Origin: Salinibacter sp. 10B
GTDB taxonomy: Bacteria > Bacteroidota > Rhodothermia > Rhodothermales > Salinibacteraceae
Direction: 5' to 3'
NCBI RefSeq assembly: GCF_002954405.1
Contig: NZ_MQWC01000004.1
Location: 2,978,668-3,042,667, forward strand
Length of the DNA: 64,000 bases
Both the position numbers and the translations under genes were made by a program. The notes below the pieces were generated by a model. It did not search any database. It saw only the letters and a program-made list of their open reading frames with translations, and was not told where the DNA came from. Positions 1-64,000 of this stretch are shown one piece after another (position 1 is the first letter of the stretch; the number at the start of each line of letters is the position of its first letter).

Positions 1-1
1 G

Positions 2-430
2 GAGCCGACCCGTCAGCAGACACGGGCCTGGTTTCGGGAGTGGACGGAAGCGACGGAGATCGTTGTGCCCGTCGTTACTGGCTTTATCGGAGCAACGGCC
101 GAGGGCACAACCACCACGATTGGGCGAGGCGGGAGTGATCTCTCGGCGGCGACCCTCGCTCGGGCCCTGGAGGCCGAACGGCTGGAGCGCTGGACCAATG
201 TGGACGGCCTCTATACCCGCGATCCAGCCACCCATGACGACGCCCGTCGCCTCCACCAGCTCGATTTTGAACAGGCGCGCACCTGGACGAAAGCCGGGCG
301 GTTGGGGATGCATCCGTGCACGCTCGACCCGCTGGCCGCCGCTGATATCCCCGTACACGTCCGCTGCACGCACCGCCCGGATGCTGAGGGGACCCGCATC
401 GTGCCCGCTGCGTCGACGGTGCATTCCTAA
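2..430 (+). CDS. Aspartate kinase, C-terminal part of kinase domain (5' end outside window)
   Basis: The frame is open from the window edge to the stop at 430, so the N-terminal part lies upstream. The visible part carries amino-acid-kinase features typical of aspartokinases: the nucleotide/substrate loop TTTIGRGGSDLSA, then WTNVDGLYTRDP and a closing IPVHVRCTHRPDAEGTRI. These enzymes phosphorylate aspartate as the first step to Lys, Thr, Met and DAP. The protein stops about ten residues after the kinase fold, so the ACT regulatory domains that normally follow are absent. It may be a feedback-insensitive or specialised form; the missing 5' part prevents a closer call. Confidence 0.8.
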   Translation, partial: EPTRQQTRAWFREWTEATEIVVPVVTGFIGATAEGTTTTIGRGGSDLSAATLARALEAERLERWTNVDGLYTRDPATHDDARRLHQLDFEQARTWTKAGRLGMHPCTLDPLAAADIPVHVRCTHRPDAEGTRIVPAASTVHS

Positions 431-607
431 CGGGGACTCGTTTCCCACTCCCCTCCGGCATGGGCTCGATCCATCGTACGTGACCGTCGGGTTGGAAATC
501 CCCAACATCGTGTCGAGATCGCAACACCCCGCGCATGGGAGAAACGATGGGGAAAGACCGGACGTTGCGATGGACCGGTTTTGCTCTATTCATCAATGGG
601 TGCTCGC

Positions 608-1255
608 ATGTCTGAGCTTGCCAACCTCCGACGAGAGTATGCGCAAGAGGAACTGTCGCGCGATCACGTGGCCGACGATCCCATCGAACAGTTTCGCGAC
701 TGGTTCGACGAAGCCCTCAAGGCCGAGGTGCACGAGCCGAACGCCATGACGCTGGCCACCGCCGCCCCGGATGCTGCTCCGTCCGCCCGCATTGTGTTGC
801 TAAAGGGGGTGGACGAGCGAGGCTTTCGATTCTACACCAACTACGAGAGTCGGAAGGGCACCGAGCTGTCGCAGAATCCGCACGTGGCCCTCGTGTTTTG
901 GTGGGCGCCCCTAGAGCGACAGGTGCGGATTGAGGGCGAGGCGATCCGGCTTCCCGAAGAGGAATCGACCGAGTACTTTCACAGCCGTCCCCGAGGGAGC
1001 CAGCTTGGGGCCTGGGCGTCACCGCAAAGTCGGGTTGTGGAGAGTCGCAAGGCCCTGAAGGAGAACCTTGAGGCCGTCACGGCGAAGTATGGAGACGACG
1101 AGACGATTCCTCGCCCCAATCATTGGGGAGGCTTTGTCGTTCGTCCCACCGAAATTGAGTTTTGGCAGGGCCGTCCCAATCGCCTCCACGATCGGCTCCG
1201 CTATCGCCGTCCGGCGCTCGATGCGGAGTGGACGCTCGAACGCCTTGCGCCCTGA
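608..1255 (+). CDS. pdxH: Pyridoxamine/pyridoxine 5'-phosphate oxidase
   Basis: FMN-dependent cytosolic oxidase making pyridoxal 5'-phosphate from PNP or PMP, 215 aa, the usual family length. Diagnostic stretches are AMTLATA and SARIVLLKGVDERGFRFYTN (FMN and PLP contacts), SRKGTEL, HVALVFWW, RQVRIEG, a C-terminal half with SRPRGSQLGAWASPQS, and the closing EFWQGRPNRLHDR motif with the conserved Arg/His pair. The start at 608 (MSELANLR) fits the family; an in-frame ATG at 596 is a weaker alternative. The final codons and the stop lie inside a 48-bp tandem repeat. It appears monocistronic; the next gene is convergent. Confidence 0.95.
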   Translation: MSELANLRREYAQEELSRDHVADDPIEQFRDWFDEALKAEVHEPNAMTLATAAPDAAPSARIVLLKGVDERGFRFYTNYESRKGTELSQNPHVALVFWWAPLERQVRIEGEAIRLPEEESTEYFHSRPRGSQLGAWASPQSRVVESRKALKENLEAVTAKYGDDETIPRPNHWGGFVVRPTEIEFWQGRPNRLHDRLRYRRPALDAEWTLERLAP

Positions 1256-1375
1256 CGAGACGTTTGGTTGTTGAGGAGGAAGTAGTTTCAGACTGCGCCC
1301 TGACGAGACGTTTGGTTGTTGAGGAGGAAGTAGTTTCAGACTGCGCCCTGACGAGACGTCTGGTTTTCGAGGAGG
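1246..1375 (+). repeat. 48-bp tandem repeat spanning the pdxH stop codon
   Basis: Period 48 bp: copy 1 at 1246-1293, copy 2 at 1294-1341 (near identical), and a diverged partial copy 3 from 1342. Each copy begins with TGCGCCCTGACGAGACG, so the TGA that ends pdxH is the first of three repeated stops. The unit ends in a GGAGGAAGTAG-rich part. Because the copies follow the stop, the protein is unaffected. It lies in the convergent gap between pdxH and the minus-strand synthase. Confidence 0.9.
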
Positions 1376-1403
1376 AGGCGCGACGGGGGAGCGTGGGGAA
1401 CTG

Positions 1404-2984
1404 CTACGCCACCGGCACCTCAATGAGGCTCATGCCGTTGCCGATTGCCGCGTCGAACGCGTCTTTCAACTCCTCCGGTGTCGTGGGGCGGTAGCCGTCG
1501 ATGCCGAAGCTCTCAGCAAAGGTCGGGAGATCGGGGTTCGTGAGTCCCGTGCCGAAATGCTCGCCCGTGTGGTTCATCTGCTTCTCCGAGATGAGCCCGT
1601 AATCGTCGTCGTTGAAGACGATGATCGTGTATTCGGCTCCCAGACGTGTCGCGGTCTCGATCTCTGCGGCGTTCATGAGGAAGCCGCCGTCGCCCGTGGC
1701 GGCCACGACGTTCGCGTCCACCGCGAGGTCGGCGGCGAGGCCGCCCGGTACGGCAATGCCCATCGAGGCGAGGCCGTTGGAGATGATGCACGTGTTGGGT
1801 TTGTAGGTGGGGAAGTTCTGCGCGATGGCCATTTTGTGGCTTCCCACGTCCGAGATGAGCACGTCCTCGGGCGCCATGGCCTCTCGGAGCAGCGGCAGCG
1901 TGTCCCGAAGAGTGAACGGGGCCTCTCCAGAGGGCTCGCGCTGGACATCCGTCACGATGCTCGCACGAAGATCGGCGTACCAGTCCGGGTCGAATCCGAG
2001 CTTGGCGGCGCTGCACCAGTCGGCAAGCACCTCCAGCGTTCGCCCGATGTCGGCGACGAGTTCCACCTCGGGCGTATACGCCTCGTAGACTTCGGCGGGC
2101 TCACTGTCGATGTGGATCAGTGGGGCGTCCCCCTGGCCCCAGTCCGCCGGGTCGTGCTCGGCGATGTCGTAGCCGACGGTAATCACGAGATCAGCTTCGG
2201 CAATGGCACTGGCCGCCTCGCCCTCGGCCCCGGAGTCGAGCGTCATTAGCGAGTGCGGGTCGTCGTCCGGCACGGCGCCCTTGCCCATGTAGGTCGACAC
2301 GACAGGCAGGTCCGTCACGTCCACGAGTGCTTGCAGCGGCCCGGCCGCTCGCGTCCGGACGGCCCCGTTGCCGGCAATGATGAGCGGGCGCTCCGCATCC
2401 GACAGGAGGGCCTCCACACGGTTGAGCGCCTCCGCGTTGGGGGCGGCAAACCGAGTGTCGCTTCGGGCCGGAAGGGGCTGCATGCTCGTTTCTTCTGCCG
2501 CCACGTCCTCCGGCAATTCCAAGTGCGTGGCGCCCGGCTTCTCATACTCGGCCACCTTGAAGGCCTTGCGCACGGACTCATGGATGATGTCCGGGCTGTC
2601 GAGCTGCGTATTCCACTTCGTGACGGGCCGAAACATGTTCAGCACGTCGATGGCCTGGTGGCTTTCCTGGTGAAGCCGTTCCAGGCTGCCCTGGGCGGTG
2701 ATGGCGACGAGCGGGCTCTTGTCGAGGTGGGCATCGGCGACGCCGGTGAGCAGGTTGGTGGCGCCGGGGCCGAGCGTGGCGAGACAGACGCCCGCCTCGC
2801 CCGTCAGGCGCCCGTGCACGTCCGCCATGAAGGCGGCGCCCTGCTCATGGCGGGTGGGCACGAAGGTAACGTCGGAGTCGCGAAGGGAGAAGAGAAGATC
2901 TTCCATTTCCTCGCCGGGCAGGCCGAAGACGTGCTCTACGCCTTCTCGTTCGAGGCAGGCAACGAGGAGATCGGAGGCTTTCAT
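1404..2984 (-). CDS. Thiamine-diphosphate enzyme, acetolactate synthase large-subunit type
   Basis: 526 aa with the three-domain layout of the POX/ALS family. The N-terminal pyrimidine-binding domain carries the catalytic Glu in TRHEQGAAFMADVHGR and the segment LGPGATNLLTGVADA; a central domain includes LIIAGNGAVR; the C-terminal PP domain has the metal/ThDP motif GDGGFLMNAAEIETA followed by NDDDYGLI. It would condense two pyruvates to acetolactate, closest in feel to the catabolic AlsS type. No small regulatory subunit gene is adjacent. The start at 2984 (MKASDLLVACLEREG) is chosen because upstream in-frame sequence lacks family similarity. A related oxidase or decarboxylase activity cannot be excluded. 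Confidence 0.85.
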   Translation of the reverse strand: MKASDLLVACLEREGVEHVFGLPGEEMEDLLFSLRDSDVTFVPTRHEQGAAFMADVHGRLTGEAGVCLATLGPGATNLLTGVADAHLDKSPLVAITAQGSLERLHQESHQAIDVLNMFRPVTKWNTQLDSPDIIHESVRKAFKVAEYEKPGATHLELPEDVAAEETSMQPLPARSDTRFAAPNAEALNRVEALLSDAERPLIIAGNGAVRTRAAGPLQALVDVTDLPVVSTYMGKGAVPDDDPHSLMTLDSGAEGEAASAIAEADLVITVGYDIAEHDPADWGQGDAPLIHIDSEPAEVYEAYTPEVELVADIGRTLEVLADWCSAAKLGFDPDWYADLRASIVTDVQREPSGEAPFTLRDTLPLLREAMAPEDVLISDVGSHKMAIAQNFPTYKPNTCIISNGLASMGIAVPGGLAADLAVDANVVAATGDGGFLMNAAEIETATRLGAEYTIIVFNDDDYGLISEKQMNHTGEHFGTGLTNPDLPTFAESFGIDGYRPTTPEELKDAFDAAIGNGMSLIEVPVA

Positions 2985-3283
2985 GAGTCGAGGGGGGAGA
3001 ACGAGAGGGAGTCGAGGAATGGTATGCCCGTGGTGCCCCATGCGCTCTCTGTCAAGATCTGGGGGGGGCGTGTGGGCGTCTGGCGCTCCGTTCCGAAGGG
3101 GGCGTTTCCGAAGGAGGATCGAAGCCAGACCAATCCGGAAGGAGGGCGCCGCGATAGTCACACCGCCAAGGAGGGGCCAAGGTTCAGGGACACCTGAAGG
3201 AACGGGATCTTGGGGACGCCCGTCCTTCTTCTTATATTAACGAGCCTCGACCCCCTGAGGACGTTCCGATTTGTTTCTCGCAG

Positions 3284-4339
3284 ATGCGCCCGATCATTAT
3301 GCTTCGACAGGGACTGGTGCTGCTCCTTACGTTGGCTCTTGCCCCTACAGCCTCGGCCCAGGACCGTCCGCGTTCGGAACGGGATGTGGACGCACTCTCG
3401 ACGCGTCGGCCCGTGGCCACCTACTCGATCGTCGCCCGCGACTCGACGACCGGGCAAATGGGCGTGGCTGTGCAGTCCCACTGGTTCAGTGTGGGGGCGG
3501 TGGTGCCGTTTGCCGAACCCGGCGTGGGAGCGGTTGCTACTCAGTCGTTCGTCGATCCGCGCTATGGGCCGCTCGGGCTGGAGCTCATGCGCTACGGCCG
3601 CACGGCCGAGGAAGCCTTGCAGGCGCTCGTAACGACTGACGACGGCCGGGCCGTCCGACAGGTGGCGATGGTCGACGCCGAGGGCAACGTGGCGGCCCAC
3701 ACCGGAGCGGACGCCGTGCAGGAAGCGGGCCATCGCACGGGGGCGCAGTACTCGACCCAGGCCAACATGATGCGGGACTCGACCGTCTGGGACGCGATGG
3801 CCGACGCCTACGAGTCGGCCGACGGTGATCTCGCCTCGCGACTGGTGGCGGCACTCGAAGCAGCCCAGGCCGAAGGGGGCGATATTCGAGGCCGACAGTC
3901 CGCTGCGCTCATCGTCGTTCGGGCAGAGCCCACGGGACGCCGCTGGGACGATCGGCTCTTCGACCTCCGCATCGAGGACCACGAGACGCCGGTGAAGGAG
4001 CTGAAGCGACTCGTGCGCATGCAGCGGGCCTACCGGAAGCTGAACGAGGGCGACGGGCACGTAACGCAGGGAGACATTCAGGCCGCCATGGAAAAATACC
4101 GTGCGGCGATGGATCTTGTCTCCGACGAGGCGACGGAGGGGGAGGCTCCGTTTTGGGTCGGGATCACGCTGGCGAGTGAGGGCCGCGTCGACGACGCCAT
4201 CCCGTATTTGCGAAGAGCCTACGCCCAGAATGAACAGTGGGCGACGCTCGTCGAGCGCCTGCCGGAGGCCGGATTGTTGCCGAGCATGGACCTTGCTACC
4301 CGGCTCGTCGAGGCGATGACGACGGAGGCAGAGAACTGA
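3284..4339 (+). CDS. Secreted DUF1028 family protein (Ntn-hydrolase-like) with TPR-like tail
   Basis: A signal peptide (MRPIIMLRQGLVLLLTLAL, cut after ASAQ) is followed by a DUF1028 domain beginning ATYSIVARDSTTGQMGVAVQ and continuing with WFSVGAVVPF, GVGAVATQSFVDPRYG and the G-rich VAMVDAEGNVAAHTG. The family resembles Ntn hydrolases, but its reaction is not known to me. After about residue 240 the chain becomes helical, with RMQRAYRKLNEGDGHVTQGD and a second helical pair resembling one or two TPR units. It is likely periplasmic. Met-6 at 3299 is another possible start. The downstream DUF5995 gene follows closely on the same strand. Confidence 0.85.
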   Translation: MRPIIMLRQGLVLLLTLALAPTASAQDRPRSERDVDALSTRRPVATYSIVARDSTTGQMGVAVQSHWFSVGAVVPFAEPGVGAVATQSFVDPRYGPLGLELMRYGRTAEEALQALVTTDDGRAVRQVAMVDAEGNVAAHTGADAVQEAGHRTGAQYSTQANMMRDSTVWDAMADAYESADGDLASRLVAALEAAQAEGGDIRGRQSAALIVVRAEPTGRRWDDRLFDLRIEDHETPVKELKRLVRMQRAYRKLNEGDGHVTQGDIQAAMEKYRAAMDLVSDEATEGEAPFWVGITLASEGRVDDAIPYLRRAYAQNEQWATLVERLPEAGLLPSMDLATRLVEAMTTEAEN

Positions 4340-4384
4340 TCTCGGGTACCCGTGCATCATTCCAGGGGGAAACGGCCCAAAGAT

Positions 4385-5143
4385 ATGCTTCCGACGCCAC
4401 AGCCCACCACCATCGACGGTGTCGTTCAGGTGCTGGACGAAATTATTGACGACTGCCTGTTGAAGCGGAGCCGGCTCGGCTACTTTGCGGCTTTGTACCG
4501 CCGGGTGACGGTGGGCGTACGCCGTCGGGTGGAGAACGGGACGTACGTGAACGGGCCGCGGATGGAGCGACTGGATGTGCGCTTTGCTCAGCGGTACATC
4601 GATGCCTACTTTCAGCAGCGACGCGGCCAGCGCCCCACCGAGGCGTGGGCCTACACGTTTGCGGCGGGACGCGACGACCGGCCCATCGTGCTTCAGCACC
4701 TCCTCCTGGGCATGAACGCCCACATCAACCTGGATCTCCCCATAGCCTCCGCCCGGATCCTCGACCATCACAACCTGGCCGGCTTCGAGGCTGACTTCCA
4801 CGCCGTCAACGACCTGCTGGGAGCACTCATTGACGAGATTCAGGACGAGATTGCTACGGCGGGGCTGTGGATGAAGGTCGTCGACGTGCTGGGCGGCCCC
4901 GTCGACGAGGCGCTGTGCTCGCTTTTTCTCACGCGGGCCCGATCGTCGGCGTGGCAGCGGGCCGTTACGCTTCACGATCTTCCTCCTGGAGAACGCCCCG
5001 ACGTCATCCAGCAATACGATCAGAACACCCAAAAAATCGCCCGACACATCTACGCGCCCAACTCTGCGATCAGTGGCCTCCGATCGCAACTGCGGCACGC
5101 CGAGTCTGACGACGTGTGTGCCGTCATCGACGCCATGCGGTAA
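4385..5143 (+). CDS. DUF5995 family protein
   Basis: 252 aa without a signal peptide. The central motif HLLLGMNAHINLDLPIA is the hallmark of DUF5995, a predicted helical, His-rich family of unknown function; a second conserved-looking part is ARILDHHNLAGFEADFHAVND, also rich in His and Asp and possibly metal-binding. The C-terminal third includes RARSSAWQRAVTLH. The start at 4385 (MLPTPQPTT) is preferred; in-frame sequence from 4352 would add eleven residues without similarity. It is 45 bases downstream of the DUF1028 gene and may be cotranscribed with it. Function unknown. Confidence 0.75.
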   Translation: MLPTPQPTTIDGVVQVLDEIIDDCLLKRSRLGYFAALYRRVTVGVRRRVENGTYVNGPRMERLDVRFAQRYIDAYFQQRRGQRPTEAWAYTFAAGRDDRPIVLQHLLLGMNAHINLDLPIASARILDHHNLAGFEADFHAVNDLLGALIDEIQDEIATAGLWMKVVDVLGGPVDEALCSLFLTRARSSAWQRAVTLHDLPPGERPDVIQQYDQNTQKIARHIYAPNSAISGLRSQLRHAESDDVCAVIDAMR

Positions 5144-5236
5144 TGTCGGATTCTTCCACGACTCGCTTCTTCGGAATAGGGGTTGCTCCCCAAATCGGTA
5201 CGAATGATTGACTGCTAAGATATAGAAATACTTCCC

Positions 5237-5296
5237 CTACACAGGGGGCTCTCTCACGTCCAGCGGACGATCTCGTAATTCTGCATTCCAGCAACG
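5237..5296 (+). repeat. Degenerate fragment of the intergenic element seen at 7.7 and 11.8 kb
   Basis: About 60 bp in the convergent gap align with the right half of the core of the element at 7731-8017, from CTACACAGG through CGTCC-GCGGAC and ATCTC to a CCA-CAACG end, roughly three quarters identical by eye. Only this part of the core is recognisable; neither flank of the full element is present. Confidence 0.6.
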
Positions 5297-5315
5297 CTTC
5301 TGGGAGTTTCTCAAC

Positions 5316-6554
5316 CTATAGCTGAAACGAGAACTGCGCGGTGTGGATGTAGTTGCTGAGTTGGCCTGGCACGCGCCCTTCCTCGAATGCGTGGAGGGCG
5401 TAATCCAGGCGGAAGAGGCCCAGGTTCAGCCCGGCGCCGAGAGAGGGATACCCCTGGCTGAGACCGGTCCGGAATGCGAGGAATCGAGTGATGTTCGCGC
5501 GCGCTCCCACGTGCACGCCAGCCAGCATGGTCTGATCAACCTGCGGGCTGCCGTACCCGACGTAATCGGCTGCCACCGTGAGATCCGAGAGCGGTCCAAA
5601 TCGGCCCAACGTATACGCCGCCCCAAATCGATACGACGGCTCCAGGTTGTACCGACGCTTTGCCAGGCTTACCTCGGCTTTGACGCGCGAGGCATCGAGC
5701 GGCTCCGACGTTCCAATAAATGCTCCCACGAGGGGCACGTCGGCTGCGGTCCCGTACACCTCATAGTTGTAGCCTGAGTGCAGCAGGTCGTACACGGCAA
5801 ACCCCACGGTCACGTCTCCCGGCACTGGAAGGAAAGGGACGTTGTACAGCGCGCCCACGTCCACTCCCAGATTCGATCCTTCCAGCAGCACCACCTGCTC
5901 GTCGGAAGAGAACGTGTCCAGCGGCTTGTCTTTGTACGAGAGGTATCGCTTCGTGTATTTCACGGTCGTTCCCAGTGAGAGTCCTGTGACTGGCACGTCG
6001 ACCCCCGCCGAGGCGACCCCGATAAAGTCAGATCGGCTCATGAGCGTCACCTGCGGAATGCCCAACCCGGCATTGGAGAAGCGAAAACTCCCGTCGGTCT
6101 TCATGAAAAAGCCTCCTCCAACACCAACTCGGTCGCTCACTTGTCGCGTGAGGGCCGGCAATCGCACGCTCGCGTGTCCCTGCGACGGCGTGGCGGTTAC
6201 AGCTAGCGCATCAGTGTACAGCGATTCGAGCTCGTCGGCAGGAATGTTGTCCAGCCCCCGATCAATCGCAGGAGACAATCGGTCGTTGTAGAACTGAATT
6301 TGTTCCCGCACTTGATCGCTAAAGGCGCCCTGCATTCCGAAGGCTCGTGTGGCGGATCCGGTCTTCGAGACGTGCGCCGGATTGTAGAAGAACGACGACA
6401 TGCCGAATGGCCGTGCGGCGCCCACGTCTCCCATGCCGAGCGCAGCCGGCGAGGCCACGAAGGCCCGTTCTGTACGCCGAGGGTTTTGCGCCTGGGCGTC
6501 AAAGACGAACGAAGCGACGAAGAGCGTCGCAAGAACAGCACAGAGGCGAGACAT
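5316..6554 (-). CDS. Outer-membrane beta-barrel protein, PorV/TraF (UPF0164-like) family
   Basis: 412 aa with a signal peptide (MSRLCAVLATLFVASFVFDAQAQ). The mature protein begins with RTERAFVASPAALGMGDVGA and SSFFYNPA, the typical opening of Bacteroidota PorV/PorQ/TraF-like barrels, followed by alternating strand segments such as RVGVGGGFFMKTDGSF, VKYTKRYLSYKD and VTVGFAVYDLL. It ends in a C-terminal aromatic strand (TAQFSFQL) expected for outer-membrane insertion. PorV relatives act in type IX secretion, but many family members have other unknown roles. The upstream TPR lipoprotein on the same strand, 125 bases away, suggests a two-gene unit. The start at 6554 is fixed by the signal peptide. 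Confidence 0.75.
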   Translation of the reverse strand: MSRLCAVLATLFVASFVFDAQAQNPRRTERAFVASPAALGMGDVGAARPFGMSSFFYNPAHVSKTGSATRAFGMQGAFSDQVREQIQFYNDRLSPAIDRGLDNIPADELESLYTDALAVTATPSQGHASVRLPALTRQVSDRVGVGGGFFMKTDGSFRFSNAGLGIPQVTLMSRSDFIGVASAGVDVPVTGLSLGTTVKYTKRYLSYKDKPLDTFSSDEQVVLLEGSNLGVDVGALYNVPFLPVPGDVTVGFAVYDLLHSGYNYEVYGTAADVPLVGAFIGTSEPLDASRVKAEVSLAKRRYNLEPSYRFGAAYTLGRFGPLSDLTVAADYVGYGSPQVDQTMLAGVHVGARANITRFLAFRTGLSQGYPSLGAGLNLGLFRLDYALHAFEEGRVPGQLSNYIHTAQFSFQL

Positions 6555-6678
6555 AAAAGACTGGGGAGAAGCAGTGTGGAAACGACGAGAACGAGAGTGG
6601 GCACCCGCGTGGAAGAACAAGAGATGCTTCCCACGGGCGCTCCGTCTCAGAAACGTCTCAGTGAACAGTATTGGACGC

Positions 6679-7611
6679 TCAGCTTGTCCCGACGCACGCT
6701 TGCCGATCTTGGGCGTCAATATTTTCCTGCACGGCCCCCATCAGTTCATTCAGCGCATCGGGGAGGAGCCCGTCCTCGCCGGACGTCCCAAACTGCTCGT
6801 TCTTCAATATCAGAAATCTCAGTGCAGTCGCCAGAAGGCTTTCCTGTCCAATCAGGTCCTCCTGCTCGGCCACGCGATACGCCGCACACTCCAGGGCCTC
6901 CAAGTCTGCCTGCTCCGGGGCACAAAAGACGACATCGTCGTTAGGGTCGCGGAAGAGATGGCCGCCGCGCTCCATTGCCTCGTCGTGCACGACGAGAATT
7001 GCCCGGGCAATCTCCGTGAACGAGGCGTTAGTGAACCAACTCGCCCTCAGATCGGCCGGAAGAGTTTCAAACTTCTGAGTCTGACTGAACTCCTGATCGA
7101 GGATGTCCGTCGCCACACGGTTCACCAGCGACTCGTTGTTGAAGAAGACGGAGAAGACCTCGTGTGCTCTCAGGTCGATTTCCTCATACCCCTGTGCACG
7201 CGGGTCCGGCTCCGCCGCTTCCACGCTGCATTGAAGTCCATTTTTAGCAGAAGAATGCCGACTCGCGCCCGCCCGATCATCTTCGAGGCCCGACACGTAG
7301 TCAACTATCTCTTTCAGATCGACGACGGTGAGGTCGGCCTGCCCATACAGCGCTGTGGTCAGCTTAATTCGTACCTCGGGGTTCTCCGGGGCCCGGTCGT
7401 AGGCCGTTTCCAGCGAGGTAACGGCCGAATCGTAGTTCCCTTTGCTGATGGCCACATCCGCGTCGGCCACTAACTCGTCAACGGTATCGCCGTTGGTTGT
7501 ACTCCCGGCCCCAAACAGATTGCAGCCTCCGAGTAGGCCAATGACGGCAAGGAAAAGGAGCCAAAAGGACGTGTATTGAACAAGGGGGCGAAATCGGTGA
7601 AAAGCAGACAT
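6679..7611 (-). CDS. TPR-containing lipoprotein
   Basis: 310 aa. The lipoprotein signal has FWLLFLAVIGLLGGC with Cys as the first mature residue. A TPR-like pair follows (DELVADADVAISKGNYDSAV, then LETAYDRAPENPEVRIKL), in which protein-interaction helices are expected. The remaining 200 residues are acidic and helical, with four further cysteines (NGLQCSVE, VVFCAPEQ, LECAAYR, RQACVGTS) that could form disulfides in the periplasm. It precedes the outer-membrane barrel gene on the same strand, so the two products may work together at the outer membrane. Function otherwise unknown. The start at 7611 is set by the signal peptide. Confidence 0.75.
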   Translation of the reverse strand: MSAFHRFRPLVQYTSFWLLFLAVIGLLGGCNLFGAGSTTNGDTVDELVADADVAISKGNYDSAVTSLETAYDRAPENPEVRIKLTTALYGQADLTVVDLKEIVDYVSGLEDDRAGASRHSSAKNGLQCSVEAAEPDPRAQGYEEIDLRAHEVFSVFFNNESLVNRVATDILDQEFSQTQKFETLPADLRASWFTNASFTEIARAILVVHDEAMERGGHLFRDPNDDVVFCAPEQADLEALECAAYRVAEQEDLIGQESLLATALRFLILKNEQFGTSGEDGLLPDALNELMGAVQENIDAQDRQACVGTS

Positions 7612-7730
7612 CTCAGGGAGTGTGACTAGTTGAAATGCTTTTGGAGAGTCCGACGCACGACAGTATAAAGTGCCGCAAATTTTATTCCGTTTGAGGGAAG
7701 AGGAAAGAAGGAATTCCATCCTCTAAATAA

Positions 7731-8017
7731 TACTAAATCCTTCCGCATTGTTGTGTGTGAGGACCCAATCCGCAGCGCCGACACACCGTGGCACTGGGTT
7801 TTCGTTTCCTGAAAGGTCAATATCCTCTGTGTAGCGTCGTTGGACTCCAACGACGCTACACAGGTGGCCTCTCCCTCGTCCGGCGGACAATCTCACAATC
7901 CTACAATCCAACGGCGCCACTGGGGCCCTCTCTTGAAGAAAGGAGCAGCATTCGACTTCCGAACGCTCGTGCTGACGTTCCTCCCAGTAGCTGAAGTCGA
8001 TATCCGGACCCGGTATA
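7731..8017 (+). repeat. Intergenic element, copy A (core inverted relative to copy B)
   Basis: The left flank 7731-7779 (TACTAAATCCTTCCGCATTG through CAGCGCC) and the right flank 7904-8017 (CAATCCAACGGCGCC through GGACCCGGTATA) match the element at 11837-12160 in the same orientation. The core between them matches that copy only as its reverse complement. The core contains a 37-bp palindrome (7827-7863; 18-bp arms around one base, arm CTGTGTAGCGTCGTTGGA). No coding capacity is evident. The remaining part of this gap (8018-8301) shows no gene. Confidence 0.8.
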
Positions 8018-8301
8018 AGAGGAGGGTTTCCACAGGGGTTTTTCATTGCTCATATCACAAGGCGCGAAGAGGGCTGTGCACTGGTCGCGACCGTGGTAAG
8101 AGCTGATTTCCTCACCATGCAACATAGGAGAGAGGGGCCCCAATCGCTTGCTCTCACGTTGCAATCTGTGTAGATGACGTTGCAGTGAGCACGTCAGGAG
8201 GGGGGTGCGATGGTTGAGGCGTATCGCCATCCCCTGCCCATTCGTTCAAGGGAAATGCAGATAATGCGCGCTGGAATCTCCATACCGCACGCATCCGGAA
8301 T

Positions 8302-8714
8302 TCAGGTCTCGTCTGTCGAAGCCGGCCCCCTCCCCAGTTGCGTCATCAAGCTCGCATTGTCCACGATCCCGTGCTCCTTCTGTACGATTCCGTCCTCGGT
8401 TCGGTACCGCGTCATGCCCGTCACCTCCACGGATTGGCCCGATGCTACCACACCGAACATCTCTCCGTTCTGGAAGGTGTCGCGGCGCCAGTGGACGACG
8501 GCCTGAGGAGCGTCCGTCACAACCGCGTCAATGTCGATGGTGAGATCTGGAAAGAAGCGGTGGGTTTGGGCTAGCATCTCCTTAAACGCCTCCGGCCTGT
8601 GCAGCGGTTCGGGAAAGTGCGTATACGACACTGTGAGATCCGGGGCCGCCCACTCGTCCACGATCTGTCGTGAATGAAGTGCTGGGCAACGTGCTCTACA
8701 GAAGGAGTAGACAT
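8302..8714 (-). pseudogene. SnoaL-like / ester-cyclase-type protein, frameshifted
   Basis: The long frame (stop at 8302) encodes VDEWAAPDLTVSYTHFPEPL and RPEAFKEMLAQTHRFFPDL, a polyketide-cyclase SnoaL-like alpha+beta barrel with VVHWRRDTF and VTGMTRYR strands. Its natural N-terminus, MSTPSVEHVAQHFIHD starting at 8714, lies in another frame, and the two join near 8665. The gene therefore seems to carry a one-base change or a small deletion that removed part of helix 1. A GTG at 8661 could still start a shortened protein. A sequencing error is the simplest alternative. Confidence 0.6.
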
Positions 8715-8953
8715 AAACAAGAACAGTCGTTTTTCGGAATACTGAGACCCAGGGCGCATACGAGGGGATGGCGCTACTCAGTCTGTTCGAGTAACGCTAT
8801 AGACCCATGTTTTGCGCTTCTTCGGGGTGCCCAATGCATTTCGGTCCTAAATGGATGCACCGATTCGGATTCCGTCTCTGTTTTCTCGCGTCCATTGGGC
8901 CGATACGATTCCGAACGAGCACCGTGATCGACGCCTTCTTTTTCTAATCCTCC

Positions 8954-9667
8954 ATGACCGTAATGAGTACTCAACGAACCGCCCTCGTCACTGGCGGCAA
9001 CCGTGGCATCGGACTGGCCATCTGCAAAGACCTCGCCGAGCGGGGACTACACGTGGTCCTGGGCTCTCGCGACGAGGCAAACGGCGAGGCCGCGGCGCGT
9101 CCCATTCGGGCACAGGGCGGCACGGTGCGCGTCGAGCAAATCGACGTGGCCGAGCCCGGCTCCATCACCAACTGCTACGAGCGCCTGGCTGCGGATGACG
9201 TGGCGGTGGACGTGCTCGTGAACAACGCCGGGATCTATCCGGAGAACGATGCTCTGGACGCCACGATCGACCAACTCGACCGCGCCTGGACCGTCAACAC
9301 TCGCGGCCCGTGGCTGTTGGTGAAGGCCTTCGTTCCGGACATGATTGAGCGGGGCTACGGCCGCGTCGTCAACATGTCGTCGGGGTCCGGCTCGTTTGGG
9401 GAGGGACTGGATCCCGAACATGCCGCCTACGCCGCGTCAAAGAGCGCACTCAACGTTCTCACCATGACGCTCGACGACGCCCTGCCCGACGAGTCCGACG
9501 TGAAGGTCAATTCGATGTGCCCGGGTTGGGTGCACACGCGCATGGGCGGCGAGGCTGCGCCCCGAACGCCGGAGGAGGGGGCGGACACCGCGCTCTGGCT
9601 GGCAACCCTTCCCTCCGACGGTCCGAGTGGCGGCTTCTTCCGGGATCGGGAGCGCATTCCGTGGTAG
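8954..9667 (+). CDS. Short-chain dehydrogenase/reductase (carbonyl-reductase type)
   Basis: A classical SDR of 237 aa. The cofactor motif TGGNRGIG is near the N-terminus with LGSRDE following strand 2 (Arg suggesting NADPH preference). DVLVNNAGIYPE marks the central strand, VVNMSSGSGSF carries the catalytic Ser region, and YAASKSAL provides Tyr and Lys. The PGWVHTRMGG loop and GGFFRD end resemble carbonyl reductases. It reduces or oxidises an unknown carbonyl substrate in the cytosol. Start at 8954; Met-4 at 8963 is an equal alternative. It stands alone, with a convergent neighbour downstream. Confidence 0.9.
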   Translation: MTVMSTQRTALVTGGNRGIGLAICKDLAERGLHVVLGSRDEANGEAAARPIRAQGGTVRVEQIDVAEPGSITNCYERLAADDVAVDVLVNNAGIYPENDALDATIDQLDRAWTVNTRGPWLLVKAFVPDMIERGYGRVVNMSSGSGSFGEGLDPEHAAYAASKSALNVLTMTLDDALPDESDVKVNSMCPGWVHTRMGGEAAPRTPEEGADTALWLATLPSDGPSGGFFRDRERIPW

Positions 9668-9850
9668 CACCCGTACGGCGACGTTCTGAGCCGAATGAAG
9701 GAGGCTCGGCGCCGACATTCTTACGGTACGGTAGGGCGTGTCGGCGTCCCCAGTTTGCACTGAGCGAGCCCAGGTATTGCCCTCACGCCCATACGCACGT
9801 ACAAGATGCGCGCCCCCCAACGCTTCTTCTTCCCCTGAAAGCAGATTGCC

Positions 9851-10492
9851 CTACTCAGACCGCGTGGCCACGATCATCCAGTAGAGGCCCCAGTTCGTCT
9901 CCATCAGGGGATTTTCTTCTCGCTGGATGGCAAAGCCTGCTGCCCTCAATTCTTCGCGGACGTACTCGATCCCGAGGTCGTGGCTCTCCACCTGCGCCTC
10001 GCGCGATTCCCCAATCATGTTCTCGTCGATCGACTCCTCAATCACGAGCCGTCCGTCTGCTTTGAGCGCCGCCTTGATGTGCCGGAGCATGCTCTCGTGG
10101 GCGGTGAAGTGGTGGTATGCGTTGCGCACGAGCACTGCGTCGAACGAGTTGACCGGTAGCATCGGGTTGTCCTCGATGCTGTAGACGGAGGTAACGTGCT
10201 CGATCTCGTTGTTCTGCAGCCGCTCGTTCAACTCGTCGAGCTTGTCGGGGGCGACGTCGACAGCGAACACGCGCCCGGACGAGCCCACGCGCTCCGCCAT
10301 CGGGAGGGTGTAGTCGCCGTCGCCGCTGCCCACGTCGGCGGCCCAGTCCCCCGCCTCGATTGCCATCGCGTCGAGGAGGGCTTCGGTGTCGTCGGGACTC
10401 TGGGCGCACGAGACGGAGCTTCCGAACAGGAGAAGCGACAGCAGCAGGAGGGAGAGAGTGTGCAGGACCGGGGCGAGGCGTGTCGAAGTCAT
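9851..10492 (-). CDS. Exported SAM-dependent methyltransferase-like protein
   Basis: 213 aa. A class I methyltransferase fold is visible: motif I WAADVGSGDGDYTLPMAE, acidic residue after strand 2 in VFAVDVAPDKL, and motif IV-like FDAVLVRNAYHHF, then GRLVIEE. It is unusual in having a clear N-terminal signal (LHTLSLLLLSLLLFGSSVSC), possibly a lipobox, which predicts transfer out of the cytosol where SAM is made. Similar exported methyltransferase-like proteins occur in Bacteroidota; their substrates are unknown to me. The gene is flanked by a convergent SDR gene and a same-strand BI-1 gene. Confidence 0.75.
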   Translation of the reverse strand: MTSTRLAPVLHTLSLLLLSLLLFGSSVSCAQSPDDTEALLDAMAIEAGDWAADVGSGDGDYTLPMAERVGSSGRVFAVDVAPDKLDELNERLQNNEIEHVTSVYSIEDNPMLPVNSFDAVLVRNAYHHFTAHESMLRHIKAALKADGRLVIEESIDENMIGESREAQVESHDLGIEYVREELRAAGFAIQREENPLMETNWGLYWMIVATRSE

Positions 10493-10862
10493 GGCTCGGG
10501 GACGTGATTGCGTGCGAAGTGGGCGCGAGTGGGATCGGTAGACCGAAAGGGGGGCGGAGGCAGCCTGAGGGAGAGCGTACCTATAACCAGGCGCGGCGGC
10601 GGGCGCTGCAGGCCGTTAAGTACATCGATCGTATTCCTTCGAATCCGTACCGGCAGGTGCTCTGCGACTTCGCCTACCACACCATTGATCGAGGATTTTT
10701 GTCATAAGAGGACACGAAAGACAGGAAACGAGAAGAGGGCGGTCAGTCTGGACAGAATACAGGCCGGGGCGTCATCGGAGTGCGGGAGGACGCCATTTGC
10801 AAAGAAGGTAAGTTCGGTTCGGAACGGGGCGTGGAAGGTACACATCCGTCGGAATGCGGTAA
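10493..10862. other. 370-bp gap, no confident gene
   Basis: A plus-strand frame ending at 10707 has a plausible-looking tail (ALQAVKYIDRIPSNPYRQ then CDFAYHTIDRGFLS) and a possible GTG near 10519, but its N-terminal half is low-complexity GC-rich translation and no family is recognised. It may be a gene remnant. Nothing else was seen. Confidence 0.3.
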
Positions 10863-11570
10863 TTACTCTCCCGACAGGAAGAGGCTCAAGATGTACCAAA
10901 ACATCAGGGCGACCGAGGCGAAGAGCTCAAGGGCGGCGGCCACGTAACGGTCTTCCGGGTAATGGTGGATGATGTTGGAGGTGTCGTAGAGGATGGCAGC
11001 TCCGGCAAACGCGACCATCGCCACGCTAAAGAAGGTGCCGAGCTGGAAGCCGAAGAGGGTGCCGGCCGCGATGAGCACGAGTGCCACCACGCCGCCCCAC
11101 ATCAGAAAGGGCTGCAGAAAGCTGAAGTCTTTGCGTGTGTAAAACGCGATGGCAGTGAGGCCGGCAAAGCCCATCAGCGTGACGTACGCTGCGCTCTCAA
11201 TGACTCCGCCGCCTGCCTGGGCCTGTGCGACGTAGAGGAGTGGGACGAAGATAAGCGCCTGCGCCACGACGAACCCGGCGAGGGCCAGGTATTGGAGCGC
11301 CGTGGACTCGGCCCGGTGGGCGGCCCCGCGTGCCATCCAGCCGACGAGGATGAAGCCGCCGAGGACGAGCAGCCAGCTCGTGCCCAGCATCGACTCGGCA
11401 ATCGGGGCGGCGAGGCCTGTGGAAAACAGCGCGACTTCGAGTGCGGCGAAGCCGAGGATGGCAGCCACGACGTGCAGGTACGTGCGCCAGATGAAGGTGG
11501 CCCGCGCCGATACATCGAGTTCAATCACGGGCGTGTGATCGAGCGCGGCGGCGTTCGAGGAGGTCGGCAT
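10863..11570 (-). CDS. Bax inhibitor-1 / YccA family membrane protein
   Basis: 235 aa, seven predicted membrane helices. After a short hydrophilic start (MPTSSNAAALDHTPV) come FIWRTYLHVVAAILGFAALE, WLLVLGGFILVGWMARG, LQYLALAGFVVAQALIFVPL, a segment with AAYVTLMGFAGLTAIAFYT, then RKDFSFLQPFLMWGG and the family-typical AILYDTSNIIHHYPEDRYVA, ending in ALELFASVALMFWYILSLFL. The conserved Asp pair in the YDTSNI/YPED region corresponds to the proposed pH-sensing carboxylates of BI-1 channels. The bacterial role is uncertain (calcium leak, membrane protein quality control). The start at 11570 is chosen because upstream in-frame sequence is not family-like. Confidence 0.9.
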   Translation of the reverse strand: MPTSSNAAALDHTPVIELDVSARATFIWRTYLHVVAAILGFAALEVALFSTGLAAPIAESMLGTSWLLVLGGFILVGWMARGAAHRAESTALQYLALAGFVVAQALIFVPLLYVAQAQAGGGVIESAAYVTLMGFAGLTAIAFYTRKDFSFLQPFLMWGGVVALVLIAAGTLFGFQLGTFFSVAMVAFAGAAILYDTSNIIHHYPEDRYVAAALELFASVALMFWYILSLFLSGE

Positions 11571-11742
11571 GTGGAAAAAGCAGCTATTGGGGACGAGAAT
11601 GGGACATCGATTGTGTGCGCCAACGATGGGAATGAAGGGGACGTTTCTCCGAGCGGAGAAGAACACGCTCGGTGTTGAAGGTCAGCCAAGAGCCGAATAA
11701 TACCATCTCCGAAGGATCGATAGGCATCTGACTCCCCCCAGT

Positions 11743-11836
11743 CGAAACGGGCGTCCGTCCCGAGGCGGGCCTCGTGCCCCTTTCATTCCGAAACGCGTCC
11801 AGCAACGCGCATAACGATTCTCGGCATCTGGTATAG
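11743..11836 (-). repeat. Short intergenic repeat with hyphenated palindrome, copy 1 (minus)
   Basis: The reverse complement of this interval aligns with 37668-37760 over about 90 bp, sharing CCAGA-GCCGAG, GTTATGC, TTGCTGGA, TTCGGAA, GGGGCACGAGGC and GACGGACG-CCGTTT. It directly abuts the left end of the larger element at 11837. Non-coding; function unknown. Confidence 0.65.
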
Positions 11837-12160
11837 TACTAAATCCTTCCGCATTGTTGTGTATGAGAACCCAATCCGTAGCGCCGTTGGACTGTAGGAT
11901 TGCAAAATTATCCGCCGGATGAGGGAGATGTCCCCATTGTAGCGCGTTGGAGTCCAACGACGCTACACAGAGAATATTGACCTTTGCAGAAGACGGTAAA
12001 TCCAGTGCCGGGGTGTGTCGCTCCTGCGGTTAATCTCGCAAAGGCACAATCCAACGACGCCACGGATGCCCTCTCTTGAAGGAAGGAACAGCATTCGACT
12101 GCTGAACGCTCGTGCTGACGCTCCTCTCAATGGCTGACGGTTACATCCGGACCCGGTATA
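11837..12160 (+). repeat. Intergenic element, copy B (core inverted relative to copy A)
   Basis: Flanks 11837-11885 and 12047-12160 match copy A in the same orientation, while 11886-12046 matches the reverse complement of copy A's core. The core centre keeps the palindromic GTTGGAGTCCAAC with one arm reaching GACGCTACACAG. Core borders carry inverted GTTGGAYTG / CAATCCAAC sequences that could be recombination sites. The element fills most of the gap between the BI-1 gene and the first antiporter; 12161-12295 shows nothing further. Confidence 0.8.
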
Positions 12161-12295
12161 ACATCGAACTTTACGTGACGGCAACGATGCCCTGCGCCCC
12201 GCGAGAGAAACGGGAGAGGATCCCTGGAACGTGCTGCCGGTAGGTAACGACGCGCTTCTCTCGACAGTCTCCGTGATTGGACTGCCTCAGAACTC

Positions 12296-14263
12296 GTGCC
12301 GGAAACGATTCTTCTCGACATCACCGTCGTCGTTCTTCTCGGCATTGGGGCGCAGTGGATGGCCTGGCGGTTCCAGCTGCCGTCCATCCTGCTGTTGTTG
12401 GTGGTTGGGTTCCTCGCAGGGCCGGTGCTGGGGGTGTTGGATCCTCAGTCCCTGCAGGGGGACTGGCTGTTTGCCTTCGTGTCCCTTTCTATCGGTATCA
12501 TCCTATTCGAGGGCGGGTTGAGCCTGCGCCTGTCCGAGTTGCGGGCGGTGGGCAGTGCCGTCTTTAACCTCATTACCGTCGGGGTCCTCATTACATGGGG
12601 CATGGGAGCAGCGACGGCGCACTACATCCTCGGCTTCAATGTAAGCCTCGCTGTGCTCATCGGAGCCATCCTCACCGTGACGGGCCCCACCGTCGTCGTG
12701 CCGCTGCTTCGACACGTGCGACCCAAGGGACGGGTGAGCACCATTGCAAAGTGGGAGGGGATTACAATCGATCCAGTGGGGGCCATTCTGGCCGTCCTTG
12801 TGCTGGAGACGCTGCTTCTGCTAAATGATCCGCAGGGGACGGGGGCCAGTGCATCGGCTGCGGTGGAGCACGTGATCGTGGGATTGGGGCTTGAGATTTT
12901 TGTGTCGCTGGGGGTGAGTGTCGCCGCCACGATGCTGCTCGTCTTCATTCTGCGCCGCCGTATGGTGCCAGACTTTCTCCGCAACCCGGTCACGCTGATG
13001 GTGGTGGTTGTGGCCTTCGTGGTCGCCAATGTGTTGCAGCACGAGGCCGGTCTGCTCACCACCACGCTCATGGGCATTGCCCTGGCCAACCAGCCGTACG
13101 TGTCGGTACAGCGAATCGTCGAGTTTAAGGAGAACCTCCAGGTGTTGCTCATCGGGTCCCTCTTTGTGCTCCTGAGCGCTCGGCTGGAGCTCACGGCGCT
13201 CAACTACATCGACCTGAACGTCCTCGTCTTCCTCGGCATTCTGGTGATTCTGGTGCGGCCCCTGGCCGTTCTCCTCTCCACGATTGGCACGAAGCTGGAG
13301 TGGGAAGAGAAGGTCTTTCTTTCGTGGATGGCCCCACGCGGCATCGTGGCGGCCGCCGTGGCGTCGCTTTTCGCCTACCAACTGCGTCCGGTCTATCCCG
13401 ATGCGATCGACGGCATGGTGCCCGTTGTTTTTGCCATTATCGTGGGGACAGTCGCCATCTACGGCCTTACGGCCGCACCCCTGGCGCAGTGGCTCGATTT
13501 GGCCGATCCCGATCCGGAGGGGCTGCTCTTTGTGGGGGCCGATGACTGGGTGCGCAGGGTTGCGCGGCACGTGCAAGAGTTGGGGTTCACGGTGGCCCTC
13601 ATCGACAACAACCCTGAGCACGTGCAGAAGGCCCGCGACGAGGGACTCATGGCCCGGCAGGCCAACGCCCTTTCGGAATCGGTGCTTGACGAGGTTGACC
13701 TCAGTGGCATTGGGCGCCTGCTCATCACCATCCCCAACGATGAGGTGGCGAGCCTGACGGCTCTTCACTTTTCCGATGTCTTCGACACGACCGACATCTA
13801 CCAGCTGGCGGCTCAGCCCGACAGCCGGCACGGCAGGGAGGGCGTGATGCCGAAGCACCTGCGGGGGCGTCCCTTATTTGGAGAGGGCACTAGTTACCAG
13901 TCGCTCAGCGCCCACGTGGAACGGGGGGATGCGGTGAAGGTGCTCAAGCTGGCCGATGACTTCTCCGGAGAGGAGCCGAAGGAGTACTACACGTACGACG
14001 ACCTGTCGACGCAATACGATGACTATACCGTCGTGCCGCTCTTTATCTTGCGAAACGGAGGGAACGAGCTCGTCATCGTGTCGGAGATGAGCCAGTTCAG
14101 CCTCCGGCCAAGCGAGCGTCTCGTGGCGCTGGTGGGGCCTGCGGCGGAGCCGAACGAATCGAATTCGCGACGAGAGTCGATGGCGGACCGGACGCCGGGC
14201 GATGTGGTGTTTGAGGTGGAAGATGCTCTGACGGGAGATGGAGACGGCATGCGCTCGTCGTGA
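12296..14263 (+). CDS. CPA1-type Na+(K+)/H+ antiporter with C-terminal TrkA-N-like domain
   Basis: 655 aa, GTG start. Residues 1-395 form about 12 helices of the monovalent cation:proton antiporter-1 family: LPSILLLLVVGFLAGPVLG, IGIILFEGGLSLRLSEL, ILTVTGPTVVVPLLRHVRP and EGITIDPVGAILAVLVLE with the ion-site Asp, then the family end WMAPRGIVAAAVASLFA. A cytosolic Rossmann-like TrkA-N region starts near 415 (GLLFVGADDWVRRVARHVQE, ALIDNNPEHV, SGIGRLLITIPNDEVASL) and is followed by about 120 acidic residues. It presumably exports Na+ or K+ under nucleotide control. A paralogue lies at 22424. First gene of a same-strand run of transporters. Confidence 0.9.
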   Translation: MPETILLDITVVVLLGIGAQWMAWRFQLPSILLLLVVGFLAGPVLGVLDPQSLQGDWLFAFVSLSIGIILFEGGLSLRLSELRAVGSAVFNLITVGVLITWGMGAATAHYILGFNVSLAVLIGAILTVTGPTVVVPLLRHVRPKGRVSTIAKWEGITIDPVGAILAVLVLETLLLLNDPQGTGASASAAVEHVIVGLGLEIFVSLGVSVAATMLLVFILRRRMVPDFLRNPVTLMVVVVAFVVANVLQHEAGLLTTTLMGIALANQPYVSVQRIVEFKENLQVLLIGSLFVLLSARLELTALNYIDLNVLVFLGILVILVRPLAVLLSTIGTKLEWEEKVFLSWMAPRGIVAAAVASLFAYQLRPVYPDAIDGMVPVVFAIIVGTVAIYGLTAAPLAQWLDLADPDPEGLLFVGADDWVRRVARHVQELGFTVALIDNNPEHVQKARDEGLMARQANALSESVLDEVDLSGIGRLLITIPNDEVASLTALHFSDVFDTTDIYQLAAQPDSRHGREGVMPKHLRGRPLFGEGTSYQSLSAHVERGDAVKVLKLADDFSGEEPKEYYTYDDLSTQYDDYTVVPLFILRNGGNELVIVSEMSQFSLRPSERLVALVGPAAEPNESNSRRESMADRTPGDVVFEVEDALTGDGDGMRSS

Positions 14264-14441
14264 CGGGCCCCGACGAAGAGGGTGGGGGGCTATACCCAGC
14301 GCCTGCAGAAGTGGACCAATGGGCGCCGTTTCTCGTGTTCGTGCTGACGACCGTAGACAATTCCTTCCGCGGAGTACGGGTATAGTCTGTTCTTCGGGCT
14401 TGGGCCTTGCGCGTCTCCCTCTTGTTTCTTGTTAGACTTCC

Positions 14442-16478
14442 GTGTCCGAACAATCGGGCTTCAAGCGAAATGTCGGCCTCTTCATGGCCGTGATGATTGG
14501 CATCGGGGCCATGATGGGACCGGGCGTGTTTGCGCTGCCCAGCGAGGTAGCCGCGTCGATCGGACCCCTCGGCATCGTGGCGTACCTGGTGATGGGGGGA
14601 CTTACGCTGTTTACGGCCCTCACCTACAGCGAGCTCGGGGCCGCGATGCCCATCGCCGGCGGAGGCTATTCCTTTGCCAATCGGATGCTGCCGTCGCCCG
14701 TGGCCTTCCTCACGGGATGGTTTTTTTGGATCGGCAACACGCTAGCCTGCGCGCTCTACGCGGTCATCTTTGCACTTACCATTCAGGCGTACTTCTGGCC
14801 GGGGGCGAGCGTCTTCCTGATTGTTCTGGCCACGACGGGCGTCTTTACTGTCACCAACGTGCGGGGGCAAGCCGAGGCCCTGAAGGTCATCACGGTGATG
14901 AACATCGTCGAGCTCCTCGTTTTGATCGGGGTGGGCGTGCTCGGGGCCTTCCAGGTCGAGCCCGCCAACCTGGACCCGCTGGCGCCGATGGGACTGGGGC
15001 CGCTCATGCCTACGATGGGGCTGATCTACATCTCATACGTGGGGTTCGATCTCATTACGGTGGCGGCGGAGGAGATCATTGAACCGGCAAAGACGATCCC
15101 CCGGGCCATCCTCATTACCCTCGGGGTGGGCATCGCCATCTACGTGCTGGTGCTCTGGGTGATGATGGGCGTCGTTCCCTACGACGAACTGGCCCAGACC
15201 AGCACGCCGTTCATCTACGTCGCCGATTATCTGTTCGGGGGCTGGGGGCGCTGGGCGGGCATCCTCGCCACGATCATGGCCAGTCTGTCGGCCTTCAGCG
15301 TGACGCTGGGAGCCAGCTCGCGCGTGCTCTTTGCGCTGGGCCGGGACGGACACTTTCCGGAGATCTTCTCGCGGCTGCACTCGACCTACCAGACCCCCCA
15401 CATCTCGCTTTTCATCTGTGCGGGGCTGGTCGTTCTCCTGAGCGGGCTGGGCGTCGTTCGATTTCTCGCCTCGGTCAGCAGCTTCGGCTACCTCGTCGCC
15501 ATCGGCATCGTGAACGTCACGGCCATCGGACTGCGCCGTCGAATGCCCAATTTGCGGCGCCCGTTCAAGGTGGCGCTGTACCCCCTGGCCCCGATCCTCG
15601 GGGCGATCTCCTGCTGGGTCTTTGTGCCCACCCTGGAACCCCGAAGTCTGATGCTGGGGGGCGGGCTGACGCTGATCGGCTGCGTGCTGTATCTATTGCA
15701 GCCGGACAACCGCACGGAGGTTCTCCGGATTCCGGCACTCCTCCACTCCATCAAACTTCGAATTCAAGCCTACTGGAGGCCGCACATGAACGTACTCATC
15801 GTTGGGGGCGGGAATCAGGGCGCAAACATCGCCGACCGTCTCCTCAAACAGGACGAATTTCGCATGGTCTTCCGCTCCTCGGAATACCAGATTACCTTCA
15901 TCGAGGAGGATGAGGATCGCTGCGAGGAGCTGGGAAAACGCTACAATGTGCCCGTCTTCCACGGCGACGGCACCAAGCAGGAGCTGTTGGAGCAGGTGGA
16001 GCCCCACAAGATGGACGTGGCCATCGCTGCCACGAGCAGCGATGAACGAAATGCCATCATGGCCCTTCAGGCCAAGCGGCTGGGGATCGAGCGCGTGATC
16101 GCTATTGCACGGGACCCGGACTACGTCTCGCTCCTGGAAGACAACGGGATCGTTTGCATTAGTGCGCCTTACGCCACGGCGGCGATGGTGGAAAACCATC
16201 TTGATCGCCCGCAGGTAGCGGACCTCTTCGAGATTGAGAGTGGGGTTGCGAGCCTCATCGACATGGTCGTTCCCGAAGAAAGCCCGGTCGTTGGGCGTCA
16301 TATTCGGGACATTGACATTCCTGAGCAGTGTGTTGTGGCGGCCGTTCTGCGGGAGGGGCAGTTCGTCGTGCCGCGTGGCGAAACTGAAATCCGCGTCGGG
16401 GACGAGATCGTCTTCGTCGGGCCACAGGACGATATTCAAACGGCCCACCATCTCTTCAAAGGGAAAGAGAATGGGTGA
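14442..16478 (+). CDS. APC-family amino-acid permease fused to RCK (TrkA-N plus TrkA-C)
   Basis: 678 aa, GTG start (MSEQSGFKRNVGLF). Residues 1-430 are an amino acid-polyamine-cation permease with the unwound helix 1 motif IGIGAMMGPGVFALPSE, LGAAMPIAGGGYSFANR and ISYVGFDLITVAAEEI. A linker leads to a TrkA-N domain starting at about 448 (MNVLIVGGGNQGANIADRLL, acidic ITFIEEDEDR after strand 2, VFHGDGTKQELLEQV), then a TrkA-C domain from about 590 (SPVVGRHIRDIDIPEQCVVA to GDEIVFVGPQDDI). RCK domains bind NAD(H) or nucleotides in K+ channels and Trk systems, so transport is likely gated by such a ligand. Substrate unknown. Confidence 0.9.
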   Translation: MSEQSGFKRNVGLFMAVMIGIGAMMGPGVFALPSEVAASIGPLGIVAYLVMGGLTLFTALTYSELGAAMPIAGGGYSFANRMLPSPVAFLTGWFFWIGNTLACALYAVIFALTIQAYFWPGASVFLIVLATTGVFTVTNVRGQAEALKVITVMNIVELLVLIGVGVLGAFQVEPANLDPLAPMGLGPLMPTMGLIYISYVGFDLITVAAEEIIEPAKTIPRAILITLGVGIAIYVLVLWVMMGVVPYDELAQTSTPFIYVADYLFGGWGRWAGILATIMASLSAFSVTLGASSRVLFALGRDGHFPEIFSRLHSTYQTPHISLFICAGLVVLLSGLGVVRFLASVSSFGYLVAIGIVNVTAIGLRRRMPNLRRPFKVALYPLAPILGAISCWVFVPTLEPRSLMLGGGLTLIGCVLYLLQPDNRTEVLRIPALLHSIKLRIQAYWRPHMNVLIVGGGNQGANIADRLLKQDEFRMVFRSSEYQITFIEEDEDRCEELGKRYNVPVFHGDGTKQELLEQVEPHKMDVAIAATSSDERNAIMALQAKRLGIERVIAIARDPDYVSLLEDNGIVCISAPYATAAMVENHLDRPQVADLFEIESGVASLIDMVVPEESPVVGRHIRDIDIPEQCVVAAVLREGQFVVPRGETEIRVGDEIVFVGPQDDIQTAHHLFKGKENG

Positions 16479-16663
16479 GCGGTTCCTGTCGAGAGAGAAA
16501 CTGGGCGTGTTTGCGAGGGCGAGAGATGGCCTTCAATCCGTTGGGAGAGGACCACAGTCGGACGAAGGTGTGAACACGCCGAACCAGCACTGAAGGCACA
16601 AGTAACAGGACGCTCTACCCGAGATCGCACGGCGTCACTTCGAATCCGAATCCATTCTTGCAC

Positions 16664-19009
16664 ATGGCTCAAGATGACCTCCGCCGGGAACTCGGCTTCT
16701 GGGACGCGCTCACCATTGGGGCCGGCACCATGATCGGGGCCGGCATCTTTCTGTTGGCGGGCGTGGCGCTGGAGTTGACGGGGCCCGCGGCCATCTTCTC
16801 GTATCTCGCAGCGGGCATTGTCTGCATGATTACCGCCGCGAGTGCCGCGGAGCTGGCAACGGGCATGCCAACCTCCGGGGGCGACTACTACTTCGTGTCA
16901 CGCTCCCTCGGGCCGGCCCTCGGGGCCATCTCGGGGGTGGGCATCTGGCTGAGCCTCACCTTTGCTATTTCATTTTACCTCTTCGGGCTCGGGGAATACC
17001 TGTCGCAGTTTTTACCCCTCACGCCGTTCTGGGGCGCATTTGGGGGCGGACTGCTCCTGACGGCCATCAACGTGTACGGCGCGAAAGAATCGGGGCAAAT
17101 GCAGGTGATTGTGGTTCTCACGCTCATGGGCATTCTGGGGGCGTTTTGCGGGATTGGGGCATTTTACATTGAGTGGGAAAACTTCACCCCGTTCTTCCCC
17201 TTCGGTGGGGCTCCGGTGGCCTCCACGACTGCCCTCGTATTCGTCTCCTTCCTCGGCTTCGTGAAGATTGCGGCGGTGGCGGAAGAGATTAAGAACCCGG
17301 CCAAGAACCTGCCGCGCACGCTCATCGGGTCGGTGGCCCTCGTCACGCTGCTGTACGTGATCATTTTGCTCGTCATCGGCGGCATCTTTCCGCAGGAGAC
17401 GATCGGCGAGGTGCGCGATCCGCTTACGCAGGCGGCACGCACGCTGGCCGGGCCCATCGGGGCCGGGGCCATTATCTTCGCTGGCCTACTGGCCACGGTC
17501 TCCTCGGCCAATGCGAGCATCATGGCGTCCTCGCGCATTAATTTGGCGATGGCGCGGGACCGCATGGTGCCCAACTGGCTGAGTGCCATTCACGAGACGC
17601 TCCTCACCCCCCACCGCGCCATTTTGCTCACGGGCGTGCTGGCCCTCAGCTTTCTCCTCATCGAAAGCCTGGAGCAGCTCGCTAAGATCGCCAGCGTGCT
17701 TCAGCTCTACAGCTACGCGGCCCTGAATGTGGGCTGTGTGGCTCTCCGCGTTGCTCAGCCCGACTGGTACGAGCCCTCGTACCGTACGCCCGGCTTCCCG
17801 TTTGCGCAGGGTCTGGCCGCCCTCGCGTGTCTGGGCATCATTCTGTACTCGGGCATCTTCGCGCAGATTGCTATTGTCGTGCTCATTGTGGCGAGCCTGG
17901 CCTGGTACGCCGCGTGGGGCCGTAGCCGGGTCGAGATTGAGCACGCCGTGCCGGAATTCCGTGCGCAGTGGGCCGAGCAGGGCTGGGGCGCGCTTACGGC
18001 CCCGGCCACCGAGTTTGCGGTGGAGGTGCCGGAAGTGCTTACGCCCGGGGAGCGGGCCATCAACGCCGGCACGCCCCGGCGCGTGGCGGTGGCCCTTGCC
18101 AATCCCGCGCACGAGCACGACCTCTTGCAACTGGGGCGATACATCGCTACGGGCCGGAGCGAAGGCGGTCGGGTGGCGGGCATCCACCTCGTAGACGTGC
18201 CGTTGCAGACCCCCCTCCGATCGGCCCGGGCGCAGTTTACCGAACGTCCGTCCCTGAAGCAGGCCATCGCCGAACTGGCCGAGGAAGCGGAGGCGCGATC
18301 GTCGAGCAACGGAACGGAGACCGTCTCGCTCAACGACACCGAGATCGACTCGGTCATCGACGTGGCCCACGACGTGTTCGGCGGTCTCATCGACGAGACG
18401 CAGGCGCAGGAGTCCGACATGTTGCTCATGGGATGGCAGGGCGGCTTCAACGTGGGCCGCATCTACAACAGTCCCATCCAACGCATCGTGCGGGACCTCC
18501 CGGCCGACCTCGGGATTCTGAAGAACCGGGGCTTTGCCTCCGTCGACAATATTCTGCTGCCGTGGGGCGGGGGGCTGCACGCCCAGCTCGGCCTCGAAAT
18601 CGCGCTCCGCGTGGCCCGCATCACCGGAGCGACGGTCAACCTGCTGCGCGTGGTGCGGGAGGACGTGGATGCCGAACAGGAGAAGGCTGCCCTCGCCGAG
18701 ACGGTGACGGACATCGTCGGCGACGACAACAATGTGCGATACCTCGTCCAGCAGGCCGACAGTGTGACCGGCGGCATCGATGCTGCCCTGGATGAACGGG
18801 ACTACGACTTCGTGATTATCGGTGCCTCCCGCGAGTGGAGCTTGCGCCAGGTGCTCTTCGGCTCGATTCCCGACGTGGTGGCCGACCGGGCCGACTGCTC
18901 GGTGCTCATGGTGCGTCGCTACGTGCCCGACACCCTTTCGGTGCGCGCGGTAGAGGGGGTTAAGCGGCTGAAAGAGCGCATCGGCTTTACGACGTCGCCG
19001 GAGGAATAG
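16664..19009 (+). CDS. APC-family permease fused to tandem universal stress protein domains
   Basis: 781 aa. The permease part (1-430) begins ALTIGAGTMIGAGIFLLAGV, with PTSGGDYYFVSRSLGP, FLGFVKIAAVAEEIKNPAKN and a NASIMASSRINLAMARDR loop, placing it in the cationic amino-acid transporter-like APC group. From about 465 two USP-like domains follow, the first starting RRVAVALANPAHEHDLLQLG and the second after VDNILLPWGGGLHAQLGLEI; the ending DFVIIGASREWSLRQVLFGS resembles the USP nucleotide-binding G-rich loop. ATP or c-di-AMP binding is plausible but not shown. Start at the ATG 16664 rather than the TTG six bases upstream. Close paralogues: 24407 and 30941 (minus). Confidence 0.9.
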   Translation: MAQDDLRRELGFWDALTIGAGTMIGAGIFLLAGVALELTGPAAIFSYLAAGIVCMITAASAAELATGMPTSGGDYYFVSRSLGPALGAISGVGIWLSLTFAISFYLFGLGEYLSQFLPLTPFWGAFGGGLLLTAINVYGAKESGQMQVIVVLTLMGILGAFCGIGAFYIEWENFTPFFPFGGAPVASTTALVFVSFLGFVKIAAVAEEIKNPAKNLPRTLIGSVALVTLLYVIILLVIGGIFPQETIGEVRDPLTQAARTLAGPIGAGAIIFAGLLATVSSANASIMASSRINLAMARDRMVPNWLSAIHETLLTPHRAILLTGVLALSFLLIESLEQLAKIASVLQLYSYAALNVGCVALRVAQPDWYEPSYRTPGFPFAQGLAALACLGIILYSGIFAQIAIVVLIVASLAWYAAWGRSRVEIEHAVPEFRAQWAEQGWGALTAPATEFAVEVPEVLTPGERAINAGTPRRVAVALANPAHEHDLLQLGRYIATGRSEGGRVAGIHLVDVPLQTPLRSARAQFTERPSLKQAIAELAEEAEARSSSNGTETVSLNDTEIDSVIDVAHDVFGGLIDETQAQESDMLLMGWQGGFNVGRIYNSPIQRIVRDLPADLGILKNRGFASVDNILLPWGGGLHAQLGLEIALRVARITGATVNLLRVVREDVDAEQEKAALAETVTDIVGDDNNVRYLVQQADSVTGGIDAALDERDYDFVIIGASREWSLRQVLFGSIPDVVADRADCSVLMVRRYVPDTLSVRAVEGVKRLKERIGFTTSPEE

Positions 19010-19067
19010 AGCGCACGAGGTGCATTGAGGGAAACTTTTCGATCTCGATTTGTTGTACTCATTGTCC

Positions 19068-19466
19068 ATGATGGGAACGGCAGTGAGTGCCATGTGTCAT
19101 TCGCGCTCCATTTCGGCGTGTACCGCGGTCCTTTCCCTCTGGGTCGTCGTTCTGATGGGGGGGATGACCGCGCAGGATCTCGCGGTTTCGTCGGCCGCCC
19201 CGTCCGTTTCGGTCGGCCAGGCGAATGCCACCGTTCACGCCTCGACCTCTTTGTCGTCTGCACTGTTGCCGAAGGCGGAGCATCTGCCTGTCGTCGGAGA
19301 TCTCCGACTCTTGGGGGATTCGGACGGAGAGGAGCCCTCCGGGCGCACGTTCGTCTCGGCTCCCTCTGTCGCGCGTTCTGTTCCCCCGCTCGATCCCATC
19401 TCTCGTCCCGGACGAACGCCGCTTGCTGAGCGGTCCTGTTCGGTCCTGTGTGTCTTTCTGTGCTGA
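19068..19466 (+). CDS. Hypothetical secreted or membrane-anchored protein
   Basis: About 132 aa in a 600-bp interval after the permease. An N-terminal hydrophobic part (SISACTAVLSLWVVVLMGGM) could be a signal peptide or single membrane anchor, cleaved near MTAQ. The remainder is Ser/Pro-rich without recognised domain and ends in an odd cysteine-rich tail (CSVLCVFLC). Starts at 19068 and 19071 are equal candidates. No homology is recognised, and it could be a chance frame in GC-rich DNA. Confidence 0.35.
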   Translation: MMGTAVSAMCHSRSISACTAVLSLWVVVLMGGMTAQDLAVSSAAPSVSVGQANATVHASTSLSSALLPKAEHLPVVGDLRLLGDSDGEEPSGRTFVSAPSVARSVPPLDPISRPGRTPLAERSCSVLCVFLC

Positions 19467-19674
19467 TCCTCGCACGGGTGCATGGCGGCACGTGTCTGTT
19501 GTCGTCCGCTCTTGAGAGGCTCTTCCGTCGCCTGTTTCCAGGAGGTTGTGGGAAGAGTGCACCCGAACCGTCGATCTCCGTCGCCCGTCCGGCGACGGAA
19601 TCCCTGCTTGACTTCAGGCACGGCATTCTCGTGCCCATTCTGTATTTTGACAGCACAACTGCGAGGTTCTCACA

Positions 19675-19800
19675 ATGGCTGATTCTCCGAACTCTACGAC
19701 TGACGACCGGACGACTCAATGGGCGTTTAACTTCTTCATGGGCACTCTGGGCTTTGCCCTGCTTGCAGGCCTGTGGATGCTGGTCCAGATGGCGTTTTAG
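19675..19800 (+). CDS. Small single-span membrane protein (41 aa)
   Basis: A short reading frame preceded by GCGAGGTT about ten bases upstream (good Shine-Dalgarno). It has a hydrophilic N-terminus with two Asp and several Thr (MADSPNSTTDDRTTQW), then one hydrophobic helix from AFNFFMGTLGFALLAGL to WMLVQMAF, and ends with TAG at 19800. Composition and topology are typical of real small membrane proteins that associate with respiratory or transport complexes. It sits between two transporter genes, suggesting a transporter accessory subunit; this is inference. No family recognised. Confidence 0.6.
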   Translation: MADSPNSTTDDRTTQWAFNFFMGTLGFALLAGLWMLVQMAF

Positions 19801-19896
19801 CAGTCCACCCGACGCTCACCGGCGTCGTCCAGTTTGAGGGACGTGTCGACGAACGTGCCCCCGGTATTGTCTTCCTGTTCATCTCTTTCCGTTTCA

Positions 19897-20049
19897 ATGA
19901 CGAGACGACAAAAGACGAAAACGCTCGCGGCTCTCGGGGTTGTAGACCTCATCTGCTTTGCTCTCGGCAGTTTTCACTACGGAGAAATCTGGAGTGGGCT
20001 GGGGGTGTTTGGCCTGCTTCTCTTGCTCGCTCTGTTCGAGTTCTTGTAG
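19897..20049 (+). CDS. Small two-helix membrane protein (50 aa)
   Basis: A basic N-terminus (MTRRQKTKTLAA) is followed by a hydrophobic segment LGVVDLICFALGSFHYGEIW and a second one GLGVFGLLLLLALFEFL at the very C-terminus, suggesting one or two membrane spans with the N-terminus inside. It lies 96 bases after the other small membrane protein and ends 11 bases before the 3' end of the convergent CPA2 gene. An upstream in-frame start at 19834 is possible but adds unconvincing sequence. Function unknown. Confidence 0.5.
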   Translation: MTRRQKTKTLAALGVVDLICFALGSFHYGEIWSGLGVFGLLLLLALFEFL

Positions 20050-20059
20050 CGCAAGGACG

Positions 20060-21271
20060 TTAAGGGGCAGAGGAGGGCGGCGGGGTGCTGTCCGGCAGAA
20101 GGAGCAGCAGAAGCGGCACGCCCACCATGGTCGTTACCACCACGAGGACCACAGAGGTAAAGGCGTCTCGTGAAACGGCCCCGAGGTCGAGTCCGCGCTG
20201 CATGATGACGAGCGTGATTTCCGAGCGCGGGAGCAGGCTCACGGCCAGCAGGCCTGCGCTCTGGGGAGGCATGGTGAGCTGAGCGGGAACGAAACTGCCG
20301 ATGCCTTTGCCGATCACCGCCGCAACTAGTAGCACAAGGGCCGGCCCAAGGGTGGGGCCGAGCCGCCATAGGTCGAGGGCAAAGCCGACGCCGACGAAGA
20401 AGAAGGGGACGAAGAGGTGGTACAACGAGTCGAAGGCATCCCCGATGGCGACCGAATGCCTGTCGCGGCTGAAGAGGAGGCCAGCAAAAAAGCCACCAAT
20501 GGCGACGGGAAAGCCCAGAACTCCCGTGAGGCCCGCCACGAGCAGAGCAATGCCGAGGACGAGGAGCATGGTGTTGGAGCGGAGCTGGACCGCCCGGAGG
20601 AGGCGCATCATGGGTCGTTCCAGGTAGCGGGCAAAGAGCAGACCTGCCAGCATGAGACCAGCCATTTTGAGAAGCAGGAGACCAAACGTCCAGAGGGTGG
20701 GCCAGACGAGAGCAGGACCGATGCCCTTTTGGAGGTAGGGCAACAGGGCTGTGAGGAGGGCGAGGAGAATGACACCGGTTAGGTCGTCGATCTCGGCCAC
20801 GTCGATCATCATCTCGCCTTCCCGGCAGTGAAGGGAGCGATATCGATTCCAGACGTTCGTCGAGACGCCGATGCTCGTCGTCGTGAGGGCCACCGCGATA
20901 AACAGGCTTGGGATGAGGGACTGGCCCAGCAGGTGATGGGCGGCCACGAACCCAAGTCCGCCGCTCACGGCAATGTTGACGGCGGCAATTAGGGTGGCAC
21001 CGGGTAGGCGGCTGAAGAGGTTCTGGGGGTTGCACTGCAGCCCGACCTGGAAGAGTAGGACAATGATGCCGAACTCCGACAGAAACGTGAGGACGTGGGT
21101 GCTCGACGGGGGGACGACGTTCCAGAAATGATCGAGCTCCCGCAGGAGAACGCCGAGCGCGAGGTAGCCCAGAAGGTCGGGAAAGCCAAGTCGTTCGAGT
21201 CCGGCCTCCGACAGAATGGCCAAGACGAGTACCGACCCGACCAGCAGCGCATACAGAGCCGATGTTTCCAT
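20060..21271 (-). CDS. CPA2-type (Kef-like) cation:proton antiporter, membrane domain only
   Basis: 403 aa, 12-13 helices. Family features: AGLERLGFPDLLGYLALGVL, FLSEFGIIVLLFQVGLQ, the helix with SIGVSTNVWNRYRSLHCREG, the central VAEIDDLTGVILLALLTALL containing the ion-coordinating acidic pair, and LGFPVAIGGFFAGLLFSR with FVPFFFVGVGFALD. No TrkA-N or USP tail follows; the protein ends shortly after the last helix (VGVPLLLLLLPDSTPPP). It therefore differs from every other transporter in this stretch. It probably exchanges Na+ or K+ for H+. The only antiporter here on the minus strand. Confidence 0.9.
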   Translation of the reverse strand: METSALYALLVGSVLVLAILSEAGLERLGFPDLLGYLALGVLLRELDHFWNVVPPSSTHVLTFLSEFGIIVLLFQVGLQCNPQNLFSRLPGATLIAAVNIAVSGGLGFVAAHHLLGQSLIPSLFIAVALTTTSIGVSTNVWNRYRSLHCREGEMMIDVAEIDDLTGVILLALLTALLPYLQKGIGPALVWPTLWTFGLLLLKMAGLMLAGLLFARYLERPMMRLLRAVQLRSNTMLLVLGIALLVAGLTGVLGFPVAIGGFFAGLLFSRDRHSVAIGDAFDSLYHLFVPFFFVGVGFALDLWRLGPTLGPALVLLVAAVIGKGIGSFVPAQLTMPPQSAGLLAVSLLPRSEITLVIMQRGLDLGAVSRDAFTSVVLVVVTTMVGVPLLLLLLPDSTPPPSSAP

Positions 21272-21414
21272 CGTGGAGTGCCATCAGCTGCAATACACTC
21301 ATTAATGGTATCCCAGGGACGAACCGATGATTCTCTCTTCGACAACCTTCACGTCAGCAGATGTAGAGGGAGGATCGAAATTGTAGACGACCTCACTCAA
21401 CGGTCCACAGACCC

Positions 21415-22035
21415 ATGAAACCATCCGTAGAGGGATCAACGAAAGAGCAGTATCGGACGCTCGTCAACGAGGCCTACCGACTGGAGGACGAAGGGCACCT
21501 GGAGGAAGCGCTCGACCGGATGCGGGAGGCCCTTCAGGTTGCGGACGATTCGAGCGTGGTGACGACGCTGGATGAACATCTTCACTTGTCCCATCTCCTC
21601 CAGCGCACGGGGCGTCTCGATGAGGCACGACGGGCCTTCACTGTGCTGCTGGAGGAAGGGTACGCCGATCAACTCGACACGCCGAGCGTGCAGTGGATTG
21701 AGCGAGGGCTCATCTACAACGCCATGCGACGGGCGTTCGTGCGAGAGGATTTGGTGGCCGAAGCGGCGTGCTACGAAGGCCTGTCGTACCTGGCCGATGC
21801 GTACGGGGGCTTTCTCGATTCGGATCGAGACGATCACGCCGCCCATCAGCTCAGTCGAGCGACGGCGGAGGTCATTGCAGGGGACATGACGAAGTCGGTA
21901 CCCAACAGTCCCTCGGCGGAAGAGGTGACAGCGATCCTGTATGGGGCCATCGAGCGGTTTGGAGTGGAGGACGAGGACCGGCTCTTTCAAGACGTGGAGC
22001 AGAAGCTCCGTACGGCATTCGAGGCCGGGAGCTGA
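21415..22035 (+). CDS. TPR-like cytosolic protein
   Basis: 206 aa, acidic and helical, no signal peptide. The N-terminal half resembles two or three tetratricopeptide units: LVNEAYRLEDEGHLEEALDR followed by MREALQVADD, then LHLSHLLQRTGRLDEARRAF. The second half contains AEAACYEGLSYLADAYGGF and an ending with ILYGAIERFGVEDEDRLFQD. TPRs mediate protein-protein contacts; placed between two transporter genes, it may bind one of their cytosolic domains. No specific family recognised. The ATG at 21415 is the only good start. Confidence 0.6.
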   Translation: MKPSVEGSTKEQYRTLVNEAYRLEDEGHLEEALDRMREALQVADDSSVVTTLDEHLHLSHLLQRTGRLDEARRAFTVLLEEGYADQLDTPSVQWIERGLIYNAMRRAFVREDLVAEAACYEGLSYLADAYGGFLDSDRDDHAAHQLSRATAEVIAGDMTKSVPNSPSAEEVTAILYGAIERFGVEDEDRLFQDVEQKLRTAFEAGS

Positions 22036-22423
22036 GCGGATGGGGACGGCGTGATGCGACGTTCATTTCGGGCCTTGAGGCCTTTGCGGTCATGCGAGAC
22101 CGAAGCGAGTAGAATCAATTCCAGAACAATCTCTCTTTTCGGGTTGGGTAGGGGAAGTCCTTTGGGGGGAACGGGTGATTCTTGAGGGAGACAGGAAGGC
22201 TCTGTTTCTAGAAACGCACGGACATTCTGTTACTCACAGTGCTCGTGCCAGCCGCCGAGACCATTTTCGTCCGCGAAGGTCCGCCATGAAGGAAGAATGG
22301 GAGCGCCGCAGAACAGACTTCCCGTAAAACGGACGAAACTGCCCCGGGGATGAGTCGGTCTTCGTCTCCCCGGTTTGTCCCGGACTGCGTAGTCGATATA
22401 CGCTCATCGGAGCTGTTGTCCCT
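22036..22423. other. 388-bp gap upstream of the second CPA1 antiporter
   Basis: No convincing gene. A GGGCCTTGAGGCCTTT hairpin just after the TPR gene (near 22068) may be a weak terminator. A G-rich stretch at 22141-22180 and a CCCCGGGGATGA...TCTCCCCGG hairpin near 22340-22372 could form leader structure, but no known riboswitch class matched convincingly. Confidence 0.3.
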
Positions 22424-24304
22424 GTGACGTTTCTGTTTGGTGTGGCGCTCATCCTCATCCTTGGGGTAGGTGCACAGTGGCTTGCGTGGCAAACGCGTTT
22501 GCCCTCCATTCTGCTGTTGTTGCTTGCTGGCTTTTTGGCCGGTCCCGTGTTCGGGATCATCGACCCAACAGTGCTGCAGGGCAAGTGGGTGTATCCCTTC
22601 GTCTCGATCTCGATTGGGATCATTCTCTTTGAGGGCGGACTCAACCTGCGCCTCTCGGAGCTTCGGGCGGAGGGGGGGCCCATCCTTAACCTCATCACGA
22701 TCGGCGTGCTCATCACGTGGCTGCTGGGCTCCGGAGCCGTCTACCTGCTTGAGGGCTTTGGGGTCAAACTGTCGGTGCTTACGGGCGCCATCCTGGTGGT
22801 GACGGGGCCGACCGTCGTTATGCCTCTGCTTCGTGAGATTCGACCCAAGGGACGGGTGGGGGCCGTGGCCAAGTGGGAGGGCATCACCATCGATCCGGTG
22901 GGCGCCATGTTGTCGGTACTCGTGCTGGAGGTCATCCTGCTGTTGAATGATCCTGAAGGCCTTCGGGGCACGGCGAGTGCCCTGGACGCCACGCTGCACG
23001 TGGCCGAGGGCATCGGACTTGCGCTGGCCGCGAGCGTCGTAATCGGGGGAGCAGCCGCCTCAATTATCGTGTATACGATGTACCGACGGCTCGTGCCCGG
23101 CTACCTCCACAATCCACTCACGCTCACGCTGGTGGTGGTGGCGTTCGTGGGGGCCGAGGCCGTTCAGCATGAGGCCGGTCTCCTGACAACCACTCTGATG
23201 GGAGTGGCCCTCGCCAACCAGTCGTACGTTCCAGTGAACCGCATCACTGAGTTCAAAGAGAACCTGCAGGTGCTCTTGCTCGGGGTGCTCTTTATCGTGC
23301 TAAGTGCGCGCCTCGACCTTGCGGCCTTCGAGTACGTGGGGACGCGCACGCTCCTCCTCATTGGAGCCCTCATCCTGGTGGTGCGCCCGCTGGCCGTGTT
23401 TCTCTCCTGCGTGGGGACGACGCTGTCCTGGCGCGAGCAGGCCTTCCTGGCGTGGCTAGCCCCGCGCGGCATCGTGGCGGCGGCGGTGGCCTCGCTCTTT
23501 GCGTTTGATCTGCAGGGCATCCTTCCGCGGGCCGCCGATGCGCTGGTGCCGGTCGTTTTCCTGGTGATCGTGGGAACGGTCGCGGTGTACGGGCTCACCA
23601 TTCCCTACGTGGCTTCCTGGCTGGACTTGGCGGATCCCAATCCGGAGGGCGTCCTCTTTGTGGGGGCCGACACCTGGGTGCAGCGCATCGCAGAGACGCT
23701 GCAGAACCTGGGCATCACCGTACAGCTGATCGACTCGAACCCCAACCACGTCAAGAACGCACAGGAGCGAGGCCTGGATGCCGAGCGCGCCGACGTGTTG
23801 TCGGAGTCGGTCCTGGAAGAGCTGGATCTGAGCGGCATTGGACGCCTCCTCATCACTATCCCGAACGACGAGATTGCGTCGCTGGCGGCGCTGCACCTGT
23901 CCGAGATCTTTGAGGTGAACGACATTTTCCAGTTGCCGGCGCGCTCGGCGCAGGAATACACCGACGGATCGGTGCCGAAGCACTTGCGGGGCCACCTGCT
24001 GTTCGGCGGCACGACGAGCTGCGAGCAGATTCGCGACTGCTTTGATCACGAGCATAGCGTGTTCGTCGTGTCGGTCGACGCCCCCATGGAACGGGAGGAG
24101 ATGAGCGAGCGCTACGGGCCGGAGGCCTTTCCATTGTTCATCATTCGAGGGGACCAGCTCATTGTGCTCTCTGAAGAGGAAACCAAGAAGCCGACGGCGG
24201 GGGATCAGATTGTGCTTCTGGCTCATCGCTCGCGTATGGAGGACGTAGAAGAGGACGCCGTCCTGGCGGCGGCTGACCCCTTCTCCGAGGTGGAACTCGA
24301 TTAG
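22424..24304 (+). CDS. CPA1-type Na+(K+)/H+ antiporter with C-terminal TrkA-N-like domain (second copy)
   Basis: 626 aa, GTG start (MTFLFGVALILIL). A full-length paralogue of the gene at 12296, sharing LPSILLLLLAGFLAGPVFG, SIGIILFEGGLNLRLSEL, VVTGPTVVMPLLREIRPKGR, EGITIDPVGAMLSVLVLE and WLAPRGIVAAAVASLFAF. The cytosolic tail starts with GVLFVGADTWVQRIAETLQN and has LIDSNPNHVKNAQERGLDAE and SGIGRLLITIPNDEIASLAA, then a shorter acidic end. Sequence drift is mainly in the tail, suggesting different ligands or partners. It would exchange Na+ or K+ for protons and is likely cotranscribed with the permease 102 bases downstream. Confidence 0.9.
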   Translation: MTFLFGVALILILGVGAQWLAWQTRLPSILLLLLAGFLAGPVFGIIDPTVLQGKWVYPFVSISIGIILFEGGLNLRLSELRAEGGPILNLITIGVLITWLLGSGAVYLLEGFGVKLSVLTGAILVVTGPTVVMPLLREIRPKGRVGAVAKWEGITIDPVGAMLSVLVLEVILLLNDPEGLRGTASALDATLHVAEGIGLALAASVVIGGAAASIIVYTMYRRLVPGYLHNPLTLTLVVVAFVGAEAVQHEAGLLTTTLMGVALANQSYVPVNRITEFKENLQVLLLGVLFIVLSARLDLAAFEYVGTRTLLLIGALILVVRPLAVFLSCVGTTLSWREQAFLAWLAPRGIVAAAVASLFAFDLQGILPRAADALVPVVFLVIVGTVAVYGLTIPYVASWLDLADPNPEGVLFVGADTWVQRIAETLQNLGITVQLIDSNPNHVKNAQERGLDAERADVLSESVLEELDLSGIGRLLITIPNDEIASLAALHLSEIFEVNDIFQLPARSAQEYTDGSVPKHLRGHLLFGGTTSCEQIRDCFDHEHSVFVVSVDAPMEREEMSERYGPEAFPLFIIRGDQLIVLSEEETKKPTAGDQIVLLAHRSRMEDVEEDAVLAAADPFSEVELD

Positions 24305-24406
24305 TCCCTCGGCCTGTTTTCTGGGCGGGTGTCGTGCTCGCTCAAGCGTGTCGTGACCGACGCGTCCCTTTCGTGTCACCTCTCGTTTCTCTCCCCAGCT
24401 CCCTCT

Positions 24407-26686
24407 ATGAACGAACTTGCAAAAGATCTCGGTCTCCTCGAAGCCCTGACCATTGGGGTGGGCACGATGATCGGGGCCGGCATTTTTGTGCTGCCCGGCC
24501 CGGCCACCGCCGTTGCGGGGCCTGCCGTGGCCGTCTCGTTCGTGATCGGCGGGGTCATTTCAATTTTTACGGCCATGTCCGCCAGCGAATTGGGCACGGC
24601 CATGCCGAAAGCAGGAGGCAGCTATTACTACGTGAATCACGCGCTTGGCCCCATCTTCGGCAGCATCGCGGGGCTGGGCAACTGGATGGGACTCGCGTTC
24701 GCTTCGGCCTTCTATGCGATTGGCTTTGGGAGCTACGTCGCTGGATTCCTTCCGGATGTGTCCGTCGAGGTAGCGGGCATCGTGTTTTCACAGAGCCAGC
24801 TCTACGCCCTGGGGGCCGGCACGCTCTTCATCGCCGTCAACTACATCGGCGCCAAGGAAACCGGGCGCCTGCAGAACATCATCGTCATTACGCTCGTCGG
24901 CATCCTGGCGGTCTTCATCGTGGCCTGCATCGGGAACGCCGACCCCGCTACGCTCACGCCCCTTGCCCCGAAGGGATGGGGGGCGGTGCTGCCCGCGACG
25001 GCGCTCGTCTTCGTATCGTTCCTCGGCTTCGCGAAAATCACGACGGTCGCGGAGGAGATAAAGAATCCGGGTCGCAACCTGCCGCTTGCGATTATTGGGA
25101 GTGTGATTATCGTGACCGTCATCTACGCGGTCATTATGCTGCTCATCAACGCCGTGCTCCCGTGGCAGGAGATTAGCGGAAACGGGGACATTGCGGTGGT
25201 GAGCGTAGGGCGGGTTGTGCTGGGGGGCGTGGGCGTCGTAGCCCTTACCGTTGGCGGATTGTTGGCCACCGCCTCCAGCGCCAACGCGTCGATTCTCGCC
25301 TCCTCTCGCATCAACTTTGCGATGGGGCGCGATCGGCTGGTGTCCGACTGGCTGAACGCCATCCACGAAAAGTACGCCACCCCGCACCGCTCGATTGCCC
25401 TCACCGGCGGGCTCATCCTCCTCTTCATCATGATTGGGGACGTAAAGACCCTGGCAAAGGCGGGGAGTGTGCTCCATCTCATCGTCTATGGCCTCCTCAA
25501 CCTTGCCCTCATCGTGATGCGCGAGGCCGACGTGCCGGAATACCAGCCGGACTACACCGTTCCCTTCTATCCTGTCGTTCCCATCGTTGGGGCCATTGCC
25601 TCCTTCGGGCTGATTGCGTTCATGGATATGCTTGAGATTGCGCTGAGCCTTGTGTTCGTCGTGGTGGCCGTGCTCTGGTTCTACGCCTATGCCCGCCGCA
25701 ACACCCCCAAGCAGGGCGTCTTCAGCCGCCACATCCTGGATCGGGCCGAGGAGATGCCAGACTCGGCGGTGGCCGCTGCGGAGGCGGTGCAACCCGACGC
25801 GTCGCGCTACCGCGTGATGGTGCCCCTCTCGAATCCGGAGCACGAGTCGAATCTGATTACGCTGGCGAGTACGATGGCCCGGCAGCACGACAACGGCACG
25901 GTGGTGGCTGTTCACATCGTAGACGTGCCGGATCAGACGCCGCTCGCCGTGGCGGCCGAACACCTTGATGAGTTGGACGCCGAGTCGAACGACCTGCTGG
26001 CGGCGGCCCGTGCGGACGCTGAAACCTATGGAGTGGACGTAGAGACGCACACCATCTTTTCCCACCGCGTCTTTGAGGAGATCTTCGACGCCGCGAAGAA
26101 TCAGCGGGCCGACGTGGTAGTCTTGGGATGGGGGCCCGACTCCCACGGATCGCCGGGGCGCGTCGAAAGCTTCTCGGCGGACCTGCTCGGGGATCTCTCT
26201 TGCGACTTCGTCGTCTTCCGGGATCGGGGCTTTGATCCCTCCCGCGTTCTCGTACCCACCCGGGGCGGGCCGGGCTCGGAGGTGAGTGCCGACGTGGCGC
26301 GGACGCTCCGGGATGAGTATGGATCGGAGGTCATGCTGATGAATGTGACGGACGATCCGAAGGAACGGGCCGATCACGAACTGGGGCTCGAACACTGGGC
26401 AGAGACGCACGGGCTGTCGGAGGTGCGTCGCGTCGTCGACGTGTCTAGCAGCGTCGACGAGGCGATTGCGGCTCGGGCCCAGGAGCACAGCCTTCTCATC
26501 CTTGGCGCAACGGAGCAGGGACTTTTGTCTCGACTCACGGGCGACCTCGGGGCGCTGAAGGTGGTCGAAAAGGTGGACTGCTCTGTTATCCTTGCCGAAA
26601 CGGCCTACAAACGGTCGCTCGCGCAGCGACTCTTCGGCAATGGACGCAAAGGCTTCTCGATTCCCGAGTCGAGCGAAACGTCCTGA
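24407..26686 (+). CDS. APC-family permease fused to tandem universal stress protein domains
   Basis: 759 aa. The permease (1-430) has EALTIGVGTMIGAGIFVLPG, MPKAGGSYYYVNHALGPIFG, FLGFAKITTVAEEIKNPGRN and NASILASSRINFAMGRDRLV. Tandem USP-like domains follow from about 470: RYRVMVPLSNPEHESNLITL, VVAVHIVDVPDQTPLAVAAE and VVVLGWGPDSHGSPGR in the first, SRVLVPTRGGPGSEVSADVA and SLLILGATEQGLLSRLTGDL in the second, the last resembling the USP phosphate loop. Start at 24407 (MNELAKDLGLL), where similarity to paralogues begins. Amino acid or cation substrate and nucleotide ligand are not resolved. Confidence 0.9.
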   Translation: MNELAKDLGLLEALTIGVGTMIGAGIFVLPGPATAVAGPAVAVSFVIGGVISIFTAMSASELGTAMPKAGGSYYYVNHALGPIFGSIAGLGNWMGLAFASAFYAIGFGSYVAGFLPDVSVEVAGIVFSQSQLYALGAGTLFIAVNYIGAKETGRLQNIIVITLVGILAVFIVACIGNADPATLTPLAPKGWGAVLPATALVFVSFLGFAKITTVAEEIKNPGRNLPLAIIGSVIIVTVIYAVIMLLINAVLPWQEISGNGDIAVVSVGRVVLGGVGVVALTVGGLLATASSANASILASSRINFAMGRDRLVSDWLNAIHEKYATPHRSIALTGGLILLFIMIGDVKTLAKAGSVLHLIVYGLLNLALIVMREADVPEYQPDYTVPFYPVVPIVGAIASFGLIAFMDMLEIALSLVFVVVAVLWFYAYARRNTPKQGVFSRHILDRAEEMPDSAVAAAEAVQPDASRYRVMVPLSNPEHESNLITLASTMARQHDNGTVVAVHIVDVPDQTPLAVAAEHLDELDAESNDLLAAARADAETYGVDVETHTIFSHRVFEEIFDAAKNQRADVVVLGWGPDSHGSPGRVESFSADLLGDLSCDFVVFRDRGFDPSRVLVPTRGGPGSEVSADVARTLRDEYGSEVMLMNVTDDPKERADHELGLEHWAETHGLSEVRRVVDVSSSVDEAIAARAQEHSLLILGATEQGLLSRLTGDLGALKVVEKVDCSVILAETAYKRSLAQRLFGNGRKGFSIPESSETS

Positions 26687-26794
26687 CGTGTAACGCCTTT
26701 GTGTCCATCATCAAGTTTTGGCGTGCAGAGGAACCTAGGAAGCAAACTGGGCTAGAGGTACGTCCCTCTTCTGCTTCCACAGCTTACGAGTCCT

Positions 26795-28927
26795 ATGGCC
26801 TCGGACTCCTCCCTCAAGAAAACTCTCACCCTCTACGACGTCTACGCGATCAGCACGGGGGCGATGTTCAGCTCCGGGTTCTTTCTGCTTCCGGGCATCG
26901 CGGCGGCCGAGACCGGGCCCTCCGTCATTCTCGCGTATCTCGTCGCAGGGCTTCTCATTTTGCCGTCGATGTACAGCATGGCGGAGCTCTCCACGGCCAT
27001 GCCCAAGGCAGGCGGCACCTACTACTTCCTCGACCGCGCCCTTGGCCCGCTGGCCGGGACGGTGGGCGGGCTGGGCACCTGGCTGGCCCTCGTCTTCAAG
27101 AGCGCGTTTGCCCTCATCGGAATGGGGGCCTACCTGGCCATCTACGCCAACGTCCCCATCAAGCCACTGGCCGCCGCACTCGCGGTTGCCTTTGGGGTGC
27201 TCAACATCGTTGGGGCCAAGGAAAGCAGTTGGCTGCAGCGCGTGCTGGTGACAGTGCTGGTGGCGGTCCTCGCCTTCTACGCCGCGCAGGGAGTGGTCTC
27301 CATCTGGGGGGGGCAGTCGGCCGGGAGCGGGGCGGCCGGGGAGTTTGCGCCCTTCTTTACGGAGGGTGCCCGTGGCTTCCTCGCCACCATCGGCATCGTG
27401 TTCGTGTCGTACGCCGGGCTCACGAAAGTTGCGAGCGTGGCGGAGGAGGTGCAGAATCCGGACCGCAACATTCCGCTGGGCATGGGGCTCTCACTGCTCA
27501 CCGCTACGACACTATACGTGGTGGGAGTCGCCATCATGGTGGCCGTGTTGCCGGCCGCCGATCTCCACGCCGATCTGACCCCGGTCTACACCTCCGGCGA
27601 GGTCTTCTTTAACTGGCTGCCGTACGCGATCGGGCCGATCCTCATCGTCGTGGCGGCCATCGCCGCGTTTGCGTCTACCGGCAATGCCGGTATCCTTTCG
27701 GCCTCTCGCTATCCGATGGCGATGGCGCGGGACAAGCTATTGCCTGACGGGTTTGCAAAGATTGGTCGCTTCAACACCCCAACGCGCTCGGTGATCGTCA
27801 CCACAGCGCTGATGCTCGTCGTCATCTTTGCGCTTAGTGAAGAAGGGGTGGCCAAGCTGGCGAGTGCCTTTCAGCTGTTGATCTTTGCGCTCCTCAACTT
27901 TGCGGTCATTGTCATGCGGGAGAGCCAGATTCCCTCGTACGCCCCGGGCTACCGGTCGCCGCTCTATCCGTGGATGCAGACGGCCGGTATTGCCATTCCG
28001 CTGTTCCTGATTGCGGAAATGGGCACGCTGGCCATTACACTGACCGGGGTGGTGATCCTCTTTGGCATCGGATGGTACTTCTACTACGCCCGTACCGTCC
28101 CCCGCGAAGGCGCTATTTTCCACCTCTTCGCCCGGATGGGCAAGCAGCGCTACGAAGGCCTCGACCACGAGCTCCACACCATTCTGGAGGAGAAGGGCGT
28201 GGGGCACGATACGGCATTCGACCGGCTCGTGGCGCGCTCGGATGTGATGCATCTCGACGAGCCGGTGTCGTACGAAACGGTGGTCGAAGAGGTCTCTGCA
28301 CGGCTTGCGGACGAGTTTGGCATTTCGACGGAGACGCTCACGCATGGCTTTCTGGAAGGAGCGCCCTACAGCGCGGTGTCGGTATCCCATGGGGCGGCGC
28401 TGCCGTACTGCCGCCTCGACGGGATTGAGGAACCGAAAATGGTGATGGTCCACTGTCGGTCCGGCATTTGTGTGAACGTGCAGGACGACATCGAGGAGGT
28501 CGACCTCTCGGAGCCCGTCTATGCGTTCTTCTTTCTCGTAAGCCCGAAGGATGATCAGGGCGAGCACCTGCGCACATTGGCGACCCTTGCCAATCGGGTA
28601 GACGAAGAGCAATTCCTCGTGGAGTGGCGGGCGGCCGGCAATGAGCAGGAAGTAAAGGAAAGCCTTCTTCACCACGAACGCTACGTTACCCTCCATCTCC
28701 TGTCTGGTACCAACACCGAGGAGTTGATCGGTCGTCGGGTTCGGGACCTGAATCTTCCGGCCGGAGTCCTCGTGGCTCTCGTGCGGCGGGAAGAACAAAT
28801 CATCGTTCCCTCGGGCCCCACAACACTTCATGAGGGGGACCGGCTTACGGTCATTGGCAGCCCGGCGGGCATTGATCGCATCTACGAGCTCTATCGGAAA
28901 GGAGAGCAGGAGGGGGTCGTACGATAG
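26795..28927 (+). CDS. APC-family permease fused to PTS EIIA type-2 domain and RCK-C domain
   Basis: 710 aa. Permease 1-430: YDVYAISTGAMFSSGFFLLP (an unusual FSSGFF in the helix 1 loop), MPKAGGTYYFLDRALGPLAG, VSYAGLTKVASVAEEVQNPD. A linker precedes an EIIA-type-2 (fructose/mannitol/Ntr) domain at about 485-630, including YETVVEEVSARLADEFGIS and PVYAFFFLVSPKDDQGEHLR. In the active-site motif the phosphoacceptor His is Tyr: GAALPYCRLDG, Tyr-538 (codon 28406-28408). A TrkA-C/RCK-C domain closes the protein (IGRRVRDLNLPAGVLVALVR to GDRLTVIGS). The EIIA part is thus probably a non-phosphorylated ligand or partner sensor. No TrkA-N is present. Confidence 0.9.
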   Translation: MASDSSLKKTLTLYDVYAISTGAMFSSGFFLLPGIAAAETGPSVILAYLVAGLLILPSMYSMAELSTAMPKAGGTYYFLDRALGPLAGTVGGLGTWLALVFKSAFALIGMGAYLAIYANVPIKPLAAALAVAFGVLNIVGAKESSWLQRVLVTVLVAVLAFYAAQGVVSIWGGQSAGSGAAGEFAPFFTEGARGFLATIGIVFVSYAGLTKVASVAEEVQNPDRNIPLGMGLSLLTATTLYVVGVAIMVAVLPAADLHADLTPVYTSGEVFFNWLPYAIGPILIVVAAIAAFASTGNAGILSASRYPMAMARDKLLPDGFAKIGRFNTPTRSVIVTTALMLVVIFALSEEGVAKLASAFQLLIFALLNFAVIVMRESQIPSYAPGYRSPLYPWMQTAGIAIPLFLIAEMGTLAITLTGVVILFGIGWYFYYARTVPREGAIFHLFARMGKQRYEGLDHELHTILEEKGVGHDTAFDRLVARSDVMHLDEPVSYETVVEEVSARLADEFGISTETLTHGFLEGAPYSAVSVSHGAALPYCRLDGIEEPKMVMVHCRSGICVNVQDDIEEVDLSEPVYAFFFLVSPKDDQGEHLRTLATLANRVDEEQFLVEWRAAGNEQEVKESLLHHERYVTLHLLSGTNTEELIGRRVRDLNLPAGVLVALVRREEQIIVPSGPTTLHEGDRLTVIGSPAGIDRIYELYRKGEQEGVVR

Positions 28928-29034
28928 GCCCATTCAGTTATCCCATTTTTACGATTCGGAAGAATCGTTTGGGAGAGAAGGAATTACCTTGACCCCTCCA
29001 TATCGTTTTCTTGCATGAACGGCACGTTTAATCG

Positions 29035-29799
29035 ATGACACGTTCCGATTCCATTCGGTCTCTCGTTGCAATCGCGGTCCTCGCGGCTTTAGGGCTTGGG
29101 CTCGCCGTCCCGGCGCACGCGCAGATTTCTGCGGATCGTCCCGGGTTCGGAGATGGCGCCACCACTGTGGCCCCGGGGACGTTTCAGGCTGGACTTGGGT
29201 ATGCCTTCAACGGAAACGGCATCAACAGCCACGAGCTGGGGCAGTTGCTCCTGCGGTACGGCGCAACATCCGGCCTTGAGCTGCGCGGCGGCATCGGTTC
29301 GTACGTCGTCAACGAATCGCCCTTCGACAACGGATACGCCGGTACGGCTGTCGGGGCAAAGGTGCGTCTCTTTCAGAACGAGACCTCTACTCTCAGCGGT
29401 GTGGCGACACTCGGGCTGCCGACCGGAACGGGTGCCTACGACAGCCGCGACGACCGGGCGCGTCAGGAGCTCAAGCTGGCGTTCGATGGAGCCCTCGGCG
29501 AAGACATCACGCTCAGCATAAACGGAGGAACGAGCTTCTACTACGCGTCCGGCGTGCAGGACGATCGGGAGGTTGAGGTCTTGTTCATCCCAACCCTTTC
29601 CTTCGCCATCACGGAAACGACTGGTGGGTACGTGGGATATGCCGGCTTCTACGACGACGGGCCCAACACAAACTGGGTAGAGGGGGGAATCACCTTTCTC
29701 GCCGACCCCAACACGCAGCTTGATGTGAACACGGGTCTTCAGATCGACGACAACGGCGATCGATTCTTCCTTGGGGTCGGCGTGGCGCGTCGGTTCTAG
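29035..29799 (+). CDS. Outer-membrane beta-barrel, phenol-degradation MetA-like transporter family
   Basis: 254 aa. A signal peptide (RSLVAIAVLAALGLGLAVPA, cut after AHAQ) is followed by ISADRPGFGDGATTVAPGTF, the characteristic opening of the MetA_deg-type barrels (PF13557 in my recollection), then regular amphipathic strands: QAGLGYAFNGNGIN, LLLRYGATSGLELRGGIG, AKVRLFQNETSTLSGVATL. It ends in RFFLGVGVARRF with the terminal Phe expected of outer-membrane proteins. The substrate is unknown; lying just after the transporter fusion, it could provide the outer-membrane step. A strong terminator follows. Confidence 0.8.
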   Translation: MTRSDSIRSLVAIAVLAALGLGLAVPAHAQISADRPGFGDGATTVAPGTFQAGLGYAFNGNGINSHELGQLLLRYGATSGLELRGGIGSYVVNESPFDNGYAGTAVGAKVRLFQNETSTLSGVATLGLPTGTGAYDSRDDRARQELKLAFDGALGEDITLSINGGTSFYYASGVQDDREVEVLFIPTLSFAITETTGGYVGYAGFYDDGPNTNWVEGGITFLADPNTQLDVNTGLQIDDNGDRFFLGVGVARRF

Positions 29800-29825
29800 A
29801 AAATGATACGAGGATGGGCACACAG

Positions 29826-29867
29826 CGGCGGATTCGGGCTTCGCCCCGGTCCGTCGTTTTGTATTTT
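29826..29867 (+). terminator. Rho-independent terminator after the beta-barrel gene
   Basis: GC-rich hairpin with arms CGGCGGA (29826-29832) and TCCGTCG (29850-29856) and an inner CGGG/CCCG stem around a CTTCG loop, followed by TTTTGTATTTT. Confidence 0.75.
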
Positions 29868-29963
29868 GCGCACCTGGCGTACCGAACGGTCCCCCCATCC
29901 CGGGCGTAGATGGTCTCGGCCTGCAACGCGGACACTTCTTTCTCCAAGGTGAGCATTCGAATC

Positions 29964-30821
29964 GTGCAGATTGACGCAGAAACACAGGTGGTGACCCTTC
30001 TTGGTCACCCGGTGGAGCACTCCCGCTCGCCAACGATCCATAACACCGCCTTCCAAGCCCAAGGGAGAAATGCGGTATACGTCGCCACACCCGTGCGTCC
30101 GGAGATGCTCCGGAGCGCTGTTGAGGGCCTGCGAGCATTGCAGTTTCTCGGCGCCAACGTTACGGTGCCGCACAAGGAGGCGGTGCGTCCCCTCCTCGAT
30201 GAGGTCTCGGAGCGGGCTGCGGCCGTGGGGGCGGTGAACACGATCGTGCGTGAAGGGGACGCGCTTCGTGGGGACAACACAGATGTAGAGGGATTTCTGA
30301 CGCCTCTCGTGAAGACGGAAGGGGAGGCGCTCTTGGGGAAACCGATGGTGATCTTTGGCGCAGGGGGCGCCGCGCGGGCGGTCGCATACGGTCTCCTCGA
30401 TCACTATGCCCCGGAGAAACTTACGTTGGTCGCTCGACGGCCGGAGCAGGCAGAAGCACTGGCCGCAGACCTGGACGGCTACGATCCGCAAGACGCTCTC
30501 CGCGTGTCCTCGTTCGACGATGCAGCGACCGTCGTCCGAACGAGCCGCCTTCTCGTCAACGCCACCCCGCTGGGCATGGCGCCGGAGGCGGACGGCACGC
30601 CCTGGCCGGAGACAGATGATTTTGGACGTGCCCAGGTGGCGTACGACCTTGTGTACAATCCGGAGGAAACGCGCTTCTTACAGGACGCGGCGGGCCAAGG
30701 AGCAACAACCATTGGGGGACTCGACATGCTGGTGGAGCAGGCGGCGGCGTCCTACCGGCAATGGACGGACCAGGAAATGCCGATCGATGCCGTGTACGAA
30801 GCGTTGCGACAGGAGGCGTAG
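29964..30821 (+). CDS. aroE: Shikimate dehydrogenase (NADP)
   Basis: 285 aa. Reduces 3-dehydroshikimate to shikimate in aromatic amino-acid synthesis, in the cytosol. Motifs in order: shikimate site LGHPVEHSRSPTIHN, GANVTVPHKE with the catalytic Lys, GAVNTIV, GDNTDVEGF with the catalytic Asp, NADP loop IFGAGGAARAVAYG followed by VARRPEQA, then LVNATPLGM and TIGGLDMLVEQAAASY. The GTG at 29964 leaves the usual dozen residues before the first motif and has AAGGTGAG upstream; GTG 29949 and ATG 29910 are alternatives. It is a housekeeping gene inside the transporter region, without other aro genes beside it. Confidence 0.93.
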   Translation: MQIDAETQVVTLLGHPVEHSRSPTIHNTAFQAQGRNAVYVATPVRPEMLRSAVEGLRALQFLGANVTVPHKEAVRPLLDEVSERAAAVGAVNTIVREGDALRGDNTDVEGFLTPLVKTEGEALLGKPMVIFGAGGAARAVAYGLLDHYAPEKLTLVARRPEQAEALAADLDGYDPQDALRVSSFDDAATVVRTSRLLVNATPLGMAPEADGTPWPETDDFGRAQVAYDLVYNPEETRFLQDAAGQGATTIGGLDMLVEQAAASYRQWTDQEMPIDAVYEALRQEA

Positions 30822-30940
30822 TGCGTAGGCCGTATCGCTTCGGGGGCTGACATCCAAAATACGCAATACGAACCTCGTTGGGGAGAAGCAGGGACTCGGG
30901 GACCAGTGGCCTCCTCTCCCTCAACTCGCCTAGGGGGGAA

Positions 30941-33178
30941 CTAGAACACGTATCGCTCGATGAGGCGGCGGACGGGTTTGTTCTGCCGGGGGCGCTGCGG
31001 ACGTACGAGCAAGACGTCGCAGGGCAGGGCGTTCAGTAGAACCGACGTGCGACTTGAAAAGAGCAAACTCCGGACGCGGGAACGGGCCATTTTGCCCACG
31101 ATGGCGAGATCGGCGTCCCCGGTGGCCTCCACCAATCCGTTCGTAATGTCAGGAGTACGGATGATCTGATGATCGGTGGGACTGTCGCAATGGTTGGCCA
31201 GCCGGTGGTGGAAGGCCTGGACCGTGTCGATTTCGGCGTCGGAAGCCTCCGGGCTCATGGCCGTGAGGAAGCGGATGGACGCCCCGTTCGTTCGGGCCAG
31301 GGCGTCAGCCACGAAGGCTTTGAGGGGGCCGTATGGGGCACGGGGGAGCAGGATCACAATCTCATCCATCGGTTTGACGGGACGGTCGTACGGGGCCGCC
31401 GGGGCGTAGAACGCGACCTCGCATTCACACCGGCGTACAAACCAGTCTACGCTTGTGTCGAGCATTTGCTGACGCCAACGTCCCTTTGAGGTGAGTCCCA
31501 ACAGAAGGCGCACGTCGTGGGTCTGGGAAAAATGGAGGGCCGCTCGGCTGGCATCATGGCAAACGATTTCGTGCACGTCTACCGACACATCGTTCAGGGC
31601 TTCAACGTCCTGCACGCGCGTCTCAAACGTGCCGTTCGTATCCGCCGTCTTGTATTCCGTCGCGTCCTGAAGCCCAATTTGCTCGGGCACGACCTCGAAC
31701 TGGGTCGCGATCAGGCGTCCTTCCCAGCGTCGGGCCAGGTCCGCACCCATCGCCAGCAGGGCACGTTCTTCCGTCTCTGACGCCGATTCCGGAAGTGCTA
31801 CCATTACGTCGCCGGTTGCCATCGAGAATGTATTTCGCATGCGGACGAAGAGGGGCGCGCGCATGTTGCGCCGGATGGCGTCAATCGCCACGCCTTCCCG
31901 ATCCGTTCGCGCACGTCCGTAGAGCCGGTACCAGAGTATACCACCCGTGATGATGCCGGCGGCCCCGAGGATGGGGACCCAGCCCATTTGCGTGAGTAGC
32001 ACTCCGCCTCCGAGAATGCCGAGTATCTGGACCCACGGATAGCCCGGGCTCTCAAACGCGGGGTCATACCCCTCGACTTCGCCCTCCCGAAATGCGATCA
32101 GCGCGACGTTGGTCAGGGCAAAGATGAGAATCTTGAACGCGCTGGCGAGCTTGGCCAGCTCGATGACCGGCACAAACGCGATCAGTACCAGGAGGAGGCC
32201 GCCCGTGATGAGGATGGAGCGTCCGGGGGTCTGAAAGCGGTCGCTGATGGTCCCGAGACTGTTGGGGGCAAGCTGGTCCCGACTCATGGCTAGAGGAAAG
32301 CGGGAGGACGATAGAATTCCCGCGTTGGCCATGCTCGTGAGGGCCAGTACCGCTACGATCGAGATGCCGATCTTTGCCGGCGTGCCCAGAAGCTGGCCGG
32401 TGGCGTCGGCCATCGGGGTTAAGCTGGAGTGCAGGAGGTCGGGAGGGGTGACGCCGACAATCACGAACACGACAATCACGTACAGCGGGATCATCACCCC
32501 AACGGAGATTAGGATGCCGAGCGGCAGATTGCGATCCGGCTGCTCCACCTCCTCGGCAATGCTCGCGATTTTTGTGACCCCGGCGTAGGACACGAATACG
32601 AACCCGGCGGCCGCGAGCAGTCCGCTCGTGCCTTTCTCAAAGAAGGGATGGTATTGCTCGGGCTGGACGAAGATCACTCCTTCGGCCCCGAATGTGAACA
32701 AGACTAGGAGGACGAATGAAACGAGGAAGGCCTGTAACCGGCCCGACTGCTTCACGCCTACGATATTGACGCCAATGAGGAGCACCCCAAGTCCTAAGCT
32801 TACCAACTTGAGCTCAGCGGCTGGGAGGGGGAGCACGACCACGAGGTATGCTCCCAGCCCTACCAACGCAAACGCACTCTTGAACACAAGGGAAAACCAG
32901 GCTCCCAGTCCGGAAATGGTTCCCATGAGAGGACCCATCGCGCGGTCGATATAGAGGTAGGTTCCTCCCGACTCCGGCATGGCCGTGGCCATCTCAGCCT
33001 TCGAAAGGGCGGCAGGCAGGACGAGGAGACCCGCAATGACGTACGCGAGGATGACCGATGGACCGGCCTTCGAGGCGGCGAGGCCCGGCAGCACAAAGAG
33101 CCCGCTGCCGATCATGGCACCGATGCTCACGGTGATTGTCGTGTAGAGCCCGAGGTCGCGTTCCAGGTGTTTGGCCAC
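30941..33178 (-). CDS. APC-family permease fused to universal stress protein-like domains
   Basis: 745 aa. The permease part opens with LYTTITVSIGAMIGSGLFVL, then MPESGGTYLYIDRAMGPLMG, VSYAGVTKIASIAEEVEQPD and NAGILSSSRFPLAMSRDQLA; it is closest in this window to the permease half of the EIIA fusion at 26795. The cytosolic part (from about 450) has two USP-like units, the first near GDVMVALPESASETEERALL and the second near MDEIVILLPRAPYGPLKAFV, ending ADLAIVGKMARSRVRSLLFS with SRTSVLLNALPCDVLLVRP. The GTG start at 33178 (MAKHLERDLGLY) fits paralogues; a longer N-terminus is unsupported. It faces the rest of the array in opposite orientation. Confidence 0.88.
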   Translation of the reverse strand: MAKHLERDLGLYTTITVSIGAMIGSGLFVLPGLAASKAGPSVILAYVIAGLLVLPAALSKAEMATAMPESGGTYLYIDRAMGPLMGTISGLGAWFSLVFKSAFALVGLGAYLVVVLPLPAAELKLVSLGLGVLLIGVNIVGVKQSGRLQAFLVSFVLLVLFTFGAEGVIFVQPEQYHPFFEKGTSGLLAAAGFVFVSYAGVTKIASIAEEVEQPDRNLPLGILISVGVMIPLYVIVVFVIVGVTPPDLLHSSLTPMADATGQLLGTPAKIGISIVAVLALTSMANAGILSSSRFPLAMSRDQLAPNSLGTISDRFQTPGRSILITGGLLLVLIAFVPVIELAKLASAFKILIFALTNVALIAFREGEVEGYDPAFESPGYPWVQILGILGGGVLLTQMGWVPILGAAGIITGGILWYRLYGRARTDREGVAIDAIRRNMRAPLFVRMRNTFSMATGDVMVALPESASETEERALLAMGADLARRWEGRLIATQFEVVPEQIGLQDATEYKTADTNGTFETRVQDVEALNDVSVDVHEIVCHDASRAALHFSQTHDVRLLLGLTSKGRWRQQMLDTSVDWFVRRCECEVAFYAPAAPYDRPVKPMDEIVILLPRAPYGPLKAFVADALARTNGASIRFLTAMSPEASDAEIDTVQAFHHRLANHCDSPTDHQIIRTPDITNGLVEATGDADLAIVGKMARSRVRSLLFSSRTSVLLNALPCDVLLVRPQRPRQNKPVRRLIERYVF

Positions 33179-33426
33179 AGAAACGACAGGAGTGATTCGA
33201 AAAACGGGGCGAGGACCGCGGTGCCTGGAGAGCGGCCGTCGCACGGGACGAGAGCAGGACGTCTCCCTGGGAGGCAACAGGGGTACATTCTTCGGTCAAC
33301 GTGGAGGACGCGTTCGACAATAGAGCAGGACTGAGATTTCGTTTCATTGAATCCTGTCCGTTCTGATCTCGATACCCTACAGCCGGGCACGGTCTGTACC
33401 TTCCGTTGTGTTACGAGTACACGCGT

Positions 33427-34410
33427 ATGACAGTGCTTTTCCTTGTTTTCGGGTGTGCTTTTCTGCCCGGCTTCGTCGCGTGGATCAATTGGCGCGGACC
33501 CCGAGCAGACATCGATCTGTCCTCCGGTGTGCCAATCCGTTCATCTGAAAAAGGGAGAATGACCACTCGGGCGCGACGAACTGAGACGGCCCGCTTCTTT
33601 GAGGAGGTTCCTCTTCCTGCGGCAGCGGTACTACGCGACGGGGCCGTAGGGGCCACCCGATGGGTGTTTGCCGCTCTGGTCGTCAAGCTGGCGCAGGAGG
33701 GACACTGCACTCTCGTCCGTACGCGGAAGCGACGATGGATCGGAACCGGCCCAGTCGTGACGGTGGATCTGCACGCGGATCCGACGGTGCTCACTCCGTT
33801 TGAGATGACGATACTGCGCCAGTTGGGGCGTCACGACACGCTTGACGGGTTCGGCTTTGCGGGGTCCACCTTCCGGCGCCGCACACTTCGCGACGTGCGT
33901 GACGATCTCATCGAACGGGGCTGGCTAGTCGATCGACACCGGCGATCGAACATGTGCCTCGTACTCGCCCTCACGCTGCTGGGCATTGGGCTCGTCGCGA
34001 GTCTGGGCCCGCTTTTGAGCGCAATGGCCACAGGACTTGGAACCGGCAGTCTACTCGCCGCCACCGCCCGCTTTCCTGTTACCGAAACGGGCGTCCATCA
34101 TCGGGCTACTCACCGGGCGTACGCTCAGTCCCAGTACGATCGGCTCAGGGCACATGGGTGCGACGTGCCCGAGCGGGCCGATAGGCTTCTCAGCGAGGCC
34201 CTTCCCCACTTTATCCTCGAACGGATGGTTACGCCTCGACGGCTTCGGGCGATCGCCGCGCAGCTGGAGGCCGCCGAGATCTCCGAATTCCGGCTCGACT
34301 GGGTGAAGGATGAGGAAGGGACGGATGCCTCTTTGGACGACGACTGTCGGACGCTGGGCCATGTGCTCACTTCGCTCGGGTGTCAGCCCATCAGCGATCG
34401 CCTTCGATAG
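33427..34410 (+). CDS. Membrane protein resembling the C-terminal part of DUF2207 proteins
   Basis: 327 aa. The N-terminal helix TVLFLVFGCAFLPGFVAWIN is followed by a cytosolic region with LPAAAVLRDGAVGATRWVFA, LVVKLAQEGHCTLVRTRKRR and LTPFEMTILRQLG, a winged-helix-like arrangement seen in DUF2207 membrane proteins. A second pair of hydrophobic segments (CLVLALTLLGIGLVASLGPL, then LLSAMATGLGTGSLLAA) follows, then a helical tail rich in Arg and Glu. Family assignment is from resemblance only. Start at 33427 rather than 33406. A MITE-like element begins two bases after the stop codon. Confidence 0.6.
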   Translation: MTVLFLVFGCAFLPGFVAWINWRGPRADIDLSSGVPIRSSEKGRMTTRARRTETARFFEEVPLPAAAVLRDGAVGATRWVFAALVVKLAQEGHCTLVRTRKRRWIGTGPVVTVDLHADPTVLTPFEMTILRQLGRHDTLDGFGFAGSTFRRRTLRDVRDDLIERGWLVDRHRRSNMCLVLALTLLGIGLVASLGPLLSAMATGLGTGSLLAATARFPVTETGVHHRATHRAYAQSQYDRLRAHGCDVPERADRLLSEALPHFILERMVTPRRLRAIAAQLEAAEISEFRLDWVKDEEGTDASLDDDCRTLGHVLTSLGCQPISDRLR

Positions 34411-34411
34411 G

Positions 34412-34542
34412 CCTAGTGGTCAGTCAAACTGAAGCTGTCAGGTTTTGAATTGAACACGCTGTGTTGGATACGTCATTCTGCGGCCTGGATACAGTACTGG
34501 CCATCGTTTTCCCCGATATGGAAAACGTGGCGCACCACTAGG
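34412..34542 (+). mobile_element. MITE-like element, copy 1 (131 bp)
   Basis: Bounded by terminal inverted repeats CCTAGTGGT and ACCACTAGG. The interior matches the reverse complement of 47305-47421 at around 90 percent by eye, sharing CAGTCAA, GAATTGAACACGCTGTGTTG, ATTCTGCGGCCTG and ATACAGTACTGGCCATC, with about a dozen extra bases (GTTTTCCCCGAT) here. No coding capacity. A CTAG lies at each end and may be part of the target duplication. The parent transposase is not in the window. Confidence 0.8.
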
Positions 34543-34662
34543 AATGATTTCAAAACAATCGGATGATACTGAGCGTCGGTCCGAAATCGCTCGGAAACAG
34601 CGATCCCAGCCTGGGAATGCCCTCAGTGCCCGTCTGAATTCATACGTCCCCGCCCTTGGAGG

Positions 34663-34887
34663 TCATCGCGATTCTGTGTCCAGAAGAGCACGGGCCTCCT
34701 CCGCTCGGTCCGGTGGCACCTTTACCTGCACGCCGCTGCGCGACACTTCAAACATCATGGCAAGGCCGGCCTGGTCCTCATTTGCGAGTAGACAGGGAAT
34801 GCCGGCATCCGCAAGTTGAGTCTTGGCAAGATGGGCGTCGCCTCGGGTGTCGTACCGGGCAACGCGAACAAGGGCATCGTTGGCCAT
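34663..34887 (-). CDS. DUF2007-like small protein (putative signal transducing protein)
   Basis: 74 aa, cytosolic. The pattern LVRVARYDTRGDAHLAKTQL, then ADAGIPCLLANEDQAG and VQVKVPPDRAEEARALLD, is that of the DUF2007 / PII-like ferredoxin-fold family, where a short beta-alpha-beta-beta-alpha-beta domain ends with a helix of EEARALL type. The biochemical role of the family is unclear. Start at 34887 (MANDALVRV); upstream in-frame sequence has no similarity. Standalone gene between the MITE and a secreted protein gene. Confidence 0.8.
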   Translation of the reverse strand: MANDALVRVARYDTRGDAHLAKTQLADAGIPCLLANEDQAGLAMMFEVSRSGVQVKVPPDRAEEARALLDTESR

Positions 34888-35067
34888 TCGAATGCGCGAC
34901 GTGTATGGATATGGACGAGGGGTTATAGAAACCGAAGGAGGGGGACCGAGATCCGGAGCCCGTTCCAGACACCGCACTCTGCGCAGCAGAGACGGGACGT
35001 TAGAACTCCCTTCTGCGACGTGTCTATCGGACCCACAGCTCTTTCGGTTGAACCGTCTGCTTGATCA

Positions 35068-35529
35068 ATGCCAAGTGTCCTTCGGGTCGTCCTGCTTCTT
35101 CTCCTCGGATGCTGTCTTCCGATCGCGGCGTCCACACAGCCCCTCACCGATACCACCATCACGTGGCGCAGCTACAGCCATACCGGCACCGCCGACGTGG
35201 GGGTCTATCCGGGCCCGCCGGACGAAGAGGAAACCCACACCATCGTTCTCCGCGAGCTAGCAGAGAATCGGGGGCCTTCAACCGTAGAGGACGTTCAGTA
35301 CGTGGCCGACCTGGTGGGGCGTCGCTTTGGCATTGACCCGACGACAGCCTACTGGGTCATTCACTGGGGCGGATTCTCGTTCAAGGGCGCGGATCCGGAT
35401 GCAGAGAAGGCGCTCTTTCTCCGCGCGACCTTCAACCGCACCGAGAGCGGCACCCTGAGCAGTCCCTACTGGAGTGTGATTACCGAAACGGACGTGCGGG
35501 AGCTGACGGACCGGCGGTGGGCACAGTAG
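35068..35529 (+). CDS. Hypothetical secreted protein
   Basis: 153 aa with a signal peptide (SVLRVVLLLLLGCCLPIAAS, cut near STQ); the Cys pair could alternatively be a lipidation site. The mature part is acidic, with ITWRSYSHTGTADVGVYPGP, ETHTIVLRELAENRGPST and AYWVIHWGGFSFKGADPDAE, then an ending with VITETDVRELTDRRW. The spacing of strands and the Trp-rich centre suggest a small periplasmic beta domain. No family recognised. Convergent to the OmpA-like gene, with two minus-strand terminators between them. Confidence 0.7.
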   Translation: MPSVLRVVLLLLLGCCLPIAASTQPLTDTTITWRSYSHTGTADVGVYPGPPDEEETHTIVLRELAENRGPSTVEDVQYVADLVGRRFGIDPTTAYWVIHWGGFSFKGADPDAEKALFLRATFNRTESGTLSSPYWSVITETDVRELTDRRWAQ

Positions 35530-35531
35530 CC

Positions 35532-35575
35532 AAAAAAATACCGCCGACCCCAACCGTGTGTTGGGATCGGCGGTA
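35532..35575 (-). terminator. Second minus-strand terminator downstream of the OmpA-like gene
   Basis: On the minus strand, a 9-bp stem (TACCGCCGA / TCGGCGGTA; 35567-35575 with 35539-35547) with a further CCAA/TTGG pairing is followed by seven T residues. On the plus strand there is no T tract. It lies 150 bases beyond the first terminator, so it either backs that up or ends a separate short transcript. Confidence 0.7.
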
Positions 35576-35726
35576 CCACCACTCATCGCTACACCGAGGG
35601 ACGATCCCGGACTGTACAAACGACTCTGCAGCCCGAGATTTCCCTCCCACATCTTGTCCAACGGCGTCCGACCCGGAATTATTATTCCGATGTCGAATCC
35701 GGACGTGGCAGGCAGCAGATACAAAC

Positions 35727-35761
35727 AAAAAGGGCGGACCCGCCGGATGGCGGGCCCGCCC
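35727..35761 (-). terminator. Rho-independent terminator of the OmpA-like lipoprotein gene
   Basis: Minus-strand hairpin with 13-bp arms (GGGCGGGCCCGCC pairing with GGCGGGTCCGCCC, one wobble) around ATCC, followed by five T residues, 50 bases after the stop codon. Confidence 0.85.
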
Positions 35762-35810
35762 AAATCGTCCGTTTCGTCCGAAACGGAAAGCACTATCGCT
35801 TAGCTTCAGC

Positions 35811-36770
35811 TTAGCGCTGCGGGATGGAGTCGGCGCGGCGGTACTCACGCGTGCCACCCTTCTTCGTCGTGACACCGCTCACTTCGCCTTCACCGCTCAT
35901 GGTGATGCGGCTGCTCTGAACGCCGTTGCCCGAGTAGAAGTCCGCGACTGCCTGCGCCCGATCCTCGGAGAGCGACTGCGCATTGCGCTCGCCCGGGGCG
36001 GCAAAGCCTTCAATCCGAACGCTCAGGTTCGGGCACTGCGAGAGGAGGTCCGTGTTTTCCTGGAGGCTCTTGCGGGCCTCGTCGGTCAGCGTACTGGAGT
36101 TGCGCCCGAAGAAGGCCGAGTTGAACTCACTGACCGTCGTGCAGATCTCCGGGAGGTCGCGGTTTACGCGCACGGTGACAGAGCGCGAGTCGGAGCCCAC
36201 GTTGTTGGAGGCTTCAAGCTGAACGGTGTACTGCCCAGCCGACTCGAACGTGTGGGACGGGGAGCTGCCCGAGCCACTGTTGCCGTCGCCGAAGCTCCAG
36301 CTGTAATCGATCGGGCTGTCGCCTTGCACGTTGCTGCTGAAGTTCACCTGATTGCCCGCATCGACCGGGTTCGGGTTTGCGTTGATGGACGTGATCTGAG
36401 CGGGCTGCGGCGGGCGTACCACCGTGACCATCGCGCGGGAGGAGTCGGCGCCGCCCTCGTTGCTCGCGCTGAAGAGCACCGTGTACTGCCCGGTCGAGTT
36501 GTACGCCTTGCTCGTGTTCAGACCGGAGCCCGTGCTGCCGTCGCCATAATCCCAGGTGTAGGTCAGGGGCTCATCGGCGTCCTCTTCGTTCTCGATAGAC
36601 GCCCGAAAATTGCCCGACTCCCCGGTTTCAAGGGTGTCAGGGGTATTGATGGAGTTGACTACAGGGGCCGTTGCTCCGCATCCTGCGAGAAACAACCCGC
36701 CGAATAGAAGGAGGATAGGGAGCCAGAGTGAAGAATATTGTCGTGCGTTCACAGGTGTTGTAGTTGTCAT
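35811..36770 (-). CDS. OmpA-family lipoprotein with two PKD domains
   Basis: 319 aa. A lipoprotein signal (SSLWLPILLLFGGLFLAGC) is followed by a PKD domain at about 40-120 (PLTYTWDYGDGSTGSG, TGQYTVLFSASNEGGADSS) and a second at about 125-205 (SPIDYSWSFGDGNSGSGSSP, AGQYTVQLEASNNVGSDSRS). A C-terminal OmpA domain runs from about 215, with LTDEARKSLQENTDLL, VRIEGFAAPGERNAQSLSED and RAQAVADFYSGNGV. OmpA domains bind peptidoglycan via meso-diaminopimelate, so this links the outer membrane to the wall, with PKD modules as spacers or adhesion units. ATG at 36770; monocistronic with its own terminator. Confidence 0.9.
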   Translation of the reverse strand: MTTTTPVNARQYSSLWLPILLLFGGLFLAGCGATAPVVNSINTPDTLETGESGNFRASIENEEDADEPLTYTWDYGDGSTGSGLNTSKAYNSTGQYTVLFSASNEGGADSSRAMVTVVRPPQPAQITSINANPNPVDAGNQVNFSSNVQGDSPIDYSWSFGDGNSGSGSSPSHTFESAGQYTVQLEASNNVGSDSRSVTVRVNRDLPEICTTVSEFNSAFFGRNSSTLTDEARKSLQENTDLLSQCPNLSVRIEGFAAPGERNAQSLSEDRAQAVADFYSGNGVQSSRITMSGEGEVSGVTTKKGGTREYRRADSIPQR

Positions 36771-37667
36771 GGTGTGAGGATAGTTGCGCTACGTCAGAGG
36801 GAGCGAAGACCGAAAGGGAAAGAAGCACCTCCGGAGGAAAGAGCTTCTTACAAGAAGAAGCCGTGGAGCTCGTCTGTGGGCCGTGATGCAGTGGTCGTGG
36901 CGGAAGCAGTCTCCGAAGGACCGTTCACGGCCGATTGGAAATTAGAGAGAGCAGCCGTACCCGTCAACAAGATCACAATCGAGTACAGTGTCGGACGGTA
37001 AGAAACGGACCACATTCCGAACACGCAATTTCGTTCAAAAATGCTCCTCTCGCCCGCACAAGAAGGTGGGGGACAAGGCAATGCCCTCTCAAGCCGTGCG
37101 CTCCACTTTCCATTACAGGGGGACGATGAAAGAACACGGACACCGAGGAGGAAAAGGGCACTGATCAGGAACAGATCTGTGTCCCCCGGGATGCTGTCTC
37201 TAACCGTTTTAGAATAGAGTACAGTAGACATCTATTTCAAACTCGGGGGGAAGTGTAGGAATACAATCAGAAAACCACAACTCGTGTCGTTACGAATTTG
37301 CGAAGACGAAAGGGATTCGCGAGGAATTTTCACCCTCTCTACAGGAGAGTAATTCTTCTTTCGCGATCCAGGGGCCGCTCCTGCTTGCTCTCAGCCGAAT
37401 GCCTTTCCGTTCCCCTAAATGGGTTCTTTTCCGGTCTGCTCCATTGCGGTATTCCCGTAGATTGGCCCATTCCGAGATGTGAAATGTGCCGAACCAGTTG
37501 TGTCCTCTCTAAGCGAGTCTTTGTCTTGGGGGAGCCGCCCCAATCGGAAGCAAGTCCGAGAAACGGCACGCCCTTGACGAATTACGCAGCCGCAGGAAGA
37601 GGCAAGTGCTCTTCTTCTCTACGTCGACATGCGCTTTCCACTGAAAATGGGAAGGGAGGAGCGCCTT
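36771..37667. other. About 900-bp intergenic region, no confident gene
   Basis: Lower in GC than its surroundings. Several short frames on both strands lack coding character. The first 100 bases should hold the promoter of the OmpA-like gene. A GAGTACAGT sequence recurs near 36981 and 37215 in different contexts. No tRNA, terminator or known RNA motif was recognised. Confidence 0.35.
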
Positions 37668-37760
37668 ATGCCAGACGCCGAGGATGGTTATGCACTTGCT
37701 GGAAGCGGTTCGGAAGAAAAGGGGCACGAGGCGCGCCTCGTGACGGACGTCCGTTTTGGC
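37668..37760 (+). repeat. Short intergenic repeat with palindrome, copy 2
   Basis: Matches the reverse complement of 11743-11836. In this copy the centre is a perfect 18-bp palindrome (CACGAGGCGCGCCTCGTG, 37725-37742). It ends 40 bases before the 3' end of the minus-strand aspartoacylase gene and on that strand could act as a transcript-end hairpin. Confidence 0.65.
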
Positions 37761-37799
37761 TGCGGCTTTCAGATGCACATTGATCCTTCGGAGAGGGTA

Positions 37800-38582
37800 T
37801 TACGTCGACAAGAGCGTCTCCACTGGCCCGACCCGACGGGCTTTGAAGCCAATCCGATCCGTGTATCCGTGGGTGGACATCAGTACGGGATAGAAGTCAT
37901 GATCGGCTCTTCGATCGACCCCGTTTTTGGTCGCGAAGACCTCTCCCGCCTCTACCTGCTGAAAGTTCTCGGCGAGAAAGGTGTAGCCGCGCCCCTCAGC
38001 CTCTCCGAAGACCTCATACAGGGTGGGGGTAGATCGGGCGTGGTCATGATCGATAATGTCCTCGGCCCCGAGAAAGTGGAGAAGAATGCGATGCGCCATC
38101 GTCGCTGCGTCCTCGTCGTCGTAGTAGCCGCACTCCACCGCCACGCCCGTCACGTCCTGCGTAACGCCGCCCCCGTAAAGACTCATGTCCACGACTCGGT
38201 CGAGGCCCGTCGAGCGGGCCAGTCGAAGGGAGGCATCGTCCTCGCCGGTCACGATGGCGTAGGGACATCCTCGCGATTCGGTCGAATGAAAGTCGAGCAC
38301 CGTCGTCCCTCGAAGCTCCCGCTGGAGGCGGGCGGCGAGTCGCTCCTCGTGCTTCTCGCTCGATTCGTCACCGGGCATGACCCGATTGAGGTCGGCGTCG
38401 CAGAATCGGAATCCGAGCTTGAAGGCGCGTTCGTTGGCAAGGACAAACTTTACCGGCTCGCGTACCGCAATGCCGCTGGCCTTGAGCCGGTTGAATGCAT
38501 GCCAGCCACAGGTCTCGTCGCCGTGCACACACGCCACAATGGTGTAGGCCGGCTTGCCGTCGCCAAGCGTTTCAACGTGCAT
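37800..38582 (-). CDS. Succinylglutamate desuccinylase / aspartoacylase family zinc amidohydrolase
   Basis: 260 aa. An M14-like carboxypeptidase fold with the zinc ligands in VACVHGDETCGWHAFN (His and Glu), then ANERAF, RFCDADLNRVMPG, the second His in VLDFHSTESRGCPYAIVTG and a later catalytic Glu in VAVECGYYDDEDAA. Family members remove acyl groups from amino acids (aspartoacylase, AstE). The exact substrate cannot be told; a compatible-solute or N-acyl amino acid is possible in a halophile. Start at 38582 (MHVETLGDG); the longer in-frame extension to 38663 has no homology. Monocistronic. Confidence 0.85.
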   Translation of the reverse strand: MHVETLGDGKPAYTIVACVHGDETCGWHAFNRLKASGIAVREPVKFVLANERAFKLGFRFCDADLNRVMPGDESSEKHEERLAARLQRELRGTTVLDFHSTESRGCPYAIVTGEDDASLRLARSTGLDRVVDMSLYGGGVTQDVTGVAVECGYYDDEDAATMAHRILLHFLGAEDIIDHDHARSTPTLYEVFGEAEGRGYTFLAENFQQVEAGEVFATKNGVDRRADHDFYPVLMSTHGYTDRIGFKARRVGPVETLLST

Positions 38583-38878
38583 AAGAGGAAGGAAGGGGAA
38601 AGCAGAACAATCGGCCGCGGTCCTTTCGGGGGCCGTCTTTCGTAGGGATATGATCTTACTCAAAGCATTGAAGACGGCTTCCCGATGGGAGTGGAGATGT
38701 CGTCAATACCCGACAGCGCGCCCTTTTGGTCTGTGTCTCGCCCGTTGAATGCCGGATGTAGGTGGCACGAAAGGATCGTATATTTCGCTTTCCGTCCTCG
38801 ATGTGGGTGTAACATGGGAAACTGGAGGAATCGTAGGGATGAGCGAACTGCAGATGTGCATCAGTGATCGTCGTCTCT

Positions 38879-39529
38879 ATGCTACATTCCGTGTCGCTTG
38901 TCAATCCGTATACGTTCAGCCGCGCGCTCGTTGCGATAATCCTGCTTCTGAGTCTTGGAGCCGTCTCGTCGGCGTACGCCCAGGACGGAGAGACGTCGAC
39001 GGACGAAACTCTGATTCAGGGCATACAATCGAGCGGGGGCTATGGTGCACCGACCGTGGCCCTGACCTCCGTTCATGGAGAGTGGGCCGTTCTTTCAGGA
39101 GGACAGGGCGGGTGGATCCTGAACCGGCAGTTTGTGATTGGGGGCGCGGGCCGCGGATTGGTGACTCGCCCCGGCACGACGGTCAACGGACAGGCCGCCG
39201 AGATTCAGATGGGATACGGGGGCCTTCTTCTGGAGTACATCGGGGCGCCATCGGAGCTGGTCCACTACAGCCTCACCACCGTCGTTGGGGGTGGGTCGGT
39301 CCAACTGGTCGATGAGGATTACGAGCCTCGTTACGACGCAAGCTTCAACCAGGCGGGCATCTTTGTCACGGAGGCAGGCGGACGCCTTGAACTGAACGTC
39401 ACCTCCTTCTTCCGAATGGGAGTTGGGGGCGGCTATTTGTTTGTGTCGGGAAGCGATCTGCCGACCGTGTCGGATTCCGACCTTCGAGGGCCGTACGGGG
39501 AGCTCTCGCTTCGCTTTGGAAGCTTCTAG
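38879..39529 (+). CDS. Hypothetical outer-membrane or secreted beta-rich protein
   Basis: 216 aa with a signal peptide (ALVAIILLLSLGAVSSAYAQ). The mature chain is rich in Gly and strands: GGYGAPTVALTSVHGEWAVL, FVIGGAGRGLV, MGYGGLLLEYIG, FRMGVGGGYLFVSGSDLP and a final LSLRFGSF with terminal Phe, consistent with a small outer-membrane barrel. No family recognised with confidence. Start at 38879 (MLHSVSLVNPYTF); it is unclear whether Met or a later GTG is used. Confidence 0.65.
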   Translation: MLHSVSLVNPYTFSRALVAIILLLSLGAVSSAYAQDGETSTDETLIQGIQSSGGYGAPTVALTSVHGEWAVLSGGQGGWILNRQFVIGGAGRGLVTRPGTTVNGQAAEIQMGYGGLLLEYIGAPSELVHYSLTTVVGGGSVQLVDEDYEPRYDASFNQAGIFVTEAGGRLELNVTSFFRMGVGGGYLFVSGSDLPTVSDSDLRGPYGELSLRFGSF

Positions 39530-39664
39530 CAGGCCTCTGCGCGTCTTTTTTTACAGTACAGTGAAAACGGCGCGGACGACGCCGGGTATAGAACAGTCCA
39601 ATTTCATGCGATAAGTTTGCGCTCGCTTCCGATCACACACTCTCTCAATACTCCGCTCGACGTC

Positions 39665-42436
39665 ATGAAATCGCTGCTTCGTACTGGATTATTTCTCCTC
39701 GTCGCCGGCCTTCTCGCTGGGCCTGCGGTCGCCCAAACCACGGCGGGACCGTCGGCCACCTACGAGGGCGAACTGCCTCCTCTCGTTGACCGGCAGACCT
39801 TCTTCGGCGACCCGCAGTACGCCAATGCCCAGCTCTCGCCCGACGGCGAGCACGTGTCGTTTACCAAGCCGTACAAGGGCCGGATGAATGTGTGGGTGAA
39901 GGACCGGGGGGCTCCGTTCAGCGCCGCCGAGCCGGTTACTGCCGACACCACCCGCCCGGTCAACAGTTATTTCTGGACGCAGGACAGCGAACGGATTCTG
40001 TATGTCCAGGACAAGGGCGGAAACGAGAATTACCACCTCTACGCCGTCGATCCCGATGCGGAGGCGGACACCGACCTAGGAGTTCCGCCGGCCGAGGACC
40101 TGACGCCGTACGACGACGTGCGAGCCCAAATCATTGCTGTCCCGGAGGCCACGCCCGGCGAGATTCTCGTGGGCCTCAACGATCGCAATCCGAAGTACCA
40201 CGACGTCTACCGGCTCGACTTGGCGACGGGGGACCGAACGCTCGTCTACAAGAATGAGAGCCGCATTGCCGGATGGGAAACCGACCTGAAGGGCAATCTC
40301 CGTCTCGCGACGCGACAGACCAGCGACGGGGGGACCGAAGTGCTCCGTGTGGAGGAGGACACGCTCGTGTCGGTTTACGAGTGCAGTTTTGAGGAAACGT
40401 GCAGTCCGGTGCGGTTCCATAAGGACGGGGATCGCGTGTACATGCAGACCAACAAAGGTGCGAATGTGGACTTGACCCGGCTCGTCCTGTTTAATCCGGA
40501 AACGCAGGACATGGAGGTTGTGGCCTCCGATCCGGAGGGTGACGTCGATTTCGGTGGGGCCATCTTCAGCGATGCCACGGATGAACTGCTCGCCACTGTA
40601 TACGTCGATGAGCGAACGCGCGTATACCCGAAGGATGAAGACTTCAAGGCCGACTACCAGTTCTTGAAGAACGAGCTGGATGGGCAGGTGTCCTTTGGCA
40701 GTTCCACGGAGGACGAGCGCTACCGCATCGTTACGGCATCGAGCGACGTGGACCCCGGCTCGGTTTACCTCTTCGACCGCGAAGAGCAGTCGCTGCAGAA
40801 GCTGTATGAGTCGCGCCCCGAGATTCCGAGCCAGCACCTGGCCGAGATGCGGGCCATCACGTATGAGGCGCGGGATGGACTCACCATTCCAGCCTACCTT
40901 ACGCTGCCGAAGGGGGTGAAGCATGAGAATCTGCCTACCGTCATTATGCCGCACGGCGGGCCGTGGGCGCGCGACACCTGGGGCTACAGCGGATACGCTC
41001 AGTTTTTCGCCAATCGCGGCTACGCGGTGCTCCAGCCCAACTTCCGCGGGTCCACCGGCTACGGCAAGGAGTTCCTCAACGCCGGAAACAAAGAGTGGGG
41101 CACCGGCGCCATGCAGCACGACATCACCGACGGCGTGCGGTATCTCGTGGAGGAGGGCATTACCGACTCGACGCGCGTCGGCATCTTTGGGGGGTCGTAC
41201 GGCGGATACGCCACGCTCGCAGGCCTCACCTTTACGCCGGAGGTGTACGCCGCCGGCGCTTCGTATGTGGGCCCCTCCAATCTCCTCACGCTCCTGAACT
41301 CGATTCCGCCGTACTGGGCGCCGATCAAGAAGATGTTCACCAAGCGTGTAGGAGATCCCGATGATCCGGAGGAAAAAGAGCGGCTCAAGCGGCAGTCGCC
41401 CTTCTTCCACGCCGACCAGATCGACGATCCGATGCTCGTAATTCAGGGCGCCAACGATCCGCGCGTGAAGAAGCAGGAGTCCGATCAAATCGTGGTGGCG
41501 GCTCGCGAGAATGATGTGCCCACGCAGTACCTCGTGGCGCCGGAGGAGGGCCACGGCTTTCAAAAGGAGACCAACCGCCTCGCCGTAGCGGCGCAACTGG
41601 AGCGGTTCTTTGGCCAGCACCTGGGCGGGCGCTACCAAACGGACGTGTCGTCCGCGGTGCAGGCCCGCCTCGACGCGCTGCGGCAAGACGTGAGCCAGGT
41701 GACACTGCCGGACACGACACAATCCGCGTCTGCTGAGGCGAAGAATGGCCTGGGTAGGGTGGACGGCACGACGATTCGGCCGGCGTCTCTCAACTACGAC
41801 GTGACAATGAAGGCGCAGGGCCGGTCCATGGATCTTTCCTCTTCCCGAACCATCGCGACCATGACCCGGAACGGGACGAAGGCCTTCACCGTGACCACGC
41901 AGACGACAACGCCCCGCGCTACCGTCACGGACTCGCTCGTGTTGGATGGGGCCACGCTTCGCCCTCATGAACATCACTTGAGCGGTCCGCTCTCGATGTC
42001 CGTCACCTATTCCGATACCGCTGCCACTGGAAGCATCAGCATGCGGGGGCAAACCACCGACATCGATCATAGCTTCGAGCAGCCGACGCTTGCGGGCAGT
42101 GCAAACGTGCAGATGGCTCTTGCGAGCATGCCGATGGAAATGGGGATGTCCACTTCGCTCTCCGTTTTCAATGCGCAGCGGCAGAGGGTGGAGACCCTCA
42201 CGTTTGAGGTGACGGGCACGGAGACCGTGGAAACGGCGGCCGGCACCTTCGACACGTACGTCCTAAAGATGACGTCGGCGAGCGGCAATGCGTCCGGCAC
42301 GATGCACGTCCGACAGACCGCGCCGCACCATCTCGTACAGTCGACGGCCGAGCAGTCCGGGCCGCGTGGTACGCGCACCGTGACGCGCACGCTGACCCAG
42401 ATGTCGTCGGACACGGCCACGTCCGAAACCGAGTAG
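39665..42436 (+). CDS. S9 family prolyl-oligopeptidase-like serine peptidase with an extra C-terminal domain
   Basis: 923 aa. The signal peptide is LLRTGLFLLVAGLLAGPAVA. A beta-propeller (about 50-395, with repeated strands such as YFWTQDSERILYVQDK and KYHDVYRLDLATGDR) precedes the peptidase domain: Ser-511 in GIFGGSYGGYATLAG, Asp-598 in VIQGANDPRV and His-630 in PEEGHGF form the triad. Families of this kind cleave oligopeptides in the periplasm. After about 660 a further 260 residues form a beta-rich domain resembling DUF3108-type proteins, with ETVETAAGTFDTYVLKMT near the end. This addition is not part of standard S9 peptidases. A good terminator follows. Start set by the signal peptide. 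Confidence 0.9.
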   Translation: MKSLLRTGLFLLVAGLLAGPAVAQTTAGPSATYEGELPPLVDRQTFFGDPQYANAQLSPDGEHVSFTKPYKGRMNVWVKDRGAPFSAAEPVTADTTRPVNSYFWTQDSERILYVQDKGGNENYHLYAVDPDAEADTDLGVPPAEDLTPYDDVRAQIIAVPEATPGEILVGLNDRNPKYHDVYRLDLATGDRTLVYKNESRIAGWETDLKGNLRLATRQTSDGGTEVLRVEEDTLVSVYECSFEETCSPVRFHKDGDRVYMQTNKGANVDLTRLVLFNPETQDMEVVASDPEGDVDFGGAIFSDATDELLATVYVDERTRVYPKDEDFKADYQFLKNELDGQVSFGSSTEDERYRIVTASSDVDPGSVYLFDREEQSLQKLYESRPEIPSQHLAEMRAITYEARDGLTIPAYLTLPKGVKHENLPTVIMPHGGPWARDTWGYSGYAQFFANRGYAVLQPNFRGSTGYGKEFLNAGNKEWGTGAMQHDITDGVRYLVEEGITDSTRVGIFGGSYGGYATLAGLTFTPEVYAAGASYVGPSNLLTLLNSIPPYWAPIKKMFTKRVGDPDDPEEKERLKRQSPFFHADQIDDPMLVIQGANDPRVKKQESDQIVVAARENDVPTQYLVAPEEGHGFQKETNRLAVAAQLERFFGQHLGGRYQTDVSSAVQARLDALRQDVSQVTLPDTTQSASAEAKNGLGRVDGTTIRPASLNYDVTMKAQGRSMDLSSSRTIATMTRNGTKAFTVTTQTTTPRATVTDSLVLDGATLRPHEHHLSGPLSMSVTYSDTAATGSISMRGQTTDIDHSFEQPTLAGSANVQMALASMPMEMGMSTSLSVFNAQRQRVETLTFEVTGTETVETAAGTFDTYVLKMTSASGNASGTMHVRQTAPHHLVQSTAEQSGPRGTRTVTRTLTQMSSDTATSETE

Positions 42437-42461
42437 GCACACCTGCTGACGGCAGCATTCC

Positions 42462-42497
42462 AAGCGTCCGGTCTCTCGTGGAGGCCGGGCGCTTTTT
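42462..42497 (+). terminator. Rho-independent terminator after the S9 peptidase gene
   Basis: A hairpin with imperfect arms AAGCGTCCGGTCTC and GAGGCCGGGCGCTT around TCGTG, followed by a run of T residues (CTTTTTTCTC), 26 bases after the stop codon. Confidence 0.85.
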
Positions 42498-42597
42498 TCT
42501 CGTTTGAGAGGTTGGGTTGAGGGGAAGGGGGGAGCCGACGGCCGTTCTTCAATCGGCGGCGCGCGACAGTCGTCGCTCTACTCTCCATCTTCCGCAC

Positions 42598-43209
42598 ATG
42601 CTCGCCGAATCTGTTGTATTTGAGACGGTGTCGCCTGGAGGGGGCGTGATCGGATTCGGGGTGGGGCTCGTCCTCTTCTTTGTGCTTCCGGGACTCGCGT
42701 TTCTGATTCCATTTCTGCGAGCTGTTTGTCGCCAAGACCGGGAATCGCTCGTTCAGCACGTCTCAGGACACGCAGTCGCGTTCGCGGTCATGGGACTGTT
42801 GTTTGTCGGCATTGGGGGCACCGTGGGGCAGTGGTTCTACCAGGATGCGAATGTGGAGGTCGTCCTTACGGACACGGCCCTGCGGGTGACCGGCGGCTCC
42901 TATGACCTTCGCTTCGCGGGGGAGTCAACAGATCGGCTTCCTCGGTCGGCCCTTCGACCCTCGGAGGCACGGGTGCTTTCCCCGATTTCGAGCACTCCGT
43001 ATGCGACTCAAAAACGAATGGCCGGTGCCAATATCCCCGGGTTGTTTTCGGGCTGGTTCCGCCTCCAGAATGGAAAAGAGGCCTACGTGTACCTCGTCGG
43101 GGCATCCGAGACGCTTCTGTTGCCGACCACTGAAGGGTACGTGCTCCTTCTCGACGTACAGCGGCCCCGGGACGTTCTTCGCCGGGTGCGAGGAGAGAAC
43201 GGCGGATAG
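42598..43209 (+). CDS. Membrane protein with two helices and a bacterial PH-like domain
   Basis: 203 aa. Helices at about 14-40 (GVIGFGVGLVLFFVLPGLAF, LIPFLRAV) and 58-82 (HAVAFAVMGLLFVGIGGTVG). The following 120 residues have the strand pattern of membrane-associated bacterial PH domains: VEVVLTDTALRVTGGSYDLR, FSGWFRLQNGKEAYVYLVGA and LLPTTEGYVLLLDVQRPRDV, ending in a helix. Such proteins are of unknown function. Start at 42598 (MLAESVVFETVS). It stands between an S9 peptidase terminator and the prodomain-like lipoprotein gene. Confidence 0.7.
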   Translation: MLAESVVFETVSPGGGVIGFGVGLVLFFVLPGLAFLIPFLRAVCRQDRESLVQHVSGHAVAFAVMGLLFVGIGGTVGQWFYQDANVEVVLTDTALRVTGGSYDLRFAGESTDRLPRSALRPSEARVLSPISSTPYATQKRMAGANIPGLFSGWFRLQNGKEAYVYLVGASETLLLPTTEGYVLLLDVQRPRDVLRRVRGENGG

Positions 43210-43470
43210 AATCTGTACTTTTTCGGTATTGACGGGAATGGGGGAATCCACCCCGTCGGTGTCGTTAACGAATTGTCTCGAGAATACGACGGAGTGCGAC
43301 GTGAGTTACGAGGCGAAGACTGTGTAGCGGATGTTGTACCTACACGACCTCGTACAGCCAACAGTAAAGCGGTCGGGGGCACATTTTCTTTCGCTATCAC
43401 ACACCGTGCGTTTTCCCGTTACGCTTTAATCCGCATGCGGTCAGTGTCGGTTATGAATGTGTTCAGTGAG
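43210..43470. other. Intergenic part of the region before the prodomain lipoprotein
   Basis: No gene seen. Together with the stem-loop that follows it forms a 376-base leader region. A promoter for the lipoprotein-protease pair is expected here, but no clear pair of boxes was identified. Confidence 0.3.
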
Positions 43471-43539
43471 ACCGCCTCTCGGACGGCAGGAGGGCTGCGC
43501 ATCGGTTCGGAGGAAACGTCCTGAGGCGGTTTGGTTTTT
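43471..43539 (+). other. Stem-loop with T tract upstream of the prodomain lipoprotein gene
   Basis: ACCGCCTC (43471-43478) pairs with GAGGCGGT (43523-43530), and inside it GGACG (43481-43485) pairs with CGTCC (43517-43521). The loop holds a small GCAG/CTGC hairpin, and TTGGTTTTT follows. This is a terminator-like structure directly ahead of the lipoprotein gene, fitting either the end of a short transcript or an attenuator. Confidence 0.55.
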
Positions 43540-43586
43540 GTGTGGACGTTTGGAGGATGTCCCAATCCACTATCAAATTGTCCCGA

Positions 43587-43976
43587 ATGAGACTACGTCC
43601 TGCGATAGGCCTGTCCTTCCTGTGTGGAATCCTATTCCTCTTTTCGACAGGGGGGGGAGGGTGCTCGAATAGCCAGCACGCCCTTACAGAAGCCCAGATG
43701 CGAAAGCTCGATCCGGCCCTGCAGCGGCTCGTTCGGGGAGAATCGAGAGGAATGGACCGGTACAGCACCTCCATGCGGGACGACGGGGTGACCGTCTATA
43801 GCGTCATCCTTCGTTCTAACAATCCCGAGGCACTGCGAAAAGCGGATCTCCCCCTTAATAGCGTGCAGGGAGACGTCATCACCGCTCGTTTCTCGATTAC
43901 ACAACTTCGGACTGCGGCTCGTCTAGACGCGGTCCGAAGAATTGAAACCCCCACCGAGACCACACCGAAGTTCTGA
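43587..43976 (+). CDS. Small lipoprotein resembling the prodomain of the downstream subtilase
   Basis: 129 aa. The lipoprotein signal (RLRPAIGLSFLCGILFLFST, GGGGC) gives a lipidated mature chain. The mature part matches the N-terminal region of the next protein in order and spacing: LTEAQMRKLDPALQRLV against LSPSERGKLDGEFQFLL, YSVILRSNNPEALRKADLPL against YSAIVHTDDPAALHRIGVTP, then DVITARFSITQLRTAARL against DGFATARVTREELRILAQ. It therefore looks like a free inhibitor-I9-type prodomain, perhaps an inhibitor or folding helper. Only nine bases separate it from the protease gene. A start at 43557 is also possible but has an SD sequence touching the codon. Confidence 0.75.
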   Translation: MRLRPAIGLSFLCGILFLFSTGGGGCSNSQHALTEAQMRKLDPALQRLVRGESRGMDRYSTSMRDDGVTVYSVILRSNNPEALRKADLPLNSVQGDVITARFSITQLRTAARLDAVRRIETPTETTPKF

Positions 43977-43985
43977 GTTGATTCT

Positions 43986-46900
43986 ATGACGTTCGATACG
44001 GCTGCTATTTCTGTTTTCACGCGCTCTCTTCTCGTCGGGGTTGTGCTTTTGAGTGTTGTCTCTCCGGGAAGGGCACAGACGCCGCTCTCTCCGTCTGAGC
44101 GAGGAAAGCTGGACGGCGAGTTCCAGTTTCTTCTGAATCAGGAAGCGGAGGCCAAAGCCGTAGGACTGGAGGGAGAAAGTGGTCCGCCCTCGCTTTCGAG
44201 TGCGACGATCCCCTCCGAGCAAGAAACGCGCTACAGCGCCATCGTTCACACCGACGATCCGGCGGCTCTTCATCGGATTGGAGTCACACCGAATGCCGTC
44301 CACGACGGCTTTGCAACGGCGCGGGTAACCCGAGAAGAACTTCGCATTCTCGCCCAGACGGCGGCGGTCTCCCGCGTCGAGGTCAGTACGCAGCTCCAGC
44401 CGCACAACGATGAGGCCGCCCGAGAGGTGGGCGCGCGCCCGCTGAGTGCGGGGGCGGTCAATGGTACGAACTACAAGGGGCAGGACGTACTTACCTGCAT
44501 TATCGACACGGGAATCGACTACGACCACGGCGACTTTTACAGGGAGGACGGCACGACGCGCATTCTCTCAATCTGGGACCAGCCGGATGCGAATGACAGC
44601 ACGGGGACGGGGCATCCGAGCGGCTTCACGTACGGGGCCGAATATACAGAAGCAGAAATCAATGCAGGGAATGTATCCGAGGAGGATGTTAATGGACACG
44701 GGACGCACGTGGCCGGGACAGCCGCGAGCAGTGGGTATGAGCTGGTACTCGATGGCACGCAGTCGATGCAGGAGCACCGAGGAATGGCACCGAAGTCCGA
44801 TGTCGTCATGGTAAAGACGACCTTCGGCGGGGCAGAGCTCATTGACGCAATGAGTTACTGCGACCAGGTGGGGAGCGACGAGGGAAAGCCGGTCGTCATC
44901 AACATGAGTCTGGGCGGACACAGCGCGCCTCACGATGGGACGAGTACGCTCGCGCAGGCGGTCGACAATGTTACTGGGGCAGGCCGAATCGTGGTTGCCT
45001 CTGCGGGAAACGAGGGCAATCAGCCGATCCACGTGTCCGGCACGGTAGCAATCGGCAACACGAGTACGGAGCCCTGGACCGTAGGGAAATATACCCCAGA
45101 TACGGGCACGTCCAACGATTACTTTCTGACGACCTTCTGGATTGACGGGACGAACGACTTGGAGATTGTCGTCACTCCCCCCAGCGGTGCGTACAGCGAT
45201 ACGCTGGTTGCAACGGGGACCGGTACAGTCACCGCGTTTCGCGACTCCACAGAGGGGGCAGTGTACATCGAGAGTGGAATCGGGGACGTCAACGGCGACC
45301 GATACTTTGACGTGCAGGTGTATGATGCCACTACCAGCCAGGAACCAGCTGAGGGAACGTGGACGATTTCGATCACCAATGACGGAGGCTCATCTACGAC
45401 CTACCACGGATGGACTGCTGACTTTGACGACATGCCGGGAGACTTCGACAATGGCAACAGCGCATACAGCGTGGGGTATCCCGGCACCGCCACCAGTGCC
45501 ATTACCGTGGGGTCGTACGTACACCGGTGGCGCTGGTCGACCCACGATGATTCCTGGCACGCGTATTCTTATAGTTCTGATGGACGGGATGACATCTCTT
45601 CTTTCAGCAGCCGCGGCCCGCGCCGCGACGAGGTGCAGAAGCCAGACATTGCTGCGCCGGGACAGGGCATGATTTCGGCATTGTCGATGGATTCGAGTCC
45701 ACCGTCGGCCTACGTCGTGCAGGGAGGGAAACATCGCCTTCTTCAGGGCACCAGCATGTCGGCCCCAGTGGTTGCCGGCTCCGTCGCCCTCCTGCTTCAG
45801 GAAGATGCGACCCTCACCCCGTCGGACGTCAAAACCCTCCTCACGAACAACGCGCGGGAGGACAGTTACGTCACGACGTACGGCGCCACCCCGAACACCA
45901 CGTTCGGCGCGGGAAAGCTCGACGTGCTTGGAGCCATGACCGACTTGCTGAATGGGAGCTCACAGCGAGAAATTTTGTCGTACGAAGATCCCTGGACGAA
46001 CACAGATTCGCACACCGTTGGGGGAAGCGGAGCAAACAAGATTGCCCTCCAATTCACGCCGAATACGGATGGGGTCGTGACGGGTGCGCTCTTCAATCTC
46101 GGAGTGGCGCCAGCCTACACCCTCACCGGCCCATTGAACGTCGAAATCTGGTCGGATGACGGGGGCAATCCACATGAAAAGATCGGCAGCACGGTCCAGG
46201 TCGACACGAGTCAGCTGAAAGACTTTTCGCCGACGGCGGTCAATCTTGCTCCAGCGTCCGTCGATGTCATGGCCGAAACGGAGTATCACCTGGTGTTGTA
46301 CCCGAGCAATGCCTCAGAAACGATCAACATCGCGTACGAAACGGCAGGATCGGTCAGCGGGCGGAGCCAAACGTATGATGGCAGTTCGTGGAGCGGGTTG
46401 GGTAATGACTTCGTCATCCGTCCCGAGATCTCGCTTGTGGAGGGCACGTCCACCACGCTTCCCGTTGAAATTGCGGCCTTTTCGGGGACTACGAGCGGGT
46501 CAAACGTCACCCTCTCGTGGGCCACGGCCAGCGAGACAAACAATTCGGGCTTTCGGCTCCAGCACAAAGCTCCCGGAGCGTCCTCCTTTGTCCGCATCGG
46601 CTTTGTGCAGGGACATGGGACGACCGAGAACGCTCAAACGTATCGCTACGAAATGGAGAAGCTGTCTCCTGGCCGCCACACATTTCGGCTCCGACAGGTG
46701 GACCTAGACGGGACCGTTCATCCAGGACCGACCACCACCGTTAAGGTCAGCATGGAGACGGTTTACACCGTGTCGCCCGTGAAGCCCAATCCGGTGTCGT
46801 CCACAGGCACGATCGACATCGCGCTGCGAGAAAAACAGAACGTTCGGATGAGCCTCTACAACGTGCTCGGTCAGCGCGTGCGCGCTCTCCGCAACGGTCA

Positions 46901-47024
46901 GTTCGAACCGATGACGCGTCACACGATATCCATCGACGCGACTGAACTGTCAAGTGGCGTATATTTTCTTCGTATAGACGGAGAGCAGTTTCAAACGACT
47001 CGTAAAGTCACCGTGACACGGTAG
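43986..47024 (+). CDS. Subtilisin-like serine protease (S8) with type IX secretion C-terminal domain
   Basis: 1012 aa. A signal peptide (FTRSLLVGVVLLSVVSPGRA) is followed by a prodomain (30-140) and a catalytic domain with Asp-174 (CIIDTGIDYDHGDF), His-241 (NGHGTHVAGTAASSG) and Ser-590 (GTSMSAPVVAG). A long insertion between His and Ser includes beta-rich segments near VEIWSDDG-like repeats further on. After 640 come beta-sandwich domains (LPVEIAAFSGTTSGSNVTLS typical of the linker before sorting domains), then the C-terminal sorting domain: VKPNPVSSTGTIDIAL, VRMSLYNVLGQRV and LSSGVYFLRIDG. It is thus predicted to leave the cell through the PorSS/T9SS and to stay attached at the surface or be released. 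Confidence 0.93.
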   Translation: MTFDTAAISVFTRSLLVGVVLLSVVSPGRAQTPLSPSERGKLDGEFQFLLNQEAEAKAVGLEGESGPPSLSSATIPSEQETRYSAIVHTDDPAALHRIGVTPNAVHDGFATARVTREELRILAQTAAVSRVEVSTQLQPHNDEAAREVGARPLSAGAVNGTNYKGQDVLTCIIDTGIDYDHGDFYREDGTTRILSIWDQPDANDSTGTGHPSGFTYGAEYTEAEINAGNVSEEDVNGHGTHVAGTAASSGYELVLDGTQSMQEHRGMAPKSDVVMVKTTFGGAELIDAMSYCDQVGSDEGKPVVINMSLGGHSAPHDGTSTLAQAVDNVTGAGRIVVASAGNEGNQPIHVSGTVAIGNTSTEPWTVGKYTPDTGTSNDYFLTTFWIDGTNDLEIVVTPPSGAYSDTLVATGTGTVTAFRDSTEGAVYIESGIGDVNGDRYFDVQVYDATTSQEPAEGTWTISITNDGGSSTTYHGWTADFDDMPGDFDNGNSAYSVGYPGTATSAITVGSYVHRWRWSTHDDSWHAYSYSSDGRDDISSFSSRGPRRDEVQKPDIAAPGQGMISALSMDSSPPSAYVVQGGKHRLLQGTSMSAPVVAGSVALLLQEDATLTPSDVKTLLTNNAREDSYVTTYGATPNTTFGAGKLDVLGAMTDLLNGSSQREILSYEDPWTNTDSHTVGGSGANKIALQFTPNTDGVVTGALFNLGVAPAYTLTGPLNVEIWSDDGGNPHEKIGSTVQVDTSQLKDFSPTAVNLAPASVDVMAETEYHLVLYPSNASETINIAYETAGSVSGRSQTYDGSSWSGLGNDFVIRPEISLVEGTSTTLPVEIAAFSGTTSGSNVTLSWATASETNNSGFRLQHKAPGASSFVRIGFVQGHGTTENAQTYRYEMEKLSPGRHTFRLRQVDLDGTVHPGPTTTVKVSMETVYTVSPVKPNPVSSTGTIDIALREKQNVRMSLYNVLGQRVRALRNGQFEPMTRHTISIDATELSSGVYFLRIDGEQFQTTRKVTVTR

Positions 47025-47304
47025 TTTGTACGGATCGTTTTGACTTCGTCCATCCAGATGCTCTCTCCACTCGATCCCTGACCGGAAGCTGAGACCTCGC
47101 AGTTGCGGTCTGATTGTCGGGATTCCGTCCAGTCGTCGCGTAGGGAGTCCCAATTTTGGGTTTGAGGAAGCCTTCGTGCAATGGGGCTTCTGACCCGGTC
47201 GATGCGGCAGCACACGTCCAGATTCCGCTGCAGCATGAGGGCTACGCCCCCGTTGATTGGACGTGGCACGAACCCCCCACGTCAGCGGCTATACTGTCGC
47301 TTCC
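47025..47304. other. Intergenic region after the subtilase gene
   Basis: No gene or terminator recognised. A hypothetical minus-strand frame here has no coding character. Confidence 0.3.
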
Positions 47305-47421
47305 CTAGTGGTGCGTCACGTTTTCCATGATGGCCAGTACTGTATTCAGGCCGCAGAATGGCGTATTCAACACAGCGTGTTCAATTCGGCCCCTGACAGT
47401 CTCAGCTTGACTGACCACTAG
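47305..47421 (-). mobile_element. MITE-like element, copy 2 (117 bp, inverted to copy 1)
   Basis: Terminal inverted repeats CTAGTGGT and ACCACTAG. The reverse complement aligns with 34412-34542 through nearly its whole length, lacking a dozen bases near one end. No gene inside. It lies upstream of the heme-uptake promoter, separated from it by 170 bases of unassigned DNA (47422-47593). Confidence 0.8.
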
Positions 47422-47593
47422 TCTGTACCGCTCCGCACATCACTGTCCTGACGGGGGCGACGAAAACGAGAGCTTCTGTGGCTACCTGTGCCCAACGATG
47501 TCGACTGGCAACCGCAGCCCCAGGCACAAAGGCAGACCACGGGGCGGACCCCTTGTATCTACCTTATCTTCACGCAAGCCGAGCGTGGACTCC

Positions 47594-47657
47594 TTGACAG
47601 TGCCCCCTGTAGTCGATACTGTACGGATGCGCGGTTATTTAGAACTGGTCTAAATAA
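47594..47657 (+). promoter_or_regulatory. Promoter and operator-like palindrome before the TonB receptor
   Basis: TTGACA (47594-47599), 17 bases, TACTGT (47617-47622): a good sigma-70-type pair. The predicted start of transcription, near 47629, is followed at 47635-47657 by a perfect 9-bp inverted repeat TTATTTAGA-5 bases-TCTAAATAA, placed where a bound dimeric repressor would block transcription. The AT-rich palindrome resembles Fur/DtxR-type iron operators in style; the regulator is not identified. A few bases later the receptor gene starts at 47673. Confidence 0.65.
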
Positions 47658-47672
47658 GATTTGCCGACCGGA

Positions 47673-49838
47673 ATGAGATTCCATCCTCCTCATCGTCGTC
47701 GTGGCGGCTCCTGCGAGCGCTCGGGGATATGCTCTGTTTTCTGCCTCCTTCTCCTCTTTCTTGTGGGAACGCCCTGGGCCGTTGCACAACCCCGTCCATC
47801 AGTAGCAGCGTCGGACACCACGGCTCCGCCCGACTCGCTTTGGCAGATGGACCTTGACCCGGTTGTGGTGACCGCCACGCGGGCAGAGCGGGCGGCGAGT
47901 GAGGTATCGGTGCCCGTCTCGGTGATCGGGCAGCAGGAGATCGAGGCGCAGGGCGCAGCCCGCATGACGGACCTGCTTGCCAACCAGCCCGGCCTCATGA
48001 TCAACAACGACCACGGCTCGGGCCTCCAGATCCGCGGGCTCGGCGCGGAGTACACGCTCATTCTGCTGAATGGGGAGCCGATCATCGGGCGGACGGCGGG
48101 GACGCTCGACCTCGACCGCCTCACGACCGGCAACATCGAGCGCGTAGAGATTGTGCGCGGTCCCACCTCGTCGCTGTACGGCAGCGATGCCCTGGCGGGG
48201 GTCGTCAACCTCATCACCCAGCGGCCGGACGACGGTGTTGGCGGAAACGTGCGCACCCGCTACGGCACGCACGGTACCGTCGATCTCAGTGCCCGGCTCG
48301 GCGGCAGAAGTGGGCCGTGGCAGGGATCGGTCTTCGTGAATCGGTACCGGACCGGCGGATACGACCTGGCCCCCGGCACGCTGTCGCCCACCCGGCCCGG
48401 CTACGTCGACTACACGGCGCAGGCCCGCGGGCAGTACGATGCGGGCGAACACACGACACTGTCGCTGCAGGGGCGTCTCGCGGCGCAGTCGCAGGACTAT
48501 ACCGTCGGCATCAGTAGTGCCGGCCCCTCCGGTGAAACACCACACACCCAACGTGCTGAGCAGATCGACTGGAACGTTTCACCCGAGATCGAGCAGCAGC
48601 TGGGCGCGGGCTGGCGGCTCACGGGCACGCTCTACGGCGCCGGCTATCACACCGATCAGACGCTCCGCCGCACGTCCAACGGAAGGGTCCGCAGCTCGTC
48701 GACGCTCGACCAGTACCACGGCGAGGCCGAGACGGTGCTGCGCGGCACGATCGGCAGCACTCACCTGCTCACGGTGGGGGCCGGAGCCACGCTCGAAACC
48801 ATCAACGCCGACCGCAAGACCGGGCAGCGGGTCGGCGGCTTCGGCTTCGTACAGGATGAGTGGAGCCCGGTGGATGCCCTCGACGTGACGGCGAGCGTTC
48901 GCCTGGATGGCAACAGCGACTACGCCTCGCGCCTGAGCCCGAAGCTGGCCGTCCGCTACGCGCTGCTGGATCGCCTTTCGTTTCGCGCGTCCGTCGGCAG
49001 CGGCTACAAGGCCCCGGCGTTTCGCCAGCTCTACCTCGACTTCACCAATCCGCAGGCCGGGTACTCGGTGCTCGGCGTGACGGAGGTGCAGGCGGGGCTG
49101 CGACGGTTCGAGGAGCAGGGCCAAATCGACACCTTCTTCCGCGATCCGAGCACGCTAGGCGATCCTCTCTCTCCCGAGACCTCACGTGCCTTCAACGTAG
49201 GGCTCACGGGTACGCTTTGGGAGGGCGCCACGCTCCGCCTCGACCTCTACCACAACGAGGTCGATAATCTGATCGACACGGAGGCGGTGGCCCGCAAGGC
49301 CAACGGGCAGAGGGTCTTCACCTACGTGAACCGAAACGAGGTTTTCACCCGCGGCGTCGAGGCCCGCCTCACGCTCCGTCCGGCTTCCGGGCTTCGCGTC
49401 CAGCTTGGCTACGACTACCTGGAGGCTAAGGACCGGCAGGTGTTGGAGCAGCTGGAGGAGGGCACCATCTACCGACGGGAGAACGGGCGCGACGTACGGG
49501 TGACGGTCGACGACTACGCCGGGCTGCCGGGACGCGCCACCCACTCCGGCACGACGCAGCTCCGCTACCGCTATGCGCCGCTGGGGCTGACTGCCAGCGT
49601 GCAGGGGACGCTCCGCGGCCGCGCCGGCTACGCCGACCTCGACGGCAACGGCATTATCGACGCCGACCGCGAATATCTGGAGCGCCGTATGCTCTGGGAC
49701 GCCACGCTTTCGAAAACCATTCGCGACAACTACACGCTGCGGGTCGGGACCGAGAACCTGCTCGACTACACGAATCCCACGCGCGTCCCGTCGCTTCCGG
49801 GCCGCACCTGGTTCGTGGAAGCCCAGGCCCGCTTCTAA
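47673..49838 (+). CDS. TonB-dependent outer-membrane receptor, probable heme (HmuR-like) receptor
   Basis: 721 aa. A signal peptide with ICSVFCLLLLFLVGTPWAVA is followed by the TonB box region (DPVVVTATRAERAASEVSVP) and the plug domain: LANQPGLMINNDHGSGLQIR, VEIVRGPTSSLYGSDALAGV and VNLITQRP. The 22-strand barrel contains FRASVGSGYKAPAFRQLYLD and ends with WFVEAQARF. FRAP/NPDL-like loop motifs of heme receptors occur only loosely (YKAPAFRQLY near 450). The substrate is inferred from the next gene, hmuY, and the operator upstream; vitamin B12 is the main alternative. It lies 65 bases before hmuY on the same strand. Confidence 0.88.
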   Translation: MRFHPPHRRRGGSCERSGICSVFCLLLLFLVGTPWAVAQPRPSVAASDTTAPPDSLWQMDLDPVVVTATRAERAASEVSVPVSVIGQQEIEAQGAARMTDLLANQPGLMINNDHGSGLQIRGLGAEYTLILLNGEPIIGRTAGTLDLDRLTTGNIERVEIVRGPTSSLYGSDALAGVVNLITQRPDDGVGGNVRTRYGTHGTVDLSARLGGRSGPWQGSVFVNRYRTGGYDLAPGTLSPTRPGYVDYTAQARGQYDAGEHTTLSLQGRLAAQSQDYTVGISSAGPSGETPHTQRAEQIDWNVSPEIEQQLGAGWRLTGTLYGAGYHTDQTLRRTSNGRVRSSSTLDQYHGEAETVLRGTIGSTHLLTVGAGATLETINADRKTGQRVGGFGFVQDEWSPVDALDVTASVRLDGNSDYASRLSPKLAVRYALLDRLSFRASVGSGYKAPAFRQLYLDFTNPQAGYSVLGVTEVQAGLRRFEEQGQIDTFFRDPSTLGDPLSPETSRAFNVGLTGTLWEGATLRLDLYHNEVDNLIDTEAVARKANGQRVFTYVNRNEVFTRGVEARLTLRPASGLRVQLGYDYLEAKDRQVLEQLEEGTIYRRENGRDVRVTVDDYAGLPGRATHSGTTQLRYRYAPLGLTASVQGTLRGRAGYADLDGNGIIDADREYLERRMLWDATLSKTIRDNYTLRVGTENLLDYTNPTRVPSLPGRTWFVEAQARF

Positions 49839-49903
49839 CTCCCCTTTGCTTCACGCACTCACTCCTCAAGCATTCACCCCTCACGCAACACGCAATACGA
49901 ACA

Positions 49904-50533
49904 ATGCTCAACCGAATCATGCAACGCTCTTCTCTCCTTGCCCTGCTGACGCTGACGATCGGAGCGGTTGTCCTCTCGGCCTGTGACAGCACCGGCGCCA
50001 ACGAGAAAGAGGATCCGGGGGAGACGGCGACCCTTGTGACTGTGGAGAACCTTCCCGCCGATCCCGACACGACCAGCGGCCGCGGGCGACCGCAGGGCTA
50101 CGGTCAATTCGCCTTCTTCAATCTGCGGGATAGCAGCATCGTTCTGCACTCCGACGAGTCGACCCGGTCCGATTCGGCATCGACGAAGTGGGACATCGCC
50201 TTCCAGAGTACAGACATCATCGTGAACGGGGGAGCGAACGGACCGGGGGAGGGCGCAGCGTACGTCGCTGAGAAGGCCTTCCAGGAAGTTACGGAGGTGA
50301 ATACCGACAGCCTGAAGAAGAACCGCGTGGAGAACTGGTACACCTACAACGCGAATGGCAATCACCTCGTCCGTCCCACGCCGGGTCGCACCATCGTCGT
50401 GCGCACGGCCGACGGCGAGTCGTACGCCAAGATTCGCATCCAGAGTTACTACCGTAATCAGAATACGGATAACGAGTCGCGGTACTACACCTTCGAGTAC
50501 GTGCTGCAGACGGACGGCACGTCGTTCGAGTGA
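49904..50533 (+). CDS. hmuY: HmuY-family heme-binding lipoprotein
   Basis: 209 aa. A lipobox (TLTIGAVVLSAC) gives an outer-membrane lipoprotein. The typical HmuY core is visible: FAFFNLRDSSIV, TKWDIAFQSTDIIVNGGANG, GEGAAYVAEKAF, then ENWYTYNANGNHLVRPTPGR, IVVRTADGESYAKIRIQSYY and a C-terminal strand with TFEYVLQTDG. In Porphyromonas gingivalis HmuY takes heme from hemoproteins and hands it to HmuR. The bis-His ligands of that protein are not obvious here, so heme ligation may differ. A leader sequence immediately upstream (CGCAACACGCAATACG) recurs before the chelatase gene. Confidence 0.85.
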   Translation: MLNRIMQRSSLLALLTLTIGAVVLSACDSTGANEKEDPGETATLVTVENLPADPDTTSGRGRPQGYGQFAFFNLRDSSIVLHSDESTRSDSASTKWDIAFQSTDIIVNGGANGPGEGAAYVAEKAFQEVTEVNTDSLKKNRVENWYTYNANGNHLVRPTPGRTIVVRTADGESYAKIRIQSYYRNQNTDNESRYYTFEYVLQTDGTSFE

Positions 50534-50660
50534 CACGTGATTCGGGAAGTGTGATGAGGGAATCGTGATGCGTGGCGGGAGAGAAGCAGCCCGATTCCAT
50601 GCATCACGTCACACGCTTCATTTCCAGGTTCTACGCACTACGCAACACGTAATACGTACA

Positions 50661-52340
50661 ATGCCGATGCTTCGACTCCTCCTCAGCGTTCTGGCCGCAT
50701 TCCTCTTCGTCGCCTCGCCCGCCAGGGCACAGTCGGACACGGTCGCTGCCGACGATCCCGGGCTCCTTGTGCTGGCTCCCGACCGCGGCTTTCTCGGCAA
50801 CGAGAAGACCCGCGACGTGATGGCTGATTTTCGCGAGCACACCTCGAACGTCGGGCTTGCCTTCGCGACGTACGAGGAGACGACGTCCAACCTGAACGAG
50901 GGGCTTTCGCAGATTGATACCGAGAACGGCGTCGTGGTGCTGCCGCTCTTCCTCTCCACCCACCACACGCTCTACCAGTCCGCCCGGGAGGCCATGCCGA
51001 CGGTCGAGAACGGCGTGCAGTGGGCTGCGCCACTGGGCACGAACTACCTCGCCGAGGAAATTCTGTTTGATCGGGTCGAGGCCCTCTCCGAACAGCCGGA
51101 CGAGGAGGCGCTGGTGGTGGTCGGGTACGGCGCCACGGACGCCGCGGGGGCCGATTCGATTCAAGCCGACCTCCAGGCCTCCGCCGAGCGCGCGGCCGAG
51201 AAGTACGGACTGGCCGGGAGTGGGCAGGTCGTCGTGCAGTACGCGAGGAACGCGTCCGAAAAGGCATCTCGCGCCGCCATGGGGACGGCGACGAAGACGG
51301 TGAAAGCGGCGGCCGGCGAGCACGAGCGTGTGATTGTCGTGCCGTACAATCTGGGGATGGAGTACACCTCGATGATGTCGAGCTGGTCGTGGATGAGTCG
51401 TCCCCTTGGATCGATCGACGGGGTGGTGGCGAACGGAGAGGCGGTGCTCCCCCACCGGAACGTGGAGCGCTGGCTGCGGCGCACGGCCACCACCTACCGC
51501 CCCCTCTCGCCCGACGACGTGGGCGTGATTGCCGTGCCGCACGGCTCGGAGTACAACTGGAACGAGACCATGCGGACGGGCCTCGACCCGCTTACGGACG
51601 ACTATACCATCGCGGAGGCCTTCAGCATGGTCGATCCGGTCGTCGTGGAGCGGGCGGTCCGGCAGCTGGAACAGGAGGGCTTCAAGGCGGCCGTGATGGT
51701 GCGCATTTTCTCGATGGAGAGCAGCTTCCAGGAGAAATCGCATTACATTCTGGGTCTTCGAGACACCTTCGGTCGAAGCATCATGGGCGAGAGCTTTCCC
51801 GAGCGCATTCGCACGCACCTGCAAATGACGACGCTCGGCGGCCTGGAGGCTGACCCTCACTTTGCAAAGGGTCTCCTCGACCGGGCACAGGCCATTAGCG
51901 AGAATCCGTCCGACGAGACGGTCATTCTGCTGGCACACGGCACCGGCTCCGACGAGGAGAACGCGCACTGGATGGAGAACCTGCGCACGATCGCCGACAC
52001 GATGCAGGCGCACGGCGGCGACGCCTTCCGCGACATCAAGGTGCACACCTGGCGCGAGGACTGGCCCGAGAAGCGGAAAGAGACGATCCCCGAAATCCAG
52101 CAGATGGTGAGAGACGCGTCGGAGGACGGCACGGCACTCGTCATTCCCGCCCGCACGACCTCACAGGGGCGCGCCTCGGAGTACCTGGAGGGACTCGACT
52201 ACCGCTACGGCAAAGGGTTTGCGCCGCACCCGCAGTTCGAGGCGTGGATGCGGAAGCAGATCGAGACGGGCATCGACCGCCTGCAGGCCGCGCCGCAGTC
52301 TGAGGCAGAGACGGTACAGACGGCCTCGTCTACCGAATAG
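50661..52340 (+). CDS. Exported multi-lobed CbiX/CbiK-like chelatase superfamily protein
   Basis: 559 aa with a signal peptide (MLRLLLSVLAAFLFVASPAR, cut after ARAQ). Four chelatase-like lobes can be traced: LLVLAPDRGFLGNEKT (35), ALVVVGYGATDAAGADSI (around 155), VIAVPHGSEYNWNETM (His-294) and VILLAHGTGSDEENAHWMEN (His-426). The last two keep the conserved HG of cobalt/iron chelatases; the first two lack it, though STHHTLYQS (His-101 and -102) is in lobe one. Located next to hmuY and the receptor, it may remove or hold iron from tetrapyrroles in the periplasm, as suggested for CobN-like HmuS; unproven. Start fixed by the signal peptide. Confidence 0.8.
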   Translation: MPMLRLLLSVLAAFLFVASPARAQSDTVAADDPGLLVLAPDRGFLGNEKTRDVMADFREHTSNVGLAFATYEETTSNLNEGLSQIDTENGVVVLPLFLSTHHTLYQSAREAMPTVENGVQWAAPLGTNYLAEEILFDRVEALSEQPDEEALVVVGYGATDAAGADSIQADLQASAERAAEKYGLAGSGQVVVQYARNASEKASRAAMGTATKTVKAAAGEHERVIVVPYNLGMEYTSMMSSWSWMSRPLGSIDGVVANGEAVLPHRNVERWLRRTATTYRPLSPDDVGVIAVPHGSEYNWNETMRTGLDPLTDDYTIAEAFSMVDPVVVERAVRQLEQEGFKAAVMVRIFSMESSFQEKSHYILGLRDTFGRSIMGESFPERIRTHLQMTTLGGLEADPHFAKGLLDRAQAISENPSDETVILLAHGTGSDEENAHWMENLRTIADTMQAHGGDAFRDIKVHTWREDWPEKRKETIPEIQQMVRDASEDGTALVIPARTTSQGRASEYLEGLDYRYGKGFAPHPQFEAWMRKQIETGIDRLQAAPQSEAETVQTASSTE

Positions 52341-52572
52341 CGCCCAGATGAACCGTGAGGCGTGGCGTGGATGTCCGATTGCTCGCTCACGCATCACGTC
52401 ATTACGTTTCAAGGCACGCTCCCATACGCCCCACGCCCTTTGCCTCTCGTCCCTCGAATAGCAGGCAACGACCGGGACTGGAGCAGATTCCTCGCAGGCC
52501 TCCCCCGCGCTCTTACCTCCCCACCATCCATGCCCTAACGCTCAACGCCAAACCCTGACCCCCCAACTGCCC

Positions 52573-52959
52573 ATGTACAATCTCCACAGTCCCAAGCTCT
52601 TCCGGACGCGTCACGGTGCGATTCTGCGGTGCGAATGCTGCAGCCGGATCCAGATCGAGTTTCGCGAGCACGTCTTGCTGGTAGACGAAGACGAGTTCGA
52701 ACTCTTGATGCGGACGGTCCGGCAGGCGCTGGCCCAGCTCCGTGAGGCCGAGGAGCAGGAGTCGTGGCAGCTGCAGGCGCAGACGGACGGAGGAGCGGTC
52801 GGCGTCGTGCTTACGGAAATGTCGCTGGCGGCCCTGCACGAACTGCTCCAGGGAGCATGGGCGATGTATGTCCTGGAAGAGCGCATCGACGCCGCGACGA
52901 CCGACCTGGCAGACCGGGCCACCGACGTCGTGCGCGATCATCTGCCATGCGCGGGATAA
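52573..52959 (+). CDS. Small CxCC-motif protein (DUF6686-like), copy 1
   Basis: 128 aa, no signal peptide. The N-terminal motif GAILRCECCSRIQIEFREHV contains a CxCC cluster on a beta-hairpin; the rest is helical and acidic (EFELLMRTVRQALAQLREAE, MSLAALHELLQGAWAMYVLE). The protein at 53682 has the same motif and layout. A family of such short proteins occurs in Bacteroidota near heme genes (DUF6686 by recollection). The clustered cysteines may bind a metal or a heme-derived ligand. It lies 232 bases after the chelatase gene; this interval shows no gene. Confidence 0.65.
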   Translation: MYNLHSPKLFRTRHGAILRCECCSRIQIEFREHVLLVDEDEFELLMRTVRQALAQLREAEEQESWQLQAQTDGGAVGVVLTEMSLAALHELLQGAWAMYVLEERIDAATTDLADRATDVVRDHLPCAG

Positions 52960-53137
52960 TCCCACCAGCGGGATTCCGCCGTGACGACCGTCTATAGACC
53001 CACGGATCCCTGGCTGTACCGATTGTGCAGCGCCCCGGATCGTTTTTCCAGCTCCGAGCGCATCGGGGCGCTCGGCCTGCCCGAGACGGGCACCCGCCCT
53101 CATCATCGAATCGACGGACCAGACGATATTCATTCTC

Positions 53138-53626
53138 ATGCGCACCCTTTCGCTTTCTCTTCTCCTCACCGCCCTGATTGCGATTGCTGGCTGTGGGGAC
53201 GGCGACGGTTCCTCCAACTCATCCTCCGATGCGGCGAACGAGGCCGTTACCGAGGTGACGATTACGCCCGTCGGCAATCAGATGCAGTTCGAGCAGACCG
53301 AGTTTACGGTGCCGGCCGGTGAGGAAATCTCGCTCACGTTCAAAAATACGGCGACGAGTTCGGCGATGAAGCACAATGTCGTCCTTCTAACGACCAGCGA
53401 GGGATCCGTCGTGACGCGGGTCGGACAGGCCGGGACGCAGGCGGCCGACAACGAATATGTGCCTGAAGATGACGCCGTCCTTGCCGCCACGGGCCTTGCC
53501 GATCCCGGGGAGACGGTGACAGCCACGTTCACGGCGCCGAGCGAGCCCGGCAGCTACCGGTACATCTGCACCTTCCCCGGGCACTACGCGACGATGCAGG
53601 GCACGATGACGGTCGTCTCCCCCTGA
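53138..53626 (+). CDS. Type-1 copper lipoprotein, azurin/auracyanin-like
   Basis: 162 aa. A lipoprotein signal (LSLSLLLTALIAIAGC) is followed by an acidic Ser-rich linker and a cupredoxin fold: VTITPVGNQMQFEQTEFTVP, SAMKHNVVLL with the first His ligand, and the C-terminal ligand loop YICTFPGHYATMQGTMTVV, in which Cys, His (+5) and Met (+9) match azurin/auracyanin. A small blue electron carrier anchored in the periplasm or outer membrane. It sits between the two CxCC genes and could feed or take electrons in heme/iron reduction; inferred from context only. Confidence 0.9.
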   Translation: MRTLSLSLLLTALIAIAGCGDGDGSSNSSSDAANEAVTEVTITPVGNQMQFEQTEFTVPAGEEISLTFKNTATSSAMKHNVVLLTTSEGSVVTRVGQAGTQAADNEYVPEDDAVLAATGLADPGETVTATFTAPSEPGSYRYICTFPGHYATMQGTMTVVSP

Positions 53627-53681
53627 CGCGGTCGCGTGTCCCGGCCCTCTGCGGATCTCCCTGACCACTGCTTCCAATCCC

Positions 53682-54035
53682 ATGACCCACTCGATCGACG
53701 ATTCGTCCCTGATCTTTCAGACGGAAAATGGCAAAGTGCTCCGCTGCGCGTGCTGCGATCGCATCGAGGTCGTCTTTGGAAACATTGCCGTTGCCGAGGA
53801 GCCGTTTCTCTTCAAGCGATTCCGTCAGGCGGTGAAGCAGATCGACGTTGAGGCGCAGCAGAGCCGCATCGATGCGGAGCGCCCCATCCTCCTGTCGGTG
53901 GACGGCGACCGATTTGCGTTCCGCTTCACGCGGGAGGAGGCGCTTGAGCTGGAGGAGTTGCTCGACGGTGCGGCGGCGATGCTTGAGCTTGGGGAGATTG
54001 TGGACGAGGAGCTTGGGTCTGATCGCACGTCCTGA
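53682..54035 (+). CDS. Small CxCC-motif protein (DUF6686-like), copy 2
   Basis: 117 aa. NGKVLRCACCDRIEVVFGNI carries the CxCC cluster in the same position and setting as in the 52573 protein, followed by LFKRFRQAVKQIDVEAQQSR and a C-terminal FRFTREEALELEELLDGAAA, matching the helical ending of copy 1. Clear paralogues, perhaps from a duplication now separated by the copper lipoprotein gene. No signal peptide, so it acts in the cytosol. Role unknown; metal or redox sensing is a reasonable guess. It lies 55 bases after the azurin-like gene. Confidence 0.65.
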   Translation: MTHSIDDSSLIFQTENGKVLRCACCDRIEVVFGNIAVAEEPFLFKRFRQAVKQIDVEAQQSRIDAERPILLSVDGDRFAFRFTREEALELEELLDGAAAMLELGEIVDEELGSDRTS

Positions 54036-54078
54036 TCGGCAGCAGATTCACAGTCACGATTCAGAACACGAAATCAGA

Positions 54079-54774
54079 ATGAGCGAGCCAACCTCCATTC
54101 AGCAATTCGACGAGGAGCGCGCGGACGGGTACGATGATCGAATCCGCCGCATCGCGCCCGGCTACGACGTGCTGCACGGACTGCTCTCCAGCGTCATGGC
54201 GGCGACGCTGGGGGATGAGGCCCACCTTCTCGTCGTGGGCGCGGGGACAGGGGCAGAAATCGCTGCGATGGGGGAGGTGCAGCCGGGCTGGCGCTTCACC
54301 GCGGTTGATCCCTCACCGGAGATGCTGGCGCGATGCCGCGAACGGATGGCGGGCACGGACCTGGACGGACGCGTGGAGTACGTCTGCGAGCGCGTGGAGG
54401 ACCTATCGTCTGGCCGAACGTTCGATGGGGCCACCTCGATTTTCGTCTCGCACTTCCTCCAGACCCGCGAGGCAAAGGAGCAGTACGTCGAATCGATTGC
54501 CCGGCGGCTGCGGTCGGGGGCGCCATTCGTGTTCGCGGACCTCTACGATCCCGAGGACGAGGCCGATCAGTTGTGGGCTGCGTGGCAGGAGTGGTTTGCG
54601 CGGGTCGGGGCGTCGGACGAGGAGGTAGAGCGCACGTTTTCAAAGATGGAGGACGAGATTTCGTTCGTGCTGGAAGAAGAGCTGAACCAGATTTTGCAAG
54701 CGACGGGCTTTGCGGAATGTACTCGCGTGTATCAGAGCTTCCTGTGGGGAGCATGGTGGACGCAGCGCGGCTGA
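54079..54774 (+). CDS. Class I SAM-dependent methyltransferase
   Basis: 231 aa, cytosolic. SAM-binding motif I is LLVVGAGTGAEIAAMGEV, the acidic residue after strand 2 lies in FTAVDPSPEMLARCRERM, and then come VEYVCERVEDLS and FVSHFLQTREAKEQYVESI. The C-terminal region has FADLYDPEDEADQLWAAWQE and a Trp-rich ending (SFLWGAWWTQRG). The target is unknown; such tRNA- or small-molecule-type enzymes are hard to separate by sequence. It is the last gene on the plus strand of the heme/metal stretch, so a tetrapyrrole substrate is imaginable but unsupported. Confidence 0.85.
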   Translation: MSEPTSIQQFDEERADGYDDRIRRIAPGYDVLHGLLSSVMAATLGDEAHLLVVGAGTGAEIAAMGEVQPGWRFTAVDPSPEMLARCRERMAGTDLDGRVEYVCERVEDLSSGRTFDGATSIFVSHFLQTREAKEQYVESIARRLRSGAPFVFADLYDPEDEADQLWAAWQEWFARVGASDEEVERTFSKMEDEISFVLEEELNQILQATGFAECTRVYQSFLWGAWWTQRG

Positions 54775-54918
54775 CAACCGGATGAGCGGAGTGGGGATGC
54801 AGGATTGGTACGGAGCACGTCTCCCAAAGTAGGCGGATGGATCGGTGAGGAGCGCTGTGGGTATGGCACCTTACCCTTCCCGTCTGCACTTCTCTCGTTT
54901 ACGACCGTCTCCGTTCCC

Positions 54919-57900
54919 ATGACCGACGCCGCCGACGCCTCGTCCGACTCGTCGCCTTCGCTGCTCCGCCGCATTGCCATTTGGGGCGGGAGCATTCTGG
55001 GTGGGCTCTTCGTCCTGATCCTGGTCGCCGCACTGCTAATCCCCCAGTTTTTTACCTCCGAGGAGCTGAAGGGCTACGTCATTCCGCCGATGGAGGAGGC
55101 CACCGGGCGGCAGGTGGAGATCGACAACATCGGGCTTCGCGTCCTGTGGACGCCTGCCGTATCCGTCTCGGGCTTTCGCCTCGCCAACCGGGAGGGGTAC
55201 GGCCCGGAGCCGGGCGTGGAGGCACAGGAGTTGAACGTGGAAGTCGCTCTCTGGCCGCTCCTCACCGGCGCCATCGAGCCGTCGGCCGTGGAGCTGGTCG
55301 ACCCGGTCATCCGCTACGAGATTGCGGAGGACGGGAGCACGAACTTCGAGGACCTGATGGGGGGTGACACGACGGAGGCCGCGGCCGAAGAGGACGAGGC
55401 GGTGCTTTCCATTCCCGTCTCCAACTTCCGCACCACGGGGGCGCAGGTGCGCTATCGGGATCGCAGCACCGGGCAGGCGCTGGAGCTCGACTTCGACGCC
55501 CAGCTCAGTGCGCTTCCCGACGGCAACGCCCTCACCAGCGCGGGCACGATCGACGTGCAGGCCCTTCGCGCCGTGCTGCCGGATGTGCGGGAGGACACGT
55601 TGTCGGTGACGGACGCTACGATCACGTACGACGTGCGGGCGGCGCTGGCGGACGGGCAGATCGATCTGTCGGACCTCACGATCGAGACGGCACCCATTAC
55701 CGTGAGCACCACCGGCGCCGTGACGCGTCTCAACACGCGTCCGGCGGTGGACCTGACCGTGGAGACGCGGGAGGCCGACCTTGCCCAGCTGGCGGCGTTT
55801 GCCCCGGCGGCCGCCGGGGAGGGCCTCAACCCGCAGGGTTCGCTCCAGCTCAAGACGACGATTCAGGGGCCGCTCCCCGACAGCACCGGGGCAATGGACA
55901 GTCTCGCGGTCGACGGCACGGGACAGCTCTCTGGCATCGGCGTCGACTATCAGGGCAGAGCGCTCCTCCGCGACTTCTCGGCGGACCTGGCGCTATCCCT
56001 GCAGGAGGCGGCCGTCCGATCCATGCAGGGGCAGCTCCTCGGCGCTGATCTCAGCGGAAATGTCGCCGTCGGGGATCCGATGGGCACGCCGCAGGTCGAC
56101 CTCGACCTCGAAACCGGTGCGATGAATCTGGCGGACCTCGCGGCGTTTGCTCCGCCCGAGCAGGTGGAGGGCTACAATCCGCAGGGGACGCTCCAGCTTG
56201 CGATCAAGGCGACGGGGCCGATTCCAGAGGACACGGAGGGGATGGATCAGCTGACGGTCGACGGTACTGGGCAGTTGGCGGGTGTGGGCGTCGACTATGA
56301 CGGCACGGCGATGCTGCGTGAGCTGGGGGCCGACCTCTCGTTCTCCTCCACGACCGCTGCGGTACAGGGCCTCAAAGGGCAGCTTCTCGGCAAACCGCTG
56401 GAGGGCACCGTCACGATCCGCGATCCGCTGGGGAGCCCCGCGGTAGACGGGCGGCTGGCCGGCGCGGCGGACATTGCGGAGCTTGCCTCCCTGGCGGGCG
56501 AAGACGCGGAAATGGAGGGCCTACGCGGCACGGCCGACTACGACGTGCAGTTTGTCGGGCCGGTGGACACTCCCGACGCCATCCGGCCCAACGGCCGGAT
56601 TCGGCTCACGGAATTCCGATATCCCTACGAGGGATTCCGGCACCCCGTCGAGATTCCGGATGCCACCGTACGGCTCACCGGCACGGGCCTTTCGATGGAC
56701 CGGTTCACGATTCAAACCGGCGAGCAATCGATGGCGCTGCAGACGACCGTTCGCAACCTCTTCCCGATCTCGAAGGGGCTGGCCGAGACCAACCCCGCGA
56801 TGGCTGTCGACTTTGCCTTCACGTCCGACCGTCTCGACCTCGTGGAGCTGTATCCGGAAGCGACTGGGGACACCTCGGAGGTCTACTACTCGCAACTCTT
56901 CGCCGCCACACTCTCCGGTTCAAAGGTGAACGGACGATCGCCGGAGGCCGTCGCGAAGAAGCTGTACGGCGGCACCGAGCTTCCGGCCTACGCCGTGGAC
57001 GGAGATGTCGAGATCGCGACCTTCCTCAACGATCCGCAGCGCGTGGACAATCTCGCGTTCGACGTGCAGATGCGCGACCGGCGGTTGGAGATGCGCAACC
57101 TGTCAGGGACCACGTATGAGGGACAGCTCGCCGGATCGATCACGTTTGACCAGAGCGGGTCGGCCACGAGTGCGGCCCGCTCCACGAGGGAGTCGGTGCT
57201 GCTGGCCTCCACGACCGGCGGCGCTGCCCCGATGCCCCCCGCGTCCGACCTCGACTACGACATTCGGCTCAAAGGGGCGCGGGCCGGGGCCTTTCTGGAG
57301 GACTGGACCACGCTCGGGCGCGTCGTCAACGGCACACTCGATCTCGAAATGAACGGCGACACTCCTCTCACGGAGGGTTTCCTGCCCGTGGCGAACGCGC
57401 TTACGGCCAAGGGCACGTCCATTGTGGCCAACGGGGGCCTCTCACTGAACCTCGGCGCCGTGAAGATGCTCACCGACAAGCTCGGCCTCGGCTCTGCTTT
57501 GACCTCCTTCAAGCGATTCGGTGGGCCCTTTACCATTGAGAACGGCACGCTGGAGATGGGGACGTGGGAGATGGGCGGCGCGTCCACGAACGCACGCCTC
57601 TCCGGAGCGCTCGGCCTTGGCGGCAGTGTGGACGTGGAGATGCGGATGGACCTGCCGCTGACGGCCCTGCAGAAGAGCAACATTCCGGGCCTCGTGGGGG
57701 GCAAAGTCACGAGCCTCGTGCAGAAGCTGGCCGGCGGGGATGTGGGTAGTAACACGATCCCCGTGCGCGTTCAGGTGGGGGGTACGATGAGCGATCCGAC
57801 CGTAGAGGTTGTGGACAAGGAGGCCGTACGCTCCGCCATTCAGAAGATGGTGAAGGAGGAAGGGCTCAACCGCGTGCGGAATCTGTTTGATGGGGGGTAA
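54919..57900 (+). CDS. Large AsmA-family protein with internal repeats
   Basis: 993 aa. An N-terminal cytosolic stretch rich in Ser/Asp and one helix (WGGSILGGLFVLILVAALL) anchor the protein in the inner membrane; the rest is periplasmic. The AsmA N-terminal region has FTSEELKGYVIPPMEEATGR and VEIDNIGLRVLWTPAVSVSG. Two to three repeats of about 118 residues start near 287, 405 and 518 (each with LAxLAxFAP or similar, then GTGQL-G-GVDY). The C-terminal AsmA-C region ends with LVGGKVTSLVQKLAGGDVGS. Relatives (AsmA, TamB, YhdP) form lipid-transport bridges between the membranes, the likely role here. Start at 54919. Confidence 0.85.
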   Translation: MTDAADASSDSSPSLLRRIAIWGGSILGGLFVLILVAALLIPQFFTSEELKGYVIPPMEEATGRQVEIDNIGLRVLWTPAVSVSGFRLANREGYGPEPGVEAQELNVEVALWPLLTGAIEPSAVELVDPVIRYEIAEDGSTNFEDLMGGDTTEAAAEEDEAVLSIPVSNFRTTGAQVRYRDRSTGQALELDFDAQLSALPDGNALTSAGTIDVQALRAVLPDVREDTLSVTDATITYDVRAALADGQIDLSDLTIETAPITVSTTGAVTRLNTRPAVDLTVETREADLAQLAAFAPAAAGEGLNPQGSLQLKTTIQGPLPDSTGAMDSLAVDGTGQLSGIGVDYQGRALLRDFSADLALSLQEAAVRSMQGQLLGADLSGNVAVGDPMGTPQVDLDLETGAMNLADLAAFAPPEQVEGYNPQGTLQLAIKATGPIPEDTEGMDQLTVDGTGQLAGVGVDYDGTAMLRELGADLSFSSTTAAVQGLKGQLLGKPLEGTVTIRDPLGSPAVDGRLAGAADIAELASLAGEDAEMEGLRGTADYDVQFVGPVDTPDAIRPNGRIRLTEFRYPYEGFRHPVEIPDATVRLTGTGLSMDRFTIQTGEQSMALQTTVRNLFPISKGLAETNPAMAVDFAFTSDRLDLVELYPEATGDTSEVYYSQLFAATLSGSKVNGRSPEAVAKKLYGGTELPAYAVDGDVEIATFLNDPQRVDNLAFDVQMRDRRLEMRNLSGTTYEGQLAGSITFDQSGSATSAARSTRESVLLASTTGGAAPMPPASDLDYDIRLKGARAGAFLEDWTTLGRVVNGTLDLEMNGDTPLTEGFLPVANALTAKGTSIVANGGLSLNLGAVKMLTDKLGLGSALTSFKRFGGPFTIENGTLEMGTWEMGGASTNARLSGALGLGGSVDVEMRMDLPLTALQKSNIPGLVGGKVTSLVQKLAGGDVGSNTIPVRVQVGGTMSDPTVEVVDKEAVRSAIQKMVKEEGLNRVRNLFDGG

Positions 57901-58066
57901 TGCCGTTCGGGACATGTTCCCGTTTCTCGTCTTGCCCGCCCGATCGACAGAACGGCGAACGCCTCCGAGAGAGCGGGACCAATTTACAGTGCGGAACCGA
58001 GGCGAATGCAGGTGCTATTTTGTGGAGGAAGCGGCTCACTATTTTTCGTAAAGACGGTACAGTTGG

Positions 58067-59164
58067 ATGTCTCACTCTCCCTCCCGACGCGACTTTCTGA
58101 AACGAGCGGGTTCGGCTCTAGCCGTTTCCACCATCGGCTTCCCCTCCGTCCTTTTGCCGAATCGGGACCGGACGATTGGGGTGGCGCTCTGCGGGCTGGG
58201 CAGCTACGCCGGCGGACAGTTGGCGCCGGGGCTGCAGAAGACGGAGCACTGCGAACTGCGCGGCATCGTCACCGGCTCGCCCGAAAAGATTCCGCGGTGG
58301 CAGCAGCGGTACGACATTCCGGACGCGAACGTTTACAGCTACGAGACGCTGCCGGACATCGCCGACAACGACGACATTGACGTGGTGTACATCGTCACGC
58401 CGACGGGCGTGCACGCACGAGACGCGATCAAGGCCGCAAAGGCGGGCAAGCACGTCTGGTGTGAGAAGCCAATGGCGATGAACGAGGAGGAGTGCCAGGC
58501 CGTCATCGACGCGGCGGACGCGAACAACGTGCAGCTTACCATCGGCTACCGGCTGCAGCACGAGCCCAACAACCGCACCGTCATGCGTTACGCGGAAGAG
58601 GAAACGTACGGCGCCGTGACGGAGGTGAAGGCGGGCGCGGGCTACGATGGCGCGCACCCTGATCCGGACAACTGGCGGCGGGACGCAGAGCTTGGCGGCG
58701 GCGCCCTCTACGACATGGGCGTCTATTCCATCAACGCCGCCCGGTACGCGACGGGCCTGGAGCCGGTGGCCGTGACCGGCCGCACGTGGTCCGAGCGGGA
58801 CGACATGTACAGCGAGGTGCCCGAGTTTGCCGAGTTTACGCTGGAGTTTCCTGGCGGCGTCACGGCCACGGGCGAAACCAGCTTCGGCAAATCGACGAAC
58901 TATCTCGATGTGACGTACACCGACGGCTGGTGCCGGCTGCGGCCGTACCAGTCCTACTCCGGCGTGCAGGGTGAGACCAGCGACGGCACGCAGCTCCGAC
59001 CCAGTGGTCGCGACCAGCAGGCCCGTCAGATGGACGACGACGCCCGTGCGATCAAGAACGGCGAAGCGCCCCTCGTGCCCGGCGAGGAGGGCCTAGCCGA
59101 CATTCGGATCGTGAACGCGATCATGGAGTCATCGGAGAAGGACGGGGCGCGGATCGAGCTCTAG
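58067..59164 (+). CDS. Tat-exported Gfo/Idh/MocA family oxidoreductase
   Basis: 365 aa. The Tat signal SRRDFLKRAGSALAVSTIGF targets a folded, cofactor-loaded protein to the periplasm. The NAD(P)-binding domain has VALCGLGSYAGGQLAPGLQ (glycine loop GLGSYA), DIDVVYIVTPTGVHARDAIK and HVWCEKPMAMNEEECQ with the family EKP motif, then TIGYRLQHEPNN. The C-terminal domain includes GGGALYDMGVYSINAARYAT, typical of glucose-fructose-oxidoreductase-like members. It acts on a sugar or sugar alcohol not identifiable from sequence. The 165 bases upstream show nothing. Confidence 0.93.
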   Translation: MSHSPSRRDFLKRAGSALAVSTIGFPSVLLPNRDRTIGVALCGLGSYAGGQLAPGLQKTEHCELRGIVTGSPEKIPRWQQRYDIPDANVYSYETLPDIADNDDIDVVYIVTPTGVHARDAIKAAKAGKHVWCEKPMAMNEEECQAVIDAADANNVQLTIGYRLQHEPNNRTVMRYAEEETYGAVTEVKAGAGYDGAHPDPDNWRRDAELGGGALYDMGVYSINAARYATGLEPVAVTGRTWSERDDMYSEVPEFAEFTLEFPGGVTATGETSFGKSTNYLDVTYTDGWCRLRPYQSYSGVQGETSDGTQLRPSGRDQQARQMDDDARAIKNGEAPLVPGEEGLADIRIVNAIMESSEKDGARIEL

Positions 59165-59280
59165 CGGTCCATGCCCACATCCGTTTCTGATACCTAGTTC
59201 GGGGGTAAGCTCCGAGTATGGAGGCCCATCGGTTAATTTCAGGCCGTCTGGGTCACGTGCATATGCCGAGAATGGCTCCA

Positions 59281-59328
59281 GTAGCACCGTTGGAGTCCAA
59301 CGGCGCTGCGGATCCTTTCAGGAATCGG
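59281..59328 (-). repeat. Degenerate fragment of the intergenic element (core palindrome part)
   Basis: CCGTTGGAGTCCAACGG with GCGCTGCGGAT and CCTTTCAGGAA matches the reverse complement of the centre of the core in copy A (7813-7863), with a deletion between the two parts. Only about 48 bp remain. Confidence 0.55.
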
Positions 59329-59367
59329 AATTAAGCTATCGGATTTGGTAGAATCGGACACGCTCGG

Positions 59368-60078
59368 TTACCGGTCCCGCCGGACGTACAGGTCCTCGAC
59401 GTATCCATCTCCGGTCCGGTCCACCAGTGCCGCCAATGGATGGCCTCCGGCCCGGACCCGCAATACCCGCTCGCCGGTCCGATCCGTCGAGACCCACTGG
59501 GCGGTGAGGGCGCCGCGAAGATCGAGGCGACGGCGCTCCGCTTCGAGGCGGCGCACTCCGGAGCGGCCCAAAATGTCGATCAGGATTTCCACACGGATGG
59601 ACACGCCCTCGTCCCGGTGGGGGCGACGGCGAAAGACAATGTCTCGGGCCGGTCGTCGGTGCCAGCGCGGCGCCCGGTGCCGATAGACCCTGCCCCGGTG
59701 GTTCACGACGATAGCGGCGCCCCGTTGCTTCCGGACGGCGATCCGGCACTTCATTGGGGGCGGTTGATGTCCGGGCGGGCGGCCCGGATACCAGAGGCGG
59801 CACAGGCCGCGCGGTGGACGATGTCCCTTCGGGATATGGAGGCCGCGGGAGCGTTGACCGCGATGCTTGGTTTGGCGCGAACGGCCTCGGGACGCATGCT
59901 GCTTCCTGTTCTTCGCCCATCGTTCCTCATGATCAGCTCGGTCAGGAGTTGCCTCGGATGCACGGTCCAGTCCGGGCGGGACGCCGCCGGGAGGCCCTTG
60001 GCCTGAGGCCGTCATGGGATGGAGGGCAAAGAGGAGACCGAGGAACAGGACTGCGAACCCCCGAACTTGAATGCTCAT
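59368..60078 (-). CDS. Arg-rich secreted protein with a WYPGRPPGHQPPP motif
   Basis: 236 aa. A signal peptide (FAVLFLGLLFALHPMTASGQ) is followed by a basic, Pro/Arg-rich region. The motif HIPKGHRPPRGLCRLWYPGR with PPGHQPPP recalls a short motif found in exported proteins of many phyla, usually written GHLPPPGECRVWYPGRPPGHQPPP, whose function I do not know. The rest is very rich in Arg (NRKQHASRGRSRQTKHRGQR, RWHRRPARDIVFRRRPHRDE), which stands out against the otherwise acidic proteins. The end, RTGERVLRVRAGGHPLAALV, forms strands. Start at 60078 (MSIQVRGFAVLFLG) by the signal peptide. Confidence 0.65.
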   Translation of the reverse strand: MSIQVRGFAVLFLGLLFALHPMTASGQGPPGGVPPGLDRASEATPDRADHEERWAKNRKQHASRGRSRQTKHRGQRSRGLHIPKGHRPPRGLCRLWYPGRPPGHQPPPMKCRIAVRKQRGAAIVVNHRGRVYRHRAPRWHRRPARDIVFRRRPHRDEGVSIRVEILIDILGRSGVRRLEAERRRLDLRGALTAQWVSTDRTGERVLRVRAGGHPLAALVDRTGDGYVEDLYVRRDR

Positions 60079-60225
60079 GGCGACGGATCGCTGATCGTGA
60101 GTGGGCATGCGCATCCGGGAAGCCGTCGCCAAATTGGGAAACGTAACAGAATATCGTGGAAGAAGAGGGAGGGATCGCCGACAAAGGGCCTTTCGGTCGT
60201 TACGAAAGCCTCCGAACGTCGAAGA

Positions 60226-61368
60226 CTACCACCCGATAATGGGTTGTGAAAGCGGCGGCCAGGCATCGAAGACCCCAGGACCGCGGGCCGCCGGGATGAT
60301 GTGTTTGCCCAGCAGACGGAGGATCTGCGTGTTGTGATTGTCGCTGCCGGGCGGGCGATCGCCGAGAGCGGACGTGCAGACCACGACGAGATCCAGCCGA
60401 GGCACGACGAAAATGTACTGTCCGCCGTACCCCCACGCGAACGCCACGCGCTCGCCACCAAACCAGTGCGTGAACCAGAGGTAGCCGTACTGATGATTGC
60501 GGTACGTCGACAGCACGTAGGTCTTCCAAGAGAGCGTGATCCAGTCTGGGGAGAGCACCTGCTGTCCGTCGAACCGACCGTCGTTCAGGTACAGTTGCCC
60601 GAACCGGAGCATCCCTCGCGGCGTGAGCGACATGTTGTTGCCGCCGAAGTAGCGGCCCACCGGTGAGCGCTGCCAGCTCCGGATGCGCATGCCGAGCGGG
60701 TCGAAGAGTCGGTCTTGCGCGTAGGCTCGGAGCGACTGCCCCGTTGCCTCTGCGATCGCGGCCCCTAGAATGTGCGTGTTGCCGGTACTGTAAATCATCT
60801 CCCCGCCGCGCCGGTCCACCATCGGGCGTTGCAGCGCATTCGCGACCCAGTCGCGGCTTGTCACCCAGGCGCCGTAATTCCCGAAGCTCGTCGACTCCAG
60901 TCCGGCCTGCTGCGTGAGCAGGTTGCGAATGGTGATTCGTTGCTTACGGGGAGCGTTGGCCAGCAACGCCGGAAAGAGGGGGCCGATGGGCTGGTTGAGA
61001 CCTGAGAGCGCTCCCTCTTCGATGGCAATGCCCGTGAGGGCGCTGAGCACACTCTTGCTGGCAGACTTGAGGTTTGATCCACGATTGGGTCCGCCAGTAC
61101 CGAAGTAGATCTCCGCGACCGTCGTGTCGCCGCGGGCAACGAGGAGACTAGTGAGGGGCGGAGCGATCTCCTCGGCAAGGGCCGCCGCCTCGGCAAGGGC
61201 GGCCGCGTCGAATCCGTGTGTTGTGGGCGGATGGGCGCGCCAGGTGACGGTTCGCCCCTCCTCCTGTGCCTGTACGGCGGTTACGTAGAAGCAAAGACTG
61301 AGGGCAACGGCGAGCCCGACTCTGAATTGGGCCCGGAGACTGCGGGGAAGGGGAACGGAGTGATGCAC
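60226..61368 (-). CDS. Beta-lactamase-family serine hydrolase (class C-like)
   Basis: 380 aa. A signal peptide (VGLAVALSLCFYVTAVQAQ) precedes the PF00144-type fold: SxxK motif with Ser-102 and Lys-105 (LKSASKSVLSALTGIAIEEG), the YSN-equivalent at Tyr-193 (EMIYSTGNTHILGAAIAEAT), FDPLGMRIRSWQRSP, and FAWGYGGQYIFVVPRLDLVV near the C-terminus in place of the KTG motif. Such enzymes act as D-aminopeptidases, esterases or beta-lactamase-like hydrolases in the periplasm; the substrate cannot be read. Divergent in orientation from nothing nearby; the next gene upstream (61532) is on the same strand. Confidence 0.88.
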   Translation of the reverse strand: MHHSVPLPRSLRAQFRVGLAVALSLCFYVTAVQAQEEGRTVTWRAHPPTTHGFDAAALAEAAALAEEIAPPLTSLLVARGDTTVAEIYFGTGGPNRGSNLKSASKSVLSALTGIAIEEGALSGLNQPIGPLFPALLANAPRKQRITIRNLLTQQAGLESTSFGNYGAWVTSRDWVANALQRPMVDRRGGEMIYSTGNTHILGAAIAEATGQSLRAYAQDRLFDPLGMRIRSWQRSPVGRYFGGNNMSLTPRGMLRFGQLYLNDGRFDGQQVLSPDWITLSWKTYVLSTYRNHQYGYLWFTHWFGGERVAFAWGYGGQYIFVVPRLDLVVVCTSALGDRPPGSDNHNTQILRLLGKHIIPAARGPGVFDAWPPLSQPIIGW

Positions 61369-61531
61369 TGCGGGAGCACGTTCGGAGATGAGGGGGACTG
61401 CGCGTACTCTGCGGCGAAAGTGTGTTGGATTCCCAATTCTTTGGAACCGTCTAATATGGCGCTCTTGGTGTTTCCGAAGTCGGCTGTTCGCTATACCTTG
61501 AGCGGGATTCTCTTTGAGCGCTCGCCGAAGG

Positions 61532-64000
61532 TTATCGGAGGAAGGTGTAGCTCACCTTCAAGGTGAAGGTGTTGCGCGGGAAGAGGTCCAGCGCGTCGGC
61601 GACGTGATCCCGGAAAGAGCGCTCGTAGAGCGACCGATCCCGGCGGGCGAGCGGGTTCGCGCTGGGGTTCGCGCGCCGCCCGTGCGTCCACACCAGGAAG
61701 ATCGTCGAGCCGGGGCGGTACTGCCATCGGAGTACCGAATTGGACTGCAGGCTCTGAATGGCAAACTCGTTCTGCTTTGGATAGGCGTCAAGTGGAACGA
61801 GCGTGTCGCGGTCCTGCAGGATTTGGAAGCGATCGTAGGTTCCCTGGGCGACGAAGAGCTGGCCGTAGAGCTGCAGGGAAAGCTGAGGCGTGAACGTGAT
61901 CGTTCCTCGCGTCGTGACGTCGATGGACCGGGTATCTCGTTCTCCGAAGACGGGAACGAAGTACCGACGCGGACTTGTGGTGATAGGCTCAACCCCTTGG
62001 AGGGTTTGGTCGAGTTGATTCGGGCCGAGGGAGAGGTAGCGTGCAGGGGTGCGGCGGGCCTCCGTGCCGATTTGCCATCCTCCGTCTGTCCGGCGGAGTG
62101 CCTCGTTGGCCGACCAGGCCGTCACGCTCCGCTCCCATTCTGCCTCCACGTTCGCCGAGAGCGAGAGACGCGTGCCCACGTCGACGTTGCCTCGGAGCCC
62201 TGCCGCGTAGCTACGCCCGCCGTCCTCTATCATCGTGAATCCCGCCTCGGGTTCGATCTCCCAGCTGCGGCGGCTGTCCGTCGTAAACTCCGCTTCGACC
62301 TTGGCCTGAGCCGGCTCTGCCCAGGGGCCGAGGCCTCGTGTCTCATACAGGTCGTATCCACCAAAGGGGTTCTCCGCTTCTGCGGATACCTCAATCCGCT
62401 GGAAGCCTCGGAGCACCCAATTGGTCCCCACCTCAAGACTCAGTCCCTGATTGAGGCCGTTTTGATAGGAAAAGGACTGCGTATTGAAGGTGCGCACGCT
62501 CGCCCGCTGAAACGGGCCGAAGGACTCTCCGCCGTTGATGTTGTGTTCGACGGAGGCGAGCATCACGACCATGTTGTTCTCCCGTAGCTGACCGAGGTCG
62601 TTCGGATTGAACTGATCCCCGAAGACATCCAGCCCAACGAAGCCGGTCCAGTCGCCCTGTCGCTTGCGAAGCCACGTTTTCCCGGCCGCTCCGGCCCTCG
62701 AGTCCTGTTCCGCCGGTGCAGGGCGGAGGTGGGTAAAGGCGGCGAATCCCTCCACGCCGTAGCGATTGTCCCCGAACCGGAGGTCCCAGTCGGCCCCACC
62801 GGTGAGGCTGCTCCGTCGGTCCGGCGTCTCTTCTCTCGGAGCGGACATCCCAGTAACGATGCCGCCGACACTTGAGTAGCGCCCGAGTTGCTGCTTGAGC
62901 CGGGCCACGCCGTAGTGCCGCGTGGGGTCAAAACTCTGCCCCGTGGTCGCCCCAAGGACACCGTACGAGAGGTCCCCCTCCGTCCGTCCTGAGAACTTGG
63001 CCGCACCCACAATAGGGGCCTGCGCGCCGATACGGCGAGTGTAGAGCAGCTCTCCGGGACCGGCGCTAAATTCGAACTTGTTGATCCCCTCCACGAAAAA
63101 CGGGCGCTTCTCGTCGAAAAATGTCTCGAAGGCGGAAAGATTGAGTACAGCCGGATCCGACTCGACCTGCCCGAAGTCTGGGTTGACAGTCACGTCCAGG
63201 ATCGAGTTCGGTCCTAGCCCCACCTTCACGTCGCCACCCACGTCGAAGGTGCGGTCCCACTCGGCCGTGCCTGGAACCTGTTCGCTTTCCTCGGCGCGGG
63301 CCCGGCTGAGCGTGTAGGGGCGCACCTGCACGTTGCGGCGGGATTCGATTCCCGTGATGCCCGTCACGTAGCCAAACTGAGACACGAGATTGGTGCGCTC
63401 CTCCCGGGGCACGAGCGGCCATTCGGCCTGCTCTCCGAGTCGTGGAATCGTGCGGGTGAAGTGGATGCCCCAGCGCTGGGTCTCGGCGCTAGAGAAGCGC
63501 AGCATGCTGTAAGGGATTTTGAGCTCTGCCATCCATCCCTCCGAGGTGAGGCGGACGTCACTGTACCACACGGCATCCCAGGACGTATCGAGGCCTCTGG
63601 GGAACAGGGCACCGCCTCCACCTCCCCCCTGGCCTCCGCTGGAGCGCGTGGCGTCGAGCTGCACACCTGCCGCACTCACCCCGAAAGCAAAGGCCTGACG
63701 TCGGTCCAGGTCTGAGTCGATCGAAATTAGAAACCAGTCCGCCCGGTTCCATTCATCACGTCGGCCCATCGTAGCCTGAACGCGACTCGGGTCTTGGTCG
63801 TGCATCCGGGCCCCGACGTAAAGATGGTCCTCGCCGTAGAGAACCCGTACGTCGGTCCGGTGGGTGGCCGCCGCGCCCTCGTCGGGCTCAAATTGACGGA
63901 AGTCGCTGATCGAAGTGGCTTCCGTCCAGGCAGTCTCCTGCAGACGACCGTCGACGCGGATCTCGGAGGCCGGTGTGGCCTCCACCGTGGAGCGCTCCTG
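61532..64000 (-). CDS. DUF5916 outer-membrane protein with CBM9-like N-terminal domain (5' end beyond window)
   Basis: At least 823 residues, open to the window edge. The first visible part (EIRVDGRLQETAWTEATSIS, then LYVGARMHDQDPSRV and WMAELKIPYSMLRF) is the CBM9-like jelly roll found at the start of DUF5916 proteins; the rest is the DUF5916 barrel with NPDFGQVESDPAVLNLSAFE, TFFDEKRPFFVEGINKF and GELLYTRRIGAQAP, ending in a final strand TFTLKVSYTFLR. Outer-membrane, probably related to TonB-type or carbohydrate/protein handling, but the exact function is unknown. A Gly-rich loop (SSGGQGGGGGGALF) is near the N-terminus. The signal peptide lies outside the window. Confidence 0.85.
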   Translation of the reverse strand, partial: QERSTVEATPASEIRVDGRLQETAWTEATSISDFRQFEPDEGAAATHRTDVRVLYGEDHLYVGARMHDQDPSRVQATMGRRDEWNRADWFLISIDSDLDRRQAFAFGVSAAGVQLDATRSSGGQGGGGGGALFPRGLDTSWDAVWYSDVRLTSEGWMAELKIPYSMLRFSSAETQRWGIHFTRTIPRLGEQAEWPLVPREERTNLVSQFGYVTGITGIESRRNVQVRPYTLSRARAEESEQVPGTAEWDRTFDVGGDVKVGLGPNSILDVTVNPDFGQVESDPAVLNLSAFETFFDEKRPFFVEGINKFEFSAGPGELLYTRRIGAQAPIVGAAKFSGRTEGDLSYGVLGATTGQSFDPTRHYGVARLKQQLGRYSSVGGIVTGMSAPREETPDRRSSLTGGADWDLRFGDNRYGVEGFAAFTHLRPAPAEQDSRAGAAGKTWLRKRQGDWTGFVGLDVFGDQFNPNDLGQLRENNMVVMLASVEHNINGGESFGPFQRASVRTFNTQSFSYQNGLNQGLSLEVGTNWVLRGFQRIEVSAEAENPFGGYDLYETRGLGPWAEPAQAKVEAEFTTDSRRSWEIEPEAGFTMIEDGGRSYAAGLRGNVDVGTRLSLSANVEAEWERSVTAWSANEALRRTDGGWQIGTEARRTPARYLSLGPNQLDQTLQGVEPITTSPRRYFVPVFGERDTRSIDVTTRGTITFTPQLSLQLYGQLFVAQGTYDRFQILQDRDTLVPLDAYPKQNEFAIQSLQSNSVLRWQYRPGSTIFLVWTHGRRANPSANPLARRDRSLYERSFRDHVADALDLFPRNTFTLKVSYTFLR

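Follow-up and report, generated by a model that had tools for sequence, protein, structure and literature searches.

A heme-uptake locus of Salinibacter sp. 10B with an exported tandem chelatase-like protein that may remove iron from heme outside the cytosol

Introduction

A seven-gene locus in the genome of the salt-loving bacterium Salinibacter sp. 10B raises the question of whether iron can be taken from heme outside the cytosol by a protein that is unrelated to HmuS. For a long time it was debated how bacteria extract heme iron while leaving the porphyrin ring intact; HmuS, the first de-chelatase, was demonstrated only in 2025. HmuS is the CobN-like, NADH-dependent heme de-chelatase of the Bacteroidota hmu operon (EMBO J 2025, PMC12583661; Front Microbiol 2026, PMC13227078). 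In this study, we followed up the locus by domain profile searches, fold comparison and analysis of its linkage and regulation in related genomes.

Results

Layout of the locus

Analysis of the window, that is, of the whole 64,000-nucleotide stretch of DNA, confirmed all seven genes, with their domain matches, and the palindrome described in an earlier note on this DNA, each at the position and on the strand first stated:

47635..47657, no strand: putative iron-operator palindrome TTATTTAGA-ACTGG-TCTAAATAA; no chance matches in the window; core shared with iron genes of relatives
47661..49838, + strand: TonB-dependent outer-membrane receptor (PF07715, PF00593), heme/HmuR-like by context
49904..50533, + strand: HmuY-family hemophore-like lipoprotein (PF14064, 49 bits)
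50661..52340, + strand: exported tandem (2 x bilobal) class II chelatase-like protein, CbiX-like (PF01903, 22.4 bits; cut-off 22)
52573..52959, + strand: DUF6686-type protein A with a CxCC motif (PF20391, 17.7 bits, below cut-off; aligns with clear members)
53138..53626, + strand: azurin-like lipoprotein with type 1 copper ligands (PF00127, 58 bits; TIGR02695, 71 bits)
53682..54035, + strand: DUF6686 protein B with a CxCC motif (PF20391, 42.7 bits; cut-off 23.9)
54079..54774, + strand: class I SAM methyltransferase (PF08242)

The seven genes are separated by intergenic spacers of 43-232 bp each, and no terminator signal above chance was found between them. An identical gene order, azurin included, is present in a second species-level genome, a Salinivenus MAG (L077), in which the chelatase is 84% identical.

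An iron operator ahead of the receptor gene

The palindrome is a perfect 9+9 repeat upstream of the receptor gene, 4-16 bp ahead of its candidate starts (TTG at 47661, ATG at 47673). Shuffled sequence gave 0 expected matches, and the 17-bp core has only three exact copies in the 4.75 Mb genome. Across 40 genomes, the operator pattern TTTAGA-N5-TCTAAA has 96 exact occurrences and its reversed counterpart 19. In relatives, the palindrome stands before receptor/HmuY genes, lone chelatase and lone DUF6686 genes, and genes for HemS, FeoA, Rrf2 and iron-type ABC transporters, and 20 of the 29 sites read lie ahead of a gene of these kinds; in the Salinibacter sp. 10B genome, near-matches stand upstream of a third DUF6686-like gene and of an FbpA-like gene. 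Because the same palindrome precedes iron-uptake genes in relatives, it is, as judged by genome comparison, an iron operator, which bears out the earlier description of it as iron-operator-like. A literature search on this operator found no paper.

HmuY and its context point to heme as the probable substrate

As in HmuY/HmuR operons, the gene of the HmuY-family lipoprotein directly follows that of the TonB receptor. The lipobox Cys27 of HmuY is invariant (23/23 relatives), and His154, a candidate heme ligand, occurs in just 16 of the 23. The best models for the receptor, TIGR01779 (B12; 5e-62) and TIGR01785 (heme), both score below their cut-offs. With a B12 receptor as the top NCBIfam model, sirohydrochlorin as a substrate of CbiX/CbiK relatives, and a methyltransferase with weak similarity to CpaM in the locus, one could suppose that a corrinoid, a siroheme-like compound or another metallated tetrapyrrole is taken up instead of heme. 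We consider this very unlikely, since HmuY is a heme-binding family, HmuTUV-HemS lies in the same operon in relatives, and the operator is one for iron.

An exported tandem class II chelatase-like protein

The chelatase-like protein, of 559 aa, has a predicted N-terminal signal sequence, and by the same reading of the sequence its full- and half-length relatives would be exported too. Its N and C halves align with each other (hhalign E 6.9e-13), and its AF2 model (pLDDT 92) contains the bilobal Rossmann-like class II chelatase fold twice in tandem. The closest solved fold is 2XVX, the periplasmic CbiK of Desulfovibrio (E 1e-4; TM 0.60 by target; 13% identity), and SirB, HemH and FetB are matched as well. 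A sequence-only search against the PDB returned spurious matches only, so that homology had to be sought by fold comparison and with a family profile; the contig profile scan used an alignment of full-length proteins.

Both HG histidine motifs are gone from the N half and kept by the C half, in which the second-His positions are replaced (R498, E353), leaving a metal-ligand set unlike that of CbiK/CbiX. An N half without HG motifs and a C half short of one metal-ligand position would suit a protein that removes no iron, being a periplasmic carrier of heme or porphyrin, or one that inserts or exchanges another metal (manganese for FetB, cobalt for the CbiK type); its nearest folds are CbiK-P, SirB and FetB, and FetB has been reported to make Mn-protoporphyrin (PMC13402209). 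This alternative is in our judgment unlikely: the iron operator and the missing HemS and HmuT suggest that iron is harvested outside the cytosol, and the HG histidines H294 and H426 are invariant in 39/39 aligned tandem proteins. We infer that the chelatase would rather de-chelate heme, releasing iron and protoporphyrin.

Linkage and gene content in relatives

The tandem chelatase family extends over at least six phyla. Of 42 named loci, 30 have a TonB receptor next to the tandem chelatase, and ferritins occur at some; several half-length chelatases are solitary and remote from HmuY. Conserved linkage in Rhodothermota/Bacteroidota, which the earlier note had named as a check on its reading, was found: chelatase and HmuY lie at most 10 kb apart in 16 of the 30 genomes having both, DUF6686 and HmuY are linked within 10 kb in 16/26, and the order receptor-HmuY-chelatase-DUF6686 is conserved.

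HemS, an HmuT orthologue, CobN/HmuS and FeoB were not found in the Salinibacter sp. 10B genome, a gene content that speaks for extraction of the iron outside the cytosol. CobN (PF02514) was detected in none of 58 genomes (this one and 57 relatives) and in 5 of 14 control genomes; the CobN-like HmuS of HmuY/HmuR operons is thus missing from this locus, in support of the earlier suggestion that a CbiX/CbiK-type protein takes its place outside the cytosol. Salinibacter altiplanensis (G199) has HemS/HmuTUV and the chelatase together, and the apparent exclusivity of HemS and chelatase (p 1e-4 by genome) has a p of 0.19 by genus, so a general mutual exclusion of the two was dropped.

DUF6686 proteins and the methyltransferase

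In the family alignment, C20 and C23 of DUF6686 protein A are nearly invariant; protein B, the model of which has a pLDDT of 80, exceeds the curated PF20391 cut-off. An evident signal peptide was found in neither. Relatives were collected with iterated profiles checked with Pfam, because PF20391 alone misses many of them, and several short CxC proteins of Nitrospirota and Acidobacteria stay below the DUF6686 cut-off. A fold search matched DUF155-family proteins only (E 0.02), which gives no function, and no paper was found in a literature search on DUF6686. By its operator sites and linkage, DUF6686 appears to be a heme-regulon protein, which is new here. The methyltransferase adjoins DUF6686 in three genomes of the same genus (G147, G195, G199), and in Salinibacter relatives the pair ends a receptor-HmuTUV-HemS operon.

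A copper protein at heme loci

The lipoprotein of the azurin/plastocyanin family (PF00127, TIGR02695) has the type 1 copper ligands His, Cys, His and Met, which align in six cupredoxins; since it reaches 71.3 of the 105.1 bits required by TIGR02695, we call it azurin-like, not azurin. It is one of seven paralogues in the genome, and at this locus it is lineage-specific, most relatives being without it. Together with the restriction of the methyltransferase link to the genus, this could mean that only the receptor, HmuY, chelatase and DUF6686 form a unit, and that azurin and methyltransferase are lineage neighbours with unrelated jobs. We find this somewhat doubtful, because an azurin gene directly follows the heme receptor gene in another genus (L165), the order is kept in L077, HmuY is fused to a cupredoxin in two Nitrospirota, and three congeners have the methyltransferase gene behind DUF6686 in their heme operons. 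Such fusions are rare (one genome among 246 sampled Nitrospirota, plus L094), and a literature search on HmuY with cupredoxin found no paper. The fusions and the L165 arrangement indicate that the copper protein's link to the heme locus, to which the earlier note had drawn attention, is non-random. Reduction of heme iron by a cupredoxin runs against the usual potentials; the heme-reducing step that had been suggested would therefore be energetically awkward, and we prefer copper as an electron acceptor.

Discussion

On balance, we lean towards reading the locus as an iron-repressed operon for heme-iron acquisition, with extracytosolic de-chelation by the tandem chelatase. Under iron limitation, a metalloregulator would leave the operator, in keeping with the regulon seen by genome comparison, and heme would enter the periplasm via the lipoprotein HmuY and the TonB receptor, as their families suggest. 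The exported chelatase would then bind heme, extract the iron and leave the porphyrin, acting as a class II de-chelatase; its export signal, fold and context suggest that it stands in for the CobN-like HmuS of gut Bacteroidota, and its N half may bind the substrate or hand it on. Electrons would be handled by the copper protein and, in relatives, by a PepSY membrane protein. Because no FeoB was found and an iron-type binding-protein ABC gene has a near-operator, the cupredoxin would more likely oxidise the released Fe(II), so that this ABC importer receives Fe(III), than reduce heme. The paired DUF6686 CxCC proteins would be regulon members, possibly handling metal or heme in the cytosol, and the methyltransferase would be accessory.

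Much of the earlier interpretation thus stands (linkage, operator, extracytosolic chelatase, copper link), but for an exported heme chelatase of the CbiK type there are precedents. Exported class II chelatases are already known in heme uptake from CbiK-P and from IhtB/FetB, the two latter names denoting what we take to be one protein. IhtB of Porphyromonas gingivalis is described as a CbiK-like outer-membrane heme-binding protein (Dashper 2000, as cited in PMC6460266). IhtB/FetB (PDB 9b86) shares with the present protein the class II fold, a place outside the cytosol and the heme uptake context, whereas it is a single bilobal unit encoded outside the HmuY operon, and the match to it is weak (E 0.01 by Foldseek, 0.8 by profile). 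The cobaltochelatase CbiK-P of Desulfovibrio vulgaris (PDB 2XVX) is likewise periplasmic and the best structural match, and again a single unit, so that the locus protein, a tandem with 13% identity to it, belongs with this type by class and predicted export and not by close homology. The hmu operon with HmuS has in common HmuY, a TonB receptor, an extracytosolic chelatase-class protein, iron limitation and no need for cytosolic heme breakdown; HmuS, however, is a large class I membrane protein of the CobN/ChlH type, and the present locus encodes a soluble class II tandem that is exported. The HmuTUV-HemS import and degradation operons of congeners are flanked by the same receptor, HmuY, DUF6686 and methyltransferase, whereas HemS and an HmuT orthologue are missing here. 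What is new is the tandem, HmuY-linked form of the chelatase, DUF6686 in a heme regulon, and the copper link.

More broadly, we tentatively raise the possibility that exported tandem class II chelatases are heme de-chelatases of a second kind, unrelated to HmuS. On this view, such a protein, found in several phyla with TonB receptors, HmuY and paired CxC(C) proteins and with a cupredoxin (in some, fused to HmuY) as redox partner, would remove iron from heme in the periplasm where HemS, CobN-HmuS and Feo are all missing. For heme de-chelation in aerobic and non-gut lineages, the locus suggests a protein class other than that of HmuS, the uncharacterised DUF6686 family would gain a role in heme/iron metabolism, and the HmuY-cupredoxin fusions suggest that copper may take part in a redox step of heme-iron uptake. 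Because several distant phyla share parts of this gene set, the locus may represent an overlooked route for getting iron from heme.

Organization of the locus and its chelatase

The seven genes, their common strand and the palindrome just before the receptor gene (TTTAGA-N5-TCTAAA, window 47635-47657) are all present as the earlier note stated. Receptor, HmuY, chelatase, second DUF6686 protein, cupredoxin and methyltransferase passed their Pfam cut-offs, and the first CxCC protein, at 17.7 bits against PF20391 (cut-off 23.9), nonetheless aligns with the DUF6686 family. Intergenic gaps measure 43-232 bp, with no terminator signal above chance between the seven genes. Since the nearest named genomes by chelatase are a Salinivenus MAG (L077, 84% identity), an uncultured Bacteroidetes MAG (L078) and Salinibacter altiplanensis (L079, 81%), the source belongs, judged by sequence, to the Salinibacter-Salinivenus group. 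Upstream on the same strand lies a subtilisin-like secreted protease with an apparent type IX secretion C-terminal domain (43986-47024), and an AsmA/DUF748 family protein (54919-57900) starts 144 bp past the methyltransferase.

The full-length chelatase has homologous N and C halves (hhalign E 6.9e-13), half-length relatives match both, and full- and half-length proteins alike carry apparent N-terminal signal sequences. Two HG motifs supply H294 and H426, which do not vary either across the alignment of full- and half-length proteins or among 39 tandem proteins; these motifs align with that of CbiX/CfbA, whose HG histidine we take to be the catalytic one. The N half has APDRGF in place of the HG motif but retains, in 7/8, His102, which falls in the region of CbiX's second His. 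The structure model, predicted with confidence (pLDDT 92, pTM 0.88), matched CbiK-P 2XVX, DR2241, SirB, HemH, CbiK and FetB in the PDB.

Conserved linkage and distribution

The linkage in relatives that the earlier note asked for was found in a sample of 394 genomes of the phylum: the chelatase and HmuY genes, where both exist (30 genomes), are no more than 10 kb apart in 16, and DUF6686 lies as close to HmuY in 16/26, where we estimate chance linkage at about 0.5% per genome. Contiguous receptor-HmuY-chelatase-DUF6686 occurs in G003, G050, G058 and G155, all four from a single genus, and in G030 DUF6686 precedes the chelatase. The congeners G147, G195 (gene calls partly obscured by antisense ORFs) and G199 have the order receptor, (HmuY), HmuT/U/V-type genes, HemS, (chelatase), DUF6686, methyltransferase, with an M28 peptidase accompanying the HmuT/U/V-type genes in at least one; by this gene order, DUF6686 and the methyltransferase are members of the genus's heme-uptake operons, even without the chelatase.

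Two short peptide patterns recovered the tandem family, mostly in metagenome-assembled genomes and with names as recorded there, from Rhodothermota/Balneolota, Nitrospirota, Nitrospinota, Acidobacteriota, Proteobacteria, Latescibacterota, KSB1 and Ignavibacteria. A TonB receptor lies within 6 kb in 30 of 42 cases, alongside TonB/ExbBD (12), DUF6686-like (11), PepSY (11), HmuY (7), cupredoxin (4) and ferritin types (4), labels that rest on profile E up to 0.01 with samples confirmed by Pfam. The chelatases of L094, L099 and L110 are each flanked by one CxC protein per side, two of which exceed the DUF6686 cut-off. In Nitrospira (L103:11873-12856, L105, L107) a TonB receptor is followed by a second CbiX-like gene, of half length, and a PepSY-like membrane protein.

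The operator and its predicted regulon

The exact operator occurs three times in the window's genome and 96 times in 40 relatives, against 19 for the backwards-read pattern. Iron or heme genes lie within 300 bp downstream of 20 of the 29 sites read; named by Pfam scan (ten) or in some cases from sequence, they include TonB receptors, binding-protein ABC permeases, iron-type binding proteins, FeoA, an Rrf2 regulator, HemS and chelatases. The operator also precedes receptor-HmuY operons in other loci, lone half-length chelatases (in L049, 24 bp ahead of the start) and a lone DUF6686 gene (L074), and near-operators stand ahead of an FbpA-like gene (L005) and a third DUF6686-like gene (L006; hhalign E 4e-11) in the window's genome. 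Judged by these comparisons, the operator-bearing set is an iron regulon. One HmuY locus (L053) has a neighbouring gene for a DtxR-type protein that includes a FeoA domain.

That third gene (L006:1559-1909; operator with one mismatch) is without CxCC at the usual place and has CNCDC further on. Two exact operators 129 bp apart lie between bactofilin and carotenoid oxygenase genes (L164:7577-7721; genome C4:1889576-1889721), and G199 and G340 also have pairs at close spacing, with one identical site in common; no candidate target was recognised for these pairs. Other genes behind operators encode, in two families, small proteins with CxxC motifs (L141:1603-1797 and L142; QCTACTHL, QCLACAHL), the one scanned having no Pfam match, a DUF4856, possibly imelysin-like, protein (L135:1596-2804) and, immediately behind the site in L149 and L151, both genomes of the Salinibacter group, a 2-oxoacid:ferredoxin oxidoreductase-like subunit.

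Copper proteins

The window's azurin keeps its His, Cys, His and Met ligands, and because the genome encodes seven related proteins including this one, its presence at the locus would, taken alone, be weak evidence. The gene order including azurin is, however, kept in L077, and in another genus (L165) a heme receptor is directly followed by azurin, after which come an HmuT-like gene and DUF6686 protein(s). In Nitrospirota L094 and L099, HmuY carries an N-terminal cupredoxin with the same ligand set, a call resting on 53% identity to the L110 protein, a sulfocyanin match at 22.7 bits (cut-off 21) that is encoded separately, 0.6 kb from HmuY.

Discussion

The earlier note did not recognise the combination as one already described. 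Systems of this kind are known, since CobN-like HmuS was demonstrated in 2025 to de-chelate heme (PMC12583661) and an extracytosolic action on heme has been proposed for P. gingivalis IhtB/FetB, which is reported to insert Mn into protoporphyrin (PMC6460266, PMC13402209). We found no description of three parts: a tandem class II protein in an HmuY operon, DUF6686 in a heme/iron regulon, and an HmuY-cupredoxin link.

Counts by genome point to mutual exclusion of chelatase and HemS (p 1e-4), but counts by genus do not (p 0.19). In the window's genome HemS, CobN and FeoB_C were not found, and HmuT only as a distant homologue, of a type present in most family members. Periplasmic heme thus has no apparent HmuTUV-HemS pathway into the cytosol there, which favours, as far as gene content can tell, work on heme outside the cytosol. 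The absence of FeoB, together with the near-operator of the FbpA-like gene, suggests uptake of the released iron as Fe(III). Cupredoxins have high potentials and bound heme a low one, so the copper protein would be expected to be an electron acceptor, with Fe(II) as one possible source, rather than a reductant of heme.
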